From the NCBI GenBank assembly GCA_019683805.1, contig JADGHQ010000001.1, positions 1 through 64,000 on the forward strand: a stretch of DNA of 64,000 nucleotides, in the 5' to 3' direction. Position 1 is the stretch's first letter. Each line of letters begins with the position of its first letter. The notes under the pieces are model-generated. The model searched no databases. It saw only the letters and a list, made by a program, of their open reading frames with translations, and had not been told where the DNA came from. Origin of the DNA: Thermoleophilaceae bacterium. GTDB taxonomy: Bacteria; Actinomycetota; Thermoleophilia; Solirubrobacterales; Thermoleophilaceae. Positions 1 to 64,000 of the stretch are shown piece by piece. The position numbers and the translations under genes were made by a program.

Positions 1-942
1 CGGCGAGCGGAAGCGGCCGGCGGGCACGCCTCCCCGCCGGGCGAGGATCGCCTGCGTGGCGTCCGGGCTCGTGACGAACCGCAGCAGCGCCGCCGCCGCC
101 GGCGGGCGGCGGTCCGCGCGCAGCGCGCTCGCGTGCCAGAGGCGCTCGAGCGGCGTGCCGCGCACGTCGAGCCGGGCGAGCGTCCCGCGCCTCAGGTCGT
201 CGAGGACCGTGTGCGCGATCGCGAGCGTGACGCCGTGCCCGCCGGCGGCCGCGGCGGCCGCCGCCGCGTAGGTCGAGAAGGCGATCACCTCGTCGGGGGC
301 GAGGCGGCGCCGCCCGAGGAAGCCGCCGACGGCGGTCTCGGGCCCGGCGCCCGACGGCCCGACCAGCCAGCGCTCCCCGGCGAGCTCGGCCGGGGCGATG
401 TCGCGGCGGCGCGCCAGCCGGTGCCCCGGCGCCGCCACGATCACCATCCGGTAGCGCAGGAACGGCACCGACTCGATGCCCACCGCCGCGCTGCCGCCGA
501 CCCCCGGGCCGAGCGTCACGTCGGCGAGCCGGTCCTCGAGCAGGTCCGCGAATGCGGGGCCGGGCGCCACCTGCAGGTTGAGCTCGACGTTCTGCACGCG
601 CCGCGTGAAGGCGTCGAGCAGCGGCGAGGCGACGAGCTCCGACACCGCGTTGGTGACGCTCACGTTCAGCAGCGGGGTCGCCCCGGCGCTCTCGCCCACC
701 GAGCGTCTCGCCCGCTCCGCGAGGCCGAGGATCTCGGAGGCGGCGCTCGCGAGCCGCGTGCCGCCGGGCGTGAGCGTCACGCCGCGGCCGTCACGGCGGA
801 AGAGCTCGTCGCCGAAGTCGCGCCGCAGCGCGGACACGGCGGCCGAGACGGCCGGCTCGCTCACCCCGAGCGCCCGCGCGGCTGCCTTGACGGAGCCGAG
901 CCGAGCCACCGCCGTGAAGGCTTGGAGCTGGGCGAACGTCAT
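1..942 (-). CDS. LysR-family transcriptional regulator (3' end outside window)
   Basis: The minus-strand frame starts at an ATG at 942 and stays open for 314 codons to the window edge. The first ~60 residues form a LysR winged helix-turn-helix (MTFAQLQAFTAVARLGSVKAA..., then VSEPAVSAAVSALRRDFGDELF), followed by a periplasmic-binding-like effector domain from about residue 90. At 314 residues it is already the usual length of the family, so little is missing. It is divergent from the cox operon, and a 20-bp palindrome lies in the shared upstream region. LysR regulators commonly control the divergent gene set, so it is the natural candidate regulator of CO dehydrogenase; the effector cannot be told from sequence. 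Confidence 0.88.
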   Translation of the reverse strand, partial: MTFAQLQAFTAVARLGSVKAAARALGVSEPAVSAAVSALRRDFGDELFRRDGRGVTLTPGGTRLASAASEILGLAERARRSVGESAGATPLLNVSVTNAVSELVASPLLDAFTRRVQNVELNLQVAPGPAFADLLEDRLADVTLGPGVGGSAAVGIESVPFLRYRMVIVAAPGHRLARRRDIAPAELAGERWLVGPSGAGPETAVGGFLGRRRLAPDEVIAFSTYAAAAAAAAGGHGVTLAIAHTVLDDLRRGTLARLDVRGTPLERLWHASALRADRRPPAAAALLRFVTSPDATQAILARRGGVPAGRFRSP

Positions 943-966
943 CGGCCGAAGACCTTGTGTTCCACG

Positions 967-995
967 ACACTAGCCCGCCGCGCGCTCGCCGACCA
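967..995 (-). promoter_or_regulatory. Candidate lysR promoter
   Basis: Read on the minus strand, TAGTGT (972-967) matches the TAnnnT form of a -10 box, and TGGTCG (995-990) lies 17 bp upstream as a weak -35. The start codon at 942 would follow a leader of roughly 18 nt. Confidence 0.35.
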
Positions 996-998
996 CGT

Positions 999-1018
999 TC
1001 TTAAGCGATCGCTTAAGA
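999..1018. promoter_or_regulatory. 20-bp perfect palindrome, candidate LysR operator
   Basis: TCTTAAGCGATCGCTTAAGA is a perfect inverted repeat and is AT-rich against a very GC-rich background. It sits between the divergent lysR and coxM genes, just upstream of the candidate lysR -35 box and about 75 bp before the coxM start. A dyad at this place fits a LysR-type operator that could act on both promoters. That the neighbouring LysR binds it is an inference. Confidence 0.6.
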
Positions 1019-1093
1019 GCGGCTTGACCGCCGCGCCGGACGGTGGGAACGTTGCGAAAAGCACGAGGACGTCTGCTACGCGAAGGAGGACTC

Positions 1094-1960
1094 GTGCAGG
1101 TTCCGGCTCCGTTCGACTACGAGCGGGCGACGAGCGTCGAGCACGCGCTCTCCCTGCTCGAGCGCCTCGGGCCCGAGGCACGCCTGATCGCCGGAGGGCA
1201 CAGCCTGCTGCCGATGATGAAGCTGCGGCTGGCGGCGCCCGAGCACCTCGTGGACATCAACGACCTCCACGAGCTCGACTACATCCGCGAGGAGGCCGGC
1301 GAGCTGCGCATCGGCGCGCTCGCCCGCCACCGCGAGCTGCTCGAGTCGGAGCTGCTCGGCCGGCGCTTCCCGATCTTCCACGACGCCGAGCGCGTGATCG
1401 CCGACCCGCTAGTGCGCAACCGCGGCACGATCGGCGGGGCGCTCTGCCAGGCCGACCCCTCCGAGGACCTCTCCGCGGCCTGCGCGGCGGCGCACGCGCG
1501 CCTCGTGATCCGCGGCCTGGGGGGCGAGCGCGTCGTCGAGATGGCGGACTTCCACCGCGGGCCCTACGAGACGGCGGTCGGCCCGAGCGAGATCCTCGCC
1601 GAGATACGCCTGCCGTTGCGCGAGGCCGCCGGCAGCGCGTACGAGAAGGTCGAGCGGCGCACCGGCGACTGGGCGGTCGCGGCCGCCGGCGTGTGCGTGT
1701 GGATGAGCGACGGCGCGATCGCCGACGTGGGCGTGGGCCTCGCCGCCGTCGGCTCGAGCGCAGTCCACTGCGCCCGCGCCGAGGAGGTGCTGCGCGGCGA
1801 GCGGCCGTCGGAGGAGCTGTTCGACGCGGCCGCGGACCTCGCCGCCGCGGACTGCTCGCCGGCCGCGGACCAGCGGGGGCCCGTGGAGTACAAGCGACAC
1901 CTGGCGGGCGAGCTGACCCGCCGCGCTCTGCGCCGCGCGGTCGCGCGGGCGCTGGGATAG
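1094..1960 (+). CDS. coxM: Aerobic CO dehydrogenase, FAD-binding medium subunit
   Basis: This subunit carries FAD and passes electrons from the iron-sulfur subunit to the acceptor. The 288-residue protein has the two FAD-contact motifs of the family: AGGHSLLPMMK near residue 32 and NRGTIGGALCQADPSED near residue 110, followed by a CO dehydrogenase flavoprotein C-terminal domain. The GTG at 1094 was chosen because AAGGAGGA lies just upstream (1083-1090) and the protein then begins VQVPAPFDYERA, as homologues do. It is the first gene of the cox operon, 9 bp before coxS. Other molybdenum hydroxylases share this subunit type, but the form I CoxL downstream settles the assignment. Confidence 0.92.
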   Translation: MQVPAPFDYERATSVEHALSLLERLGPEARLIAGGHSLLPMMKLRLAAPEHLVDINDLHELDYIREEAGELRIGALARHRELLESELLGRRFPIFHDAERVIADPLVRNRGTIGGALCQADPSEDLSAACAAAHARLVIRGLGGERVVEMADFHRGPYETAVGPSEILAEIRLPLREAAGSAYEKVERRTGDWAVAAAGVCVWMSDGAIADVGVGLAAVGSSAVHCARAEEVLRGERPSEELFDAAADLAAADCSPAADQRGPVEYKRHLAGELTRRALRRAVARALG

Positions 1961-1969
1961 GAGGAAGCC

Positions 1970-2461
1970 GTGCAGGTGACCCTGACCGTCAACGGCGACG
2001 AGGTCACGCGGGAGATCGAGCCGCGCATGCTGCTCGTGCACTTCCTGCGCGAGACGCTCTCGCTCACCGGCACGCACTGGGGTTGCGACACGAGCAACTG
2101 CGGCGCGTGCACCGTGCTGATGGACGGCGAGCCCGTGAAGTCGTGCACCGTGCTCGCCGCGATGGCCGGCGGGCACGAGGTCCGCACTATCGAGGGCCTG
2201 GAGCGCGCCGGCGAGCTCGATCCCGTGCAGCAGGGCTTCATCGAGGAGCACGGCCTCCAGTGCGGCTTCTGCACGCCCGGGATGGTGATGACGGCACGCG
2301 CGCTGCTCGACCGCAACCCCGACCCCACGGAGGAGGAGATCCGCGAGGCGATCTCCGGCCAGATCTGCCGCTGCACCGGGTACGTGAACATCGTCAAGGC
2401 GGTCCGCTGGGCGGCCGAGCATCCCGCCGGAGCCGCCGCGACCGCCGCGAGCGCGAGCTAG
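1970..2461 (+). CDS. coxS: Aerobic CO dehydrogenase, [2Fe-2S] small subunit
   Basis: This is the iron-sulfur subunit that relays electrons from the Mo-Cu centre to FAD. It is 163 residues long. The N-terminal plant-type ferredoxin fold shows [16 protein letters not shown] with its cluster cysteines plus the later SC of VKSCTV. The C-terminal helical domain holds the second cluster with CGFCTPGM and CRCTGY. GTG at 1970 is preceded by GGAGGAAG, overlapping the end of coxM. The position between coxM and coxL is the standard M-S-L order. Confidence 0.93.
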
Positions 2462-2468
2462 GAGAGCC

Positions 2469-4825
<2,357 letters not shown>

Positions 4826-4829
<4 letters not shown>

Positions 4830-5752
4830 TGAAGCCGGAGCTCGCGGCGCGGGCAGACGCGCTCGCGGCCGGGCGCGTGCCGTTCGCGGTGGCGACGGTC
4901 GTGCGCGCCCAGCGCCCCACGAGCGTCCGCCCGGGCGACTCGGCGATCGTGCTCGCGGACGGCGCGATCGAGGGCTTCGTGGGCGGCGCGTGCGCCGAGT
5001 CGTCCGTGCGGCTGCAGGCGCTGAGCGTGCTCGAGACCGGCGAGCCGGTGCTCCTGCGGATCCTGCCGGAGGGGGCCGAGGGCGCGCCGGCGGAGGGGGC
5101 CGTCGAGGTGTCGAACCCCTGCCTCTCTGGCGGCGCGCTCGAGATCTTCCTCGAGCCGCGACTGCCCCCGCCGCGCATCGCGGTGGTCGGGGAGACGCCG
5201 ATCGGCTTCGCCCTCGCGGAGCTCGGCCGTGGCGCGGGCTTCGACGTGGACCTGAGCGCGGGTGCTCCCGAGCCGGCCCCCGACCCGGACGACGCCGCCG
5301 TGGTCGTGGCCTCGCACGGGCGCGGCGAGGAGCAGGCGCTCGCCGACGCGCTGCGCGCGGGGGTGCCCTACGTCGGGCTCGTCGCGAGCCGCCGGCGCGG
5401 CGCCGCGGTGCGCGAGGAGCTGCGCGCGCGGGGGGTGCCGGCCGAGGCGCTCGGGCGGCTGCGCACGCCCGCCGGGCTCGAGATCGGCGCGCGCACCCCT
5501 GAGGAGATCGCGATCGCGATCCTCGCCGAGGCGATCTCGATGCGGCGATCCGCGGCACCGCCCGAGCCGCGCGCGGCGTCCGCGCCCGACGTCCCGCAGC
5601 AGGCAGTGGACCCGGTCTGCGGGATGACGGTCGCCGTGTCGGACGCGACGCCGTCGCTCGAGCACGAGGGGCGGCGGGTGTGGTTCTGTCGCGAGGGCTG
5701 CCTGCGGGCGTTCGAGCAGGATCCGAGCCGGTATGTCGCGGCCGGGCGCTAG
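4826..5752 (+). CDS. XdhC/CoxI-family maturation factor fused to a C-terminal YHS domain
   Basis: XdhC/CoxI proteins act in maturation of molybdenum hydroxylases, in cofactor binding, sulfuration and insertion. The first ~245 residues contain the N-terminal XdhC domain (VATVVRAQRPTSVRPGDSA, FVGGACAESSV, NPCLSGGALEIF) and the Rossmann-like XdhC_C domain (RIAVVGETPIGFALAEL, PYVGLVASRRRGAAV). Residues ~265-305 form a YHS domain with VDPVCGMTV and WFCREGCLRAFEQDP, a small cysteine-containing module often linked to metal binding. The fusion is unusual. ATG 4826 overlaps the coxL stop, and the 3' end overlaps mocA by 20 bp, so it is translationally tied to the cox operon. Confidence 0.85.
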
Positions 5753-6368
5753 GCCGTTCGTGACCGGGCTCGTGCTCGCCGCCGGCGGCTCGGTCAGGCT
5801 CGGTCGGCCCAAGCAGCTCCTTCCCTTCGGCGCGGGCACGCTGCTCGGCCACGTGGTCGCGGGCGCGCGCCGGTGCGGCTTCGACCAGCTCCTGGTCGCG
5901 CTCGGCGGCTCGGCCGAGCAGGTGCGCGAGCGGGTCGACCTCGCGGGCGCCGAGGTGGTCGTCAACCCGTCCTACGGGAGCGGCTGCTCGTCCTCGATCG
6001 CCGCTGCCCTCGGCGCGCTCGACGAGCGCTGCGAGGTGCTCGTCCTGATGCTGGGCGATCAGCCGGGCGTGGGCCCCACGCAGGTGCGCGCCCTGCTCTC
6101 GGGGCGCGGCGACGCCCCGCTCGCGGTCTGCCGCTACGACGACCGGCGCGGCCACCCGCTCGCGCTCGGCCGCGAGGTGCTCGGCGACCTCGCCGCGCTG
6201 CACGGCGACAAGGGCGTGTGGAAGCTGCTCGACCGCCGCGCCGCCGAGGTGCGCGAGGTGCGCGTCGAGGGGCGCGTGCCGCGCGACGTCGACACCTGGG
6301 AGGACTACGAGCGGGCGCTCGCCGAGAGCCGCCTTCCCGCGCCGGCCGCCGCGGGCGCGCGGCGGTGA
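5733..6368 (+). CDS. mocA: Molybdenum cofactor cytidylyltransferase-like (MocA/MobA family)
   Basis: The 211-residue protein belongs to the MobA-like NTP transferase family. It opens with VLAAGGSVRLGRPKQLLPFG, the nucleotide-binding signature, and has LMLGDQPG, the metal-binding region, near residue 105. MocA makes molybdopterin cytosine dinucleotide, the form of cofactor CO dehydrogenase uses, so the location is fitting. ATG 5733 overlaps the preceding gene by 20 bp, and its TGA overlaps the next GTG. MobA (GTP-specific) and other sugar-nucleotide transferases have the same fold; the cox context makes the CTP-using enzyme the best reading. Confidence 0.85.
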   Translation: MSRPGARPFVTGLVLAAGGSVRLGRPKQLLPFGAGTLLGHVVAGARRCGFDQLLVALGGSAEQVRERVDLAGAEVVVNPSYGSGCSSSIAAALGALDERCEVLVLMLGDQPGVGPTQVRALLSGRGDAPLAVCRYDDRRGHPLALGREVLGDLAALHGDKGVWKLLDRRAAEVREVRVEGRVPRDVDTWEDYERALAESRLPAPAAAGARR

Positions 6369-7294
6369 GCGCGCCGGCGCGCACGGGCGCGGCGGCCGCC
6401 GTGCTCGAGGCGGTACCCGACGTCGACACGCTCGCGCGGCGGCTCGACGAGGCCGACTACCTGGCCGACGAGGGGCTCGCGACCGCGATGTTCCTCAGCC
6501 TGCGGCTGCCCCAGCCGCTGCTGCTCGAGGGCGAGGCCGGCGTCGGCAAGACCGAGGCGGCCAAGGCGCTCGCGCTGGCGCTCGACACCCCGCTGATCCG
6601 ACTCCAGTGCTACGAGGGGATCGACGCCGCCGAGGCGCTGTACGAGTGGCACTACCCGCGCCAGCTGCTCGCCATCCGCCTGGCCGAGGCGCGCCGGCGC
6701 GAGCTCTCCGAGGGAGAGCTGTTCTCGGCCGACTACCTGATCCGGCGGCCGCTGCTGCGGGCGATCGAGCACCCCGGCCCGCGCCCCGCCGTGCTCCTGA
6801 TCGACGAGCTCGACCGCGCCGACGACGACTTCGAGGCCTTCCTGTTCGAGCTGCTCGCCGAGGCGGCGGTGACGATCCCCGAGATCGGCACGATCCGCGC
6901 GCGGCTGCCGCCCGCGGTCGTGCTCACCTCGAACCGCACGCGCGATCTGCACGACGCGCTCAAGCGCCGCTGCCTGTACCACTGGATCGACTATCCCGCG
7001 CCCGAGCGCGAGGTCGAGATCGTCAGGCGGAGGGTGCCGAGCAGCTCCCGGCGGCTCGCGCTGGAGGTGGCCGGCGCGCTGCAGCGGCTGCGCGCGATCG
7101 AGGTGCAGAAGCCGCCGGGCATCGCGGAGGCGATCGACTGGGTGGCCGCGCTCGAGCTGCTCGGCGCCGACGAGCTCGACGCGGCGGCCGCGGGCCGCAC
7201 GCTCGGCTCGGTGCTCAAGTACCGCGAGGACCAGGAGCTCGTGCGCGAGCGCGGGCTCGACTGGCTCGTGGGCGCGAGGGGGCGGCGTGCCTGA
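6365..7294 (+). CDS. coxD: MoxR-type AAA+ ATPase, CoxD-like
   Basis: CoxD is an AAA+ ATPase needed to mature the Cu-S-Mo active site of CO dehydrogenase. The 309-residue protein shows Walker A (LLLEGEAGVGKTEAAKAL, ~residues 50-67), Walker B (AVLLIDELDRADDDFEAF, ~142-159), sensor 1 (AVVLTSNRTRDLHDAL) and the arginine finger area (KRRCLYHWIDYP). GTG 6365 overlaps the mocA stop (GTGA), and the end overlaps coxE by 8 bp. MoxR ATPases work with VWA-domain partners, and coxE is directly downstream. Confidence 0.9.
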   Translation: MSAPARTGAAAAVLEAVPDVDTLARRLDEADYLADEGLATAMFLSLRLPQPLLLEGEAGVGKTEAAKALALALDTPLIRLQCYEGIDAAEALYEWHYPRQLLAIRLAEARRRELSEGELFSADYLIRRPLLRAIEHPGPRPAVLLIDELDRADDDFEAFLFELLAEAAVTIPEIGTIRARLPPAVVLTSNRTRDLHDALKRRCLYHWIDYPAPEREVEIVRRRVPSSSRRLALEVAGALQRLRAIEVQKPPGIAEAIDWVAALELLGADELDAAAAGRTLGSVLKYREDQELVRERGLDWLVGARGRRA

Positions 7295-8474
7295 GGCGCT
7301 CGACCTGCCGGTCGTGGCGGTCGCCTTCGGGCGCATGCTGCGCGCCGCCGGCGTGCCGGTCACCCCGGGTCGTTGCGCGCGCTTCGCCGAGGCCCTCGCG
7401 CTGCTCGCCCCGCTCGACCGCTCGCGCGTCTACTGGGCGGGCCGCGCCACGTTCGCGTCCTCGCGCGAGTCGGCCGAGGCCTACGACCGCGTCTTCGCGG
7501 GCGTCTTCGGCGGGCTTCTCGACCCGGCCGAGTCCCGCGGCGAGCGCGCGGCGCCGCCGCCCGCCCGGGCGGGCGATCCGGGAGCCGTGGCGCCCTTGCC
7601 CGGCGCACGCGAGGCGCCAAGCTCAGCGCCCGGCCGCCTGCGCGGCTCGCCGGGCGCGTCCGCGGCCGGCGCGGAGGCGGCCTCGGCGGAGGCCGTGCTC
7701 GCCGCGGCGAGCGCGCGCGAGGTGCTCTCGGCCAGGAGCTTCGACGAGCTGGAGGAGGAAGAGCTCGCCGCGGTGCGCCGCCTGATGCTGCGCCTGCGCG
7801 TGGCGACGCCGGAGCGGCGCGTGCGGCGCTCCCGTGGGGCCAGGCACGGGCGCCGGCTCGACCTGCGCCGCACGATCCGGCGCAGCCTGCGCACGGGCGG
7901 GGACCCCGTGCGCCAGGCCAGGCGCACGCGCCGCACGCGCAGGCGCAGGCTCGTCGTGATCTGCGACGTGTCGGGCTCGATGGAGCCGTACGCGCGCGCG
8001 TTCCTGCAGCTCGCCGAGAGCGCCGTGCGCGGCGCGGGCGCGGAGGCGTTCGTGTTCTCGACGCGCCTCACGCGGGTCACGCGCGCCCTGCGGACGGGCA
8101 GCCAGGCCGAGGCGCTGTGCCGCGCCGCCGAGAGCGCGCCCGACTGGTCCGGCGGCACCCGCCTCGCGGCGGCGCTCGCGGAGTTCCTCGACCGCTACGG
8201 GCGCCGTGGCATGGCGCGCGGAGCGGTGGTCGCGATCGTCTCGGATGGCTGGGAGAGCGGCGACCCCGCGGCCGTGGGCCGGGAGATGGAGCGCATGCGC
8301 CGGCTGGCCTGGCGGATCGTCTGGGTCAACCCGCGCGCGGCCGCGCCCGACTTCGCGCCGCTCGCGGGCGGGATGGCGGCTGCGCTCCCGCACTGCGACG
8401 TCCTGCTGAGCGGGCACAGCCTCGACGCGCTCGACGCCGTAGTCGACGCGATCGCGGCCGCCCGCATCGAGTGA
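7287..8474 (+). CDS. coxE: VWA-domain protein, CoxE-like
   Basis: CoxE proteins pair with the CoxD ATPase in assembling the CO dehydrogenase metal centre. The 395-residue protein has a conserved N-terminal region (VAVAFGRMLRAAGVPVTPGRCARFAEAL), an Ala/Pro-rich linker (~85-140), an Arg-rich stretch (~170-215), then a C-terminal von Willebrand A domain from ~216. The MIDAS motif DVSGSM is intact, with the later Thr in SGGTRLAAAL and the Asp in VSDGWESGD. GTG 7287 overlaps coxD by 8 bp. The basic stretch could be a contact surface, which is a guess. Confidence 0.9.
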   Translation: MPEALDLPVVAVAFGRMLRAAGVPVTPGRCARFAEALALLAPLDRSRVYWAGRATFASSRESAEAYDRVFAGVFGGLLDPAESRGERAAPPPARAGDPGAVAPLPGAREAPSSAPGRLRGSPGASAAGAEAASAEAVLAAASAREVLSARSFDELEEEELAAVRRLMLRLRVATPERRVRRSRGARHGRRLDLRRTIRRSLRTGGDPVRQARRTRRTRRRRLVVICDVSGSMEPYARAFLQLAESAVRGAGAEAFVFSTRLTRVTRALRTGSQAEALCRAAESAPDWSGGTRLAAALAEFLDRYGRRGMARGAVVAIVSDGWESGDPAAVGREMERMRRLAWRIVWVNPRAAAPDFAPLAGGMAAALPHCDVLLSGHSLDALDAVVDAIAAARIE

Positions 8475-8485
8475 GAGGAGCAGCG

Positions 8486-9154
8486 ATGGAGTTCAGCAAC
8501 GAGTTCGACGTGGCGGCGCCGATCGACGAGGTGTACGGCGCGCTGCTCGACCTGGAGCGGGTCGCGCCGTGCGTGCCCGGGGCGCGGGTGCTGGCGCGTA
8601 CGGGCGAGGACTCCTACGAGGTCGGTATCGAGGTCAAGGTCGGCCCGATGTCGATGCAGTACCGGGGCGAGGTCGAGATCGTGGAGAAGGACCCGGAGGG
8701 CCACGCCGCGGTGATGCGCGCCAGGGCGAGGGAGGCGCGCGGCCAGGGGACGGCGAGCGCGCACGTGCGGATGAGCCTCTCGGGCGACGGCGCCGGTACG
8801 CACGGGCAGATCGCGACCGGGCTGCAGCTCAGCGGCAAGGCCGCCGCGATGGGCCAGGGCGTGATCCAGGACGTCTCGGCGCGCATCGTCGAGCAGTTCG
8901 CCGCGAACCTCGCGGCGATGCTGTCGAGGGAGGCCGGGGAGGAGGCGCCGGCGCCCGGCGGCGAGGCGCGGGCCGCCGCCGGCGGGCCGGCGGAGGCCGA
9001 GGCCGGGACCGAGGGCGCGGCCGAGGGGCTCGACGTGCTGCGGCTCGCCTCGGGCGTAGCCGCCGAGCGCATGCGCGACCCGCGCGCGCTGCTGCCGGCG
9101 CTCGGGATCGCGTTCCTCGTCGGCGTGCTCGTGGGCCGGCGCCGCCGCATCTAG
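8486..9154 (+). CDS. coxG: CoxG-like membrane-anchoring protein (SRPBCC fold)
   Basis: CoxG is reported to link CO dehydrogenase to the cytoplasmic membrane and quinones. The 222-residue protein starts MEFSNEFDVAAPIDEVYGALLDLERVAPCVPGA, the signature of the CoxG/SRPBCC ligand-binding family, which covers ~1-150. An Ala/Gly/Glu-rich linker follows, and then a single C-terminal membrane segment (ALGIAFLVGVLVG) ending RRRRI, as expected for an anchored CoxG. GAGAGGAG precedes the ATG. This is the last gene of the operon; its stop shares a CTAG with the stop of the convergent gene. Confidence 0.88.
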   Translation: MEFSNEFDVAAPIDEVYGALLDLERVAPCVPGARVLARTGEDSYEVGIEVKVGPMSMQYRGEVEIVEKDPEGHAAVMRARAREARGQGTASAHVRMSLSGDGAGTHGQIATGLQLSGKAAAMGQGVIQDVSARIVEQFAANLAAMLSREAGEEAPAPGGEARAAAGGPAEAEAGTEGAAEGLDVLRLASGVAAERMRDPRALLPALGIAFLVGVLVGRRRRI

Positions 9155-9576
9155 CCGGCGGGCAGCCAGCCGTCGCGCTCGGGCTGCGGGGCCGCGTCCT
9201 TCGCGGCGACGTACTCGCGCACCGCGATCGCCGCCTCCACGACCAGCCCTAGCAGGCGGTCGACAGCGCGCTCGTCGACCGCGGCGACCGGCAGGTCGCC
9301 GTGCACCCAGATGTCGCCGGCGCGGGTGCAGGCGAAGCGGACGTGGCGGGTGCCGCGGTTCCAGTGCAGGAGCGTCCACGGGTTGACGTCCTCCCGGGCG
9401 GGAGTCGCGAAGGCCTGGGCCGAGAGCAGGCCGTCGGCCAGCCGCACCCCCACGTCGAGCGGCCGCCCGCCCGCCTGCTCGGGCCCGACGGTGATGCCCC
9501 ACTCGCCGCGGGCGACCCGGCGCGTGTCGCCCGGGAGCGCCGCGACGTAGGCGTCGACGAGGTCGATGGCTGCCAC
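9151..9576 (-). CDS. Hypothetical protein, possibly YbjN-like
   Basis: This 141-residue minus-strand protein begins VAAIDLVDAYVAALPGDTRRVARGEWGITV. The GTG at 9576 was chosen because a TAGAGT -10-like box lies 7 nt upstream, which suggests a leaderless message. The C-terminal half (LLHWNRGTRHVRFACTRAGDIWVHGDLPVAAVDERAVDRLLGLVVEAAIAVREYV) resembles the YbjN / type III secretion chaperone-like fold, where an alpha/beta layer is followed by a long helix; this is a weak resemblance. Function is unknown. It is convergent with coxG, and their stop codons share one CTAG. Confidence 0.65.
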   Translation of the reverse strand: MAAIDLVDAYVAALPGDTRRVARGEWGITVGPEQAGGRPLDVGVRLADGLLSAQAFATPAREDVNPWTLLHWNRGTRHVRFACTRAGDIWVHGDLPVAAVDERAVDRLLGLVVEAAIAVREYVAAKDAAPQPERDGWLPAG

Positions 9577-9583
9577 GCCGAGG

Positions 9584-9603
9584 ACTCTAGGGCACGCTAG
9601 CCT
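9584..9603. promoter_or_regulatory. Back-to-back -10 boxes of two divergent genes
   Basis: TAGAGT on the minus strand (9589-9584) lies 7 nt before the GTG at 9576. TAGCCT on the plus strand (9598-9603) lies 9 nt before the dtd ATG at 9613. Both spacings place transcription starts at or next to the start codons. Confidence 0.5.
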
Positions 9604-9612
9604 GGCCGCCGC

Positions 9613-10035
9613 ATGAGAGCCGTCGTGCAGCGCGTCAGCTCGGCGCGGGTGAGCGTCGAGGGCGAGGTCGTGGGGGAGATCGGCCGCGGCCTGCTCGTGC
9701 TGCTCGGCGTGCGCGCGGGCGACACCGCCGAGCAGGCGGACAGGCTCGCGCGCAGGCTGGCGGCGCTGCGCGTGTTCGAGGACGGCGACGGGCGCATGAA
9801 CCTGTCGGTGCGCGACGTGGGGGGCGAGATCCTCTGCGTCTCGAACTTCACCCTCTACGGCGATACGCGCAGGGGGAACCGCCCGAGCTTCGTGGAGGCG
9901 GCCGACCCCGATCAAGCCGAGCCGCTCTACGAGCGCGTGCGGGCGGCGCTCGGCGCGCAGGGCGGGCGCTTCGGCGCGCGCATGTCGGTCGAGCTCTCAA
10001 ACGACGGCCCGGTCACGCTCGTGGTCGAAGCCTGA
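9613..10035 (+). CDS. dtd: D-aminoacyl-tRNA deacylase
   Basis: DTD removes D-amino acids (and glycine mischarged on tRNA-Ala) from tRNA. The 140-residue length and the start [33 protein letters not shown] are diagnostic. The two active-site motifs are present as [17 protein letters not shown] (most homologues have SQFTL, so Asn replaces Gln here) and the C-terminal [10 protein letters not shown]. It stands alone between a divergent hypothetical gene and the rimP promoter, and its -10 box suggests a leaderless mRNA. Confidence 0.93.
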
Positions 10036-10049
10036 GCGGAGCGCGGCGC

Positions 10050-10079
10050 CTGAACGGCTCGCGCACCCGCGTCTATACT
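10050..10079 (+). promoter_or_regulatory. Promoter of the rimP-nusA-infB operon
   Basis: TATACT (10074-10079) is a close match to the -10 consensus, and CTGAAC (10050-10055) or TGAACG (10051-10056) sits 17-18 bp upstream as a -35. A start near 10086 would give a leader of about 90 nt holding the hairpins described next. Confidence 0.6.
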
Positions 10080-10103
10080 CGGAGCCGCTAGGAATCTTCA
10101 TCT

Positions 10104-10153
10104 GCGGCCCAGAGCCGCACCTGGAGGTGGGCTTCGCGGGCCCACCTTTTTTT
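10104..10153 (+). terminator. Leader hairpins with an intrinsic terminator upstream of rimP (attenuator)
   Basis: A first hairpin pairs GCGGC with GCCGC (10104-10118). A second pairs GGTGGGC (10126-10132) with GCCCACC (10140-10146) across a 7-nt loop and runs straight into seven T residues (10147-10153), the classic intrinsic terminator form. It lies between the promoter and rimP, so transcription would stop before the operon unless read through. GGCCC (10106-10110) could also pair with GGGCC (10138-10142), giving an alternative fold. NusA, encoded downstream, acts on such sites, so autoregulation is possible but inferred. Confidence 0.7.
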
Positions 10154-10175
10154 CGCCTTGATCGAGGAACAAGCG

Positions 10176-10592
10176 ATGCGCCCAGTGCAGACCGAAATAG
10201 AGCAGAGGCTCCGGGACAGCGAGCCCGGCGTCGAGGTGCTGCTCGCCGAGCAGGTCTCCGCCGAGAAGGTCCGTCTGGTGATCGACCACCCCGACGGGGT
10301 GGACCTCGCCCTCTGCGAGCGCGTCACGCATCACCTGCGCGAGATGCTGAACGACTATTCGCTCGAGGTCTCCTCCCCGGGGCCCGAGCGCCCGCTCACC
10401 AAGCCCGAGCACTTCCAGCGCTTCCTCGGCCGCCGCGCGCGCGTGCGGACCAAGGCCGAGCACGGGGGTCGCAGGAGCTTCACCGGCGAGCTCGTCGGGG
10501 CCGACGAGCGGGAGGTGACCGTCGCCGCCGACGCGGGAGTCGTGACGATCCCCTATACCGAAATCGACAAGAGCAACCTGCTGGAGGGCTGA
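10176..10592 (+). CDS. rimP: Ribosome maturation factor RimP
   Basis: RimP assists 30S subunit assembly. The protein (138 residues from ATG 10176) has the N-terminal alpha/beta domain with LEVSSPGPERPLTKPEHFQRFLGRRARV, the strongest RimP signature, and a C-terminal Sm-like barrel ending IPYTEIDKSNLLEG. I chose ATG 10176 because GAGGA (10164-10168) is correctly spaced; a TTG at 10158 would add six residues. It is the first gene of the rimP-nusA-infB operon and is preceded by a terminator-like leader. Confidence 0.93.
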   Translation: MRPVQTEIEQRLRDSEPGVEVLLAEQVSAEKVRLVIDHPDGVDLALCERVTHHLREMLNDYSLEVSSPGPERPLTKPEHFQRFLGRRARVRTKAEHGGRRSFTGELVGADEREVTVAADAGVVTIPYTEIDKSNLLEG

Positions 10593-10596
10593 GCTT

Positions 10597-11988
10597 ATGA
10601 GCAGGGAGATTCTCGAAGCCGTGACCGTTCTCGAGCGCGAGAAGGGCATCTCCTCCGAGCGCCTGATGAGCGCGCTCGAGGACGCTCTGCTCTCGGCCTA
10701 CAAGAAGACGCCGGGCGCGGCCCGCTACGCGCGCGTCGACATGGATCGCGCCACCGGGGACTTCCGCGTGTACGAGCTGATCGTGCCCGAGGATCTCGAG
10801 CAGCGCCTGCTCGCGGAGGTCGAGCAGGAGGAGGCGGCGGTGGACCCCGAGACCGGGGAGCTGCGCCAGCCCGAGGAGCCGGAGCTCGACCCCGAGCTGC
10901 TCGCCGAGTACAGCGACCAGATCGAGGAACGCGACGTCACCCCCGAGGACTTCGGGCGCATTGCCGCGCAGACGGCGAAGCAGGTGATTCTGCAGCGCAT
11001 CCGCGAGGCGGAGCGCGACATGATGTTCGAGGAGTACCAGGACCGCGTCGGCGAGCTGATCACCGGCATCGTCCAGCAGTCCGACTCCCGCTACACCCTC
11101 GTCCAGCTACGCGAGCGCGTCGAGGCGCTGCTGCCGAAGTCCGAGCAGGTCGACAACGAGCGCTACGACCACGGCCAGCGCATCAAGGCCGTAATCACGG
11201 ACGTGTCCTCCCAGGCGAAGGGCCCGAGCATCATCGTCTCGCGTCGCTCGCCGGAGCTGATCCGCAAGCTGTTCGAGCTCGAGGTGCCCGAGATCGCCGA
11301 CGGCCTCGTCGAGATCACCAACGTGGCGCGCGAGCCCGGCTACCGCTCGAAGATCGCCGTGATCTCCCACGTGAGCGGCGTGGACCCGGTCGGCGCCTGC
11401 GTGGGCCCGCGCGGGTCGCGCGTGCGCATGGTCGTGTCCGAGTTGCGCGGCGAGAAGATCGACATCATCCCCTACAACGACGAGCCCGCCCGCTTCGTCG
11501 CCAAGGCGCTCTCGCCGGCGCGCGTGCGCGAGGTGCTCGTCGACGACGAGAACAAGCAGGCGACGGTGATCGTGCCGGACGACCAGCTCTCGCTGGCGAT
11601 CGGCAAGGAGGGCCAGAACGCCCGCCTCGCCGCCCGGCTCACGGGCTGGCGGGTCGACATCCGCTCCGAGACCGAGTTCGCGCGGGAAGAGGCCGAGATG
11701 GGCTACGAGGAGGAGGAGGTCGCCGGGCGCTGCGCGGCGATGCTCGCCAACGGCAAGCGCTGCCCGAACGCGGCGCTGCCGGGCTCGCGCTACTGCGGCC
11801 TCCCGGCGCACCAGGCGCTCGCGAGCGCCGACACCGACGAGGTGGCCGCGACCGGCAGGGCGGAGGCCGCGACCGAGCAGGACGCGCCGGCCGAGCCCGA
11901 GGCGCCGGCCGAAGCTGCGGCGTCAGCCGAGTCGGAGGCAAGCGACCAGCCGGCGGCCGGGGAGCCCGCCGAGGAAGCCGCCTCATAG
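10597..11988 (+). CDS. nusA: Transcription elongation/termination factor NusA with a zinc-finger-like C-terminal extension
   Basis: NusA binds RNA polymerase and modulates pausing, termination and antitermination. In the 463-residue protein I see the N-terminal polymerase-binding domain ([19 protein letters not shown]...), an acidic insert (~68-105), S1 (~150-215), and two KH domains with [15 protein letters not shown] and [16 protein letters not shown]. After KH2 comes a compact Cys/His cluster, C379-x9-C389-x10-C400-x4-H405 (GRCAAML...[14 protein letters not shown]), then an Ala/Glu-rich tail. The cluster resembles small zinc-binding modules found on other proteins and is not part of standard NusA. 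GGAGGG precedes the ATG. Confidence 0.95.
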
Positions 11989-12011
11989 CCCGCGTCCCGC
12001 ACAGGCGCTGC

Positions 12012-12272
12012 GTGGGCTGCGGCCGCTCGCGCCCGAAGGCCGAGCTCGTGCGTTTCGTGGCCGGCCCTGGAGGCGTCCTGGAGCGCGACCCCGCGGGGAC
12101 GCGCCCGGGACGCGGCGCCTACCTGTGCCGGGCCGACGGGGCCGCCGGGGCGCCCTCGCCTGCGCCCGAGTGCGCGCGCCGGGCGCTCGAGCGCCGCGGC
12201 TTCCAGCGCGCCCTGAGGCGGCCTGTGCGCGTCGATGGACACGTCATAGACTTGGACAGCACCGGGAGCTAG
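12012..12272 (+). CDS. ylxR: YlxR-family RNA-binding protein
   Basis: YlxR (DUF448) is a small nucleic-acid-binding protein almost always found between nusA and infB; it has been linked to RNase P and regulation. The frame encodes GCGRSRPKAELVRFVAGPGG and later GRGAYLCRADGA, both conserved. GTG 12012 is the first standard start, but it cuts into the conserved N-terminus: the codons before it read ARVPHRRCV, the usual YlxR opening. No ATG, GTG or TTG lies in that part. An ATA at 11985 overlaps the nusA stop (ATAG) and follows GAGGAA by 8 nt, so the real start may be that rare codon. The stop touches the infB ATG. Confidence 0.85.
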   Translation: MGCGRSRPKAELVRFVAGPGGVLERDPAGTRPGRGAYLCRADGAAGAPSPAPECARRALERRGFQRALRRPVRVDGHVIDLDSTGS

Positions 12273-14600
12273 ATGGCAAAGAAGAGAGTTCACGAGATCG
12301 CCAAGGAGCGGGGCATGCCTTCGAAGGAGGTCATCGCCGTGCTCCAGCGGGCAGGCCTCGACGTGAAGGCGGCCGCCTCGAGCGTCGACGAGCGGGACAT
12401 CGCGCGCGCGTTCGACGGTGGCGACGCCGGAGACGGCGCGGGAGCCGGCGCCGACGAGCGCCCGGCGCCGGCGCGCGCCCAGGCGCCCTCGCCGCAGCGC
12501 GGCGCCGCGCCCGCGCAGGCTCAGGGCTCCCGGGGACAGGCTCCGCAGGGCGGTCGCGCGCCGCAGCAGGGCGCCGCGCCCCAGCGCGCGGGCGCGCCGC
12601 AGCGCCGCCCCGAAGGACCCGCGCAGGGCGGCCAGCGGCCGCAGCGGCCGACGCGCCCGCAGCGGGGCGCGCCGGGAGCGCCGGGCGGCGGCGGCCGCCG
12701 GCGCGTCGTGATCGACTCGCAGGCCTCGCGCCGTCAGCAGGGGCCGCCGGCCCAGCAGCAGCCTCCGCGCCGCCGCGGGCGCAGGCGCCGCACGCCCTGG
12801 GTCGAGCCCGACCTGACCCCGCACGAGCCCGTCGTCCAGGAGGAGCCCGCGGTCAAGATCCCGTCGGGCGCGACGGTCAAGGAGGTCGCCGAGTCGCTCG
12901 GCCTCGGCGCCCCGGAGGTCATCAAGAAGCTGATGCAGCTCGGCGAGATGGCGACGCTCACGCAGACGCTCTCCGACGATGCGATCGGCGTGCTCGCCGA
13001 GGAGTTCGGCAAGAAGGTCGAGATCGTCAGCGCCGCCGAGGACGTCGACGAGGAGCCGATCGTCGAGGACGACGAGGCGCAGCTCGTCGAGCGCCCGCCG
13101 GTCGTGACGGTGATGGGCCACGTCGACCACGGCAAGACCTCGCTGCTCGACGCGATCCGCGAGACGCAGGTGGCGGCCGGCGAGGCCGGCGGCATCACGC
13201 AGCACATCGGCGCCTACCAGGTCGACCACGACGGGCACAAGATCACCTTCCTCGACACCCCGGGCCACCAGGCGTTCACGGCGATGCGCGCCCGCGGCGC
13301 CTCGGTCACCGACATCGCGGTGATCGTGGTCGCCGCCGACGACGGCGTGATGCCGCAGACCGAGGAGGCGATCGACCACGCGCGCGCGGCGGACGTGCCG
13401 ATCATGATCGCCGTCAACAAGATCGACAAGGAGGGGGCCGATCCCAACCGCGTGCGCGGCGAGCTCGCGCAGCGCGGCCTCACTCCGGCCGACTGGGGCG
13501 GCGACATCGAGTTCTCGGACGTCTCCGCGAAGACGCGCGAGGGGCTCGACGAGCTGCTCGACAACATCGTGACGCTGGCGGAGATCTCCGAGCTGCGCGC
13601 CAACCCGAGCGCGGAGGCCTCGGGGACCGTGATCGAGTCGCGCCTCGACCCGGGCCGCGGCCCGGTCGTCACGCTCCTGATCCAGCGCGGCACGCTGCGC
13701 GTGGGCGACTCGCTCGTCGCGGGCGCGCACTGGGCGCGCGTGCGCGCGATGCACGACCATCGCGGCGAGCGCGTGAAGGAGGCGCGCCCCGGCGATCCGG
13801 TCGAGATCCTCGGCTTCGACGGCGTGCCCGAGGCGGGCGAGCGCTTCCGCGTGGTCGAGAACGACCGCAGGGCGCGGCAGCTCGCGGGCGAGCGCGCCAA
13901 CCGGCTCAAGGCCGAGGCGCTCGCGCGCCGCCAGGGCGTGCGGCTGTCGCTCGAGGACGTCTTCGCGCGCGCCCAGAAGGGCGAGCTGAAGGAGCTCAAC
14001 CTGATCGTCAAGGCCGACGTGGCCGGCTCGCTCGAGGCGCTCGAGGACGAGATCGCCAAGCTGCCGCACGACGAGGTGAGCGTCAACGTGATCCGCGACG
14101 GCGTCGGCGGCATCAACGAGTCCGACGTGATGCTCGCGGCGGCCTCCGACGCGATCATCATCGGCTTCAACGTGCGGCCCGTCCAGGACGCGCGCCAGGT
14201 GGCCGAGCGCGAGGGCGTCGAGATTCGCACCTACTCGGTGATCTACCGCGTCACCGAGGACCTGCGCCAGGCGATGGAGGGCCTGCTCGAGCCCGAGGAG
14301 GTCGAGCAGACGATCGGCACCGCCGAGGTGCGCCAGACCTTCCGCGCCTCGCGCGTCGGCACGATCGCCGGCTCGTACGTGCGCGAGGGCGTGGTGCGCC
14401 GCGGGGCGCTCGTGCGGCTGGTGCGCGGCGGCACGATCGTCTGGGACGGCCGCATCGCGTCGCTGCGGCGCTTCCAGGACGACGTGCGCGAGGTCGAGGC
14501 CGGCTACGAGTGCGGCATCGTGCTCGACGGCTACGACGACATCAAGGAAGAGGACGTGCTCGAGGTCTACGAGACGCGCCAGGTCGAGCGCGAGCTCTAG
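12273..14600 (+). CDS. infB: Translation initiation factor IF-2
   Basis: IF-2 is the GTPase that brings initiator tRNA to the ribosome. The 775-residue protein has an N-terminal IF2_N module (KKRVHEIAKERGMPSKEVIAVLQRAGL), a Pro/Gln/Gly/Arg-rich linker (~50-175), a second IF2_N-like segment (ATVKEVAESLGLGAPEVIKKLMQLGEM), and then the G domain with G1 GHVDHGKT (from residue 282), G3 DTPGH and G4 NKID. Domains II-IV follow, with IRDGVGGINESDV and VGTIAGSYVREGVV. The ATG directly follows the ylxR stop. The repetitive linker is normal for high-GC IF-2. Confidence 0.98.
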   Translation: MAKKRVHEIAKERGMPSKEVIAVLQRAGLDVKAAASSVDERDIARAFDGGDAGDGAGAGADERPAPARAQAPSPQRGAAPAQAQGSRGQAPQGGRAPQQGAAPQRAGAPQRRPEGPAQGGQRPQRPTRPQRGAPGAPGGGGRRRVVIDSQASRRQQGPPAQQQPPRRRGRRRRTPWVEPDLTPHEPVVQEEPAVKIPSGATVKEVAESLGLGAPEVIKKLMQLGEMATLTQTLSDDAIGVLAEEFGKKVEIVSAAEDVDEEPIVEDDEAQLVERPPVVTVMGHVDHGKTSLLDAIRETQVAAGEAGGITQHIGAYQVDHDGHKITFLDTPGHQAFTAMRARGASVTDIAVIVVAADDGVMPQTEEAIDHARAADVPIMIAVNKIDKEGADPNRVRGELAQRGLTPADWGGDIEFSDVSAKTREGLDELLDNIVTLAEISELRANPSAEASGTVIESRLDPGRGPVVTLLIQRGTLRVGDSLVAGAHWARVRAMHDHRGERVKEARPGDPVEILGFDGVPEAGERFRVVENDRRARQLAGERANRLKAEALARRQGVRLSLEDVFARAQKGELKELNLIVKADVAGSLEALEDEIAKLPHDEVSVNVIRDGVGGINESDVMLAAASDAIIIGFNVRPVQDARQVAEREGVEIRTYSVIYRVTEDLRQAMEGLLEPEEVEQTIGTAEVRQTFRASRVGTIAGSYVREGVVRRGALVRLVRGGTIVWDGRIASLRRFQDDVREVEAGYECGIVLDGYDDIKEEDVLEVYETRQVEREL

Positions 14601-14903
14601 TTGAGCTACCTCTGCCTCGTCGAGATCCACCTGCACTTCCCAGACGCCGGAAGCCTGAAGGGCAAGCGGCGCGAGCTCTCGTCCCTCAAGGCGCAGCTCC
14701 AGCATCGCTTCGGCGCGAGCGTGGCCGAGACCGACCACCAGGATCTCTGGCAGCGCGCCACCGTCTCTGCCGCGCTCGTGGGCCGCAGCGCGCGCAGCGT
14801 CGAGGAGGCGGCCGACAAGCTCGAGCGCTACGTGCTCTCCCAGTTCCCCGACGGCGTCCGCTTCGACCGCGGCGTAGTGTCCTCGCAGGAGGTGCTCGGG
14901 TGA
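14601..14903 (+). CDS. DUF503 (YlxP-like) protein
   Basis: This 100-residue protein starts at a TTG directly after the infB stop. SYLCLVEIHLHFPDAGSLKGKRRELSSLKAQLQHRFGASVAETDHQDLWQRATVSAALVG carries the DUF503 pattern (LKxKR, then AExDxxDxWQ). The family is called YlxP in Bacillus, where it sits between infB and rbfA as it does here. Its molecular role is not established; an RNA- or ribosome-related role is assumed from the neighbours. Confidence 0.88.
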   Translation: MSYLCLVEIHLHFPDAGSLKGKRRELSSLKAQLQHRFGASVAETDHQDLWQRATVSAALVGRSARSVEEAADKLERYVLSQFPDGVRFDRGVVSSQEVLG

Positions 14904-14960
14904 GCTCTCCGGGCGCGGGACGGAGTGCGCGCGCCATGGCTGCCCGGGGGATGATCTAGG

Positions 14961-15305
14961 ATGCCGGGCGGCCGGATGCGGCGTGTGAACGAGGCCCTGC
15001 GGGAGGTCTTGTCGGCGCACATAGCAGCCGACCTCAAGGATCCTCGGATCGGTTTCGTGACAGTCACCGCAGTAGACACCAGCCCGGACCTCCGGCACGC
15101 CCGCGTCTACGTGAGCGTGCTCGGTAGCCCCGCGGAGCGCGACGCGGCCCTGGAGGGGCTGCGCTCCTCTGCCGGCTTCCTGCAGGGCAGGTTGGGGGAG
15201 GGCCTGCGGCTGAAGCGGACCCCGACGCTCGAGTTCCGCTACGACGAGTCGATAGACCGGGGCATGAGGATCGCGGAGCTGCTCGACGAGGGGGAGGAGC
15301 GGTGA
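14961..15305 (+). CDS. rbfA: Ribosome-binding factor A
   Basis: RbfA helps late 30S assembly and binds the 16S rRNA 5' region. The 114-residue protein has MRRVNEALREVLSAHIAADLKDPRIGFVTVTAVDTSPDLRHARVYVSVLG, a clear KH-type RbfA core, and ends with the conserved PTLEFRYDESIDRGMRIAELLDE. I use the ATG at 14961; ATG 14976 (MRRVNEAL) would also fit homologues. It sits in the infB operon, and its stop overlaps the nrnA start. Confidence 0.95.
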   Translation: MPGGRMRRVNEALREVLSAHIAADLKDPRIGFVTVTAVDTSPDLRHARVYVSVLGSPAERDAALEGLRSSAGFLQGRLGEGLRLKRTPTLEFRYDESIDRGMRIAELLDEGEER

Positions 15306-16288
15306 GCGTCGGCACCGAGCTCGACCAGGTCGTCGACGAGCTGCGCGCGGCCGACAAGCTCCTGCTGACCACGCACGAGAACCCCGACGGGGACGCGCTC
15401 GGCTCGCTGCTCGCGACGCACATGATCCTGACGCTGCTCGGCAAGGACGTGCTGATGTTCATGGCCGAGAACGAGTTCCCGCTGCCCTGGGAGTACCGCG
15501 ACATGCCCTTCGAGGGCGTCCTCCACCACCCGCCCGACGACGTCGACGAGCGCACGGTGGTGTTCCTCGACTGCGGCAACATCGACCGCATGCCGGTGGA
15601 CTTCCTCCAGCAGGGGCGCCTCCACATCGTCAACATCGACCACCACCACGACAACACGCGCTTCGGCACGGTCAACCTCGTCGACGCGCGCGCCTCGTGC
15701 ACCGCGGAGATCGTCTTCCGGATCGCGAGGGAGCTCGGCGTCGAGATCACGACGCCGATCGCCGACGCGCTCTACGTCGCGCTCGTCACCGACACCGGGC
15801 GCTTCATGTACCAGAACACGACGCCCGAGGCGCACCGCATGGCGGCCGAGCTGCTCGAGGCGGGCGTCGCGCCGCACGACGTCTACCGGCGCCTCTACGA
15901 GGGCCTCCCGTTCGCCCGGCTCCAGCTCCTCGCCCGCGCCCTCTCGCGCGTGCAGCGCTACGACGGGGGCGCGCTCACGCTCACCTACCTCACGCGCGAG
16001 GACTACGAGGAGACGCACTCGATCGAGACCGATTCCGAGGGGATCGTCGACCACGTGCGCGCGGTGGAGGGCACGGCGGTGGGCGCGCTCGTGCGCGAGC
16101 TCCTGTCCGAGGACCGCGCGGGCGTCCGCAAGGTGAGCCTGCGCTCGGCGGACGGGCGCGTCGACGTCTCGCGCATCGCGCGCAACCACGGCGGCGGCGG
16201 TCACCGCCAGGCCGCCGGCTTCTCGACCGAGCTGCCGCTCGAGGAGCTCGTCGAGTCGCTCCGCCGCGAGGTGGCGGAGCAGCTCTAG
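15302..16288 (+). CDS. nrnA: DHH/DHHA1 phosphoesterase, NrnA-like nanoRNase/pAp phosphatase
   Basis: NrnA-type enzymes degrade short RNA oligonucleotides and dephosphorylate 3'-phosphoadenosine 5'-phosphate, as well as some cyclic dinucleotide products. The 328-residue protein shows HENPDGDALGS, FLDCGN, NIDHHHDN (the DHH motif) and a second-lobe GGGGHRQAAGF (DHHA1). GTG 15302 overlaps the rbfA stop. Location between rbfA and truB is common in Gram-positive bacteria. With PNPase and RNases J and Y also encoded here, an RNA decay role is likely. Confidence 0.9.
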   Translation: MSVGTELDQVVDELRAADKLLLTTHENPDGDALGSLLATHMILTLLGKDVLMFMAENEFPLPWEYRDMPFEGVLHHPPDDVDERTVVFLDCGNIDRMPVDFLQQGRLHIVNIDHHHDNTRFGTVNLVDARASCTAEIVFRIARELGVEITTPIADALYVALVTDTGRFMYQNTTPEAHRMAAELLEAGVAPHDVYRRLYEGLPFARLQLLARALSRVQRYDGGALTLTYLTREDYEETHSIETDSEGIVDHVRAVEGTAVGALVRELLSEDRAGVRKVSLRSADGRVDVSRIARNHGGGGHRQAAGFSTELPLEELVESLRREVAEQL

Positions 16289-16336
16289 CCCGAGGGCGGG
16301 CTTCCCGGAGGCCGGCAGCGAGCGCCGGCGTGGTAC

Positions 16337-16342
16337 TAGGCT
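16337..16342 (+). promoter_or_regulatory. Candidate -10 box of truB
   Basis: TAGGCT matches TAnnnT and lies 10 nt before the truB ATG in the only gap (64 bp) between nrnA and truB. It suggests a start site close to the start codon. Confidence 0.4.
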
Positions 16343-16352
16343 GCGGCTCTCG

Positions 16353-17159
16353 ATGGAGCCGAACGGCGTCGTCCTCTACCCGAAGCCCGCGGGCGTGACC
16401 TCGCATGACGTGGTAGCGCGCGTGCGCCGCACCCTGCGCGAGCGGCTCGGGCGCAAGGTGAAGGTCGGCCACGCCGGCACGCTCGACCCCTTCGCGACCG
16501 GCCTCCTGCTCGTGCTGGTGGGCGCCGCCACGCGCGCCCAGCGCTTCCTGATGGGGCTGCCCAAGACCTACCGCGCGGTCGCGCGCCTCGGCTGGGTCTC
16601 CGACACCGGCGACCGCGACGGCCGCCTCGAGCGCACCGGGCGCGTGCCGGACGAGCTCGAGCTCCCGACCGGCGAGCTGATGCAGCGCCCGCCCGCCTAC
16701 TCGGCCGTGAAGGTGGGCGGGGAGCGGCTCTACGCGAAGGCGCGCCGCGGCGAGGAGGCGGTGGCCGAGCCCCGGCCGGTCACCGTCCACCGCTTCGAGC
16801 TGCTCTGGCGCGACGGCGAGCGCGTCGGGCTCGAGGTCGAGTGCTCCGCGGGCACCTACGTCCGTCAGCTCGTAGCGGACCTCGGCGACGCCTACTGCGA
16901 GGAGCTCGAGCGCACGCGCATCGGCCCGTTCCGGCTCGAGGACGCCGACGCCGAGCGGATCGTTCCGCTCTACGATGCGCTCTCGTTCCTGCCCGCCCGC
17001 GAGCTCGACCCCGCCGAGGCGAGGCGGGTGTCGAACGGGGTCGCCGTGCCCGGCGCCTCGGATGCGGGCTTCGTGCGGCTGGTGCGCGAGGGCGCGCTGC
17101 TCGCGGTGGCGGAGCCGCGCGCTGGACAGCTCAAGCCGGTGGTGGTGTTCCCCTCGTGA
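16353..17159 (+). CDS. truB: tRNA pseudouridine(55) synthase TruB
   Basis: TruB makes pseudouridine 55 in the T-loop of tRNAs. The 268-residue protein has KPAGVTSHDVV, the catalytic GHAGTLDPFATG (nucleophilic Asp in TLD), PPAYSAVKV, LEVECSAGTYVRQLVADLG and a C-terminal PUA-like part. The stretch between GDRDGRLERTG and PPAYSAVKV is only about 20 residues, clearly shorter than I recall for the family, so part of the insertion that helps grip tRNA seems reduced. The stop overlaps the ribF start (GTGA). Confidence 0.94.
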   Translation: MEPNGVVLYPKPAGVTSHDVVARVRRTLRERLGRKVKVGHAGTLDPFATGLLLVLVGAATRAQRFLMGLPKTYRAVARLGWVSDTGDRDGRLERTGRVPDELELPTGELMQRPPAYSAVKVGGERLYAKARRGEEAVAEPRPVTVHRFELLWRDGERVGLEVECSAGTYVRQLVADLGDAYCEELERTRIGPFRLEDADAERIVPLYDALSFLPARELDPAEARRVSNGVAVPGASDAGFVRLVREGALLAVAEPRAGQLKPVVVFPS

Positions 17160-18025
17160 AGGTCACATCTCTCTGGGACGCGGAGCGGCGCCCGCGCAGG
17201 GTCGCCGTGGGCACCTTCGACGGCGTGCACCTCGGCCACCGCGAGGTGATCCGCGGCAGCGACACCGTGCTCACCTTCGACCCCCACCCGCTCGCGGTCA
17301 CCCGCCCCGAGGCGCTGCCCAAGCTGATCTCCACGTTCGAGATCAAGCGCGACCTGATCGCCGGGCTCGGGGTGGAGGAGCTCGTGGTGATCCCGTTCGA
17401 CAAGGAGTTCTCCGAGCGCTCCGCGGAGAACTTCGTGGAGGAGATCCTGATCGGCCGGCTCGGCGCCGAGGTGGTCTCGATAGGCGAGAACTTCCGCTTC
17501 GGCAAGGGCGCCCGCGGCGACGCAGACCTGCTCCGCTCCTACGACGCGTTCGAGACGCGCGTCGTCCCGCTGGTCGAGGTGGGGGGCGAGACGATCTCCT
17601 CCAGCCACATCCGCGGGCTCGTTGCGGCGGGGGAGGTCGACAAGGCGGCCGAGTTCCTCGGCGGCCCCTTCCTGCTGGAGGGCGAGGTCGTGCACGGCGA
17701 CAAGCGCGGCCGCACCCTCGGCGTCCCGACCGCCAACGTCGTCCCCGACGACCGCTTCGTGACGCCGGGGCACGGGGTCTACGCGGCCTGGGCGCACGGC
17801 CACCCGGCCGCCGTCAACGTCGGCGTGCGGCCGACGTTCGAGACCGGACGCGGGCTCCTGATCGAGGCCTACCTGCTCGACTTCGACGGCGACCTCTACG
17901 GCCAGACGCTCAGGATCGCGTTCGTCAGGAGGCTGCGCGGTGAGCGGCGCTTCGACTCCGTCGAGGCGCTCGTCGAGCAGATGCGCCGCGACGTCGAGCA
18001 GACGCGCGCGGCTCTGCTACCGTAG
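17156..18025 (+). CDS. ribF: Bifunctional riboflavin kinase/FAD synthetase
   Basis: RibF phosphorylates riboflavin to FMN and adenylates FMN to FAD. The 289-residue protein begins VKVTSLWDAERRPRRVAVGTFDGVHLGHREVI, then TFDPHP, SIGENFRFGKGARGD and ISSSHIRGLVAAGEV (FAD synthetase half). The kinase half has GRTLGVPTANV and GVRPTFE, ending EQMRRDVEQTRAAL. The spacer between GVHLGH and TFDPHP is about a dozen residues shorter than in most homologues as I recall them. GTG 17156 overlaps the truB stop. FAD supply would also serve coxM. Confidence 0.94.
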   Translation: MKVTSLWDAERRPRRVAVGTFDGVHLGHREVIRGSDTVLTFDPHPLAVTRPEALPKLISTFEIKRDLIAGLGVEELVVIPFDKEFSERSAENFVEEILIGRLGAEVVSIGENFRFGKGARGDADLLRSYDAFETRVVPLVEVGGETISSSHIRGLVAAGEVDKAAEFLGGPFLLEGEVVHGDKRGRTLGVPTANVVPDDRFVTPGHGVYAAWAHGHPAAVNVGVRPTFETGRGLLIEAYLLDFDGDLYGQTLRIAFVRRLRGERRFDSVEALVEQMRRDVEQTRAALLP

Positions 18026-18031
18026 CCCGCC

Positions 18032-18301
18032 GTGACACTGACCCAGGAAGAGAAGCGCGACATCGTCAGCCGCTTCGGCAAGGACGAGAACGACACCGGC
18101 TCCACCGAGGTCCAGGTGGCTCTGCTCACGCGCCGGATCAACGACCTCACGGAGCACCTCCGCGAGCACAAGAAGGACCACCACTCCCGCCGCGGCCTGC
18201 TGATGCTCGTGGGCCAGCGCCGGCGGCTGCTCAAGTACCTCCAGCGCAAGGACCTGGACCGCTACCGCTCGTTGATCCGGGAGCTGGGGCTGCGGCGATG
18301 A
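18032..18301 (+). CDS. rpsO: 30S ribosomal protein S15
   Basis: The 89-residue protein matches S15 over its full length, with [46 protein letters not shown] and the C-terminal [12 protein letters not shown]. It binds 16S rRNA early in 30S assembly. It starts with GTG six bp after ribF, and its stop overlaps the peroxiredoxin start (ATGA). The truB-ribF-rpsO-pnp order is widespread, here with two thiol-protein genes inserted before pnp. Confidence 0.97.
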
Positions 18302-18759
18302 TCGAGCCTGGCACGCCGGCCCCGGACTTCAAGCTCCGGGATCAGGACGGGAACGAGGTCACGCTCGCCGACCTGAAGGGGAAGACGACGGTCCTCGTCT
18401 TCTACCCGCTCGACTTCAGCCCCGTCTGCACCGACCAGCTCAACGTGTACCAGGAGGTGCTCGGCGAGCTCGAGGAGCGCGGGGTCCAGATGTACGGCAT
18501 CTCCGTGGACTCGGTCTACGCCCACAAGGCGTTCCGCGAGAAGCTGGGCGTGACGATCCCGCTGCTCGCGGACTTCGAGCCGAAGGGCGCCGTGGCGCGC
18601 AGCTTCGGCGTCTACGACGAGGAGCACGGCATGGCCAAGCGCGCGCTCGTGCTGATCGGGCCGGACGGCGTCGTGCGCTGGTCGCACGTCTCGCCGAGCC
18701 CGCTCGAGATCCCGGGCGTGAACCTGATCTTCGACGCGCTCGAGGCCGCGCCCGCCTAG
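18298..18759 (+). CDS. Peroxiredoxin (AhpC/TSA, BCP/AhpE-like)
   Basis: This 153-residue thiol peroxidase would reduce peroxides. It has [41 protein letters not shown] with the peroxidatic Cys in PVCT, and later [14 protein letters not shown]. No resolving Cys follows closely in the active-site helix, so it is likely a 1-Cys type or uses an outside thiol. The start overlaps the rpsO stop, so it appears to be part of the ribF-rpsO unit. A DsbA-like gene follows. Confidence 0.88.
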
Positions 18760-18776
18760 CAGCGCGGCCGCCGCCG

Positions 18777-19286
18777 GTGGCCGAGAGCCTCTCGAGCGCA
18801 GAGCCGCCGCCCCCGGGGCCGGACGACCACGTTCGCGGCGACTCGGGCCCGCTCGTCATCGAGTACGGCGACTACGAGTGCCCCTACTGCGCGCGCACGG
18901 ACGTCATGCTCGCCGAGCTCCCGGTGCGAAGGGTCTTCCGGCACTTCCCGGTTCCGTCGAAGCACCCGCGCGCCCAGGCGCTCGCCCGCGCCGCCGAGGC
19001 GGCCGGCTCGCAGGGCCGCTTCTGGGAGATGCACGACTCGCTGTTCGCAGACCAGGGCCATCTCGACGACCCGCACCTCTGGCGCCGCGCCGAGGAGCTC
19101 GGGCTCGATCTCGAGCGCTTCGAGCGCGACCGCCGCTCCGACGCGACGCTCGAGCGCGTGCGGCGCGACTTCCGCTCGGGCGTCCGCGCGGGCGTGATGA
19201 CGACGCCCACGCTGTTCGTCGACGGCCGCGCGTACGCCGGCATCCCGGCGCCGGAGCTGATCGAGCGCCTACGCGCGGGCGGTTAG
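18777..19286 (+). CDS. DsbA-family thioredoxin-like protein
   Basis: The 169-residue protein has a thioredoxin-fold active site CPYC in IEYGDYECPYCARTDVML, the helical insert (HPRAQALARAAEAAGSQGRFWEMHDSLF), and the cis-proline segment MTTPTLFVDGRAYAG. This is the FrnE/DsbA-like group. No signal peptide or membrane segment is visible at the N-terminus, so it is probably cytoplasmic. GTG 18777 lies 17 bp after the peroxiredoxin gene. It may regenerate the peroxiredoxin, but this is inferred from proximity alone. Confidence 0.85.
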   Translation: MAESLSSAEPPPPGPDDHVRGDSGPLVIEYGDYECPYCARTDVMLAELPVRRVFRHFPVPSKHPRAQALARAAEAAGSQGRFWEMHDSLFADQGHLDDPHLWRRAEELGLDLERFERDRRSDATLERVRRDFRSGVRAGVMTTPTLFVDGRAYAGIPAPELIERLRAGG

Positions 19287-19344
19287 CGGGAGGCGGGCCG
19301 CCGCGCCGCGCGGGCGCGGACCAGCGGGCGACCGAGGCGCCCGT

Positions 19345-19408
19345 TGCTAACCTCCGCCCAACTCTTCAAGGAGAGCGAAAGTTGTCTGTGCCGCCAACCG
19401 GAGGCGGC
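19345..19408 (+). promoter_or_regulatory. pnp leader: extended -10 and hairpin
   Basis: TGC followed by TAACCT (19345-19353) resembles an extended -10 box. Downstream a 6-bp hairpin, GCCGCC (19390-19395) with GGCGGC (19403-19408), ends 14 nt before the pnp ATG. PNPase is known to control its own leader in E. coli; whether this hairpin does so is untested. I see no gene in 19287-19422. Confidence 0.4.
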
Positions 19409-19422
19409 GTGAAAGGAAAAGA

Positions 19423-21687
19423 ATGAGTGACATAAGCGCGTATGGCGCGCAGGCGCACCGTGTCTCGGTCGAGGTCGGAGGGACCGAGATCTCCATCGAG
19501 ACCGGGAAGCTCGCGAAGCAGGCGAGCGGCGCCGTTGTGGTTCGGGCGGGGGACACCGTCGTCCTCTGCACCGCCACCGCGGGGAACGTCCGCGACGTGG
19601 ACTTCCTCCCGCTCACGGTCGACGTCGAGGAGCGGATGTACGCCGCCGGGAAGATCCCCGGCAGCTTCTTCAAGCGGGAGGGCCGCGCCGGCGAGAAGGG
19701 CACCCTCACCGCGCGCATGATCGACCGCCCGCTGCGGCCCCTCTTCCCGAAGGGCTGGCGGCGCGAGACGCAGCTGATCGCGATCCCGATCTCGGTCGAT
19801 CACGTCAACCCCTACGACGTCCTCGCGATGAACGGCGCGAGCGCGGCCCTGATGGTGTCGGACATCCCGTTCCCGATGCCGGTCGGCGCCGTGCGCATCG
19901 GCCAGGACGAGGACGGCAGCTTCATCGTCAACCCCGACGAGGCGTGGATCCCCGACAGCCCGCTCGACCTCGTCGTGGCCGGCACCGAGGAGGCCATCCT
20001 CATGGTCGAGGCCGGCGCGCGCGAGGTCTCCGAGGCGGAGATCCTCGACGCGCTCGACATCGCGCACGGGGAGATCAAGCGCCTCTGCGAGATCCAGCGC
20101 GAGCTCCAGCGGCTCTCGGGCAAGCCGAAGGCGGAGGTCGAGGAGCCGCAGGTCGACAGCGAGACCTACGAGCGGCTCAAGGAGCGCTTCGGCGCGGCGC
20201 TCGACGACGCGACGCAGGTGGCCGACAAGCTCGAGCGCCAGGAGGCCACGGACCGGGTCGAGCAGGAGGCGCTCGCGGTGCTCGCCGGCGAGCCCGAGTC
20301 CGAGGGCTACCTCGAGCGCAGCCAGGCGGTGCGGCTCGCGTTCGACAAGCTCGAGAAGGAGATCATCCGCCGCCGCATCGCGGTCGACAAGAAGCGGCCC
20401 GACGGCCGCGCCGCGGACGAGATCCGCCCGATCTCGATCGAGGTCGGCGTGGCCCCGCGCACGCACGGGTCGGCCCTCTTCACGCGCGGCCAGACCCAGG
20501 CGCTCTCGGTCGTCGCGCTCGGCACGACGCGCGAGGAGATGCGGCTCGACACGCTCGGCCTGCTCACCTCCAAGCGCTACTTCCACCACTACAACTTCCC
20601 GCCGTTCTCGGTGGGCGAGGCGGGCCGCCTCGGGGCGCCCAAGCGGCGCGACATCGGCCACGGCGCGCTCGCAGAGCGGGCGCTCGTGCCGGTCGTCCCC
20701 TCGCAGGACGAGTTCCCGTACACGATCCGCGTGGTGTCCGACATCCTCGAGTCGAACGGCTCGTCGTCGATGGCGTCGGTGTGCGGGTCGAGCCTCTCGC
20801 TGATGGACGCCGGCGTGCCGATCAAGCGCCCAGTGGCCGGCATCGCGATGGGCCTGATCAAAGAGGGCGACGACTACATCGTGCTCTCCGACATCGCGGG
20901 CGTGGAGGACCACCTCGGCGACATGGACTTCAAGGTCGCCGGCACGGAGCGGGGCATCACCGCGCTCCAGATGGACATCAAGATCTCGGGCGTGACCTTC
21001 GACATCCTGCGCGACGCGCTCGCGCAGGCGAAGGCCGGCCGCAAGTTCATCCTCGACAAGATGGCCCAGGTGATCGAGCGCCCGCGCGAGCAGCTTTCGC
21101 AGTTCGCGCCGCGCATCACCTCGATCCAGATCGACGTCGACAAGATCGGCATGCTCATCGGCAAGGGCGGGGAGACGATCCGCACGCTCTCCGAGGAGTA
21201 CGAGGCCCAGATCGACGTCGAGGACGACGGCACCGTGCTGATCTACGCCCAGACGGGCGAGCAGGGCGACGCACTCGTCGAGCGCATCCGCTCGATGACC
21301 AAGGAGGTCGAGGTCGGCGACGAGTTCACCGGCAAGGTCGTGAAGACGACCACCTTCGGCGCGTTCGTCGAGCTCTCGAAGGGCACCGACGGCCTACTGC
21401 ACATCTCGAACATCAAGCCCGGCGAGCGCCCGGCCTCGGTCGAGGACGTGCTGAGCCGCGGCGACGAGCTGCGCGTCAAGGTCGTGGAGGTCGACAAGGA
21501 GCGCGGGCGCATCGGGCTGCGCCTCGCCGACGACCCGGAGATCCAGGGCAAGTCGCCCGCCGAGCTCGCCGAGCTCGGGACCGGCGACGGCGCCCAGCGC
21601 CGCGAGCGCGGCGAGCGCCGCAACGGCGACCGCCGCGGCGGGCGCGGCGGCCGGGACCGTGCGGACCACAGGAGGGACCGCCGCTAG
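19423..21687 (+). CDS. pnp: Polyribonucleotide nucleotidyltransferase (PNPase)
   Basis: PNPase degrades RNA 3' to 5' by phosphorolysis. The 754-residue protein has two RNase PH-like domains separated by an alpha-helical linker (~235-310). The second holds the active-site features GTTREEMRLDTL, HHYNFPPFSVGE and SDILESNGSSSMASVCG. A KH domain follows (DKIGMLIGKGGETIRTLSEEY), then an S1 domain (GDEFTGKVVKTTTFGAFVELSKGTDGLLHISNI), and an Arg/Gly-rich tail. AAAGGA precedes the ATG. Confidence 0.97.
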   Translation: MSDISAYGAQAHRVSVEVGGTEISIETGKLAKQASGAVVVRAGDTVVLCTATAGNVRDVDFLPLTVDVEERMYAAGKIPGSFFKREGRAGEKGTLTARMIDRPLRPLFPKGWRRETQLIAIPISVDHVNPYDVLAMNGASAALMVSDIPFPMPVGAVRIGQDEDGSFIVNPDEAWIPDSPLDLVVAGTEEAILMVEAGAREVSEAEILDALDIAHGEIKRLCEIQRELQRLSGKPKAEVEEPQVDSETYERLKERFGAALDDATQVADKLERQEATDRVEQEALAVLAGEPESEGYLERSQAVRLAFDKLEKEIIRRRIAVDKKRPDGRAADEIRPISIEVGVAPRTHGSALFTRGQTQALSVVALGTTREEMRLDTLGLLTSKRYFHHYNFPPFSVGEAGRLGAPKRRDIGHGALAERALVPVVPSQDEFPYTIRVVSDILESNGSSSMASVCGSSLSLMDAGVPIKRPVAGIAMGLIKEGDDYIVLSDIAGVEDHLGDMDFKVAGTERGITALQMDIKISGVTFDILRDALAQAKAGRKFILDKMAQVIERPREQLSQFAPRITSIQIDVDKIGMLIGKGGETIRTLSEEYEAQIDVEDDGTVLIYAQTGEQGDALVERIRSMTKEVEVGDEFTGKVVKTTTFGAFVELSKGTDGLLHISNIKPGERPASVEDVLSRGDELRVKVVEVDKERGRIGLRLADDPEIQGKSPAELAELGTGDGAQRRERGERRNGDRRGGRGGRDRADHRRDRR

Positions 21688-21796
21688 TGGCCGCCGGGAG
21701 GACGCGAGCCGGCGACCGGCGGCGTCCGTGCCCGCTCGTGCGCGGGGCGCCCCGCGCGCCCGGCGCGCCCTGCGGGCCCAGGGGGGCCGCCGCGTA

Positions 21797-23089
21797 GTGG
21801 CCGGCCTCGCCGAGGCGGGGCGTCACCGCCTGACCGAGCTCGAGTCCGGCGTGCGGGTCGTGACCGAGGCGGTGCCCTCGGTCAGGTCGGTCGCGCTCGG
21901 GTTCTGGGTGCGCGTCGGCTCGCGCGACGAGGCGCCGGAGCAGGCGGGCATCTCGCACTTCCTCGAGCACCTGCTGTTCAAGGGCACGGACCGCTTCAGC
22001 TCGACGGAGATCGACCAGATCTTCGACGGGATCGGCGCCGAGATCAACGCGGGGACGAGCAAGGAGACGACCTCCGTCTACTCGCGCTTCCTCGACCGGC
22101 ACCTCGAGCTGGCCTTCGACGTGATGTCCGACATGGTGCTGCGGCCCACGTATCCGGACATCGACTCCGAGCGCCAGGTGGTGATCGAGGAGATCGCCAT
22201 GTACGAGGACGAGCCCTCCGACAAGGTGCACGACGTGCTCGCGAACGCGGTGTTCGGCGACCATCCGCTCGGACGCCCGATCATCGGCCGCGCGGAGGTG
22301 GTCTCGTCGGTGCCGGTGCCGGAGATCGCCGCCTACCACGACGAGCGCTACACGGCGCCGAACCTCGTCGTGGCGGCGGCCGGGGCGCTCGACCACGACC
22401 GGCTCGTCGACCTGGTGCGCGAGAAGGTGGAGCCGCGCGACGGGGGGCGCATCGTCGCGCAGGCCGCCGAGACGCACGCTCCGCGCGCCAGCTTCCACGC
22501 CAAGCAGACCGAGCAGTACCACCTCTGCCTCGGCGCCCCGGGGCTCGCCCGCGGCGACGAGCGCCGCTTCGCGCTGCGCGTGCTCGACGCGATTCTCGGA
22601 GGCTCGAGCTCTTCGCGCCTGTTCCAGGAGGTCCGTGAGAAGCGCGGGCTCGCCTACTCCGTCTACTCGTACTCGTCGCAGTTCCTCGACGCCGGCCAGG
22701 TGGCGATCTACGTCGGCACCCGGCCCGACCGCGTGGGCGAGGCGCTGCGGGTGATCGGGGACGAGCTGCACAAGCTGCAGGACGAGACGATCACGCCCGA
22801 GGAGCTCGAGCGGGCGAAGGAGAACGTGAAGGGCCGGACCGTGCTGTCGATGGAGTCGACGCTCACGCGGATGAACCGGCTCGGCTCCTCCGTGCTGATG
22901 GACGTGCCGGTGCTCACGCTCGACGAGACGCTCGCGCGCATCGACGCGATCTCGCTCGACGACGTCCAGGCGCTCGCGCGCGAGCTGTGGGCGCCCGAGC
23001 GCATGTCCGCGGCCGGGGTGGGGGGCGACGAGGCGATCTTCGTGCGCGCGCTCGAGGCCGTGAACCCGCAGCTCGCCGCGGCCGCCTAG
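21797..23089 (+). CDS. M16-family zinc peptidase (YmxG/PqqL type)
   Basis: The 430-residue protein is an insulinase-like metalloprotease. The inverted zinc motif HFLEH is present (AGISHFLEHLLFKGT), with the distal Glu expected in the region QVVIEEIAMYEDEPSDKVHD. The second half has VREKRGLAYSVYSYSSQFLDAGQ, the non-catalytic M16 domain signature. GTG 21797 gives VAGLAEAGRHRLTELESGVRVV, a normal family start; the frame is open further upstream, so a longer N-terminus cannot be excluded. A pnp-M16 order is common in Gram-positive bacteria. The substrate is unknown. Confidence 0.9.
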   Translation: MAGLAEAGRHRLTELESGVRVVTEAVPSVRSVALGFWVRVGSRDEAPEQAGISHFLEHLLFKGTDRFSSTEIDQIFDGIGAEINAGTSKETTSVYSRFLDRHLELAFDVMSDMVLRPTYPDIDSERQVVIEEIAMYEDEPSDKVHDVLANAVFGDHPLGRPIIGRAEVVSSVPVPEIAAYHDERYTAPNLVVAAAGALDHDRLVDLVREKVEPRDGGRIVAQAAETHAPRASFHAKQTEQYHLCLGAPGLARGDERRFALRVLDAILGGSSSSRLFQEVREKRGLAYSVYSYSSQFLDAGQVAIYVGTRPDRVGEALRVIGDELHKLQDETITPEELERAKENVKGRTVLSMESTLTRMNRLGSSVLMDVPVLTLDETLARIDAISLDDVQALARELWAPERMSAAGVGGDEAIFVRALEAVNPQLAAAA

Positions 23090-23099
23090 AGTTCGCGCC

Positions 23100-23756
23100 G
23101 TGATCAACGTAGCCGTGTCGGGCGCCGCGGGGCGCATGGGGCAGACGGTCTGCGAGGCGGTCGAGCGCGCCGAGGACATGGCGCTCGTCGGCCGCGCCGA
23201 CCCGAAGCTCGGCGTGCCCCTGCGCGACGTGCTCGGCGACGCCGACGTGGTGGTGGACTTCAGCCGTCCCGAGACCGCGGTGGAGAACGCGCGCGCGTGC
23301 CTCGAGGCCGGCGTGCACTGCGTGATGGGCACGACCGGCGCGGACTTCTCCGAGCTCGAGGGGGTGGGGAGCGCCAACCTCTTCGTCGCGCCGAACTTCG
23401 CGATCGGCGCGGTGCTGATGATGGAGGCGTCGAAGCTGATCGCCCGGCACATGCCCGAGTGCGAGATCGTGGAGCTCCACCACGACCACAAGCTCGACGC
23501 GCCCTCGGGTACCGCCAAGCGCACCGCGGAGCTGATCCGCGAGGCGGGCGGCAACCCGCACGAGCCGATCCACTCCGTGCGCCTGCCCGGCCTCGTGGCG
23601 CACCAGGAGGTCGTCTTCGGCGGCCTCGGCCAGACGCTCTCGATCCGGCACGACTCGATCTCGCGCGAGTCGTTCATGCCCGGCGTGCTGCTCGCGGTGC
23701 GCAAGGTGGCGTCGCTCGAGCGCTCGCCGACGGTCGGGCTCGAGGCGCTGCTCTAG
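23100..23756 (+). CDS. dapB: 4-hydroxy-tetrahydrodipicolinate reductase
   Basis: DapB reduces 4-hydroxy-tetrahydrodipicolinate to tetrahydrodipicolinate in lysine and DAP synthesis. The 218-residue protein has the Rossmann start VAVSGAAGRMGQTVCEAVE, the conserved MGTTG, and the signature ELHHDHKLDAPSGTAKRTAELI. Its length is at the short end of the family. GTG 23100 follows the M16 gene by 10 bp. dapA lies 1.3 kb downstream, with two minus-strand genes between them. Confidence 0.94.
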   Translation: MINVAVSGAAGRMGQTVCEAVERAEDMALVGRADPKLGVPLRDVLGDADVVVDFSRPETAVENARACLEAGVHCVMGTTGADFSELEGVGSANLFVAPNFAIGAVLMMEASKLIARHMPECEIVELHHDHKLDAPSGTAKRTAELIREAGGNPHEPIHSVRLPGLVAHQEVVFGGLGQTLSIRHDSISRESFMPGVLLAVRKVASLERSPTVGLEALL

Positions 23757-23768
23757 CGCGGCCGCACC

Positions 23769-24527
23769 CTAGATCCCGAAGCGCTCGGCGAGCGCCGCCC
23801 GCACCCTGAGCGCGCGCGTGTGGACCTTGCCGGGCCTCGGCCGGCCGGCGGGGCGCGCCACCCCCAGCGGGAAGGCCTTCTTCGCGATCCCTCCGAGCGC
23901 GTTGCCGACCCGCTTCCGCTGCGGCCCGAGCGCGTCGGCGATCGAGTGGTAGAGGGACTGCGAGCGCGCGAGCAGGCCGTAGGCGGTCTGGAACGCGCGC
24001 CGGCCCTCCGGCGCCGCGCCGAGACGGGCCGAGAGCGCGTACGAGGAGTCGAGCTGCGCGACGAAGCGGTCGAGCGCGACGGCGTCGACGGTCGGGTCGC
24101 TGCGCGCGGCGCGCGAGCTCGTCGCGTCGAGCGCCGCCTCGAGCAGCTGGCCCTGCACCATGCCGAGCCGCAGCTCGACGCCCGCGGGCCGCGCCCCGCG
24201 CGCGATCAGCTCGTCGATCGTCGCGAACGCCGCGCGGATCTCCCGGTCGAGCACCGGGTGCGTGGCCCGCACGAGCGGCGACATGGGGGAGTAGGCGCGT
24301 CCGGCGAGCGCAAGCTGGTGGCGCGCGTCGGCCGGGTGCGCGATCGCGTAGAGGCCGCCGGCCGCCACGATCCCCGCGCGCGCCGCCTCGACCTGCTGCA
24401 CGCGGGCGGCCGCGTTGCCGTGGTTGCGCAGCGTGGGCGGGCCCTGCGGAGGGGCCGGTGAGGGCTTCGAGGAGCCGCAGCCCGCCGCGACGAGCGCGAT
24501 CGCGACCGCTGCGGCGAGCCGCCTCAA
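23769..24527 (-). CDS. Putative lipoprotein of unknown function
   Basis: Starting at the TTG at 24527, the 252-residue protein opens LRRLAAAVAIALVAAGCGSSKPSP. This is a lipoprotein signal with lipobox VAAGC, so it is likely anchored outside the membrane. The rest is helical (AARVQQVEAARAGIVAAGG, LDREIRAAFATIDELIARG, and others) and ends with a basic tail. I do not recognise the family. The start overlaps the stop of the DUF3052 gene (TTGA), so the two are co-translated, and it is convergent with dapB. Confidence 0.75.
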   Translation of the reverse strand: MRRLAAAVAIALVAAGCGSSKPSPAPPQGPPTLRNHGNAAARVQQVEAARAGIVAAGGLYAIAHPADARHQLALAGRAYSPMSPLVRATHPVLDREIRAAFATIDELIARGARPAGVELRLGMVQGQLLEAALDATSSRAARSDPTVDAVALDRFVAQLDSSYALSARLGAAPEGRRAFQTAYGLLARSQSLYHSIADALGPQRKRVGNALGGIAKKAFPLGVARPAGRPRPGKVHTRALRVRAALAERFGI

Positions 24528-24970
24528 GCGGCTGACCGGTTCGCCTGCCTGAGCGCGCGGGGCACGACGAAGCGGATGCCCGAGCGCTCCTCGTCGATCG
24601 AGCACGTCTTGTTGTCGATCAGGCCGATCTTCCTGGCGAGCGGCACGAGCAGCAGCTGGTTGACGTAGCGCTCGTGCCCGCGCTTGCGCGTGACGATCCA
24701 CAGATAGCCCGTGTCGCGCATGCGCGAGCGGTAGCGGTCGAGCGCCAGCGCCGCCTCCTCGATCGACTCGACCATCACGATCGCGCCGTCGAGCTCGCCG
24801 GACTTCACGAAGCCCCGCCCGAGCGCCTCCTTGACCTCGCGGCGCAGCGCCGGCCCGACGTCGCCCGCGACCTCGACGCGCTCGTCCGGCTTGACTCCCA
24901 GCTTCTGCGCCACCGTGCGGTGGCTGTAGTCGCGCTCTCTCGCCAACGTGATCCCGAGGGAATTATGCAT
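24524..24970 (-). CDS. DUF3052-family protein
   Basis: The protein (148 residues from ATG 24970) has VAQKLGVKPDERVEVAGDV near the start and GLIDNKTCSIDEERSGIRFVVP near the end, which match the DUF3052 family (LGLxDNKxCxIDExWSGLRF). No biochemical role is known for that family. A CATAAT box on the minus strand (24967-24962) lies over the first codons, so transcription may start inside the annotated frame. The TTG at 24946 (LARERDYSHRT) is then the alternative start, also leaderless-like. It is followed by the lipoprotein gene with a 4-bp overlap. Confidence 0.78.
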   Translation of the reverse strand: MHNSLGITLARERDYSHRTVAQKLGVKPDERVEVAGDVGPALRREVKEALGRGFVKSGELDGAIVMVESIEEAALALDRYRSRMRDTGYLWIVTRKRGHERYVNQLLLVPLARKIGLIDNKTCSIDEERSGIRFVVPRALRQANRSAA

Positions 24971-25054
24971 CGCGGCGTGGACGTCCAGCCGGCGCTCGCA
25001 CCGGGGCGCCGATCGGGGCGGCGGCAGGCCTTGCGCCCTCTCCGGGAGGCGTGG

Positions 25055-25063
25055 TGTGATAAT
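25055..25063 (+). promoter_or_regulatory. Extended -10 promoter of dapA
   Basis: TGT-GATAAT is an extended -10 element, the best AT-rich promoter core in this gap. It ends 6 nt before the GTG at 25070, which would make dapA mRNA leaderless. No ribosome binding site is present in front of that GTG. Confidence 0.6.
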
Positions 25064-25069
25064 CCAATC

Positions 25070-25918
25070 GTGACCTTCGGAGGCATCCTGACGGCGATGG
25101 TCACGCCGTTCGACGCGCGCGGCCGCCTGGCCGAGGACGCGACGGCGCGACTCGTACATCACCTGCTCGAAAACGGCTCCGACGGGCTCGTGGTCACCGG
25201 CACCACGGGCGAGAGCGCCACGCTCACCGACGAGGAGATGGCGCGCGTCTGGGAGATCGCCGTGGCGGAGGCCGGCGGCGCGCCCGTGATCGCGGGCACC
25301 GGGTCGAACGACACGCGCCACAGCGTCGAGCTCACCGAGCGCGCGACCGAGCTGGGGGTGGACGGCGTGCTCGTCGTGGCGCCGTACTACAACAAGCCGA
25401 GCCCGCGCGGCATCAAGGCCCACTACCGCGCGGTCGCGGCCGCCACGGACCGCCCGGTGATCGTCTACAACATCCCGCAGCGCTCCGTGATCGACATCTC
25501 CAACGACCTCCTGCGCGAGCTCGCGGAGATCGAGAACGTGGTCGCCGTGAAGCAGGCGCGCGCCGAGAACCTCGAGCCGATCGAGGGGCTCGACCTCCTG
25601 GCGGGCAACGACGACATGCTCTGCGACGTGCTCGAGGCGGGCGGCACCGGAGGGATCTGCGTGGCGTCCCACGTCGTCGGGCCCGAGATGCGCCGGATGA
25701 TCGACGAGCCCGATCGGCGCCGCGAGATCGAGGACTCGCTGCGCGACGTCTACGCCGCGATGTTCGTCACCTCGAGCCCCGCCCCGGTCAAGGCCGCCCT
25801 GAACATGCTCGGGCTCGAAGTGGGGGGCGTGCGGCTGCCGCTCGTCGAGGTCGACGACGAGGAGGCCGCGGTGGTGCGGCGGTCGCTCGAGCGTCACGGA
25901 CTCCTGAGCGCGGTTTGA
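25070..25918 (+). CDS. dapA: 4-hydroxy-tetrahydrodipicolinate synthase
   Basis: DapA condenses pyruvate with aspartate semialdehyde, the first committed step to DAP and lysine. The 282-residue protein has GILTAMVTPF, VVTGTTGESATLTDEE, VVAPYYNKPSPRGIKAHY, the Tyr of VIVYNIPQRS, the Schiff-base Lys in VVAVKQA and LAGNDDMLCDVLEAGGTGGICVASHV. GTG 25070 matches homologue starts and the promoter position. Its stop overlaps the RNase J start (TTGA), a pairing of dapA and rnj seen in many actinobacteria. Confidence 0.95.
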   Translation: MTFGGILTAMVTPFDARGRLAEDATARLVHHLLENGSDGLVVTGTTGESATLTDEEMARVWEIAVAEAGGAPVIAGTGSNDTRHSVELTERATELGVDGVLVVAPYYNKPSPRGIKAHYRAVAAATDRPVIVYNIPQRSVIDISNDLLRELAEIENVVAVKQARAENLEPIEGLDLLAGNDDMLCDVLEAGGTGGICVASHVVGPEMRRMIDEPDRRREIEDSLRDVYAAMFVTSSPAPVKAALNMLGLEVGGVRLPLVEVDDEEAAVVRRSLERHGLLSAV

Positions 25919-27582
25919 GCGGGACCCTGCGCGTCCTGCCCCTGGGCGGGCTCGGCGAGATCGGCAAGAACATGACGGTCCTCGAGTACGAGGGCCGGAT
26001 CGTGGTGGCCGACACCGGGCTGATGTTCCCGACCCCGGACCAGCTCGGGATCGACCTCGTGCTGCCCGACTTCAGCTACCTGCGCGAGCGCGCGGCCGAC
26101 ATCGAGGCGATCGTGCTCACCCACGCGCACGAGGACCACGTCGGCGCGCTCCCGTTCCTGCTGCGCGAGATCGGCGAGGACGGGCTGCCCGAGATCTACG
26201 GCGGCGCGCTCACGGTCGCGATGGTGCGCTCGAAGCTCGACGAGCACCGCCTCGGCGACGTGCCGCTCTACGAGCTCGAGCCGGGCGAGGAGGTCGAGGC
26301 GGGACCGTTCGCGATCGAGGCCGTGAAGATGGCGCACTCGATCCCGGACGCGTTCGCCTACGCGCTCAGGTGCGAGCTCGGCACCGTCCTGATCACCGGC
26401 GACTACAAGTTCGACCAGACGCCGGTCGACGGCGAGCCGGCCGACGTCGCGCGGCTGGCGGAGCTCGGCCGCGAGGGGGTGCTGCTGCTGTTCGGCGACT
26501 CGACGAACGTCGACCGGCCCGGCATGGCGCTGTCGGAGTCGAGCGTCGGGCCGCACCTCGAGGAGGCGTTCGCGCGCTGCGACGGGCGCATCGTCGTCAC
26601 CTCGTTCGCGTCGAACATCCACCGCGTCCAGCAGGTCGTGGACGCGGCGGCGAGCCTCGGGCGCAAGGTCGCGCTGGTGGGCCGCTCGATGCGCAAGAAC
26701 GTGAACATCGGCCAGCGGCTCGGGCACATCCACATCCCCGAGGGGATGCTCGTGTCGGCGCGCGAGGTCGAGGACTTCCCCGACCACAAGCTGGTCGTGA
26801 TCTCCACCGGCAGCCAGGGCGAGCCGCTCTCGGCGCTGCGGCGCATGGCCCACGGCGACCACCCGCACGTCACGCTCCACGACGGCGACACGGTCGTCTT
26901 CTCGGCGACGCCCATCCCGGGCAACGAGCGCGCGGTGAACGAGACGATCGACCGCATCTACCAGCTCGGCGCCGACGTCATCACTCCGCGCGACGCGCCC
27001 ATCCACGCGACCGGCCACGGCTGCGCCGAGGAGCTCAAGCTGATGATCAACCTCACGCAGCCGCGCTACGTGATGCCGGCGCACGGAGACTTCAAGCGGC
27101 TGCGCATGCACGCGGAGCTGGCGGAGACGCTCGGGATCGACCCGCGCAACGTCTTCCGCGGCGAGAACGGCGTGCCGCTCGAGATCGACAGCCGCGGCGC
27201 CCGGCTCGGCGAGCCCGAGCAGGCCGGGGTGATCTTCGTCGACGGCATGGAGGTCGGCGACATCGAGGACGTGGCGCTGCGCGACCGGCGCATGCTCTCG
27301 GCCGACGGCATCTTCATCGTCGTGGCGACGATCTCCGAGCAGGACGGCAGCTCGGTCGCGCCGCCGGAGATCATCTTCCGCGGCGTGCCGTTCGTCGACG
27401 ACGCCGACGGCCTGATCGAGGAGATCCGCGACACGGTCGAGGAGTCGCTCGCGCGGTCGGCGGACGAGGAGGTGCGCGAGATCTCGCTGCTCCAGGCGCA
27501 CCTGCACGACGACGTCGCGAAGTTCGTCTACGAGCGCCTGCGACGGCGGCCGATGGTGCTGCCGGTCGTCGTCGAGGTGTAG
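25915..27582 (+). CDS. rnj: Ribonuclease J
   Basis: RNase J is a metallo-beta-lactamase/beta-CASP nuclease with 5' to 3' exo- and endonuclease activity. The 555-residue protein has LGGLGEIGKNMTVLEYEG, the zinc motif HAHEDHVGALPF, VKMAHSIPDAFAY, GDYKFDQTP, LLFGDSTNVDRPG, the beta-CASP segment VVTSFASNIHRVQQ, HATGHGCAEELKLMI and PAHGDFKRL. It starts with TTG overlapping the dapA stop. Along with RNase Y and PNPase, it suggests a Bacillus-like rather than RNase E-based decay set. Confidence 0.95.
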   Translation: MSGTLRVLPLGGLGEIGKNMTVLEYEGRIVVADTGLMFPTPDQLGIDLVLPDFSYLRERAADIEAIVLTHAHEDHVGALPFLLREIGEDGLPEIYGGALTVAMVRSKLDEHRLGDVPLYELEPGEEVEAGPFAIEAVKMAHSIPDAFAYALRCELGTVLITGDYKFDQTPVDGEPADVARLAELGREGVLLLFGDSTNVDRPGMALSESSVGPHLEEAFARCDGRIVVTSFASNIHRVQQVVDAAASLGRKVALVGRSMRKNVNIGQRLGHIHIPEGMLVSAREVEDFPDHKLVVISTGSQGEPLSALRRMAHGDHPHVTLHDGDTVVFSATPIPGNERAVNETIDRIYQLGADVITPRDAPIHATGHGCAEELKLMINLTQPRYVMPAHGDFKRLRMHAELAETLGIDPRNVFRGENGVPLEIDSRGARLGEPEQAGVIFVDGMEVGDIEDVALRDRRMLSADGIFIVVATISEQDGSSVAPPEIIFRGVPFVDDADGLIEEIRDTVEESLARSADEEVREISLLQAHLHDDVAKFVYERLRRRPMVLPVVVEV

Positions 27583-27597
27583 GCCCGCGCGGCGGCC

Positions 27598-29028
27598 CTA
27601 CGCCGGCTCCGAGGCGACGGCTCGCTCCTCGGCCCCGGGAGGCGCGGGCGCCTCCGTGGCCGGGAGGCGCACCACGAAACGGGCGCCGCGCTCGGAGTCG
27701 GCGAGCTCGACCGAGCCGCCGTGGCCCTCCGCCACCGCCTGGACGATCGCGAGCCCGAGCCCCGTGCCGCGCCGCCTGGACGCCGCGCTGTCGCCCTCGC
27801 CGCGCACGAAGCGCTCGAACACGCGCTTGCCGAGCTCCTCGGGCACGCCGGGGCCGTCGTCGGCCACCTCCAGGACGACCGTGCCGTCCCGTCGCTGCAC
27901 GCTCGCGCGCACCTGTGTGCCCGCGGGCGTGTGCACGGTCGCGTTGTGGAGCAGGTTGAGGACGAGCCGGTGGAGCTCGTCGGGGGAGCCCTCGACGAGC
28001 GCGGCGTCGCGGGCGTCCACGCTCAGCTCGTGGTCCGGGGCCACGGGCGCCACCTCGACCGCCGCCTCGCGGACCACCTGCGCGAGGTCGGTCGGGCGGC
28101 GCGCGGCGCGCTGGCCCGCGTCGGCGCGCGCGAGCAGCAGCAGGTCAGCCACCAGGCCGCGCATGCGCCGCGACGAGCGCAGCGCCGAGCGCGCGATCTC
28201 GCGCCGCTCGCCCTCGAGCTCGTCCTCGAGCAGCTCGAGGTTCGTGAGGATGCTGGTCAGCGGCGTGCGCAGCTCGTGCGAGGCGTCGGCGACGAACTCG
28301 CGCTGGCGCGCGAGCGCCGCCTCGGTCTCGGCGCGCGACTCGTCGAGCGCCCGCAGCATCTGGTCGAGCGTGCGGGCGAGGTCCGCCACCTCGTCGTCGG
28401 CCGCGGGGATGGGGATGCGCACGGCGGGGTCGCGCGTGCGCGCGATCCGCTTGGCGGTGCTCGTGAGGCGGGCGATCGGCTCCATCGCGCGCTCGGCGAC
28501 GGTCAGGCCGGCGAGCAGCGCGAGCAGCGTGCCGCCCACCACGCCGAGCGCGAGGAAGAGCTGCATGCGGTCGATCGTGTTCTCCACGCTCTCCCGCGGG
28601 CGGGCGTACTGGAGGAAGGCGATCGGCTGGTCCGAGCCGCGGTAGTAGATCGGCCGGGACACGACGCGGTAGCCGGATGCGTCGTGGGTGCCCGCCGCGG
28701 GCGGGCCGAGGTCGGGCGCCTGCTGGGGCACCGAGTAGATCGGGCCGCCGTTGAGGCTCACGATCCGGATCGCGGCGTGCCCGGTCGCCGCGGCGTCGAT
28801 CAGGTCGGGCGACTCGCCGAGCTCGATCGCGCCCTGGTAGGGGTAGACGTTGACGTGCTCGGCGATGTCGGCCGCCGCGAGCTTGAGCTCGTCGTCGAAG
28901 TTCCCGTGCAGGCGCTTGCTCGTGAACACGCCGACCACGACTGCGAACAGCAGCAGGATCGCGAACGTGAGCCCCGCCGAGGTGATCGCGAGCCGCCACC
29001 GGACGGGCAGCGTGGCGAGCCGGCTCAT
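27598..29028 (-). CDS. Two-component sensor histidine kinase
   Basis: The 476-residue protein has a first membrane segment (~12-34), an extracytoplasmic sensor region (~35-170), a second membrane segment (LFLALGVVGGTLLALLAGLTV), HAMP (~195-245), and a dimerisation domain with the phospho-His in FVADASHELRTPLTSILTNLELL. The ATPase domain shows N-box LVLNLLHNATVHTP, G1 VADDGPGVPEE and G2 RGTGLGLAIV. ATG 29028 overlaps the regulator stop, so kinase and regulator are one unit. The signal is unknown. Confidence 0.93.
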   Translation of the reverse strand: MSRLATLPVRWRLAITSAGLTFAILLLFAVVVGVFTSKRLHGNFDDELKLAAADIAEHVNVYPYQGAIELGESPDLIDAAATGHAAIRIVSLNGGPIYSVPQQAPDLGPPAAGTHDASGYRVVSRPIYYRGSDQPIAFLQYARPRESVENTIDRMQLFLALGVVGGTLLALLAGLTVAERAMEPIARLTSTAKRIARTRDPAVRIPIPAADDEVADLARTLDQMLRALDESRAETEAALARQREFVADASHELRTPLTSILTNLELLEDELEGERREIARSALRSSRRMRGLVADLLLLARADAGQRAARRPTDLAQVVREAAVEVAPVAPDHELSVDARDAALVEGSPDELHRLVLNLLHNATVHTPAGTQVRASVQRRDGTVVLEVADDGPGVPEELGKRVFERFVRGEGDSAASRRRGTGLGLAIVQAVAEGHGGSVELADSERGARFVVRLPATEAPAPPGAEERAVASEPA

Positions 29029-29705
29029 GGCGCGCGCAGCACGTAGCCGGCGCCGCGAACCGTGTGCAGCATGCGCGGCTCGCCGCCCGCCTCGAGCTTG
29101 CGGCGCAGGTTCGACACGAACACGTCGACGGTGTTGGTCTCGACCAGCACTCGGTAGCCCCACACCTTCTCGAGCAGCGCGTCGCGGGTCACCACGAGCC
29201 GCTCGTTGCGCATCAGGTACTCGAGCAGCTCGAACTCGCGCGAGGTGAGCTCGATCGGGCGATCGCCCCGCGCGACCTCCCGGGTGTCGGGGTTGAGGCG
29301 CAGGTCTCCGACGACCATGAAGGCGCTGCCGCGCGGCGGCCGGCGGCGCAGCAGCGCGCGCAGCCTGGCGAGCAGCTCCTCGCGCTCGAACGGCTTGACG
29401 AGGTAGTCGTCGGCGCCCGAGTCGAGGCCCTCGACCCGCGACTCGAGCGCGTCGCGCGCCGTGAGCATCAGGATCGGCACGTCGCTCGACTCCCGCAGGC
29501 GGCGGCAGACGTCGACGCCGTCGAGGCGGGGGAGGCCGAGGTCGAGCACCACCGCGTCGGGCTCGAAGATCGCGGACTCCTCGAGCGCCGCGACGCCGTC
29601 CTCGGCGACGCGCGCGTCGTAGCCCTCGAGGCGCAGGGAGCGGAGCAGGGCGCCGCCGATCTCGGCGTCGTCCTCGACGATGAGCACGCGCGGCTTCTGT
29701 GCCAT
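29025..29705 (-). CDS. OmpR/PhoB-family response regulator
   Basis: The 226-residue protein has a receiver domain with acidic pair EDD (VLIVEDDAEIGG), phospho-acceptor Asp in DAVVLDLGLPRLDG, Thr in LMLTARDA and Lys in DDYLVKPFERE. Its C-terminal winged helix has IELTSREFELLEYLMRNERLVVTRDALLEKVWGY and VDVFVSNLRRKLE. I chose ATG 29705 because a TACCCT box lies 8 nt upstream; a TTG nine bases earlier is possible. It precedes the kinase gene, and paired TTTAGCG repeats lie upstream. Confidence 0.93.
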   Translation of the reverse strand: MAQKPRVLIVEDDAEIGGALLRSLRLEGYDARVAEDGVAALEESAIFEPDAVVLDLGLPRLDGVDVCRRLRESSDVPILMLTARDALESRVEGLDSGADDYLVKPFEREELLARLRALLRRRPPRGSAFMVVGDLRLNPDTREVARGDRPIELTSREFELLEYLMRNERLVVTRDALLEKVWGYRVLVETNTVDVFVSNLRRKLEAGGEPRMLHTVRGAGYVLRAP

Positions 29706-29713
29706 CGCGTACA

Positions 29714-29765
29714 AGGGTAGGGCGGGAGAGCGCCTGCGTGCCGCCGTTTTAGCGTGTCTTTAGCG
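29714..29765 (-). promoter_or_regulatory. Response-regulator promoter with 11-bp-spaced direct repeats
   Basis: On the minus strand TACCCT (29719-29714) is a -10 box next to the start codon. Upstream, two copies of TTTAGCG on the plus strand (29748-29754 and 29759-29765; CGCTAAA on the minus strand) are spaced 11 bp start to start, one helical turn. OmpR/PhoB regulators bind such tandem repeats, and the distance from the -10 box fits an activator site. Self-regulation is inferred. I see no gene in 29706-29847. Confidence 0.55.
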
Positions 29766-29847
29766 CGCGCGGCCGACCGCGGCCGCGCCGGAGCGTAGCC
29801 CCCGGGGAGGGTCCGCGGCGGCCGCGTCGAACGAAGGGACGCTGAGG

Positions 29848-32322
29848 ATGGCAAGCCGCCGCCAGACCCGCAGGCCCGCGAAGGCCCGTTCCCGCTCGCG
29901 CTCGCGCGCGAGGCGCTCCGCGTTCGCGCTGCCCCGCCTGCCGGAGCTCGACCAGCGGGACCTCGACCTGATCGGGCTCGGGCTCGTCGCGGCGGGGGTG
30001 TTCTTCGCCTCGGTCTTCTACCTCGGCTGGGACGGCGGCAAGGTCGGGGAGGCGCTGGCCGACGCCTTCGTCTTCATGTTCGGCGGCGTCGCCTACCTCG
30101 CGCCGATCGCGCTGTTCGCGGCGGGCGCGGTGCTCGTCCTGCGCGAGCTGCTGCCGGCCGTGCGTCCGTTGAAGGCGGGCGCCGCCTGCCTGCTGACCGC
30201 GCTGATGCTCGGCCTCGCCGCCGGCTCCTTCGGCCTCGGGCCGGACCGCCCGCCGCGGGAGGGCTTCCTCGACCCGGCCTACTTCCGCCACCACGGCGGC
30301 CTCGTCGGCGACGTCCTCTACTGGGTGACGAAGACGCTCTTCCAGCAGTTCGGGACCGACATCATCTTCACGTTCCTGCTGCTCGTCGGCGTGCTGCTCC
30401 TGACCGGCGCCTCGGTCGCGGGGATCGTGCGCGCGACGAGCGAGAGCATCGGCACGACGACCAGGCGCGTGCGCCAGTCGACGAGCGAGTTCGCCGCGGT
30501 CGTCACCGGGCGGCCCAGGCCCGCCCGCGCGCCCGAGCCGGCCGAGGCGGTCACGGGGCGCGAGCCCGCGCCGGAGCTCGACGAGGCCGAGGAGCCGCTC
30601 GGCGGGCCGCCCGAGGTCGAGCCGGTGGTGCGCGCGACGCACGTCGAGGCCCCCGCGCTCGACGGCGCCGAGCGCTACCCGGACCTCTTCGACGAGGACG
30701 AGGCCCCCGAGGAGGGCGAGGAGGAGCCCGAGGCCGAGGTCGAGCCGGACGAGGAGCACGGCGTCGCCGCCGCCCCGGCGCCGCCCGCGCCGCGCGAGTA
30801 CTCGGAGGCGGACCTCACGCCGCAGGGCCGCCTGCGCTCGCGCGTGACGGAGGCCGACGACTTCGAGTACACGCTGCCGCCCACCAGCTTCCTCAAGCGC
30901 TCGAGCGGCTCCGCGAAGCTCGACAGCGGGATGCTCGAGCGCACGGCCGCCCAGCTCGTCGAGGCGCTCGGCCACTTCGGCGTCGAGGCGCGGCTCGTCG
31001 GGACGGTCAGCGGCCCGCACGTGACACGCTACGAGCTGCGGCTCGCGCCCGGGATCAAGATGTCGAAGGTCTCCCAGCTGAAGGACGACCTCGCCTACGC
31101 GCTCGCGGCGACCGACGTGCGCATCCTCGCGCCGATCCCCGGCAAGCAGGCCGTGGGCGTGGAGGTGCCCAACCCGGTGCGCAAGATGGTGCACCTCGGC
31201 GACGTCTACCAGGAGGCGCCGAAGGGCTGGTCTCCGCTCACCGTCTGGCTCGGCAAGGACATCGCCGGCAAGGCGATCGGCACCGACCTCGCCAAGCAGC
31301 CGCACGTGCTCGTGGCCGGCACCACCGGCTCGGGCAAGTCCGGCTGCGTGAACGCGATGCTCTCCTCGATCCTGCTGCGCGCGACGCCGAACGAGGTGAA
31401 GCTCGTGCTCGTCGACCCCAAGCAGGTCGAGCTCAACCACTACGAGTCGATCCCGCACCTGCTCACGCCCGTCGTGACCAGCCCGCGCATCGCCGCGAAC
31501 GTGCTCTCGAACCTCGTGCGCGAGATGGAGGAGCGCTACTCGATCATGTCGCTCGCGCGCACGCGCAACCTCGCGGAGCTCAACAAGCAGCGCGTCGCGA
31601 AGGGCGAGCGCGCGCTGCCTTACATCCTCTGCGTGATCGACGAGCTGGCGGACCTGATGATGGTCGCCCCTGGCGAGGTCGAGGACTCGATCATCCGGCT
31701 GGCGCAGAAGTCGCGCGCGGTCGGCATCCACCTGCTGCTCGCCACCCAGCGCCCGAGCGCGGACATCATCACCGGCATGATCAAGGCGAACGTGCCCGCG
31801 CGCATCGCGTTCGCCGTCTCCTCGCAGACCGACTCGCGCGTGATCCTCGACCAGAACGGCGCGGAGTCGCTGCTCGGCCAGGGCGACATGCTCTTCCGGC
31901 CCGCCTCCGAGTCGCGGCCCGCCCGCATCCAGGGCGCGTTCATCGGCGAGGACGAGATCGAGAAGCTCACGAACCACTGGCGCCGCCAGGGTGAGCCCGA
32001 GCTGCAGGAGGAGCTGCTCGAGGCGGTCGAGTCCGAGGAGGAGCAGGCGGAGCGCGACCTCGACCCCGACTCCGACGACCTCCTGCCGGAGGCGATCGCG
32101 ACCGTGGTCCAGATGGGCACCGCCTCGACCTCGATGCTTCAGCGACGGCTGCGCGTGGGCTACACGCGCGCGGGCCGCCTGATCGACATGATGGAGCGGC
32201 GCGGGGTGATCTCCGGCTACGAGGGCTCGAAGGCGCGCCAGGTGCTGATCACCGAGGCCGACCTCCCGCGCGTGCTCGAGTCGCTCGCCGACCGCATGGT
32301 CGGCGCCGCCGCGGACGACTAG
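29848..32322 (+). CDS. ftsK: DNA translocase FtsK/SpoIIIE
   Basis: FtsK pumps chromosomal DNA at the division septum. The 824-residue protein begins with a basic leader and an integral membrane domain of about four segments (within ~45-200). A charged Pro/Glu-rich linker (~205-320) follows, then the alpha domain (SFLKRSSG...), the motor with Walker A VAGTTGSGKSGCVNAML and Walker B ILCVIDELADLMMV, and the C-terminal winged-helix gamma domain (TASTSMLQRRLRVGYTRAGRLIDMMERRGVI). All parts look intact. Confidence 0.96.
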   Translation: MASRRQTRRPAKARSRSRSRARRSAFALPRLPELDQRDLDLIGLGLVAAGVFFASVFYLGWDGGKVGEALADAFVFMFGGVAYLAPIALFAAGAVLVLRELLPAVRPLKAGAACLLTALMLGLAAGSFGLGPDRPPREGFLDPAYFRHHGGLVGDVLYWVTKTLFQQFGTDIIFTFLLLVGVLLLTGASVAGIVRATSESIGTTTRRVRQSTSEFAAVVTGRPRPARAPEPAEAVTGREPAPELDEAEEPLGGPPEVEPVVRATHVEAPALDGAERYPDLFDEDEAPEEGEEEPEAEVEPDEEHGVAAAPAPPAPREYSEADLTPQGRLRSRVTEADDFEYTLPPTSFLKRSSGSAKLDSGMLERTAAQLVEALGHFGVEARLVGTVSGPHVTRYELRLAPGIKMSKVSQLKDDLAYALAATDVRILAPIPGKQAVGVEVPNPVRKMVHLGDVYQEAPKGWSPLTVWLGKDIAGKAIGTDLAKQPHVLVAGTTGSGKSGCVNAMLSSILLRATPNEVKLVLVDPKQVELNHYESIPHLLTPVVTSPRIAANVLSNLVREMEERYSIMSLARTRNLAELNKQRVAKGERALPYILCVIDELADLMMVAPGEVEDSIIRLAQKSRAVGIHLLLATQRPSADIITGMIKANVPARIAFAVSSQTDSRVILDQNGAESLLGQGDMLFRPASESRPARIQGAFIGEDEIEKLTNHWRRQGEPELQEELLEAVESEEEQAERDLDPDSDDLLPEAIATVVQMGTASTSMLQRRLRVGYTRAGRLIDMMERRGVISGYEGSKARQVLITEADLPRVLESLADRMVGAAADD

Positions 32323-32375
32323 CGGCGGCACGCCGCACGGCGTAGGGTCGTCTGAGTCGAGAGAGGGGAACAGCC

Positions 32376-33191
32376 GTGAGCGACGACGTGGCCGGCCCGA
32401 GCCAGCGGGCGCGCGAGGTCTGGGCGGCGGGCGACTACACCGACATCGCCCCGCTCGTGTGGGAGGTCGGGGAGAGAATCGTCGAGCGGGTCGGGGTGCG
32501 TGACGGCGACGACGTCCTCGACGTCGCCTGCGGCACGGGCAACGCCGCGGTGCAGGCGGCGGCCGCGGGCGGCCGAGTGGTGGGGCTCGATGTCACGCCC
32601 GAGCTGCTCGAGAAGGCACGCTCCGTCGCGGCCGCGGCGGGCGTGGACGCGGCCTGGGTCGAGGGGGACGCAGAGGAACTGCCGTTCGACGACGAGAGCT
32701 ACGACGTGGTCGTCTCGACGTTCGGCTGCATGTTCGCGCCGCGGCACGACGCGGCCGCGCGCGAGCTCGTCCGGGTGCTGCGGCCCGGAGGCCGGATGGG
32801 CGTCTGCAGCTGGACGCCGGAGGGCGCGATCGGCGACTTCTTCCGCACGGTCGGCAGCCACCTCCCGCCGCCCCCGGAGGGCAGCATCCCGCCCGTCATG
32901 TGGGGGAGCGAGGAGCACGTGCGCGAGCTCTTCGAGGGCACCGGCGCGGAGCTCGACTTCGAGCGCGAGGAGGTCGTGTTCCGGTTCGAGTCGCTGCCGG
33001 CCGCAGTCGAGCTCTACACCACCAAGTTCGGCCCGATCGCGGCCGCTCGGGAGTGGCTCGAGCGCGAGGGACGCTGGGCCGCCTTCGAGCGCGACCTGAC
33101 CGAGGTGCTGCGGCGCCACGCCCGGCCCGACGCCGCGGGGGTCGCCTACCCGGCCGAGTACCTGGTCACGCTGGGGCGGAAGCGCGCCTGA
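32376..33191 (+). CDS. Class I SAM-dependent methyltransferase
   Basis: The 271-residue protein has the SAM-binding motif VLDVACGTGNAAVQAA, acidic residue in VVGLDVTPELL, AEELPFDDESYDVVVSTFG and LVRVLRPGGRMGV. This is the Methyltransf_11/UbiE-like pattern. The substrate cannot be deduced. GTG 32376 is preceded by GAGAGAGGGGAA, and a TAGGGT -10-like box lies upstream at 32342-32347. Confidence 0.85.
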   Translation: MSDDVAGPSQRAREVWAAGDYTDIAPLVWEVGERIVERVGVRDGDDVLDVACGTGNAAVQAAAAGGRVVGLDVTPELLEKARSVAAAAGVDAAWVEGDAEELPFDDESYDVVVSTFGCMFAPRHDAAARELVRVLRPGGRMGVCSWTPEGAIGDFFRTVGSHLPPPPEGSIPPVMWGSEEHVRELFEGTGAELDFEREEVVFRFESLPAAVELYTTKFGPIAAAREWLEREGRWAAFERDLTEVLRRHARPDAAGVAYPAEYLVTLGRKRA

Positions 33192-33219
33192 GCGAGGCGA
33201 GCGCCAGAATAGACGGGCG

Positions 33220-33987
33220 ATGCAGGGCATCGGAGACACGCTGCGCGAAGCGCGCATGCGCCAGCGGATCGACATCTCCGAGGTCGAGGCGAAGACCAAG
33301 ATCCGCGCGAAGTACCTGCGCGCGCTCGAGAACGAGGAGTTCGACCTGCTGCCCGGCAGCACCTTCGTGCGGAGCTTCCTGCGCACCTACGCGGAGTTCC
33401 TCGGGCTCGACGCGCACATGCTCGTCGAGGAGTACCGGGCGCGCCACGAGCCGCGCGGCGAGAGCGACCTGCTCCCGATCGCGGCGGACACGCGGCGTCG
33501 CGAGCGCCGCGCCGCGGGCGGCGGGGGTCCCGGCCTCGGCGCGGCGCTCGCGGTCGCGGCGGCGGCGGTGCTCGCGATCCTGCTCGTGATCGGTCTGGTG
33601 AGCGGCTCGGGCTCTGACGACGGCGGGAAGGGCGCCGCGCCCGGCGCGCAGCAGCAGGGCCAGGGGAGCGCCCGCGGCGACGGCCGCGGCTCCCAGGCCG
33701 GCGCGAGGGCGAAGCCGCGCCGCGTGACGCTCAGGATCTCGCCGGTCGAGGCCACCTACGTGTGCGTGGACCGCGGGGAGGGGGCGCCGCTCGTCTTCGA
33801 GGGGACGATCGGCGTGCCGCGCTCCTGGCGCGGAAGGCACCTGCGGCTGAACCTCGGGCGGACCTCGGCCACCGTGACGGTGAACGGCGAGCGCCTCTCG
33901 ATCCCGCAGGGCCCGAGCCCGGTGGGCTACGACATCACGCCGAAGGAGACCAAGCCGCTGCCGCCCGGTCGGCGTCCCTGCGGATGA
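33220..33987 (+). CDS. RodZ-like helix-turn-helix membrane protein
   Basis: The 255-residue protein has an N-terminal HTH_25 domain ([43 protein letters not shown]), a single membrane segment (~107-128), a Gly/Gln-rich linker, and a C-terminal DUF4115-like beta domain ([20 protein letters not shown]). This is the RodZ layout; RodZ links MreB to the cell wall machinery. No mreB is visible here, so a cytoskeletal role is only inferred. The stop overlaps the cinA start. Confidence 0.85.
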
Positions 33988-35276
33988 GCGCCCGCGCCGG
34001 CATCGTCGTCACCGGCACGGAGGTGCTGACGGGCGTCATCCGCGACGCGAACGGCCCCTGGGTCGCCGAGCGGCTGCTCGAGCTCGGCCTCGACGTGGCG
34101 CACACGACCGTCTGCGGCGACCGGCCGCACGACATGGAGGCGCAGCTTCGCTTCATGGCGCGCCAGGGCGTGGACCTCGTCGTCACCACCGGCGGGCTCG
34201 GCCCGACCGCGGACGACAAGACGGTGGAGGTGGTGGCGGCCTTCGCCGGCCGTCCGCTCGAGCTCGACGAGAGCCTCCTGGAGCGCATCCTCGCGATCGT
34301 GCGCCCGCTGCGCGAGCGCTGGCCCGATCTGAGCGAGCAGGAGCTCGTCGAGTCCGCGCGCAAGCAGGCGCTCGTGCCGCGGGGCGCCCGGGTGATCGAG
34401 CCTGCCGGCACGGCCCCGGGCTTCGTGGTGCCGCCGCTCGAGGAGGGGGGCGGCCCGACCGTCGTGGTCATGCCCGGGCCGCCGCGCGAGCTGCGCCAGA
34501 TGTGGCCCGTGGCCGTGGCGAGCGAGGAGTTCGCGCACGCGACCCGCAACCGCACCCGCTACGAGAGCCAGACGCTGCGGCTCTACGGGACGGCGGAGTC
34601 GGAGATCGCCGAGACGCTGCGGATCGCCGAGCGCGAGGTGCCCGGCTTCGGCGACGTCGAGATCACGACCTGCCTGCGCCGCGGCGAGCTCGAGGTGGCG
34701 GCGCGCTGGGAGCCCGGGGCGGCGGAGGCGTGGCGGCGGACCTGCGAGCTGATCGAGCGGCGCCACGGACGCAGGCTCTTCGCCCGCGACGGCGAGCGCG
34801 TCGACGACCAGGTCGCCGAGCTGCTGCGCGGGCGCCGCATCGCGCTCGCCGAGTCCTGCACCGGCGGCCTGCTCGCGGCGCGGCTCACCGACAGGCCCGG
34901 CGCGTCGGAGTACGTGACGGGCGGCGCGGTCGTCTACTCCGACCGTGCGAAGACCGAGCTGCTCGGCGTCGACCCGGCGCTGATCGAGCGCCACGGCGCC
35001 GTGTCGCCCGAGGTGGCGGACGCGATGGCCGACGGCGCGCTCGCGCGCTTCGGCGCGGACGTGGCCGTGGCGATCACGGGCGTCGCCGGGCCGGGCGGCG
35101 GCACGGACGCGAAGCCCGTCGGCTACGTCTGCTTCTGCGCGAAGCGCGCCGACGGCGCCGCCCTCGCGCGCGACCTGCAGCTCCCGGGCGACCGCGCCGA
35201 GGTGCGCGACCGCTCCACCACAGTCGCGATGCACCTGCTGCGGCGCCTCCTCGATGGGGACCGCGCGCGACCCTGA
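33984..35276 (+). CDS. cinA: CinA-family protein (competence/damage-inducible, NMN deamidase domain)
   Basis: The 430-residue protein has an N-terminal MoaB-like domain ([58 protein letters not shown]) and a C-terminal CinA domain ([64 protein letters not shown]). The latter has nicotinamide mononucleotide deamidase activity in characterised members; the former often hydrolyses ADP-ribose. ATG 33984 overlaps the upstream stop, and the end overlaps thpR by 23 bp. Confidence 0.94.
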
Positions 35277-35871
35277 GCGGGAGCGCCCGACGCCGCGCGG
35301 CAGGCGCGGGCGGCTCGGCTCGCCGCGCGCGCGGCTGTTCGTGGCGCTCGAGCTGCCGGACCGCACGCGGCGGGAGCTCGCGCTCTGGCGCGACCACGCG
35401 CTCGGCGGCCGCGACGACCTGCGACCGGTCCCCGAGGAGGCCCTGCACGTGACGCTCGTCTTCATCGGCCACCGCCCCGAGCGTGAGATCCCCGAGATCG
35501 CCCGCTGCGTGGCGGGCGCGGTGGCCGAGCTCCCGGCGCCCACGCTGCGGGCGACGCGCGTCACGCCCGTGCCCCCGCGGGCGCCGCGGCTCTTCGCGGT
35601 CGACCTCGCCGACGGGGACGGGCGCGCCGCGGCGCTAGCCGAGGCGTGCGCGCTGGCGCTCGCGGGCGGCGGCTTCCACGAGCCCGAGCGGCGGCCGTTC
35701 TGGCCGCACCTGACCGTCGCCCGCGTGAAGCGAGACCGCCGCGCCGCGCCGCTCGAGTCGGCGCCCCCGGGCGAGCCGTTCGTGGCGAGCACGGTCACGC
35801 TCTACCGCTCCCACCTCTCGCCGCGCGGCGCGCGCTACGAGCCGCTCGAGCGTTTCGGGCTCGCGTCCTAG
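35254..35871 (+). CDS. thpR: RNA 2',3'-cyclic phosphodiesterase (2'-5' RNA ligase family)
   Basis: The 205-residue protein has the paired HxTx motifs of the 2H phosphoesterase family: HVTLVFIG (~residue 66) and HLTVARV (~159). ThpR hydrolyses 2',3'-cyclic phosphates on RNA and can join 2'-5' ends. ATG 35254 starts inside the end of cinA; a start further in, near LFVALELPD, is possible. The cinA-thpR pair usually sits directly before recA in actinobacteria, but here 5.6 kb separates them. Confidence 0.88.
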
Positions 35872-35884
35872 TCTTCGAAGGAAG

Positions 35885-36331
35885 ATGGCGTCCGAGCGCG
35901 AGAGGCTCGCGGCGGAGATGTGGCGCATCGACGTCCAGCCGTGGGTCGAGCAGTCGATCCTGGAGCTCGGGTCGTTCCACCGCATCGTCGGCGCGGGCGA
36001 GGCGATGCTCGGCCCCTGGGGCGTGCTGGCCGACGCGCTGATGCGCCGCACGCGCCCGCTCGCCAGGCCGGGCAGGCTGCCGCTCGCCTTCATCCTCGCG
36101 GTCACGGCGGATGCGGTGCACGCGCTCGAGTACGCGCCCCGCGCGCGCGAGGGCGTCAAGATCAGGCGCGAGGCGGCGCGCTGGCCGCGCGGCGGGCTGC
36201 GCGCGGAGGTTCGCGAGGGGGAGCGCGACACGATCGTCGCGCTCGAGTGGGACGGCGGCTCGGCGCGATGCCGCGCGGGAATCAACGCGCGCAGCGTGGC
36301 GCAGCTGCTGCCGCCGCTGCGGGAGGGCTAG
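35885..36331 (+). CDS. Hypothetical protein
   Basis: The 148-residue protein (MASERERLAAEMWRIDVQPWVEQSILELG) has a helical first half and a C-terminal half that looks beta-rich and basic (GVKIRREAARWPRGGLRAEVREGERDTIVALEWDGGSARCRAGI). A small-protein fold with no signal peptide is likely. I do not recognise a family. AAGGA at 35878-35882 supports the ATG. It is 31 bp upstream of the FtsX-like permease and is the first gene of the stretch that separates thpR from recA. Confidence 0.65.
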   Translation: MASERERLAAEMWRIDVQPWVEQSILELGSFHRIVGAGEAMLGPWGVLADALMRRTRPLARPGRLPLAFILAVTADAVHALEYAPRAREGVKIRREAARWPRGGLRAEVREGERDTIVALEWDGGSARCRAGINARSVAQLLPPLREG

Positions 36332-36361
36332 GGTGGCCGAGCTGCGGGAGGCCGCGAGCCG

Positions 36362-38947
36362 ATGATCCTCGTCGCCCTGAAGGGCCTCGCCTGGCGCAAG
36401 GTCCGCTCCGTCCTGACGGCGCTCGCGGTGGTGCTCGGCGTGGCGATGGTGAGCGGCACCTACGTCCTCACCGACACGATCCACGCGGCGTTCGACGAGA
36501 TCTTCGCGACCTCCTACCGGAACACGAGCGCGATCGTCACCGGGCGCGAGCTGGTCGGCGGGTCCGAGAGCGGCGGCGCGACCGTGCCCGAGTCGCTGGT
36601 CGCGCGCCTGCGCAGGCTCCCGGACGTGGCGGCCGCGGCGGGCGCGATCGCCGACGTGAGCGGCTCCACGAACCGGGTGAAGCTCGTCGACCGCGACGGC
36701 AAGGCGATCGGCACGGGCGGCGCGCCGACGTTCGGGTTCGGGATCGACACCTCGCAGCCGCGCTTCAACCCGATGCGGCTCACCGACGGCCGCTGGGCGA
36801 GCGGGCCCGGCGAGGTGGTGGTCGACAAGGGCACCGCGAACAAGCACGGCTTCGAGGTCGGCGGACGGGTGTCGATCGCGGCGGACGGCCCCGTCGAGCG
36901 CTTCAGGATCGTCGGCCTCGCGAAGTACGGCGACGTCGAGTCGCTCGGGGGCGCGACGATCGCCGTGTTCGACATCCCCACCGCGCAGCGCCTGCTCCAC
37001 ATGGAGGGGCAGCTCGACTCGATCTCGCTCGCCGCCAGGAGGGGAGTGTCGGACGAGCGGCTCGCGCGCGAGGTGCGCCCGCTGCTGCCGGCGACGGCCA
37101 CCGTCCAGACCGCCGCCGCGCGCGCCGCGAAGAGCGCGAAGGACACCAGCACGTTCATCGAGTTCATCCAGTACTTCCTGCTCGCCTTCGCGGCGATCGC
37201 GCTGTTCGTGGGCGCTTTCGTGATCTTCAACACGCTCTCCATCACGATCGCCCAGCGGGCGCGGGAGCTCGCGACGCTGCGGACGATCGGCGCGTCCCGG
37301 CGCCAGGTGCTCGGGTCGGTGCTGCTCGAGAGCCTCGTGCTGGGCGCCCTCGCCTCGGGCACCGGCCTCGTGCTCGGGCTCGCGCTCGCAAAGGGGCTCA
37401 GCGCGGTGTTCCGGGCGCTCGGCCTCGACCTGCCCCAGGCCGGCACGGTGCTCGCGCCGCGCACCGTGGTCGTGTCACTCGCGCTCGGCACCGCCGTGAC
37501 CGTCGTCGCGAGCCTCGTGCCGGCGGTGCGCGCGACGCGCGTGCCGCCGATCGCGGCCGTGCGCGAGGAGGCGGTCCTGCCGCCGCCCGGCATCTCGCGC
37601 TTCTCGACGGCCTTCTCGGTCGGCCTCGTGCTGGCGGCCGTCGCGGCGCTCGGCGTCGGCTCCTTCGCCGGCGGCCTCTCGACCGGGGCGACGCTGCTGC
37701 TGCTCGGGCTCGGCACGCTCGCGCTGTTCGTCGGCGTGGCGCTCGTCGCCAAGCGGCTGGTGCGGCCGCTGGCACGCGCGATCGGGGCGCCCGGGGTGCG
37801 CCTCGGCGGCGTCCCGGCAAGGCTCGCGCGCGCGAACTCGCTGCGCAACCCCGCGCGCACCGCCGCCACGGCCGCCGCGCTGATGATCGGGCTCGCGCTC
37901 GTCACGCTGGTCGCGACGCTCGGGGCGGGGCTGCGCGCCTCCGACCGCGCGGCACTCGACCGCCAGGTGCGCGCCGACTACGTCGTGACCTCCCAGAGCG
38001 GGTTCACGGAGTTCCCGGCGCAGGCGGTGGCCCGGCTCCCGGCCGTCCCCGGCGTCGGCGCCGTCTCGGCGGTGCTCGACGACCGCGCCCGCATCTTCGG
38101 CGCCGACACGGCCGTCGACGGCGTCGACCCGGCGACGATCGGGAGGGCGTACGACTTCCAGTGGGCGAGCGGCAGCGACGCGGCGCTGCGGACGCTCGGC
38201 CGAAGCGGCGCGATCGTCAAGCGCGACTACGCCGACGAGCACGGGCTGCGGGTGGGGAGCAGCTTCACGATGCTGACGCCGAGCGGCAAGCGCCTCGAGG
38301 CGCAGGTGCGCGGCATCTCGGACCCGCCGGTGTTCGACAAGATCGACCCGCTGCTCGCCGACGTGATCGTCTCCCGGCAGGCCTTCGCCGCGAGCTTCCC
38401 GCGCCCGCGCGCGCTGCTCGCGCTCGTCGACCTCGAGCCGGGCGCGCCGCCCGCGCTCGCGCGGCGCCTGGAGGCGGCGCTCGCGCGCTTCCCGGACGCG
38501 AAGATCCAGACCAAGGCCGCCTGGATCGAGGACCGCGCGAAGGGCATCGACATGCTGCTGAACCTGCTCTACGTGCTGCTCGCGCTGTCGGTGGTGGTGA
38601 GCCTGTTCGGGATGGTGAACACGCTCGTGCTCGCGGTCTTCGAGCGCACGCGCGAGCTCGGGATGCTGCGCGCCGTGGGGATGACGCGGGGGCAGGTGCG
38701 GCGCATGGTGCGCGCCGAGAGCGTGATCACGGCGCTGATCGGGGCCGCGCTCGGGCTGCCGCTCGGACTGTTCCTCGCGGGGCTCGTCACGCGCGCCCTG
38801 TCCGACCAGGGGCTCGGCTTCGCGGTGCCGGCGGGCTCGCTCGCGGCGTTCGCGCTGGTGGCCGTGGCCGCGGGGCTGGGCGCGGCCGTCGCGCCCGCCC
38901 GGCGGGCGGCGCGGCTCGACGTGCTGACCGCGCTCCACTACGAGTAG
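36362..38947 (+). CDS. FtsX-like/MacB-type ABC transporter permease
   Basis: The 861-residue integral membrane protein starts MILVALKGLAWRKVRSVLTALAVVLGVAMVSGTYVLTDTI, the usual N-terminal helix of this family. It has a large external domain, an FtsX three-helix unit (~255-400), a central helix pair, a second external domain (~530-700) and a C-terminal FtsX unit (LYVLLALSVVVSLFGMVNTLVLAVFERTRELGMLRAVGMTRGQ). Such permeases export or extract lipids, lipoproteins or peptides with an ATPase partner. No ATPase gene is adjacent, so the partner must be elsewhere. Confidence 0.87.
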   Translation: MILVALKGLAWRKVRSVLTALAVVLGVAMVSGTYVLTDTIHAAFDEIFATSYRNTSAIVTGRELVGGSESGGATVPESLVARLRRLPDVAAAAGAIADVSGSTNRVKLVDRDGKAIGTGGAPTFGFGIDTSQPRFNPMRLTDGRWASGPGEVVVDKGTANKHGFEVGGRVSIAADGPVERFRIVGLAKYGDVESLGGATIAVFDIPTAQRLLHMEGQLDSISLAARRGVSDERLAREVRPLLPATATVQTAAARAAKSAKDTSTFIEFIQYFLLAFAAIALFVGAFVIFNTLSITIAQRARELATLRTIGASRRQVLGSVLLESLVLGALASGTGLVLGLALAKGLSAVFRALGLDLPQAGTVLAPRTVVVSLALGTAVTVVASLVPAVRATRVPPIAAVREEAVLPPPGISRFSTAFSVGLVLAAVAALGVGSFAGGLSTGATLLLLGLGTLALFVGVALVAKRLVRPLARAIGAPGVRLGGVPARLARANSLRNPARTAATAAALMIGLALVTLVATLGAGLRASDRAALDRQVRADYVVTSQSGFTEFPAQAVARLPAVPGVGAVSAVLDDRARIFGADTAVDGVDPATIGRAYDFQWASGSDAALRTLGRSGAIVKRDYADEHGLRVGSSFTMLTPSGKRLEAQVRGISDPPVFDKIDPLLADVIVSRQAFAASFPRPRALLALVDLEPGAPPALARRLEAALARFPDAKIQTKAAWIEDRAKGIDMLLNLLYVLLALSVVVSLFGMVNTLVLAVFERTRELGMLRAVGMTRGQVRRMVRAESVITALIGAALGLPLGLFLAGLVTRALSDQGLGFAVPAGSLAAFALVAVAAGLGAAVAPARRAARLDVLTALHYE

Positions 38948-38994
38948 GAGGGCCGCGCGGCGGCCCGCGCGGCGTGCGCGCGGCTCCCTCGTCG

Positions 38995-39000
38995 TACGAT
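38995..39000 (+). promoter_or_regulatory. Candidate -10 box of the ECF sigma gene
   Basis: TACGAT lies 6 nt before the ATG at 39007, so the mRNA would be leaderless. It is one of the recurring TAnnnT boxes in this window. Confidence 0.4.
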
Positions 39001-39006
39001 GTCGTC

Positions 39007-40005
39007 ATGGCCAGGCACCGCCTCGAGCTCGCCGGCGCGACCGCGTCGGGCACGGCGACGATCGAGCTCGAGCTCGAGCGCCACCGCCGCGAGCTGACCG
39101 GCTACTGCTACCGGATGCTCGGCTCGTGGTTCGAGAGCGAGGACGCCGTGCAGGAGACGATGGTGCGCGCCTGGCGGAGCGCCGACCGGCTCGAGGCGCG
39201 CGCGGCGCTGCGGTCCTGGCTCTACCGCATCGCGACGAACGTCTGCCTCGACATGCTCAAGGGCACGCAGCGGCGGGCCCGGCCGATGGACCTCTCGTCG
39301 CCTGCGACGGCCGACTCCCCGCTCGACGCCGGGCTGCCCGAGAGCGCCTGGGTGCAGCCCGCGCCCGACGCGCGCCTGCGTCCCGAGACGGGCGATCCCG
39401 CCGAGCTCGCGACCTGGCGCGAGACGATCCGCCTCGCCTTCGTCGCGGCGCTCCAGCACCTGCCGCCGCGCCAGCGCGCGGTCCTGCTCCTGCGCGACGT
39501 CCTGCGCTGGCAGGCCAGCGAGGTGGCCGAGCTGCTCGACACCTCGGTCGCCTCGGTGAACAGCGCGCTCCAGCGCGCTCGCGCCACGCTCGAGGCCGTC
39601 GACGCCGACGCGACCGCCCCGGCAGCGGCGAACGAGCTGGAGGAGAAGCTGCTCGCGCGCTACGTGGACGCGTTCGAGCGCTACGACATCGAGACGCTCG
39701 TCTCCCTGATCCGCGAGGACGCCAGCTTCTCGATGCCGCCGTACCGGCTCTGGCTGCGCGGCGGCGAGCAGGTCGGCCGCTGGATGCTCGGGCAGGGCAG
39801 CGGCTGCCGCGGCTCGCGGCTGCTCACGACCTCGGCGAACGGCTCCCCGGCCGTCGCGATCTACCGCCCCGCGGAGCCCGGCGTCCACCGCCCTTTCAAC
39901 GTCGCCGTCCTCGAGATCGGGGACGGCCGGATCGTCGCGATCCACAACTTCCTCTTCACAGAGCTCTTCCCGGCCTTCGGTCTCCCGCCCCAGCTCGAGA
40001 GCTAG
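39007..40005 (+). CDS. ECF sigma factor with C-terminal SnoaL-like domain
   Basis: The 332-residue protein has sigma region 2 (LTGYCYRMLGSWFESEDAVQETMVRAWRSADRLEARAALRSWLYRIATNVCLDMLKG) and region 4 (LQHLPPRQRAVLLLRDVLRWQASEVAELLDTSVASVNSALQRARATLE), then a SnoaL/NTF2-like domain (~215-330). This architecture belongs to the ECF group whose C-terminal domain takes over anti-sigma-like control. No anti-sigma gene is adjacent, which agrees. Target genes are unknown; the MoaD/BNR pair directly downstream is an obvious place to look. Confidence 0.9.
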   Translation: MARHRLELAGATASGTATIELELERHRRELTGYCYRMLGSWFESEDAVQETMVRAWRSADRLEARAALRSWLYRIATNVCLDMLKGTQRRARPMDLSSPATADSPLDAGLPESAWVQPAPDARLRPETGDPAELATWRETIRLAFVAALQHLPPRQRAVLLLRDVLRWQASEVAELLDTSVASVNSALQRARATLEAVDADATAPAAANELEEKLLARYVDAFERYDIETLVSLIREDASFSMPPYRLWLRGGEQVGRWMLGQGSGCRGSRLLTTSANGSPAVAIYRPAEPGVHRPFNVAVLEIGDGRIVAIHNFLFTELFPAFGLPPQLES

Positions 40006-40100
40006 ACCGCCGTGGCGATGAGCGCGCGGCCCGCGGCTCGTCTCATCTGCATGAGCTCGATGCGAATGGCTGCGGCGGGGGCGCCGCCGGGAGGGTCGCG

Positions 40101-40361
40101 GTGGCGGTGGTGAGGCTCCGCGGCCAGTTGCGGGGGCTGGCGGGCGGACTTCCCGAGCACGCGGTCGAGGCCGGCAACGTCCGCGAGGCGCTGCGGGCGC
40201 TCGAGCGGGCGCAGCCCGCCGTGAGCGGCTGGATCCTCGACGAGCGCGGGCTGATCCGCCGCCACGTGAACGTGTTCGTCAACGGCGAGCGAGGGACCGA
40301 GGAGACCCCGGTCGGCCCCGACGACCGGCTCGAGGTGCTCCCGGCGATCTCGGGAGGGTGA
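40101..40361 (+). CDS. MoaD/ThiS-like ubiquitin-fold sulfur carrier protein
   Basis: The 86-residue protein (VAVVRLRGQLRGLAGG...) has the beta-grasp pattern of MoaD: a basic-hydrophobic first strand, VREALRALERAQPAVSGWILDERGLIRRHVNVFVNGER, and the terminal LEVLPAISGG. The C-terminal Gly-Gly is what E1-like enzymes adenylate, so it can carry sulfur or be conjugated. GTG 40101 was chosen for the GGGAGG at 40090-40095; GTGs at 40107 and 40110 also exist. It is 8 bp from the BNR-repeat gene, which argues for a joint role rather than plain molybdopterin synthesis. Confidence 0.85.
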   Translation: MAVVRLRGQLRGLAGGLPEHAVEAGNVREALRALERAQPAVSGWILDERGLIRRHVNVFVNGERGTEETPVGPDDRLEVLPAISGG

Positions 40362-40369
40362 GGTTTTCG

Positions 40370-41434
40370 ATGACGGAGCTGCTGGTGGGGACGCGCAAGG
40401 GCCTGTTCGTGCTCGAGGGGGAGCCGGGCGCCGAGTTCGAGGCGACGGCGCGCGCCTTCCCGGGGGAGCCGGTCGAGTACGCACTGCGCGATCCCCGCAC
40501 CGGCCTGCTGCTCGCGTCCGTGACGTCCGCGTTCTACGGGCCGAAGATCTGGCGCGCGGACGACCCGGCGGGCGAGTGGCAGGCGGCCGAGGGAGTCGCG
40601 CTGCCCGGGGACGGCGAGCGGGCGCTCGAGCGGATCTGGGCGATCGTCCCCGGCGAGGCCGACGGCGTGCTCTACGCGGGCGGCGACCCGGGCGTGCTCT
40701 TCGAGAGCCGGGACGGAGGGGCGAGCTGGGAGCTCAACCGCGCGCTCTGGGAGCACCCGACGAGGCCGTCGTGGCAACCCGGCGCCGGCGGCCTCTGCCT
40801 CCACTCGATCGTGCCGTGGCCCGGCGACCCGTGGCGGCTCGCGCTCGGACTGTCCGCGGTCGGCGTCTGGCTCACCGACGACGGCGGCGAGACGTGGCGG
40901 CACGGCAACCGGGGGCTCGTCGCGCGCTACCTGCCCGAGGACGCGCGCGAGGCTGAGCTGACGCTCTGCGTCCACAGCCTGGAGCGCGCGCCGCGCCGCC
41001 CGGAGCGGATGTTCATGCAGTTCCACGGCGGGGTCTACCGCTCGGACGACGCGGGCGAGACGTGGACGGAGATCGGCGCCGGGCTGCCGTCGGACTTCGG
41101 CTTTCCGCTGGCGCTCGACCCGGCCGATCCCGACAGCGCGTACGTGATCCCCCTGAGCGGGGACGGCGATCGGGTCACCCCGGGCGGGCGCGTGCGGGTG
41201 TACGAGACGCGCGACGCGGGCGCGACCTGGATCGCCCGCGGCGACGGGCTGCCGCAGCGGGACGCCTACCTGACGGTGCTGCGGCAGGCGTTCGCCGCGC
41301 GCGGCGAGGGGCCGGCGCTCGAGCTCTACTTCGGCGCGACGTCGGGGGACGTCTTCGGCTCGGGCGACGCGGGGGCGACCTGGTTCGGCGCCGCGACGCG
41401 GCTGCCGCCGGTCCTCAGCGTGCGCGCCGCGTGA
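40370..41434 (+). CDS. BNR/Asp-box repeat protein (sialidase-like beta-propeller)
   Basis: The 354-residue protein (MTELLVGTRKGLFVLEG) is a predicted beta-propeller. Five Asp-box motifs (SxDxGxTW type) are visible: ESRDGGASW, LTDDGGETW, RSDDAGETW, ETRDAGATW and GSGDAGATW. There is no signal peptide, so it appears cytoplasmic, and sialidase catalytic residues are not evident; a scaffold or binding role is more likely than hydrolysis. GAGG six nt upstream supports ATG 40370. It pairs tightly with the MoaD-like gene. Confidence 0.82.
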   Translation: MTELLVGTRKGLFVLEGEPGAEFEATARAFPGEPVEYALRDPRTGLLLASVTSAFYGPKIWRADDPAGEWQAAEGVALPGDGERALERIWAIVPGEADGVLYAGGDPGVLFESRDGGASWELNRALWEHPTRPSWQPGAGGLCLHSIVPWPGDPWRLALGLSAVGVWLTDDGGETWRHGNRGLVARYLPEDAREAELTLCVHSLERAPRRPERMFMQFHGGVYRSDDAGETWTEIGAGLPSDFGFPLALDPADPDSAYVIPLSGDGDRVTPGGRVRVYETRDAGATWIARGDGLPQRDAYLTVLRQAFAARGEGPALELYFGATSGDVFGSGDAGATWFGAATRLPPVLSVRAA

Positions 41435-41472
41435 TGTCGCGGAGTTGTCACGCTCCCGGCGCTCGATCGTTG

Positions 41473-41511
41473 CGAACGGGTGTTCGTTCCATCCGATCCC
41501 TGACCTAGCCT
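41473..41511 (+). promoter_or_regulatory. recA promoter with LexA/SOS box
   Basis: CGAAC-GGGT-GTTCG (41473-41486) is a perfect match to the GAAC-N4-GTTC LexA box of Gram-positive bacteria and actinobacteria. TAGCCT (41506-41511) is the -10 box, so the LexA site covers the -35 region, where LexA would block polymerase. CAGGAG precedes the recA ATG. Confidence 0.85.
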
Positions 41512-41545
41512 GGGGTCCTCTCGGAACCGGCTTCAGGAGACGGAG

Positions 41546-42643
41546 ATGGACAGGGAACAGGACAAGGCCGCGAAGGCCCGCGACTCCGCGCTGAACGGGG
41601 CGCTCGCGCAGATCGAGCGCCAGTTCGGCAAGGGGTCGATCATGCGCATGGGCGACGACGAGGCGGCGGTCACCGTGTCCGCCATCCCGTCGGGTGCGCT
41701 CTCGCTCGACCTGGCCCTCGGCGTGGGCGGCTTCGCGCGGGGGCGGATCGTGGAGATATTCGGCCCGGAGTCGTCGGGCAAGACCACGCTGGTCTACCAC
41801 GTGCTCGCCGAGGCCCAGAAGCGGGGTGGGGCGTGCGCGTTCATCGACGCCGAGCACGCCATGGATCCGGCGTACGCGAAGCGGATCGGCGTCGACGTCG
41901 ACGAGCTGCTCGTGTCGCAGCCCGACTACGGCGAGCAGGCGCTCGAGATCGCGGACCTGCTGATCCGCTCGGGCGCGATCGACGTGGTGGCGATCGACTC
42001 GGTCGCGGCGCTCACGCCCAAGGCCGAGCTGGAGGGCGCCATGGGCGACGCCACCGTCGGCTTGCAGGCGCGCATGATGAGCCAGGCGATGCGCAAGCTC
42101 GCCGGCAACCTGAACCGCGCCAACACGCTCTGCCTCTTCACGAACCAGATCCGCGAGAAGGTCGGCGTGATGTTCGGCTCCCCGGAGACCCAGCCGGGCG
42201 GCCGCGCGCTGAAGTTCTACGCGTCGCAGCGACTCGACATCCGCCGCATCGAGACGCTCAAGGAGGGCGTCGAGGCGGTCGGCAACCGGGTGCGCGTGAA
42301 GGTTGTGAAGAACAAGGTGGCGGCGCCCTTCCGCCAGGCCGAGTTCGACATCGAGTACGGCCAGGGCATCTCGGCCGAGGGCTGCCTCATCGACCTGGGG
42401 CTCGAGCACGACATCATCCAGAAGTCGGGCTCGTTCTTCTCGTACGGGGACGAGCGGCTCGGCCAGGGGCGCAACAACGCGAAGGCGTACCTGCGCGAGA
42501 ACCCGGCGGTGGCCAGGGAGATCGAGGAGAAGATCTACGAGGCGGTCGGGATGACGCCGCCCGGCCGTGCGCAGGCCGTGCCGGAGCCTGTGGACGCCGA
42601 GGCCACGGAGGTCAGCGCCATACCGCAGGAGCAGGCGGCCTAG
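41546..42643 (+). CDS. recA: Recombinase A
   Basis: RecA pairs homologous DNA and triggers LexA cleavage. The 365-residue protein has [17 protein letters not shown], Walker [11 protein letters not shown], Walker [21 protein letters not shown], the L1/L2 regions [14 protein letters not shown] and [30 protein letters not shown], and the C-terminal domain [25 protein letters not shown]. No recX follows. A LexA box overlaps its promoter. Confidence 0.98.
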
Positions 42644-42730
42644 CGCAAGCCGGGGGAGGCCCTCGGGCGACGGCCCTGAGGGCCTCGGCCATTCGGCCGT
42701 GTCCGCTTGCGCCCCACCGGGGGCGGGAGT
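42643..42730 (+). other. Nested hairpins immediately after recA (terminator or structured RNA)
   Basis: GCGCAAGC (42643-42650) pairs perfectly with GCTTGCGC (42705-42712), enclosing two hairpins. One pairs GAGGCCCTC with GAGGGCCTC (42656-42686), extended inside by GGG/CCC; the other pairs CGGCC with GGCCG around ATTC (42686-42699). A GCCCC/GGGGC hairpin follows (42711-42724). This looks like a three-way junction. There is no T-tract, so simple intrinsic termination is not obvious. Confidence 0.5.
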
Positions 42731-43008
42731 ACGCTTCGGCCGAGCGGCCGGTCTCGGCCGCCGCGAGACGTTTCACCAGCAAATGAGCGCTTTTCCAGCG
42801 GGCTACGGAACCGAGAGAGATTGACCGAACGGCATCTGGACAGAGTTCTGGGCGATCCTGAAAGGAGTGGCAGGGGCCGCCTTTGACAGGCGCGCCGCCC
42901 ACGCGCCGACCCGCCTAGCAGCAACCAACCTGGTGTCTCGCGCAGCCGGGACGCGCCGCCCGATGGCGGAACCGGACCGGGGCCGCGGCCCCGGAGGAGA
43001 CCAGGCAG
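42731..43008. other. Long gap before rny, no gene seen
   Basis: With the preceding structured part, this completes a 365-bp gap between recA and rny. An 8-bp hairpin CGGCCGAG/CTCGGCCG lies at 42737-42760, just after a TACGCT -10-like box (42730-42735). A less GC-rich stretch follows (42765-42850). TTGACA occurs at 42883-42888 but without a good -10 box. GGAGGAG (42992-42998) is the rny ribosome binding site. I see no credible small gene; it is probably the rny promoter and a long leader. Confidence 0.45.
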
Positions 43009-44487
43009 ATGGAGATAGTGGCGGCAGTTGTGGCGGCGCTCCTCGCGGGGGGAATCGTGGCGGTCGCCATGAGGCCGCGCTCCCGAGGGAACGAGCCGGG
43101 TGGGACCGTAGCGCCGCCCGAGGGCCCGGCAGCGGCGGCCGCCCACGACGGCGCCACGGAGATCGAGCACGAGCTGCGTGAGCGGCGGGCCGAGCTGGCG
43201 CGGCTGGAGGAGCGCCTGCTGCGTGAGGAGGAGTCGCTCGAGCTGAGGCTCGAGGAGGCCGCCCGCCGGGAGCGCTCGCTCGAGGACCGCGCGCGCAACC
43301 TCGAGCGGGAAAGCGAGCGGCTCGAGCGCGCGCGGCAGGAGCAGATCCGCGAGCTCGAGCGGATCGGCGGTCTGAGCGCCGCCCAGGCGCGCCAGGTCCT
43401 GCTGCGCGAGCTCGAGGAGGACCTGCGCCACGAGAGCGCGGTGATGATCCGGCAGGCGGAGGAGGAGGCCCGCCGCGAGGCGGACCGGCGCGCGCGCAGC
43501 GTGCTCGCCACCTCGATGCAGCGCCTGGCGGCCAGCCACGCCGCGGAGACGACGGTCTCGGTCGTGCAGCTGAAGTCAGACGACCTGAAGGGCCGCATCA
43601 TCGGGCGCGAGGGCCGCAACATCCGCGCGCTCGAGACGCTCACGGGGATCGACTTCATCATCGACGACACGCCCGGAGCGGTCCTGCTCTCGGGCTTCGA
43701 CGGCGTGCGCAGGGAGGTCGCGCGCCTCACGCTCGAGAAGCTGCTCCAGGACGGCCGCATCCACCCCGCGCGGATCGAGGAGGCCTACTCGCAGGCGCGC
43801 TCCGAGATCGACGACCGCATCGCCGAGGTCGGCGAGCACGCCGTGCTCGACGCCGGCGTCGGCGCCGTCCACCCCGAGATCGCCAAGCTCCTCGGCCGGC
43901 TGCACTACCGGACGAGCTACGGCCAGAACGTGCTCGCGCACTCGATCGAGGTCGCGCGCCTGGCCGCGCTGATCGCCGACGAGCTCGGCGCGAACGCCAA
44001 GACGGCGCGCCGCGCCGCGCTGCTCCACGACATCGGCAAGTCGGTGACGCACGAGGTCGAGGGGCCGCACGCGCTCGTCGGCGGCGACATGGCCCGTCGC
44101 TACGGCGAGAGCGAGGCGGTCGCGCACGCTATCGAGGCGCACCACAACGAGGTCGAGATGCAGACGATCGAGGCGGTGATCGTGCAGGTGGCCGACTCGG
44201 TCTCCGGCGCGCGGCCGGGGGCGCGCGGCGAGTCGCTCGAGCAATACGTCAAGCGCCTGCGCCAGCTCGAGCAGATCGCCCGCCGCCACGAGGGCGTCGA
44301 CAAGGTGCACGCAATGCAGGCCGGGCGCGAGGTGCGCGTGATCGTCAGCCCGGAGGTGGTCGACGACGACACCGCGGCGCTGCTCTCGCACAAGATCGCC
44401 CGCGACGTCGAGCGGGAGCTCGAGTACCCGGGCCAGATCAAGGTGACGGTGATCCGCGAGAGCCGCTCCGTCGACTACGCGAAGTAG
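43009..44487 (+). CDS. rny: Ribonuclease Y
   Basis: RNase Y is a membrane-bound endonuclease that starts mRNA decay. The 492-residue protein has an N-terminal membrane helix (VAAVVAALLAGGIVAVAM), a long charged coiled coil (~50-185), a KH domain with LKGRIIGREGRNIRALETLTGIDFIIDDTPG, and an HD domain with ALLHDIGKSVTHEVEGPHALVGGDMA and HHNEVEMQTIEAVIVQVAD. All catalytic His/Asp residues appear present. Together with RNase J and PNPase in this window, it gives a full Gram-positive decay set. Confidence 0.95.
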   Translation: MEIVAAVVAALLAGGIVAVAMRPRSRGNEPGGTVAPPEGPAAAAAHDGATEIEHELRERRAELARLEERLLREEESLELRLEEAARRERSLEDRARNLERESERLERARQEQIRELERIGGLSAAQARQVLLRELEEDLRHESAVMIRQAEEEARREADRRARSVLATSMQRLAASHAAETTVSVVQLKSDDLKGRIIGREGRNIRALETLTGIDFIIDDTPGAVLLSGFDGVRREVARLTLEKLLQDGRIHPARIEEAYSQARSEIDDRIAEVGEHAVLDAGVGAVHPEIAKLLGRLHYRTSYGQNVLAHSIEVARLAALIADELGANAKTARRAALLHDIGKSVTHEVEGPHALVGGDMARRYGESEAVAHAIEAHHNEVEMQTIEAVIVQVADSVSGARPGARGESLEQYVKRLRQLEQIARRHEGVDKVHAMQAGREVRVIVSPEVVDDDTAALLSHKIARDVERELEYPGQIKVTVIRESRSVDYAK

Positions 44488-44501
44488 GCCGCCGCGGCGG
44501 C
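44488..44501 (+). terminator. 14-bp palindrome after rny, weak terminator candidate
   Basis: GCCGCCGCGGCGGC directly follows the rny stop and is self-complementary. No T-tract follows and the central loop would be strained, so the call is weak. Confidence 0.2.
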
Positions 44502-44566
44502 GCGCGTCCGCACGCGAGGGGAACCGGCGAGGCTCGCCGCCCCGGTGGCCGCGTGCGCGCGCGAGC

Positions 44567-44572
44567 TACCCT
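44567..44572 (+). promoter_or_regulatory. Candidate -10 box of miaB
   Basis: TACCCT ends 9 nt before the miaB ATG at 44582, with no ribosome binding site between, suggesting a leaderless or nearly leaderless mRNA. Confidence 0.45.
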
Positions 44573-44581
44573 CTGAGCGCG

Positions 44582-45913
44582 ATGCCGACCGCCGGCAAGA
44601 CCTACCACGTCACCACCTTCGGGTGCCAGATGAACGAGCACGACTCCGAGCGCATGAAGGGCATGCTCGAGTCGCTCGGCTACACCGAGGTCGAGGAGCG
44701 CTCGCTCGCCGACGTGATCCTCTTCAACACCTGCTCGATCCGGGAGTCGGCGGACAACCGCTTCATCGCGCACCTGGGCGAGGCGAAGCGGCTGAAGAGC
44801 GAGGACCCCACCAAGGTCGTCGGCGTCGGCGGCTGCTGGGCGCAGTCGGTGAAGGAAGAGGTGTTCGAGCGCTTCCCGTTCGTCGACGTCGCGTTCGGGC
44901 CGGGCCAGATCCCCAAGCTCGCGGAGTTCCTCACCAGCGACAGCATCACCGCGCAGGGATTCTTCGAGTTCGAGACCGTCTCGGGCCGGCTGCCGATGAA
45001 GCGCGAGCGAGAGTTCCAGGCCTGGGTCCAGATCTCGCAGGGCTGCAACTGCGTCTGCTCGTACTGCATCGTGCCCTCGACCCGTGGGCGCGAGGTGAGC
45101 CGGCCCGCCGCGGAGCTCGTGGCGGAGATCGAGCGCCTGGCCGCCGACGGCGTCAAGGAGGTGACGCTGCTCGGCCAGAACGTCAACAGCTACGGACGCG
45201 ACCTCCCGAAGGGGGAGCGCACGACCTTCTCCGAGCTGCTCGCGCTGATCGACGCGATCGACGGCATCGAGCGCATCCGCTACACGAGCCCGCACCCCAA
45301 GGACATGCGCGAGGACGTGATCCGCGCGCACGCGGAGCTGCCGTCGCTGTGCGAGCACATCCACCTGCCGCTCCAGTCCGGGTCGAGCCGCATCCTCAAG
45401 GCGATGCGGCGGACCTACAACCGCGAGCGCTACCTGGAGCGCGTGGCGACGATCCGCGAGCTCGTGCCCGACTGCGCGCTCACGACCGACATCATCGTCG
45501 GCTTCCCCGGCGAGACCGAGGCCGACTTCGAGCAGACGCTCGAGGTGGTGGACCAGGTGGGGTACGACTCGGCGTTCACCTTCATCTTCTCGCCGCGGCG
45601 CGGGACCGAGGCGGCCGGGCTCCCCGACCAGGTGCCGCACAGGGTCAAGGTCGAGCGCATGGAGCGCCTCGTCGAGCTCGTGCAGCGCCGCGCGCACGAG
45701 CGCTCGCAGCGCTTCGTCGGGCGCACGATGGAGGTGCTCGTGGAGGGCCCGTCGCGCACCGACCCGTCGAAGCTGCGCGGCCGCATCCGCCACAACAAGA
45801 CCGTGAACTTCGACGGCGTCGCGCAGCCCGGCGAGCTCGCGCAGGTCGAGATCGGCTCGGCGACCAGCACCACGCTCGCGGGCGAGGAGCTGCTGCTCTC
45901 GCGGCTGGGCTAG
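44582..45913 (+). CDS. miaB: tRNA-2-methylthio-N6-dimethylallyladenosine synthase MiaB
   Basis: MiaB adds a methylthio group to i6A37 of tRNA. The 443-residue protein has the N-terminal MTTase domain with cysteines in TFGCQMNEHDSE, LFNTCSIRE and GVGGCWAQ. The radical-SAM motif is GCNCVCSYCIVPSTRG (CxxxCxxC), and a C-terminal TRAM domain is seen (VGRTMEVLVEGPSR...). The MiaA gene that makes its substrate follows 11 bp later, which supports MiaB rather than RimO or MtaB. Confidence 0.94.
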   Translation: MPTAGKTYHVTTFGCQMNEHDSERMKGMLESLGYTEVEERSLADVILFNTCSIRESADNRFIAHLGEAKRLKSEDPTKVVGVGGCWAQSVKEEVFERFPFVDVAFGPGQIPKLAEFLTSDSITAQGFFEFETVSGRLPMKREREFQAWVQISQGCNCVCSYCIVPSTRGREVSRPAAELVAEIERLAADGVKEVTLLGQNVNSYGRDLPKGERTTFSELLALIDAIDGIERIRYTSPHPKDMREDVIRAHAELPSLCEHIHLPLQSGSSRILKAMRRTYNRERYLERVATIRELVPDCALTTDIIVGFPGETEADFEQTLEVVDQVGYDSAFTFIFSPRRGTEAAGLPDQVPHRVKVERMERLVELVQRRAHERSQRFVGRTMEVLVEGPSRTDPSKLRGRIRHNKTVNFDGVAQPGELAQVEIGSATSTTLAGEELLLSRLG

Positions 45914-45924
45914 AGGCGGCGGTC

Positions 45925-46896
45925 GTGGCAGGGGGGAGGCCCGCGGTCGTCGCGATCTTCGGCCCGACCGGCATCGGCAAGACCGAGGTCGCGATCGCGC
46001 TCGCCGATCGCCTGCGCGAGCGCGGCGAGGATCCCGTGGCGATCAGCGCCGACGCGATCCAGGTGTACCGCGGGCTCGAGACGCTGAGCGGCGCGGCCGA
46101 CGCCGCCGAGCAGGGCAGGCTCGAGCACCGGCTGATCTCGATCGTCCCGATCGACAGGACGTTCTCGGTGGGCGAGTACATGCCGCTCGCGCACCGCGAG
46201 ATCGACGCGGCGCTCGCCGGCGGGCGCCGGCCGATCGTGGTCGGCGGGACGGGCCTCTACCTGCGCGCGGCGCTGACCGAGCTCGACCTCAAGCCGCCGC
46301 CCGACCCCGGCGTGCGCGAGCGCTGGGCGAAGCGGCTCGAGGACATCGGGCCCGAGGCGCTCCACGCGGAGCTCTCGAAGCTCGCGCCGTGGATCGTCGA
46401 GAGGGTTCCGCCCACCGACAAGAGCCGGATCGTGCGTGCGCTCGAGCTCCTCGAGATGGGGGAGCTCGGCCCGCCGGGCGAGGAGGCGGAACGCTCCCAG
46501 CTCTGGACCGCCGACACCCGCGTCCCCACGCTGCTCGTCGGCCTCGTGATGGAGCGCGAGGCGCTCTACCGGCGCATCGAAGCGCGCGTCGAGGCGATGG
46601 TCGCGGCGGGCGCCGAGGAGGAGGTGCGCATGGCCGCCGCCGCGGGCGCCTCGCGCACCGCGCGCAAGGCGCTCGGCTTCCAGGAGCTGCTCGAAGGGGA
46701 CGTCGAGGCGATGAAGCGGCGCACGCGCCAGTACGCGAAGCGCCAGCTCACCTGGATGCGCAAGCTCGCCGGCGTGCGCCTCGTGGACCTCACCGACCGC
46801 GGCGCTGCCGACGCGGCCGCGGAGATCGTGCGGATGCTCGCCCGGCCCGCCGCGAGCGGCGGGCCGGGCGCCCGCGCCGGGCGTCATTCCATATAG
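45925..46896 (+). CDS. miaA: tRNA dimethylallyltransferase MiaA
   Basis: MiaA transfers a dimethylallyl group to A37 of tRNAs reading U-starting codons. The 323-residue protein has the P-loop VAIFGPTGIGKTEVAIALADRL, ISADAIQVYRGLETLSG, HRLISIVPIDRTFSVGEYM, VVGGTGLYLRAAL and the C-terminal TRQYAKRQLTWMRKLAGV. GTG 45925 is the first start that gives the standard P-loop position. It forms an operon with miaB. Confidence 0.94.
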   Translation: MAGGRPAVVAIFGPTGIGKTEVAIALADRLRERGEDPVAISADAIQVYRGLETLSGAADAAEQGRLEHRLISIVPIDRTFSVGEYMPLAHREIDAALAGGRRPIVVGGTGLYLRAALTELDLKPPPDPGVRERWAKRLEDIGPEALHAELSKLAPWIVERVPPTDKSRIVRALELLEMGELGPPGEEAERSQLWTADTRVPTLLVGLVMEREALYRRIEARVEAMVAAGAEEEVRMAAAAGASRTARKALGFQELLEGDVEAMKRRTRQYAKRQLTWMRKLAGVRLVDLTDRGAADAAAEIVRMLARPAASGGPGARAGRHSI

Positions 46897-46897
46897 T
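46892..46897 (+). promoter_or_regulatory. Possible -10 box upstream of dapF
   Basis: TATAGT overlaps the end of miaA and could drive dapF-dapL with a leader of about 95 nt. No clear -35 box is seen. Confidence 0.3.
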
Positions 46898-46997
46898 CCC
46901 GCGCCGACTCGTTGCGGGCGTCCGGCGGTCGAGACGGCGCTCGCCTTCCCGAGCCGCGTGACCGATCGAGCGAGACAGACCGAGCGAGGCTGAGCGC

Positions 46998-47834
46998 ATG
47001 CGCTTCGAGAAATGGCAGGCGCTCGGCAACGACTACATCGTCGTGGAGGAGCGGGACCTCCCGTTCGAGCTCACGCCCGAGCGCATCGAGAGGATCTGCG
47101 CCTTCCACACCGGCGTCGGATCGGACGGCATCCTGCTCCTGTCGCAGCCTGAGCGGCCGGGCTTCGTGGCGAGGCTGCGGATCTTCAACCCGGACGGGTC
47201 GGAGGCCGAGCTGTCGGGCAACGGCGCGCGCGAGGCGATCCTCTACCTGCGCCGCCGCGGCTGGACGAGCAGCGACGAGTTCTCGATCGAGACGGCGGCC
47301 GGCGAGATCCGGCCGCGGATCACCGGGCCGACCACCTGCCGCGTCGACATGGGGCACGCGAGGCTGCGCTCGGACGCCTACCCGGACGGCCCCGAGGACG
47401 GCACCGGCACGCTCGTCGCGGCGGGGCGCGAGTTCCGCTTCCAGCACGTGTCGATCGGCAACCCGCAGTGCGCGATCGAGGTGCCCGAGGGGCTCGAGGA
47501 GCTCGACCTGTCGGTCGTCGGCCCCCCGATCGAGCGGCACGAGCTGTTCCCGCAGCGCACGAACGTCTCGTTCTGGCGGCGCACCGGCGCGAGCGAGATC
47601 CGCGCGCGCATCTTCGAGCGCGGCGTGGGGGAGACGCTCTCGTCGGGCACGGGCGCGACGGGCGCGGCGGTGGCCGCGGTGCTGCGCGGCGTGGAGAGCC
47701 CGGTGACGGTGCGGCTCGACGGCGGCGAGCTCGAGGTCGAGGTGGGCGAGGACCTGCACGTCGACCTCACCGGCTGGGCGATCCCGGTCTACGCCGGAGA
47801 GCTGAGCGAGGACTTCCTGAAGGAGATCGAATGA
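46998..47834 (+). CDS. dapF: Diaminopimelate epimerase homologue with Ser at both catalytic Cys positions
   Basis: DapF interconverts LL- and meso-diaminopimelate with two cysteines acting as acid and base. The 278-residue protein has the fold signatures FEKWQALGNDYIVVEE, GVGSDGILLL, IFNPDGSEAELSGNGARE and RIFERGVGETLSSGTGATGAAV. In E. coli the two motifs read QCGNGARC (Cys73) and ACGSGAC (Cys217); here the matching residues are Ser73 and Ser216. The gene overlaps dapL (ATGA), the enzyme that makes its expected substrate, so a DAP role is still the best reading. Either Ser supports the reaction or the specificity has changed. Confidence 0.85.
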   Translation: MRFEKWQALGNDYIVVEERDLPFELTPERIERICAFHTGVGSDGILLLSQPERPGFVARLRIFNPDGSEAELSGNGAREAILYLRRRGWTSSDEFSIETAAGEIRPRITGPTTCRVDMGHARLRSDAYPDGPEDGTGTLVAAGREFRFQHVSIGNPQCAIEVPEGLEELDLSVVGPPIERHELFPQRTNVSFWRRTGASEIRARIFERGVGETLSSGTGATGAAVAAVLRGVESPVTVRLDGGELEVEVGEDLHVDLTGWAIPVYAGELSEDFLKEIE

Positions 47835-48994
47835 GGCACAGCGAGCGACTGGATCGGCTCCCGCCCTACCTGTTCGCGGAGCTCGAGCGCAAGATCGCGG
47901 AGAAGAAGGCGCAGGGGATCGACGTGATCAGCCTCGGCATCGGCGACCCCGACCTGCCGACCCCGCAGGCGGTGGTCGACGCCCTCGCCGAGGCGGCGCG
48001 CGACCCCGGCACCCACCAGTACCCCTCGAACCGCGGCCGCCCGGAGTTCCGGGAGGCGGTCGCGGGCTTCTACCGCGAGCGCTTCGGGGTCGAGCTCGAC
48101 CCCGACACCGAGATCGTCCCGGCGCTCGGCGCGAAGGAGTGCGTCTTCAACCTCAACCTCGCCTTCCTCGACCCGGCCTCGGTCGCGCTGGCCGCCGACC
48201 CGGGCTACCCGGTCTACACGGGCGGCCCGCTGCTCTCGGGCGCAGAGTCCGTGCTGATGCCGCTCGTGCCGGAGCTCGGCTTCGTGCCGGACCTCGACGC
48301 GATCGCGCCGCGCGACGCCGCGCGGGCGCGGCTGATGTACCTCAACTACCCGAACAACCCCACCGGCGCCGTCGTCCCGGAAGGGTTCTTCGAGCGGGTC
48401 GTGGAGTTCGCGCGCGAGCACGACATCCTCGTCGTCCACGACGCCTCCTACACGGAGACGACCTTCGACGGCTACGTGGCGCCGAGCTTCCTCGAGACGC
48501 CGGGCGCGAAGGACGTCGGCGTCGAGGTGTTCTCGCTCTCCAAGGGCTGGAACATGACGGGCTGGCGGGCGGCCGCGATCGTGGGCAACGCCCAGGCGGT
48601 CGACTCGTACTGGCGGCTCAAGACGAACATCGACTCGGGCATGTTCGACGCCGTCCAGCTCGCCGCCGCGAGGGCGCTCACCGACGCCGCCGGCTTCCCG
48701 CGCGAGATGAGCGCGGTCTACGCGCGCCGGCGCGACCTCGTGTGCGACGCGCTGCGCGAGATCGGCGTCCAGGTGACGGCGCCGAAGGGCACGATCTACG
48801 TGTGGGCGCCCGTGCCCGAGGGCCACACGTCCGCCTCCTACTGCGAGCTCGTGCTCGAGGAGTCGGCGGTGGTGGTCTCCCCGGGCGGCGCCTACGGGCC
48901 GAACGGCGAGGGCTTCTTCCGGATCTCGCTCACGATCGCGGACGAGCGCTTGGGCGAGGCGGTGGAGCGCCTGCGGTCGAGCCTCGGCGGGTAG
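47831..48994 (+). CDS. dapL: LL-diaminopimelate aminotransferase
   Basis: DapL converts tetrahydrodipicolinate and glutamate directly to LL-DAP, bypassing the succinyl or acetyl route. The 387-residue fold-type I PLP enzyme has RLPPYLFAELERKIAEKKAQGIDVISLGIGDPDLPTP, YPSNRGRPEFREAVAGFY, LNYPNNPTGAV, the PLP Lys in EVFSLSKGWNMTGWRAA and a C-terminal FFRISLT. The N-terminal pattern is typical for DapL, and the overlap with dapF supports it over a general class I aminotransferase. Confidence 0.9.
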   Translation: MRHSERLDRLPPYLFAELERKIAEKKAQGIDVISLGIGDPDLPTPQAVVDALAEAARDPGTHQYPSNRGRPEFREAVAGFYRERFGVELDPDTEIVPALGAKECVFNLNLAFLDPASVALAADPGYPVYTGGPLLSGAESVLMPLVPELGFVPDLDAIAPRDAARARLMYLNYPNNPTGAVVPEGFFERVVEFAREHDILVVHDASYTETTFDGYVAPSFLETPGAKDVGVEVFSLSKGWNMTGWRAAAIVGNAQAVDSYWRLKTNIDSGMFDAVQLAAARALTDAAGFPREMSAVYARRRDLVCDALREIGVQVTAPKGTIYVWAPVPEGHTSASYCELVLEESAVVVSPGGAYGPNGEGFFRISLTIADERLGEAVERLRSSLGG

Positions 48995-49000
48995 GCGCCG

Positions 49001-49696
49001 ATGCGCTACTGCGGCATCGCCTTCGCCGGCGGCCACGCCCAGCTCGCGACGCTTGAGGAGGTGCGCGCCGACGAGCCGCCGATCCGCCTGCGCGCCACCT
49101 TCTACGAGCCGGGCGCGCCCGCGGGGGTGGTGCGGGAGCTCGCCTCGCTCGGCGAGGTGGTCGTGGCCGTCGGAGCGGCGGCGGGGCAGGGCCGCGCCTG
49201 CGACGAGGAGCTCGCGCGCCGCGGGATCGCGCCGGCCGCGCCGCCGCCCGAGGCGCGTGAGCTGTTCGCCGGGCTCGGCAAGCTCGGCGTGTACCTGCCG
49301 ACCGCGGCGCCCGCGGGCACCCGCGAGGGCGAGGTCGAGGAGGGCGCCTTCCACCGGGCGCGCGTGATCGAGACGCAGGTGGAGGCGGTGTTCGCCGCGC
49401 TCCAGGGCCGGCGCCTGCCCGCGCGCCGCCACCCGCTCGGGGTCGCGCGCCGCATCCAGGAGCTCGTGGACGACCACGTGGTCGACGAGGGCGGCGAGCT
49501 CTGGCACCGGCGCATCGAGGAGATCGAGGCCGCGGCGTGCGCGCTCGCCGCGCACCGCTACGCGCTCGCGCACGCCAACTGGCTGGGCGACCCGGACGAG
49601 GCGGTGATCGTGCTCCCGGGCGCGCGCACGCCGGAGCGCTTCTCCACCGAGGGCGTGATCCCGCCGGTGCCGCGCCGGCCGCTGCCGGGGGCCTGA
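49001..49696 (+). CDS. DUF429-like protein (predicted RNase H-fold)
   Basis: The 231-residue protein starts MRYCGIAFAGGHAQLATLEEV, like the first strand of an RNase H-fold, and its C-terminal third (RRIEEIEAAACALAAHRYALAHANWLGDPDEAVIVLPG) resembles the conserved end of DUF429 proteins (DALDAxxCAxxA... GDPxxGxIxxP). DUF429 is a predicted nuclease family without a settled function. The acidic residues expected in a nuclease core are only partly clear. It is six bp after dapL and may be co-transcribed. Confidence 0.65.
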   Translation: MRYCGIAFAGGHAQLATLEEVRADEPPIRLRATFYEPGAPAGVVRELASLGEVVVAVGAAAGQGRACDEELARRGIAPAAPPPEARELFAGLGKLGVYLPTAAPAGTREGEVEEGAFHRARVIETQVEAVFAALQGRRLPARRHPLGVARRIQELVDDHVVDEGGELWHRRIEEIEAAACALAAHRYALAHANWLGDPDEAVIVLPGARTPERFSTEGVIPPVPRRPLPGA

Positions 49697-49705
49697 GGCG
49701 GCCGC

Positions 49706-50683
49706 TCAGCCGGCCGCCGCTGCGAGCGTCTCGCGCAGGCCGGTGTCGAGATCGCGCGCGCGCCAGCCGAGCTCGCGCTCGGCCTTCGCCGAGCTGCCCC
49801 AGATCGTCACGCCGTCCATGGTGTGGATCAGCTCCGCGAGGTTCGGCGGGAAGCCCAACAGCCTGCCGACGAGGGGGCCGATCGGGATGGCGGCCTTGAG
49901 CGCGGGGGCGGGCATAGGGATGCGCGGCGGCCTGCGCCCCGCGATCTCGGCCGTCTTGTCGACGAGCTCGCCCATCGTGTGCTGCGGCCCGCCGAGGTTG
50001 TACGACTCGCCGGTGCGCCCCTTGTCGTGCGCGAGCACGATCCCCTCGGCCACGTCGTCGACGTGCACGAGGTTGAAGCCGGTGTCGGGGAAGAGGCGCA
50101 GGAGCATCCGCCCCGAGCGCGTCTGCTCGATCAGGTTCCCGAGCTCCGAGTGGTCGCCCGGCCCGTACACGGCGCCGGGCTGCACGATCACGACCGGCGC
50201 GCCCGCGTCGATCCGCTCCCTGGCGACCCCGTGCGCGCGCCACTTCGTCTCGTCGTAGACAGAGAGGAAGCCCTCGTCGAGCGGCCGCTCGTACGTCTCG
50301 TCGACGGTCTTCCCGCGCGTGTTGCCGTACACGTTGAGCGTCGAGACGTACACGACGCGGGGGGTGCCCGCCTCGATCGCCGCGTCGAGCACCACCTCGG
50401 TGCCGCACACGTTGGCGTCCCACAGCTCCCGGCGGCGCGACGCGGGGATCCCGACCTCGTAGATCGCCGCCACGTGGAAGCAGGCGTCGCAGCCCTCGAG
50501 GCCCCGGCGCACGGCCGCCGCGTCGGTCACCTCGCCCTCGACGATCGCGCAGCCCAGCTCGCGCAGCGCCCCTGCCTTCTGCGGCGAGCGCACGAGCGCC
50601 GCGACCTCGTCCCCGCGGGTGCGCAGCCTGCGCACGAGCGCGCCGCCGATGAACCCGGTCCCACCCGTGACGAAAGCCTTCAC
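49706..50683 (-). CDS. NAD-dependent epimerase/dehydratase (extended SDR)
   Basis: The 325-residue protein has the Rossmann motif VKAFVTGGTGFIGGALVRRL, the Ser/Tyr-x3-Lys active site (VYVSTLNVYGN and SVYDETKWRA), QPGAVYGPGD and FNLVHVDDVAEGIVLA. It belongs to the extended SDR group that includes dihydroflavonol-reductase-like and sugar-nucleotide enzymes. The substrate is not evident. GTG 50683 follows a TAGGGT box by 8 nt. It is divergent from hflX. Confidence 0.88.
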   Translation of the reverse strand: MKAFVTGGTGFIGGALVRRLRTRGDEVAALVRSPQKAGALRELGCAIVEGEVTDAAAVRRGLEGCDACFHVAAIYEVGIPASRRRELWDANVCGTEVVLDAAIEAGTPRVVYVSTLNVYGNTRGKTVDETYERPLDEGFLSVYDETKWRAHGVARERIDAGAPVVIVQPGAVYGPGDHSELGNLIEQTRSGRMLLRLFPDTGFNLVHVDDVAEGIVLAHDKGRTGESYNLGGPQHTMGELVDKTAEIAGRRPPRIPMPAPALKAAIPIGPLVGRLLGFPPNLAELIHTMDGVTIWGSSAKAERELGWRARDLDTGLRETLAAAAG

Positions 50684-50691
50684 TGGGCCGA

Positions 50692-50755
50692 ACCCTAACC
50701 GCTCGGCCGGCGCGTCCGGCGCGCCCTGATCGGCCGCCGCCGCCGGGCCTAGACT
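50692..50755. promoter_or_regulatory. Divergent promoters of the epimerase gene and hflX
   Basis: TAGGGT on the minus strand (50697-50692) lies 8 nt before the epimerase GTG. TAGACT on the plus strand (50750-50755) lies 6 nt before the hflX GTG at 50762. Both imply leaderless messages. Confidence 0.5.
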
Positions 50756-50761
50756 GGAGTT

Positions 50762-52096
50762 GTGGAGAAGGGCAGGAACGGCAGGACGGCTCCGACGCGC
50801 GGCGCGGCCTCGCGGTACGGCGACGGCATCCGCAACCCGCGCGCGCGGCAGCGCGCGCTCTGCATCGCGGTGTCGCCGGACGAGCCCGACCTCTCCGAGC
50901 TGCGCGAGCTGCTGCGGACCGCGGGAGTCGCCGTCGCGGGCGAGCTGGTGCAGCGCCGCCGGCGCCCGGACCCGGACCGCTACTTCGGCAAGGGCAAGCT
51001 GGCCGAGCTGAAGCAGGCGATCAAGGACGCCGACGCCAACCTCGTGGCCGCCGACGACGAGCTCCTGCCGCGCCAGGAGCGCAACCTCGAGGAGGCGATC
51101 GGCGTGCCGGTGATCGACCGCACCGCGATCATCCTCGACATCTTCGCCGACCACGCCGCCTCGGCCGAGGGGAAGCTCCAGGTCGAGCTGGCCCAGCTCG
51201 AGTACAACCTGGCGCGGATGCGCGGGCTGTGGACCCACCTCGAGCGCCTCGGCGGCGGCATCGGCACGAGGGGCCCGGGCGAGTCGCAGATCGAGACCGA
51301 CCGCCGGCTCGCGCGCGACCGGATCGCCGCGCTCAAGCGCCGACTCGAGCACACGAAGGCGACGCGCGGCGTGATGCGCCGCGAGCGCGAGCGCGCGCAC
51401 CTGCCCACGGTCGCGCTCGCCGGGTACACGAACGCCGGCAAGTCGACCCTGCTGGGCGCCCTGACGGGCGCGAGCGCGGGCGTGCGCGACCGGCTCTTCC
51501 ACACGCTCGACCCGACCACGCGCGCCTTCGAGATCGGCGGCCGGCAGTACCTCCTGACCGACACGGTCGGGTTCATCCGCAAGCTCCCGCACCAGCTCGT
51601 GGAGGCGTTCAGCGCCACGCTCGAGGAGGCGCTGTTCGCCGACCTGATCCTGCACGTGGCGGACGCCTCGGCGCCCGAGGAGGAGCTCGTGCAGATGCTC
51701 GCCGCGGTGGAGGACGTGCTCGCCGAGATCGGCGCGGCCGAGCGCCCGCGCCTGCTCGTGCTGAACAAGGTCGACCTGCTGGACGAGGAGCGCCGGCGCG
51801 CGCTGCGCTTCCGCCACCCGCGCGCCGTGCAGGTGTCGGCGCAGACGGGGGAGGGCCTCGCCGAGCTGCGCGAGCGGATCGAGGGCCGCTTCCTGGGCAT
51901 GCTGCGGCCGATGGAGCTGCTCCTGCCCTACGAGGAGGGCGGCCGCCTGTCCGAGCTGCACGAGCTGGCGGGGGAGGTGGAGCGCGAGGACACCGCGGAG
52001 GGCGTGCGCGTGCGCGCCCGCGTCCCGGTCGGGGTCGCGCCGCGCTTCGAGCGCTTCTCCGTCAACGGGAGCGACGGCGACGACGACGGCGCGTGA
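50762..52096 (+). CDS. hflX: GTPase HflX
   Basis: HflX is a ribosome-binding GTPase that splits stalled ribosomes. The 444-residue protein has the N-terminal HflX domain (DPDRYFGKGKLAELKQAI, LLPRQERNLEEAIGVPVIDRTAIILDIFADHA), the linker GGGIGTRGPGESQIETDRR, and the G domain with G1 GYTNAGKSTL, G3 DTVGFIRKLPHQLVEAF and G4 LNKVD. Its stop overlaps the dut start (GTGA). Confidence 0.96.
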   Translation: MEKGRNGRTAPTRGAASRYGDGIRNPRARQRALCIAVSPDEPDLSELRELLRTAGVAVAGELVQRRRRPDPDRYFGKGKLAELKQAIKDADANLVAADDELLPRQERNLEEAIGVPVIDRTAIILDIFADHAASAEGKLQVELAQLEYNLARMRGLWTHLERLGGGIGTRGPGESQIETDRRLARDRIAALKRRLEHTKATRGVMRRERERAHLPTVALAGYTNAGKSTLLGALTGASAGVRDRLFHTLDPTTRAFEIGGRQYLLTDTVGFIRKLPHQLVEAFSATLEEALFADLILHVADASAPEEELVQMLAAVEDVLAEIGAAERPRLLVLNKVDLLDEERRRALRFRHPRAVQVSAQTGEGLAELRERIEGRFLGMLRPMELLLPYEEGGRLSELHELAGEVEREDTAEGVRVRARVPVGVAPRFERFSVNGSDGDDDGA

Positions 52097-52524
52097 GCCT
52101 CCTCTTCACGCGGCTCTCACCCGAGGCGCTCGCGCCCACGCGCGCGTACGACGGCGACGCGGGCTTCGACCTCTACGCGGCCGAGGCCGCGACCCTCGAG
52201 CCGGGTGAGCGCGCAAGCGTCGGCACCGGCATCGCGGTGGCGATCCCCGAGGGCCAGGCGGGGCTCGTGCTGCCGCGCTCGGGGCTGGCCGCGCGCCACG
52301 GGATAGCGCTCGTGAACGCCCCGGGCCTGATCGACTCGGGCTACCGCGGCGAGCTGCGCGTGCTGCTCCTCAACACCGACCGCCGCGAGCGCTTCGAGGT
52401 CGCGCCGGGCGACCGCATCGCGCAGCTCGTGCTCGTCCGCCACGAGGCGCCCGTGCTCGTCGAGGTCGACGCGCTCGACGGCACGGTCCGCGGCGCCGCG
52501 GGCTTCGGCTCGAGCGGGCGCTAG
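52093..52524 (+). CDS. dut: dUTP diphosphatase
   Basis: Dut hydrolyses dUTP to dUMP, keeping uracil out of DNA. The 143-residue length is typical of the trimeric enzyme. All five motifs are visible: YDGDAGFDLYA, PRSGLA, NAPGLIDSGYRGEL, GDRIAQLVLV and the C-terminal RGAAGFGSSGR, whose last part closes over the substrate. GTG 52093 overlaps the hflX stop. Confidence 0.95.
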   Translation: MSLLFTRLSPEALAPTRAYDGDAGFDLYAAEAATLEPGERASVGTGIAVAIPEGQAGLVLPRSGLAARHGIALVNAPGLIDSGYRGELRVLLLNTDRRERFEVAPGDRIAQLVLVRHEAPVLVEVDALDGTVRGAAGFGSSGR

Positions 52525-52531
52525 GCGGCGC

Positions 52532-53251
52532 CTACACCCCTGCCGCGCGGCGGGCGCTCGCGTGCGCTGCGTCCTCGAGCGCGTCGTCGAGCGGCTCGAG
52601 CTCGACGCCGAGCGCGAGCTCGATCAGCCGGTCCGCGAGCCACGCGTTCTTCGGCAACAGCGGGCCGTGGAGGTAGGTGCCGATCACGTTCCCCCTGCGC
52701 ACGCCCTCGAAGCCGTCCCGCCCGTTGTTGCCGAAGCCCTTGAGCACCCGCCCGAGCGGCTGCTCGCCGGCGCCGAGGTAGGTGCGGCCGCCGTGGTTCT
52801 CGAAGCCCGCGATCACGCGCGGCCCGGTCCCGAGGTCGGCCTCGATCGCGCAGTTGCCGATCAGGCGCGGGCCGGGCTCGCGGACGGTGCGCAGGTCGAC
52901 GAGGCCGATCCCCGGCAGCTCCGAGTCGCCGACCCGGTAGCCGTGGCCGAGGAGCTGGTAGCCGCCGCAGACGGCGAGCACGACCGCCCCGCGGGCCGCA
53001 GCGGCGTGCAGCGCCTCGCGCTTGGTCTCGACCATGTCGCGGGCGACGAGCGCCTGGTCGCGGTCCTGGCCGCCGCCGATGTAGAAGAGGTCCGCCGAGT
53101 CGGGGTCGAGCGGCTCGCCGAGGCCCGAGGCCGAGAGCTCGAAGCCGAGCCCCCGCCACTCGCAGCGCGCGCGCAGCACCGCGATGTTGCCGCGGTCGGC
53201 GTAGATGTTCATCAGGTCCGGGTAGAGCGAGCAGACGCGCAGGGCGCTCAT
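52532..53251 (-). CDS. gatD: Lipid II isoglutaminyl synthase, glutaminase subunit GatD
   Basis: GatD releases ammonia from glutamine for MurT, which amidates the D-glutamate of lipid II. The 239-residue class I amidotransferase-like protein has VCSLYPDLMNIYADRGNIAVLRARCEWRG, nucleophile Cys95 in VVLAVCGGYQLLGHGY and the catalytic His195 in IGTYLHGPLLPKN. These match the CobB/CobQ-like GatD family. It is the last gene of the five-gene operon; ATG 53251 overlaps the methyltransferase stop. Confidence 0.93.
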   Translation of the reverse strand: MSALRVCSLYPDLMNIYADRGNIAVLRARCEWRGLGFELSASGLGEPLDPDSADLFYIGGGQDRDQALVARDMVETKREALHAAAARGAVVLAVCGGYQLLGHGYRVGDSELPGIGLVDLRTVREPGPRLIGNCAIEADLGTGPRVIAGFENHGGRTYLGAGEQPLGRVLKGFGNNGRDGFEGVRRGNVIGTYLHGPLLPKNAWLADRLIELALGVELEPLDDALEDAAHASARRAAGV

Positions 53252-54003
53252 GCGGCCTCCAGGATGACGACGGTGGAGCCCACGTAGCCGTCCGTCTCCG
53301 GCACCCGCCGGCGCTCGAGCGCGCGGAACCCCGCGGAGGCGGCCTCCCGCTCGAGCTGCGCGGGCTCGAGCCTGTCGAGCCTCACGGTGTCGACCGACTC
53401 GGTCAGCGAGCCGTCCGGGCCCGCCGCCTGGCGCAGCCTGTCGATCTCCGTCGCGCCGTCCTCGGCGCGCACCGCCACCGGCGTGCTCGACAGCACCCAG
53501 CCCCGGAGCTCGAGCACGTCGGGGAGGGGAGGGAGGGCGTCGTCGGCGGGGACGTCCTCGAAGGGGTCGGCGAGCGCGGCGGCGAGCGCCCCGCCCGGGC
53601 CGAGGTGCGCGCGCACGCGCGCGAGCATGCGCGCGCGCCCGGCGGGTCCGCCCATGAGCTGCACCACCTGCATCGGCGCGAGCGCGAGCGCGAAGCGCCT
53701 GCCGAGGTCGAACGAGCGGGCGTCGCCGACGACAGCCCGCACGCGCAGGCCGCGCTCGCGCGCCCGCGCTGTGAGCGCGCGCACGAGCGCGGGATCGGAG
53801 TCGAGGCCGGTCACCTCGGCGCCCCGCGCGGCGAGGTCGAGCGCCACGCGCCCGCTCCCGCAGCCGATGTCGAGCAGCGGCCCGGGGCCCGCGCGCTCGG
53901 CCGCGAGCTCGCGCCAGACGGGCAGGTCTGCCGTGTAGGCGGAGCACTCGACGTCGTGCCAGGCGACGGCTTCCTCGAGCCCCGCGGGCAGCGCCGCGCT
54001 CAC
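53248..54003 (-). CDS. Class I SAM-dependent methyltransferase inside the murT-gatD operon
   Basis: The 251-residue protein has LLDIGCGSGRVALDLAARGAEVTGLDSD (SAM motif I and acidic residue) and LAPMQVVQLMGGPAGRARMLARVRAHLGPGGALAAAL. GTG 54003 overlaps the murT stop, and its own stop overlaps the gatD start, so it is embedded between two genes whose products form one enzyme. murT and gatD are normally adjacent. The substrate is unknown; a wall-precursor or lipid target is a guess from context. Confidence 0.85.
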   Translation of the reverse strand: MSAALPAGLEEAVAWHDVECSAYTADLPVWRELAAERAGPGPLLDIGCGSGRVALDLAARGAEVTGLDSDPALVRALTARARERGLRVRAVVGDARSFDLGRRFALALAPMQVVQLMGGPAGRARMLARVRAHLGPGGALAAALADPFEDVPADDALPPLPDVLELRGWVLSSTPVAVRAEDGATEIDRLRQAAGPDGSLTESVDTVRLDRLEPAQLEREAASAGFRALERRRVPETDGYVGSTVVILEAA

Positions 54004-55349
54004 GCCGACCACCTCCCCGCCACGCCGCGCCGCGCGAGCAGGTCGCGCAGCTCCAGCAGGGCGGTGTAGGTCGGGAGCGCGTACAGCGTCCCGCCGGCGG
54101 CGCCGAGCGCCTGGTCGAGGGAGCGCCCGAGGTCGCGCTCCACCGCGATCTCCGCGTCCACCCCCGCGTACTTGAGCCGCAGCGCCATCTCCTCGGCGCG
54201 CGTCCCGCTGCACGTCGCGCGGCGGACGCGGCCGGCGAGCAGCTCGTAGTCGGCGTCCCAGATCCAGGACACGTCGCGGCCGTCCGCGATGCGGTCGTTC
54301 AGCCCAAGCCAGAGGTCGAGCGGCCGCTCTTCGAGCGCGAGCGTGCGCAGCACCTCGTTCGCGCCGGCCGGGTTCTTGACGAGCAGGATCAGCAGCTCGC
54401 GCTCCCCGACCGGGATGCGCTCGACGCGGCCGAACGCGGCCGCCATCTCCTCGAGCGCCGCGCGCACGTCCTCAGGCGCGGCGCCCAGCTCGAGCGCGGC
54501 GGTCGCGGCGGCGAGGGCGTTGTAGACGTTGTAGAGGCCGGGGAGGGGGAGGCGCAGGTCGATCCGCCCCGCCGGGGCGCGGATCACGACGCGCGAGCCG
54601 CGCATGCCGTCGAGCTCGATCCGCTCCGCGACCACCTGCGGCTCGGGCCGGCCGCGCCCGCAGCCCGGGCAGCGGTAGCGGCCCATGTGCGCGAGGTAGA
54701 CAGCGTCGTACTCGTAGCGGCTGCCGCAGTTGCGGCAGTTCTTCGAGTCGGAGGCGTGCTCGAGCCCCGGCAGCGCGTGCGAGTCGTCCTCGACGCCGAA
54801 GTAGGTCACCTGCGAGCGCCCGCGGCCGAGGTCCGCCACGAGCGGGTCGTCCGCGTTCAGCACGAAGCGCGCGCGCCCGTCGTGGCGGGCCGCGACCTCC
54901 GCCCAGCGGTCTGCGATCAGCTCGAGCTCGCCGTAGCGGTCGAGCTGGTCGCGGAAGAGGTTCGAGAGCAGGATCAGCCTGGGGTCGAGCTGGTCTGCGA
55001 TCTGCGGCAGCCAGAGCTCGTCCACCTCGAGCAGCCCGAGCTGGCGAGCGCGGCCGTCGGCGTCGAGCAGCGCGGTGGCGACGCCCCAGCTCATGTTCGA
55101 GCCGGCGCGGTTGTGGACGATCTCACAGCCCGCGCGCCGCAGGGCCGCGGCGAGCATCGAGGAAGCGGTCGTCTTGCCGTTCGTGGCGGACACGAGCACT
55201 GCGCCGTCGCGCAGGCGCCCGCCCAAGAGCTCGATCGCGCGCGGCTCGAGCCGCAGCAGCACGCGGCCGGGGAGCGTGGTCCCGCCGCGGCGGGCCGCCC
55301 GGCTGAGCGCGCGCACGGCGCGCGCCGCGGCTGTGCCGGCGCGCAGCAT
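54000..55349 (-). CDS. murT: Lipid II isoglutaminyl synthase, Mur ligase-like subunit MurT
   Basis: MurT, with GatD, amidates the alpha-carboxyl of D-Glu in lipid II. The 449-residue protein has the Mur ligase P-loop SATNGKTTASSMLAAALRRAG, HNRAGSNMSWG, LLEVDELWLPQI, NLFRDQLDRYGE and a C-terminal DUF1727 domain (PVGERELLILLVKNPAGANEVLRTL, DRIADGRDVSWIWDADYE). A four-Cys zinc ribbon typical of MurT is visible: C205-x2-C208 and C227-x2-C230. ATG 55349 overlaps the lipid kinase stop. Confidence 0.94.
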   Translation of the reverse strand: MLRAGTAAARAVRALSRAARRGGTTLPGRVLLRLEPRAIELLGGRLRDGAVLVSATNGKTTASSMLAAALRRAGCEIVHNRAGSNMSWGVATALLDADGRARQLGLLEVDELWLPQIADQLDPRLILLSNLFRDQLDRYGELELIADRWAEVAARHDGRARFVLNADDPLVADLGRGRSQVTYFGVEDDSHALPGLEHASDSKNCRNCGSRYEYDAVYLAHMGRYRCPGCGRGRPEPQVVAERIELDGMRGSRVVIRAPAGRIDLRLPLPGLYNVYNALAAATAALELGAAPEDVRAALEEMAAAFGRVERIPVGERELLILLVKNPAGANEVLRTLALEERPLDLWLGLNDRIADGRDVSWIWDADYELLAGRVRRATCSGTRAEEMALRLKYAGVDAEIAVERDLGRSLDQALGAAGGTLYALPTYTALLELRDLLARRGVAGRWSA

Positions 55350-56227
55350 CAGGCGCGCGGCACGATCACCCGCAGGGCGCGCGGGGTCACCGTCACGGTC
55401 AGCGGGAGCTCGGCGATCGGGTCGCCGTCCGCGTACACGGTGAAGGGGCGGTCGGCGTCGACCTTCACGACGCGGCCCCTCGACCAGTGCGCGTGGGGCG
55501 AGCGCACGTGCGCGCCCGAGAAGACCTTGGGCACGTCGCGCAGCCAGGCGAGCTTGGCGTGCTCGCTGACGACCAGCACGTCGAGCCGCCCGTCGTCGAG
55601 CTCGGCGTGCGGCACGAGGCGCATGCCCCCGCCGTAGGCCTGCGAGTTCGCGACCGCGACCGAGTAGCCGGCGAGCTCGCTCCGGCGGCCGTCGACCTCG
55701 ACGCTGAAGCGCGCGTGCCTCCAGCCCGCGAGCGCGCGCAGGGCGGCGTAGAGGTAGACGAGGCGCCCGCGCACGAGCCTCGCCTCGTTGGCGATGCGGT
55801 TGGCCTCCGAGTCGAAGCCGAGGCTCGCGATGCCGACGAACGGCCGCCCGTTCGCCTCCGCCACGTCGATCAGGCGCTCCTCGCCGTCGAGCGCGACGCG
55901 CGCCGCGCGCGCGGGGTCGGTCGGGATGCCGAGCACGCGCGCGAGGTCGTTGCCGCGCCCGCCGGGCACGATCGCGAGCCGCCCCTCGCCGCCGCGGAGC
56001 GCCCCGGCGAGGCACCCGACCAGGCCGTCGCCGCCCACGGCGACCACGGTCTCGCCCGCGGCGAGGGCTTCGGCCGCCGACTCGCGCGCGTGGTCGAGGT
56101 CGCGCGTCTCGAGCACGCGGAAGCTCGCGCCGGCCCCGGCGAGCACCCCGGCCGCCGGCCCCACGGCGCGCAGCGCCCTGCCGCCCGCCGCGGCCGGGTT
56201 GACGAGCAGCGCGAAGCGGCGGCTCAC
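55349..56227 (-). CDS. Diacylglycerol kinase-family lipid kinase
   Basis: The 292-residue protein has ALLVNPAAAGGRA, the nucleotide motif ETVVAVGGDGLVGCLAGAL, IVPGGRGNDLARVLGIP and GIASLGFDSEANRIAN, the pattern of the DagK/YegS/BmrU family. It would phosphorylate a lipid such as diacylglycerol; sphingosine-like or other lipid substrates are possible. GTG 56227 overlaps the upstream amidotransferase stop. In this wall-related operon, it could recycle lipids from envelope synthesis, which is an inference. Confidence 0.9.
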   Translation of the reverse strand: MSRRFALLVNPAAAGGRALRAVGPAAGVLAGAGASFRVLETRDLDHARESAAEALAAGETVVAVGGDGLVGCLAGALRGGEGRLAIVPGGRGNDLARVLGIPTDPARAARVALDGEERLIDVAEANGRPFVGIASLGFDSEANRIANEARLVRGRLVYLYAALRALAGWRHARFSVEVDGRRSELAGYSVAVANSQAYGGGMRLVPHAELDDGRLDVLVVSEHAKLAWLRDVPKVFSGAHVRSPHAHWSRGRVVKVDADRPFTVYADGDPIAELPLTVTVTPRALRVIVPRA

Positions 56228-57033
56228 CCCGGCGCCAGCCTGTCCGCCCGCGCGGCAGCGAACTCGCCCCGCTCGGCGCCGCGCAGCCCGCCGCCCTCCT
56301 CGTACGCCTCGATGACGGCGCGCGCCACCGCCTCGTCGCCCACGAGCCGCTCGGCGTGGACCTCCTCGGGCTCCTCCGGGTCGAGGGCGAGCAGCACGTC
56401 CTGCTGCACGCTGTGCCAGCGCTCGCCGGTGAGCCGCTCGGACGCGACCAGCGCGTGGTCGCCGCGCGAGGTCCAGTGCAGGTCGAGGACGCCGAGCCGG
56501 TACGCGTAGAGGCGCTCGCCGTCGGAGAAGACGAAGTTGAGGCCGCTGAACGGGGAGCGCTCGATCGCCGTCGCCACCGCGCGGCGCAGCGAGCCGACGG
56601 CGTCGCCGTCGTCGAAGTCGCGCATCAGGAAATTGAAGAAGCTCTCGGAGTCGGTCTGCCCCTTCGGCTCCATCACCCCGGGCTTGAGCAGGCGCGCGAA
56701 GCCGGGGATCGTGCCGTTGTGGCAGTAGGAGTACGAGCCGAGCGTGAACGGGTGCGTGTTCTCCATCACGAGGCCGCCCATCGTCGCGCGGCGCACGTGC
56801 ACGTTGAAGATGCGGCCGCGGCGGTCGGTCGCCGGCAGGAAGCCGTCGTCCCGGTAGGCGGCGCTCGGGAAGCGGTCGACGACCGGCTCCTCGCCGTCGC
56901 CGTGCGGGTACACCGCCATCCCCCAGCCGGAGTCGTGCTCCTCCGACTGGCGGATCAGGGGGTTCGGCGCGTCGAGCAGCTCGTGGCGCAGCGAGCGCGG
57001 CGTGCGCGCGACGCAGCCTAGGACCCTGCACAT
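56224..57033 (-). CDS. Class II glutamine amidotransferase (YafJ/EgtC-like)
   Basis: The 269-residue protein starts MCRVLGCVA with Cys2, the N-terminal nucleophile once Met is removed. It also has RQSEEHDSGWGMAVY, VHVRRATMGGLVMENTHPF and YCHNGTIPG, all typical of Ntn-type glutaminases. These include YafJ-like proteins and the hydrolase EgtC; no other ergothioneine genes are nearby. It is the first gene of the operon leading to murT and gatD, and a TAGACT box lies upstream (57070-57065, minus strand). Its substrate is unknown. Confidence 0.85.
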   Translation of the reverse strand: MCRVLGCVARTPRSLRHELLDAPNPLIRQSEEHDSGWGMAVYPHGDGEEPVVDRFPSAAYRDDGFLPATDRRGRIFNVHVRRATMGGLVMENTHPFTLGSYSYCHNGTIPGFARLLKPGVMEPKGQTDSESFFNFLMRDFDDGDAVGSLRRAVATAIERSPFSGLNFVFSDGERLYAYRLGVLDLHWTSRGDHALVASERLTGERWHSVQQDVLLALDPEEPEEVHAERLVGDEAVARAVIEAYEEGGGLRGAERGEFAAARADRLAPG

Positions 57034-57118
57034 GGGGGCGAGATCCCGTCGCTCACGGGCTTGAAGTCTAAAAGCGTCCGGGTGCGCGACCCTGCGGGCG
57101 CAAGCCGTCCGGGCGGGA

Positions 57119-57406
57119 CTAGGAGGGCTTGGTCCAGCCGCGCTCCGCCATCGCCGCCGCCACCTCGTCGGGCCGGTCGGTCACGACGTAGGCGTCCACG
57201 ATCGCGCCCTCGGTGTTGATCGTGATCGAGAGCCCGGACTCTGTCCGGCGGACCTTCGAGATCGGCGCCACCGGGCGGCCCGAGCCCATGCGCGGCTTCA
57301 CGCGGCCGGTGGCCACGCGGTGCACGCCGTCGAGCGCCGCGAGCCCGTCGAGCAGCTTGCGGTAGCCCTTGCTCGAGGAGTGCTTGTGGTGCGTCTTGCG
57401 CGGCAC
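57119..57406 (-). CDS. Small conserved protein, possibly DUF2103-like
   Basis: The 95-residue protein (VPRKTHHKHSSSKGYRKLLDGLAALDGVHRVATGRVKPRMGSG) has a His/Lys-rich N-terminus and then a compact alpha/beta region ending in VTDRPDEVAAAMAERGW. The order HKHSSSKGYRKLL...GVHRVATGRVKP resembles the DUF2103 predicted metal-binding proteins, though the match is from memory and partial. It lies 24 bp downstream of the HAD phosphatase gene and is probably in the same transcript. Confidence 0.6.
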   Translation of the reverse strand: MPRKTHHKHSSSKGYRKLLDGLAALDGVHRVATGRVKPRMGSGRPVAPISKVRRTESGLSITINTEGAIVDAYVVTDRPDEVAAAMAERGWTKPS

Positions 57407-57430
57407 ACCCCAATCTTGGCGGACGCCCGC

Positions 57431-58249
57431 TCAGGGGCTGCCGTTCACGAGCTCGCCGAGGCTCGCGGCCACGATGCTCGGCCGCGGCTCGCCCTCGGGG
57501 CGCTCGCCGGCCTGCGCCGCCTGCTCGGCGCTCGTGCCTCCGGTGAGCACGAGCGCGGAGTCGAGCCGCGCGGCGGCGGCCGCCGCGATGTCGGTGTCGA
57601 GCCGGTCGCCCACGACCAGCGTGCGCCCGTCGCCGAGCCGGTCGAGCGCGGTGGCAAAGAGCTGCGGCTCTGGCTTTCCGACGGTGACCCCCCGACGCTC
57701 GGCGGCGGTCTCGACCGCGGCGAGCAGCGCGCCGGTGCCCGGCCAGGGGCCGTCCGGCATCGGGTAGGTGGGGTCCCGGCTCGTCCCGATCAGGTCCGCG
57801 CCGCGGCGGACCGAGAGCGCGGCGTTGCGCAGGTCGTCGTAGGTGACCCGGTCCGTCCCGGCGACGATCACCACCTCGGCGCGGGAGGCGAGGTCCGTCC
57901 CGTTCAGCACGCGCAGCCCGGCGGACCGCACGTGCTCGACCATCACCTCGGTGCCGATCACGAAGGCGGTGCGGTTGGGCCGCGTGGTCGCGAGCAGGTG
58001 CTGCACCGCGCCGCCCACCGTCACGACGTCCGCCGGCGACGCCTGCGCGCCGAGGCTCCACAGCTTGCGCACGAAGTCCTCGGCGGAGTGGCGGGGGTCG
58101 TTGGTGGCGAAGACGATCCGCTTGCCGGCCGCGCGCAGGGCCGCGATCGCCTCGATCGATCCCGGGATCGGCTCCGGCCCGATCCACACGCAGCCGTCGA
58201 GGTCGAGGATCAGCTGGTCGTAGCGCTCGATCAGCGGGGAGAGGGCCAT
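57431..58249 (-). CDS. HAD-IIA family hydrolase (NagD/phosphoglycolate phosphatase-like)
   Basis: The 272-residue protein has the catalytic motif I LDLDGCVWIGPEPIPGS (DxD), motif II FATNDPRHS, motif III Lys in GKPEPQLF and motif IV VVGDRLDTDI. The large cap between motifs II and III is the C2 type of subclass IIA. Substrates of this group include 2-phosphoglycolate, glycerol phosphate and nucleotides, so no precise name is given. A TAGGAT box lies 10 nt upstream of the ATG. Confidence 0.9.
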   Translation of the reverse strand: MALSPLIERYDQLILDLDGCVWIGPEPIPGSIEAIAALRAAGKRIVFATNDPRHSAEDFVRKLWSLGAQASPADVVTVGGAVQHLLATTRPNRTAFVIGTEVMVEHVRSAGLRVLNGTDLASRAEVVIVAGTDRVTYDDLRNAALSVRRGADLIGTSRDPTYPMPDGPWPGTGALLAAVETAAERRGVTVGKPEPQLFATALDRLGDGRTLVVGDRLDTDIAAAAAARLDSALVLTGGTSAEQAAQAGERPEGEPRPSIVAASLGELVNGSP

Positions 58250-58259
58250 CGGCCGGTTG

Positions 58260-58289
58260 ATCCTACGAGCCCCGCCCGCCCACTACGCT
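58260..58289. promoter_or_regulatory. Divergent -10 boxes of the HAD and cyclophilin genes
   Basis: TAGGAT on the minus strand (58265-58260) ends 10 nt before the HAD start. TACGCT on the plus strand (58284-58289) ends 8 nt before the GTG at 58298. The whole intergenic region is only 48 bp. Confidence 0.45.
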
Positions 58290-58297
58290 TCAGCGCC

Positions 58298-58969
58298 GTG
58301 CGCAGGACGATCGCAGCGACAGGACTGGCGCTCGCCGCGCTCGCGCTCGCCGGCTGCGGCGGTGGAGGCGGAGGCGACAGCGCGGGCGGCACGACCCAGA
58401 CGAGCGCCGCAAGCGGCGGCTGCACGGACGTGCAGCCCCCGGCGCCCGGCGCGCGCAGGGCGCGCAAGCCGCGTCGCAGGCTCGATCCGGCGAAGACGTA
58501 CACCGTGACGATGCGGACGAGCTGCGGGTCGTTCAGCTTCGAGCTCGACCCGAAGGCATCGCCGGAGGCGAGCGCCTCGATCGTCTCGCTCGTCGAGAAG
58601 GGCTACTTCGACGGCACGGTCTTCCACCGGATCGTGCCCGGCTTCGTGATCCAGGGTGGCGACCCGACCGCGACCGGCACCGGCGGCCCCGGCTACCGCA
58701 CGCTCGACCCGCCCGGCGCGGGCACGAGGTACCCGAAGGGGACGGTCGCGATGGCGAAGGCGGGCAACGAGCCGGCCGGCGCGGCGGGCAGCCAGTTCTT
58801 CATCGTCACCTCCGACCAGGGCGGCGCCCAGCTCACGCCGGTCTACGCCGTGGTGGGCCACGTCACGGCCGGCGAGGACGTGGTCGACACCATCGGTAGT
58901 CTCGGAGACGCGAGCGAGCGTCCCACCCGGATCGTGGAGATCGAGAGGGCGACCGTGGAGGTGTCGTGA
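58298..58969 (+). CDS. Cyclophilin-type peptidyl-prolyl isomerase lipoprotein
   Basis: The 223-residue protein begins VRRTIAATGLALAALALAGCGGGGGG, a lipoprotein signal with lipobox ALAGC, then a low-complexity tether. The cyclophilin domain follows (~75-223), with FSFELDPKASPEASASIVSLVEKGYFDGTVFHRIVPGFVIQGGDPT, MAKAGNEPAGAAGSQFFIVTSD and VVGHVTAGEDVVDTI. The active-site Arg (FHRI) and QGGD are intact. It would help fold exported proteins at the membrane surface. Its stop overlaps the thioredoxin start. Confidence 0.92.
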   Translation: MRRTIAATGLALAALALAGCGGGGGGDSAGGTTQTSAASGGCTDVQPPAPGARRARKPRRRLDPAKTYTVTMRTSCGSFSFELDPKASPEASASIVSLVEKGYFDGTVFHRIVPGFVIQGGDPTATGTGGPGYRTLDPPGAGTRYPKGTVAMAKAGNEPAGAAGSQFFIVTSDQGGAQLTPVYAVVGHVTAGEDVVDTIGSLGDASERPTRIVEIERATVEVS

Positions 58970-59715
58970 GCGTCTTCGACGTCACAGAGCAGGACTTCAT
59001 GGAGCGCGTCGTCGAGCGCTCGCGGGAGGTTCCCGTGGTGGTCGACTTCTGGGCCGAGTGGTGCGGCCCCTGCCGCCAGCTCGGGCCGGCGCTCGAGAAC
59101 GCGGCGCGCGCCCGCGAGGGGCTCGTCGACCTCGCGAAGGTCGACGTCGACAGTAACCAGCTCCTCGCCCAAAGCTTCCGGGTGCAGGGCATCCCTGCGG
59201 TCAAGGCGTTCAAGGACGCGCGCGTGGTGAGCGAGTTCACGGGCGCGATCCCGCCGGCCGACGTCGAGCGCTTCTTCGACTCGCTCCTGCCCTCCGAGGC
59301 CGAGCGCCTGGCGGCGAGCGCGCAGAGCGAGGACGAGCTGCGCCGCGCGCTCGAGCTCGACCCGGGCCACGCGGGCGCCGGGGTGAGGCTCGGCCGCATG
59401 CTGCTCGCGCGCGGCGAGGTCGACGAGGCGCGCGAGCTGCTTGAGCGCTTCCCCGGCGACTTCGTCGCGCAGGGGCTGCTCGCCGGGCTCGAGCTCGACG
59501 CGCGCGACGCCGGCGTGCACGACGCCTTCCGCGCCTGGGAGGAGGGCGACTGCGAGCGGGCGCTCGCGCGGCTCGAGGAGGCGCTCAACGCAAGCGACGA
59601 CCCAGAGGTGCGCGACCTGATCCGCAAGGCGATGGTCGCGATCTTCACCGAGCTCGGCCCCGCGAGCGAGGTGGCGAGCCGCTACCGCCGCCGGCTGGCA
59701 GCGGCGCTCAACTAG
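58966..59715 (+). CDS. Thioredoxin-TPR protein (CnoX/YbbN-like)
   Basis: The 249-residue protein has an N-terminal thioredoxin domain with an intact redox site WCGPC (VVVDFWAEWCGPCRQLGPALENAA) and VQGIPAVKAFKD. It is followed by TPR-like helices (~110-249) including LRRALELDPGHAGAGVRLGRMLLARGEVDEARELLERFPGDF. CnoX/YbbN proteins are holdase chaperones that work with GroEL and protect thiols. GTG 58966 overlaps the cyclophilin stop, so two folding factors are co-expressed. Confidence 0.9.
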   Translation: MSVFDVTEQDFMERVVERSREVPVVVDFWAEWCGPCRQLGPALENAARAREGLVDLAKVDVDSNQLLAQSFRVQGIPAVKAFKDARVVSEFTGAIPPADVERFFDSLLPSEAERLAASAQSEDELRRALELDPGHAGAGVRLGRMLLARGEVDEARELLERFPGDFVAQGLLAGLELDARDAGVHDAFRAWEEGDCERALARLEEALNASDDPEVRDLIRKAMVAIFTELGPASEVASRYRRRLAAALN

Positions 59716-59717
59716 CC

Positions 59718-60353
59718 CTAGCGGCGCAGCCTGCGCTGCGCCTCGCTCATCTGCTGGCGCCGCGCGGCGAGCGCGCGCTTCTGCCTGCGCCGGCCGATCA
59801 GGGAGAGCACGCCGAGCAGGGCGGCCATCACGACCAGGCCGAGCAGGATCCCGCCGAGCACGCCGATGCCGCCGAACGGCAGCGAGACGAGCTCGACGAT
59901 GCCGAAGCCGAGGGCGACGATCGCGAGCACGAGCCCGACGAGGATCAGCCAGCCGCGGATGCGCAGCAGGACGCTCGACCCGGGCGGCGGCGCGACGAGG
60001 CCCATCAGGCGCAGCATCAGCAGCTGGCGGCTCGAGGGCGGCTCCTGGCCGAGCTTCTCCATCGCCTCGCGCAGCTCGTCGGGCCTGCGCTCGGCCTGCG
60101 CGAGCGCCGCCTTCATCATCTGCCGCAGCGCGGGCCGCTCCTGGGGGTGCGCCCCGGCCATGGCCTCGTTGAAGTACCTGCGCGCCGCCTTGGCGTCGTA
60201 GCGCTCCGCGGCGCGCGCGCCGAGGATCGCGCGGGCTGCCGCGCGGTTGCGCGTCTCCGCCAGGAGCTGCTCGTCGGTGCGGTGCTCGAGCTGCGGGATC
60301 GCGGCGAGGCTCCCGAACCGCTGCTGCATCTTGATCTGCCGTTGCTTCGCCAT
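59718..60353 (-). CDS. Membrane protein of unknown function
   Basis: The 211-residue protein starts MAKQRQIKMQQRFGSLAAIPQLEHRTDEQLLAETRNRAAARAILGARAAERYDAKAARRYFNEAMAGAHPQERPALRQMMKAAL, a charged helical domain. Two membrane segments follow at ~132-152 (ILVGLVLAIVALGFGIVELV) and ~158-180, and then a basic tail rich in Arg and Gln. I do not recognise a family. It is convergent with the thioredoxin-TPR gene, with 2 bp between stops. Confidence 0.75.
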   Translation of the reverse strand: MAKQRQIKMQQRFGSLAAIPQLEHRTDEQLLAETRNRAAARAILGARAAERYDAKAARRYFNEAMAGAHPQERPALRQMMKAALAQAERRPDELREAMEKLGQEPPSSRQLLMLRLMGLVAPPPGSSVLLRIRGWLILVGLVLAIVALGFGIVELVSLPFGGIGVLGGILLGLVVMAALLGVLSLIGRRRQKRALAARRQQMSEAQRRLRR

Positions 60354-60671
60354 CGGGCGGAAGTCTGTCAGAGGGAGCGCGCGGGCACAGCGGCCGCGCC
60401 CCGGACATCCGGGTTTGGCGGCTTCGAGCCTCGGCAATCCCCCTCTCAGGCACTTCGCGTCCGAGCGACGCCGGCGCCCCCGCACGGCGGGCGCCGCCCG
60501 GCGCAAGCCGCGAGGCCCAGGCCGGCCTCGCCGCCCAGCGGCGGCGACCCGGCGGACGCCCCGCTCGAGCCGTCGCCCACTCGCCCCGGGCGGCGGCTCA
60601 CTTCTGTCGGCCGCGCGACCCGCCCGCACGCGGTTTGGGGTCGCGCTCGACGGGGTAGGTCGCGGCGCGAC
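60354..60671. other. Gap upstream of fdhA, no gene seen
   Basis: This 318-bp region separates the divergent membrane protein and fdhA. It has a small hairpin CCCGG/CCGGG (60400-60413) followed by TTT, and otherwise extreme GC content without a clear promoter. The fdhA frame is open upstream of the chosen start, so an N-terminal extension is possible, but the sequence there does not look like protein. No tRNA or selC-like fold was found. Confidence 0.4.
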
Positions 60672-63600
60672 GTGGGCGACGGGAACGGAAAGCCGGGCCG
60701 CAGACTGCCGCCGCTGCTGCGCCAGCTGCGCGACCCGCTCGGGCTTGCCTTCGCGGCGCGCTCCCGCCGCTCGGAGACGCTCACCCCGCGCACCAGGACC
60801 GCCGACGAGGTCGTGCGCTCGATCTGCCCGTACTGCGCCGTCGGCTGCGGCCAGAGGGTCTACGTGAAGGACGGAGAGGTCGTCCAGATCGAGGGCGATC
60901 CGGACAGCCCGATCTCGCGCGGGCGGCTGTGCCCGAAGGGCGCCGCGTCCGAGAGCTACGTGAACAGCCCCCTGCGCGAGTACCGGGTGAGGTACCGCGC
61001 CCCGTACGCAACGGACTGGCAGGAGCTCTCGCTCGACCGCGCGATGGACATGATCGCCGAGCGCGTGATCCGCACGCGCGCCGAGACCTGGGAGGAGGCG
61101 GACGCTCAGGGCCGCCGGCTGGCGCGCACCCGGGGCTTCGCCTGGCTCGGCGGCGCGACCCTCGACACCGAGGAGAACTACCTCATCAAGAAGCTGTTCA
61201 CCGCCCTCGGCGCGGTCCAGATCGAGAACCAGGCGCGCATATGACACAGCTCCACGGTCCCCGGTCTGGGGACCTCGTTCGGCCGGGGCGGCGCGACCAC
61301 CTTCCAGCAGGACCTCCAGAACTCCGACGTGATCGTGATCCAGGGGTCGAACATGGCGGAGTGCCACCCCGTCGGCTTCCAGTGGGTGATGGAGGCCAAG
61401 CTGCGCGGCGCGAAGATCATCCACGTCGACCCGCGCTTCACCCGCACGAGCGCGCTCGCCGACATCCACGTGCCGATCCGCGCCGGCACCGACATCGCCT
61501 TCCTCGGCGGGATCGTGAACCACATCCTGCAGAACGACCGCTGGTTCGAGGAGTACGTCCGCCACTACACCAACGCGGCCGTGATCCTCGACGAGGGCTT
61601 CGAGGACACCGAGGACCTCGACGGGTTCTTCTCCGGCTGGGAGCCTGACAGGGGCCAGTACGACAACTCGACCTGGTCGTACGCGGGCACGGGACCCGTC
61701 GCGGCCGGCGGGCACAAGGAGCAGGGCGCCGCCGTCTCGGGCGAGCAGGCGCACGGAGCCCACGGCATCACCCTCGAGCGCGGGCGCCCGCCGCAGGAGG
61801 ACGAGACGATGCAGCACCCGCGCTGCGTGCTCCAGGTCCTCAAGCGCCACTGCAGCCGCTACACGCCGGAGATGGTGGAGCGGATCTGCGGCATCCCCCG
61901 CGAGCTGTTCCTCGAGGTGGCGGAGGCGCTGTGCGAGAACTCGGGCCGCGAGCGCACCGGCGCCTTCTGCTACGCGGTCGGCTGGACGCAGCACACCGTC
62001 GGCGTGCAGTACATCCGCACCGCGGCGATCGTCCAGCTCCTGCTCGGGAACATGGGCCGGCCGGGCGGCGGCATCCTGGCGCTCCGCGGGCACGCGAACA
62101 TCCAGGGCTCGACCGACATCCCGACGCTCTACAACATCCTGCCCGGCTACATCCCGATGCCGCACGGGCACTCGGCCGGGAGCCTCGACGCCTTCGTCCG
62201 GTCGAACGCGCCCGAGACCGGCGCGTGGGGCTCGATGAAGGCGTACCTGGTGAGCATGCTCAAGGCGTGGTTCGGGGACGCCGCGACCGGGCGGGACGAG
62301 TTCGGCTTCGGCTGGCTGCCCCGGATCGACGGCGACCACTCCAACTACGCGACCTTCGACCGCATGCTCGACGGCGAGGTGAAGGGGTTCTTCGCCGTGG
62401 GGGAGAACCCGGCGGTCGGCTCGGCGAACGGCAAGCTGCACAGACTCGCCCTCTCGCGGCTCGAGTGGCTCGTCGTGCGCGACACCACGATGGTCGAGAC
62501 GGCGACGTTCTGGAAGGACTCGCCCGAGATCGAGACGGGCGAGCTGAGGCCCGAGGAGATAGCGACCGAGGTCTTCTTCCTGCCCGCCGCCGCGCACACC
62601 GAGAAGGACGGCTCCTTCACGAACACGCAGCGGCTGCTCCAGTGGCACCGCAAGGCGGTCGAGCCGAAGGGCGACGCGCGCTCGGACCTGCAGTGGATAT
62701 ACGACCTCGGCAGGCGCATCCGGCGCAGGCTCGCCGCCTCGAACGAGGGGCGCGACCGCGGGATCCTCGCGCTCACCTGGGACTACCCCACGCAAGGGCC
62801 GCACGGCGAGCCCGACGCCGAGGCCGTGCTGCGCGAGATCGGCGGCCGCCGCGCCGACGGCACGTTCGTAGCGCGCTACGAGGAGCTCGCGGACGACGGC
62901 TCGACGAGCTGCGGCTCTTGGATCCACGCCGGCATCTGCGCGGACGGCGTCAACCAGGCGGCGCGCCGCAAGCCCGGCGGCGAGCAGAGCTGGGTGGCGC
63001 CCGAATGGGGCTGGGCCTGGCCGGCGAACCGCCGCATCCTCTACAACCGCGCCTCGGCCGACGCCGCCGGCAGGCCCTGGTCGGAGCGCAAGCGCTTCGT
63101 CTGGTGGGACGAGCGCCAGGGCCGCTGGACGGGCCACGACGCCCCGGACTTTGTCGCCGAGAAGCCGCCCGGGCACCGGCCGCAGGGCGGCGCGAAGGGC
63201 ATGGAGGCGCTGCGCGGCGACGAGCCGTTCATCGTCCAGTCGGACGGCCGCGGCTGGCTCTTCGTGCCGACGGGGCTGATGGACGGCCCGCTGCCGACGC
63301 ACTACGAGCCGCACGAGTCGCCGTTCCCCAACCCGCTCTACGAGCAAGGGCAGAACCCGGTCAGGCAGCGCTTCCACCGGCGGGAGAACCCCTACAACCC
63401 GACCTTCCCCGACCAGGGGTGGGAGGTGTTCCCGTACGTGCTCACGAGCTACCGGCTCACCGAGCACCACACGGCCGGCGGCATGAGCCGCAGCGTGGCC
63501 TACCTGTCCGAGCTGCAGCCCGAGCTCTTCTGCGAGGTCAGCCCCGAGCTCGCGGCGGAGCGCGGGCTCGAGCACGGAGGGTGGGCGACGATCGTCACCT

Positions 63601-63893
63601 CGCGCACGGCGATCGAGGCGCGCGTGCTCGTGACCGACCGCATCCGGCCGCTGCGCGCCGAGGGGCGGGCGGTCCACCAGGTCGGCCTGCCCTATCACTG
63701 GGGAGGCCGCGGCCTCGTGACCGGCGACGTGGTGAACGACCTCTTCCCGCTCGCGCTCGACCCGAACGTCCACATCCAGGAGGCGAAGGCCGCGACCTGC
63801 GACATCCGCCCGGGCAGGCGGCCGCGCGGACCCGCGCTGCTCGCGCTGGTCGAGGGCTACAGGCGCAGGGCGCAAGGCAGGGGGACGCCGTGA
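60672..63893 (+). CDS. fdhA: Formate dehydrogenase, large subunit, selenocysteine-containing (UGA read-through)
   Basis: This is the molybdopterin subunit that oxidises formate to CO2. The frame from GTG 60672 (1073 residues) is broken only by TGA at 61242-61244, codon 191. The protein context on both sides, IENQARI-U-HSSTVPGLGTSFGRGGATTF, is the active site of FdnG/FdoG-type enzymes, where Sec or Cys binds Mo. A SECIS-like hairpin follows. The [4Fe-4S] ligands C52-x2-C55-x3-C59-x27-C87 lie in ICPYCAVGCG and RLCPKG. The C-terminal molydopterin-binding domain is complete (LSELQPELFCEVSPELAAERGLEHGG). No twin-arginine signal is visible, so it is probably cytoplasmic. The stop overlaps fdhB. Confidence 0.9.
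61242..61274 (+). promoter_or_regulatory. UGA codon with bacterial SECIS hairpin
   Basis: After the UGA (61242-61244), GGTCCCC (61256-61262) pairs perfectly with GGGGACC (61268-61274) around the loop GGTCT (61263-61267). The E. coli fdhF SECIS has the same GGUCU apical loop, recognised by SelB, and the same 18-nt spacing from UGA to loop. The bulged U of the E. coli stem is not obvious here. The position inside the coding frame is as expected for bacterial SECIS elements. Confidence 0.85.
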
Positions 63894-64000
63894 GCGCGGT
63901 GCCCGAGACCGCCGCGCGCCAGCCGCGCGCCTGGCCCGGCGCCTACGGCGACGAGGCTCGGCCGCGAGTGGGCTTCTTCACCGACACCTCGGTCTGCATC
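63890..64000 (+). CDS. fdhB: Formate dehydrogenase iron-sulfur subunit (5' part only)
   Basis: GTG 63890 overlaps the fdhA stop (GTGA), and the frame is open to the window end (37 codons). The visible protein ends RVGFFTDTSVCI, which is how FdnH/FdoH-type ferredoxin subunits enter their first [4Fe-4S] motif (TSVCIGCKAC...). It would carry electrons away from the large subunit. The rest lies outside the window, so cluster number and membrane anchor cannot be judged. Confidence 0.85.
   Translation, partial: MSAVPETAARQPRAWPGAYGDEARPRVGFFTDTSVCI

What the first reader, a model, noticed from the sequence alone, without database searches (positions are those of the whole stretch)
61242..61274. 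Formate dehydrogenase decoded through UGA as selenocysteine with a SECIS hairpin
The sequence shows one in-frame TGA at codon 191, exactly where Mo-binding Sec or Cys sits in FdnG/FdoG enzymes, with conserved protein on both sides. Directly downstream, a 7-bp perfect stem carries the apical loop GGTCT, which I recall as the SelB-recognised loop of E. coli fdhF, and the UGA-to-loop distance is the same 18 nt. Automated annotation would split this gene in two or call it a pseudogene. selA, selB, selC and selD are not in the window, so the genome should hold them elsewhere. The lack of the usual bulged U may mark a lineage-specific SelB/SECIS pairing.
Basis: partly seen in the sequence, partly recalled or inferred. 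Interest (0 to 1): 0.82.

Follow-up and report, generated by a model that had tools for sequence, protein, structure and literature searches.

The report
Selenocysteine-containing formate dehydrogenase gene
An actinobacterial formate dehydrogenase gene reads an internal stop codon as selenocysteine, using a small RNA hairpin and a complete set of selenium genes elsewhere in the same genome; this is a real but well-known arrangement.

Summary
An in-frame TGA (61242-61244, codon 191) interrupts an otherwise intact fdhA (60672-63893, 1073 codons) at the position of the Sec of E. coli FdnG. A perfect 7-bp hairpin with loop GGUCU (61256-61274) follows at the same 18-nt spacing as E. coli fdhF. Among 104 UGA-containing genes of the family the hairpin covaries (25 double-sided changes against 6.4 in shuffles) and the loop U is kept in 104 of 104, although that codon choice is about 10% elsewhere in the same genes. 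Relatives with Cys lose the hairpin, and the two Cys-only genomes lack selA and tRNA-Sec. Three Blastococcus relatives carry TAG there, with a CUA tRNA and the same hairpin, a published recoding. The missing bulged U is genuine and family-wide but falls inside the published bacterial SECIS model, so it is not an anomaly. The enzyme is a new member of a known kind (NCBIfam NF041513); a selenium-dependent actinobacterial FDH has been studied experimentally. A side observation may deserve follow-up: this lineage's SelB seems to lack two winged-helix domains.

The parts
60672..63893 (+). fdhA: formate dehydrogenase alpha subunit, 1073 codons, GTG start, UGA (Sec) at codon 191, terminator TGA 63891-63893
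   Evidence: NF041513 1859.6 bits; one TGA inside; frame and codon number. The start codon is inferred, not shown.
61242..61244 (+). in-frame UGA decoded as selenocysteine
   Evidence: aligns with Sec of E. coli FdnG 1KQF; TGA at this site in 104 genes of the family, TAG in 3, Cys codon in 3
61256..61274 (+). SECIS hairpin: stem 61256-61262 / 61268-61274, loop GGUCU 61263-61267, 18 nt after the UGA
   Evidence: covariation; only match of the family's covariance model in the genome, 71.6 bits
63890..64000 (+). start of fdhB-like 4Fe-4S subunit, GTG start overlapping the fdhA stop; continues past the window (307 aa), followed by an NrfD-like membrane subunit
   Evidence: TIGR01582 187 bits, below its cut-off; PF13247 and PF03916 on L023

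Best explanation
The gene encodes the Mo/W-bis-MGD catalytic subunit of a membrane-linked respiratory formate dehydrogenase. Its active-site ligand is selenocysteine, inserted at the UGA by the standard bacterial route: SelA and SelD make Sec-tRNA-Sec(UCA), and SelB carries it to the ribosome and binds the hairpin just downstream of the UGA through its C-terminal winged helix, so that the UGA is read as Sec and not as stop. Shown here: the gene set, the codon position, conservation and covariation of the hairpin, and loss of the hairpin and machinery with Cys replacement. Inferred: actual Sec insertion, SelB binding, cofactor, direction of catalysis and membrane attachment.
For: fdhA family match with one TGA and alignment to Sec of FdnG. 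selA and selB lie side by side on C35, selD on C80, tRNA-Sec with anticodon UCA on C112. In the class, 48 of 52 over-cut-off matches carry an in-frame TGA, and 44 of 47 TGA-bearing genomes have a selA match. The two genomes with only a Cys FdhA, G157 and G278, lack selA, a selB match at E<=1e-60 and tRNA-Sec. Hairpin: 104/104 UGA genes pair at 5 of 7 positions and 103/104 at a sixth; 25 double-sided changes against 6.4 in shuffles, 0/500; loop codon GGU/AGU in 104/104 against 8.7% and 11.4% elsewhere in the same genes. Blastococcus TAG genes keep the hairpin and their tRNA-Sec has anticodon CUA. The published bacterial SECIS model (PMC13188914) is met on all four criteria.
Against: No expression or mass-spectrometry data. 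The genome is a fragmented assembly (134 contigs, 95% complete). One relative, G077 (97% complete), carries the TGA but shows no selA, no tRNA-Sec and no selB at E<=1e-60; this is unexplained. The hairpin of this one sequence alone is not significant by energy.
Confidence: 0.96

Rival explanations
1. A sequencing error or nonsense mutation: the gene is really a Cys enzyme (TGC/TGT) or a pseudogene.
For: A single base separates TGA from TGC/TGT, and draft assemblies contain errors.
Against: The same TGA occurs at the same site in 103 other genes from independent genomes, isolates included. The frame is otherwise intact over 1073 codons. A full sel gene set is present. The hairpin is conserved by covariation.
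Confidence: 0.02
2. UGA is read, but as another amino acid by a near-cognate or suppressor tRNA without Sec machinery; the hairpin is a by-product of the conserved, GC-rich peptide TVPGLGT.
For: 12% of synonymous redraws of this peptide form a 7-bp stem.
Against: Covariation at synonymous positions and invariant rare GGU/AGU codons need selection on the RNA. The tRNA-Sec anticodon tracks the codon: UCA with TGA, CUA with TAG.
Confidence: 0.01
3. The bulge-free SECIS and the shortened SelB form a distinct, co-evolved recognition pair private to this lineage (compatible with Sec decoding, but a different reading of its details).
For: Position 17, the bulged U in E. coli, is base-paired and covaries here (C-G, U-A, G-C, U-G). 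SelB of this genome lacks about 140 profile columns between domain III and the last two winged helices.
Against: The same bulge-free hairpin occurs in Amycolatopsis and Acidothermaceae, whose SelB is about 570-600 aa, as well as in short-SelB genomes, so the two features are not coupled.
Confidence: 0.08

Closest known systems
Actinobacterial Sec formate dehydrogenase (NCBIfam NF041513 formate_DH_Act; Actinomycetospora chiangmaiensis FDH1, PMC7176365; Corynebacterium aurimucosum fdnG, PMC2830990)
   Same: Formate dehydrogenase alpha subunit with Sec at the metal-ligand position, sel genes in the genome, FdhB and membrane subunit beside it; in A. chiangmaiensis formate removal depends on selenium and the proteins are detected.
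   Different: Here the sel genes are not beside fdhA; the organism is a different lineage within the phylum. Sequence identity to these two published enzymes was not measured.
E. coli FdnG/FdhF and the fdhF SECIS
   Same: UGA at the aligned position, loop GGUCU, 18-nt spacing, SelB-dependent route (inferred).
   Different: Continuous stem with no bulged U17; only about 39% identity for FdnG-like genes of enterobacteria; no recognisable twin-arginine motif by eye; SelB lacks the first two winged helices.
UAG-selenocysteine of Geodermatophilaceae (PMC5330540, reporting earlier work cited there)
   Same: Same fdhA family and same hairpin in Blastococcus.
   Different: Codon TAG and anticodon CUA there; TGA and UCA in this genome.

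Membership tests
Selenocysteine-containing formate dehydrogenase alpha subunit | Full-length FdhA/FdnG homology on both sides of the codon | tested here: met
   NF041513 1859.6 bits, positions 7-1067 of 1067; TIGR01553 945.7 bits over its cut-off
Selenocysteine-containing formate dehydrogenase alpha subunit | UGA at the Mo/W-ligand position aligned with Sec/Cys of relatives | tested here: met
   alignment to 1KQF Sec; Sec/Cys/UAG rows
Bacterial Sec-decoding trait | selA, selB, selD and tRNA-Sec in the genome | tested here: met
Bacterial SECIS (model as stated in PMC13188914) | 3-9 nt loop, 4-16 bp upper stem, G in first two loop positions, 16-37 nt spacing, MFE at or below -7.5 kcal/mol | tested here: met
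   5-nt loop GGUCU, 7 bp, 18 nt, -15 kcal/mol
E. coli-type SECIS with bulged U17 | unpaired U in the upper stem | tested here: not met
   position 17 paired and covarying in the family; E. coli sequence read
Selenoprotein | selenium / Sec in the expressed protein | not testable with these tools
   needs 75Se labelling or mass spectrometry

The most novel reading that the evidence does not exclude
In this actinobacterial class SelB has, in most lineages, lost its first two winged-helix domains, replaced by a short Pro/Glu-rich linker, yet still serves a SECIS at the unchanged 18-nt distance with a continuous, bulge-free stem: a slimmed-down Sec-insertion complex that would show which parts of SelB domain IV are dispensable.
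Probability: 0.4. Interest if true: 0.4.

Novelty: new member of a known kind. Interest (0 to 1): 0.2.

Why it matters
It is a clean example of Sec decoding and rescues a gene that naive ORF calling cuts in two. The set of relatives adds a useful detail: in this family the position of E. coli's bulged U17 is base-paired and covarying, so a bulge there cannot be a general requirement for bacterial SECIS function.

Tried and rejected
Rfam scan of the window: no family reached its threshold. Single-sequence folding energy: not significant. Synonymous-codon simulation: 12% give a 7-bp stem by chance, so hairpin presence alone was not used as proof. Search of the own genome with a covariance model of the hairpin for further selenoproteins: only this site; the model is built from fdhA and would miss SECIS of other families. 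'Two TGA' in relative L031: the second is its ordinary terminator. Structure prediction of this SelB was not attempted because its locus came from the genome search, which the predictor does not list as an accepted source. Literature searches for shortened SelB gave nothing, in an open-access subset only.

Full report
Observation. The window carries an fdhA frame from a likely GTG at 60672 to a TGA at 63891-63893 (1073 codons), interrupted only by TGA at 61242-61244, codon 191. The translated protein scores 1859.6 bits against NCBIfam NF041513 (cut-off 1400) and 945.7 bits against TIGR01553 formate dehydrogenase-N alpha. In the alignment with E. coli FdnG (PDB 1KQF) the TGA residue falls on the X, which stands for Sec, in NQARVXH / NQARI-U-H. 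The hairpin GGUCCCC-GGUCU-GGGGACC lies at 61256-61274. The E. coli fdhF sequence, read from NC_000913, has the same loop at the same 18-nt distance.

Is it more than chance? The hairpin in this single sequence is not strong evidence. The 44-nt fold has z = -0.58, and redrawing synonymous codons gives a 7-bp stem at that place in 11.7% of draws, because the peptide TVPGLGT is GC-rich. The comparative evidence is strong. I extracted the site from 110 genes: 30 from the class search (including this one) and 80 named loci. 104 have TGA, 3 have a Cys codon and 3 have TAG. In all 104 TGA genes stem positions 2, 3, 5, 6 and 7 are paired; position 4 is paired in 103; position 1 is optional. On 58 distinct sequences the named structure has 94.3% of cells paired and 25 double-sided changes, against 6.4 in shuffles (0/500 reach it), and sliding the partner by one column drops pairing to about 61%. 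Pair 4 shows C-G, U-A, G-C and U-G; both of its sides are third codon positions (Val, Gly), so these changes are silent in the protein. The loop codon is GGU or AGU in 104 of 104, while GGU is 8.7% of Gly codons and AGU 11.4% of AGY Ser codons elsewhere in the same genes. The three Cys genes have lost the hairpin.

Machinery. The genome (G000, 134 contigs, 95% complete) has selA (512 bits) and selB (291 bits) side by side on contig 35, selD (380 bits) on contig 80, and on contig 112 a tRNA-Sec of 68.5 bits whose anticodon ARAGORN reads as UCA.

Association. In a sample of 299 genomes of the class, 50 have a match over the NF041513 cut-off; 48 of the 52 listed matches carry in-frame TGA. Of the 47 genomes with a TGA copy, 44 have a selA match. 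The two genomes with only a Cys copy (G157, G278) have no selA, no selB match at E<=1e-60 and no tRNA-Sec. G298 has both a Cys and a TGA copy and keeps the machinery. One exception, G077 (97% complete), has the TGA but no selA, tRNA-Sec or selB found at those thresholds; I cannot explain it beyond assembly gaps or a recent loss.

A natural control. In three Blastococcus genomes (L123, L127, L176) the site is TAG, the hairpin is intact, and the tRNA-Sec found by the Rfam model has anticodon CUA (ARAGORN labels it tRNA-Pyl). This is the published UAG-Sec recoding of Geodermatophilaceae (PMC5330540). Codon and anticodon change together while the hairpin stays, as expected if the hairpin directs Sec insertion.

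At the column that corresponds to E. coli U17 (a known bulge, from general knowledge of the fdhF SECIS) the base is paired and covaries throughout the family, so this is not a quirk of one gene. It is not an anomaly for bacterial SECIS elements: the published model asks only for a 3-9 nt loop, 4-16 bp stem, a G in the first two loop positions, 16-37 nt spacing and MFE at or below -7.5 kcal/mol (PMC13188914), all met here. The same hairpin occurs with long SelB (Amycolatopsis, an Acidothermaceae MAG) and with short SelB, so it does not mark a private pairing.

Context. fdhA is followed, with overlapping stop and start, by a 307-aa 4Fe-4S protein (TIGR01582 187 bits, below its cut-off) and an NrfD-like membrane protein: the layout of a membrane-linked respiratory FDH. 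The physiological role is inferred. The closest experimental precedent is Actinomycetospora chiangmaiensis, where formate removal depends on added selenite and FdhA1, SelA and SelB were detected in the proteome (PMC7176365). C. aurimucosum has a comparable annotated cluster (PMC2830990).

Annotation claim. The statement that automated annotation would split the gene is only partly right today: a dedicated NCBIfam model spans the UGA, and some relatives on plasmid records are annotated as one fdh/fdnG gene. I did not see the annotation of this genome itself, nor check whether those plasmid relatives have UGA at the site.

Side observation. SelB here is 519 aa. Against a profile of long SelBs it matches columns 6-346 and 498-573 only, TIGR00475 likewise matches 2-342 and 531-580, and Pfam finds only the last winged helix, while E. 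coli SelB shows four winged-helix matches. Pairwise, residues 413-516 align with E. coli 503-606, so the last two winged helices are retained. Most of the SelBs taken from this class share the gap, but four members of one family match the profile end to end, which suggests secondary loss. I found no report of this in the open-access papers searched, which is not proof of novelty.

Verdict. Observation confirmed; interpretation supported; a new member of a known kind, of low surprise.

Noticed in passing
L001:1021-2577 (-), SelB of this genome; also L089, L093-L096, L099, L100, L102-L105: SelB is about 490-525 aa and lacks roughly 140 profile columns corresponding to winged helices 1-2 of E. 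coli SelB, with a Pro/Glu-rich linker instead; four relatives (L085, L087, L088, L090) match the full-length profile.
   Followed up: partly
L123, L127, L176 (Blastococcus): TAG in place of TGA at the Sec codon with intact SECIS hairpin and a tRNA-Sec with anticodon CUA; ARAGORN labels the tRNA as tRNA-Pyl. Known from the literature.
   Followed up: yes
genome G077, contig C24:24329-27421: fdhA with in-frame TGA but no selA, tRNA-Sec or strong selB match found in a 97% complete assembly.
   Followed up: partly
genome G298, C1: Holds both a Cys and a TGA version of fdhA; the TGA copy lies close to selA, selB and tRNA-Sec.
   Followed up: no
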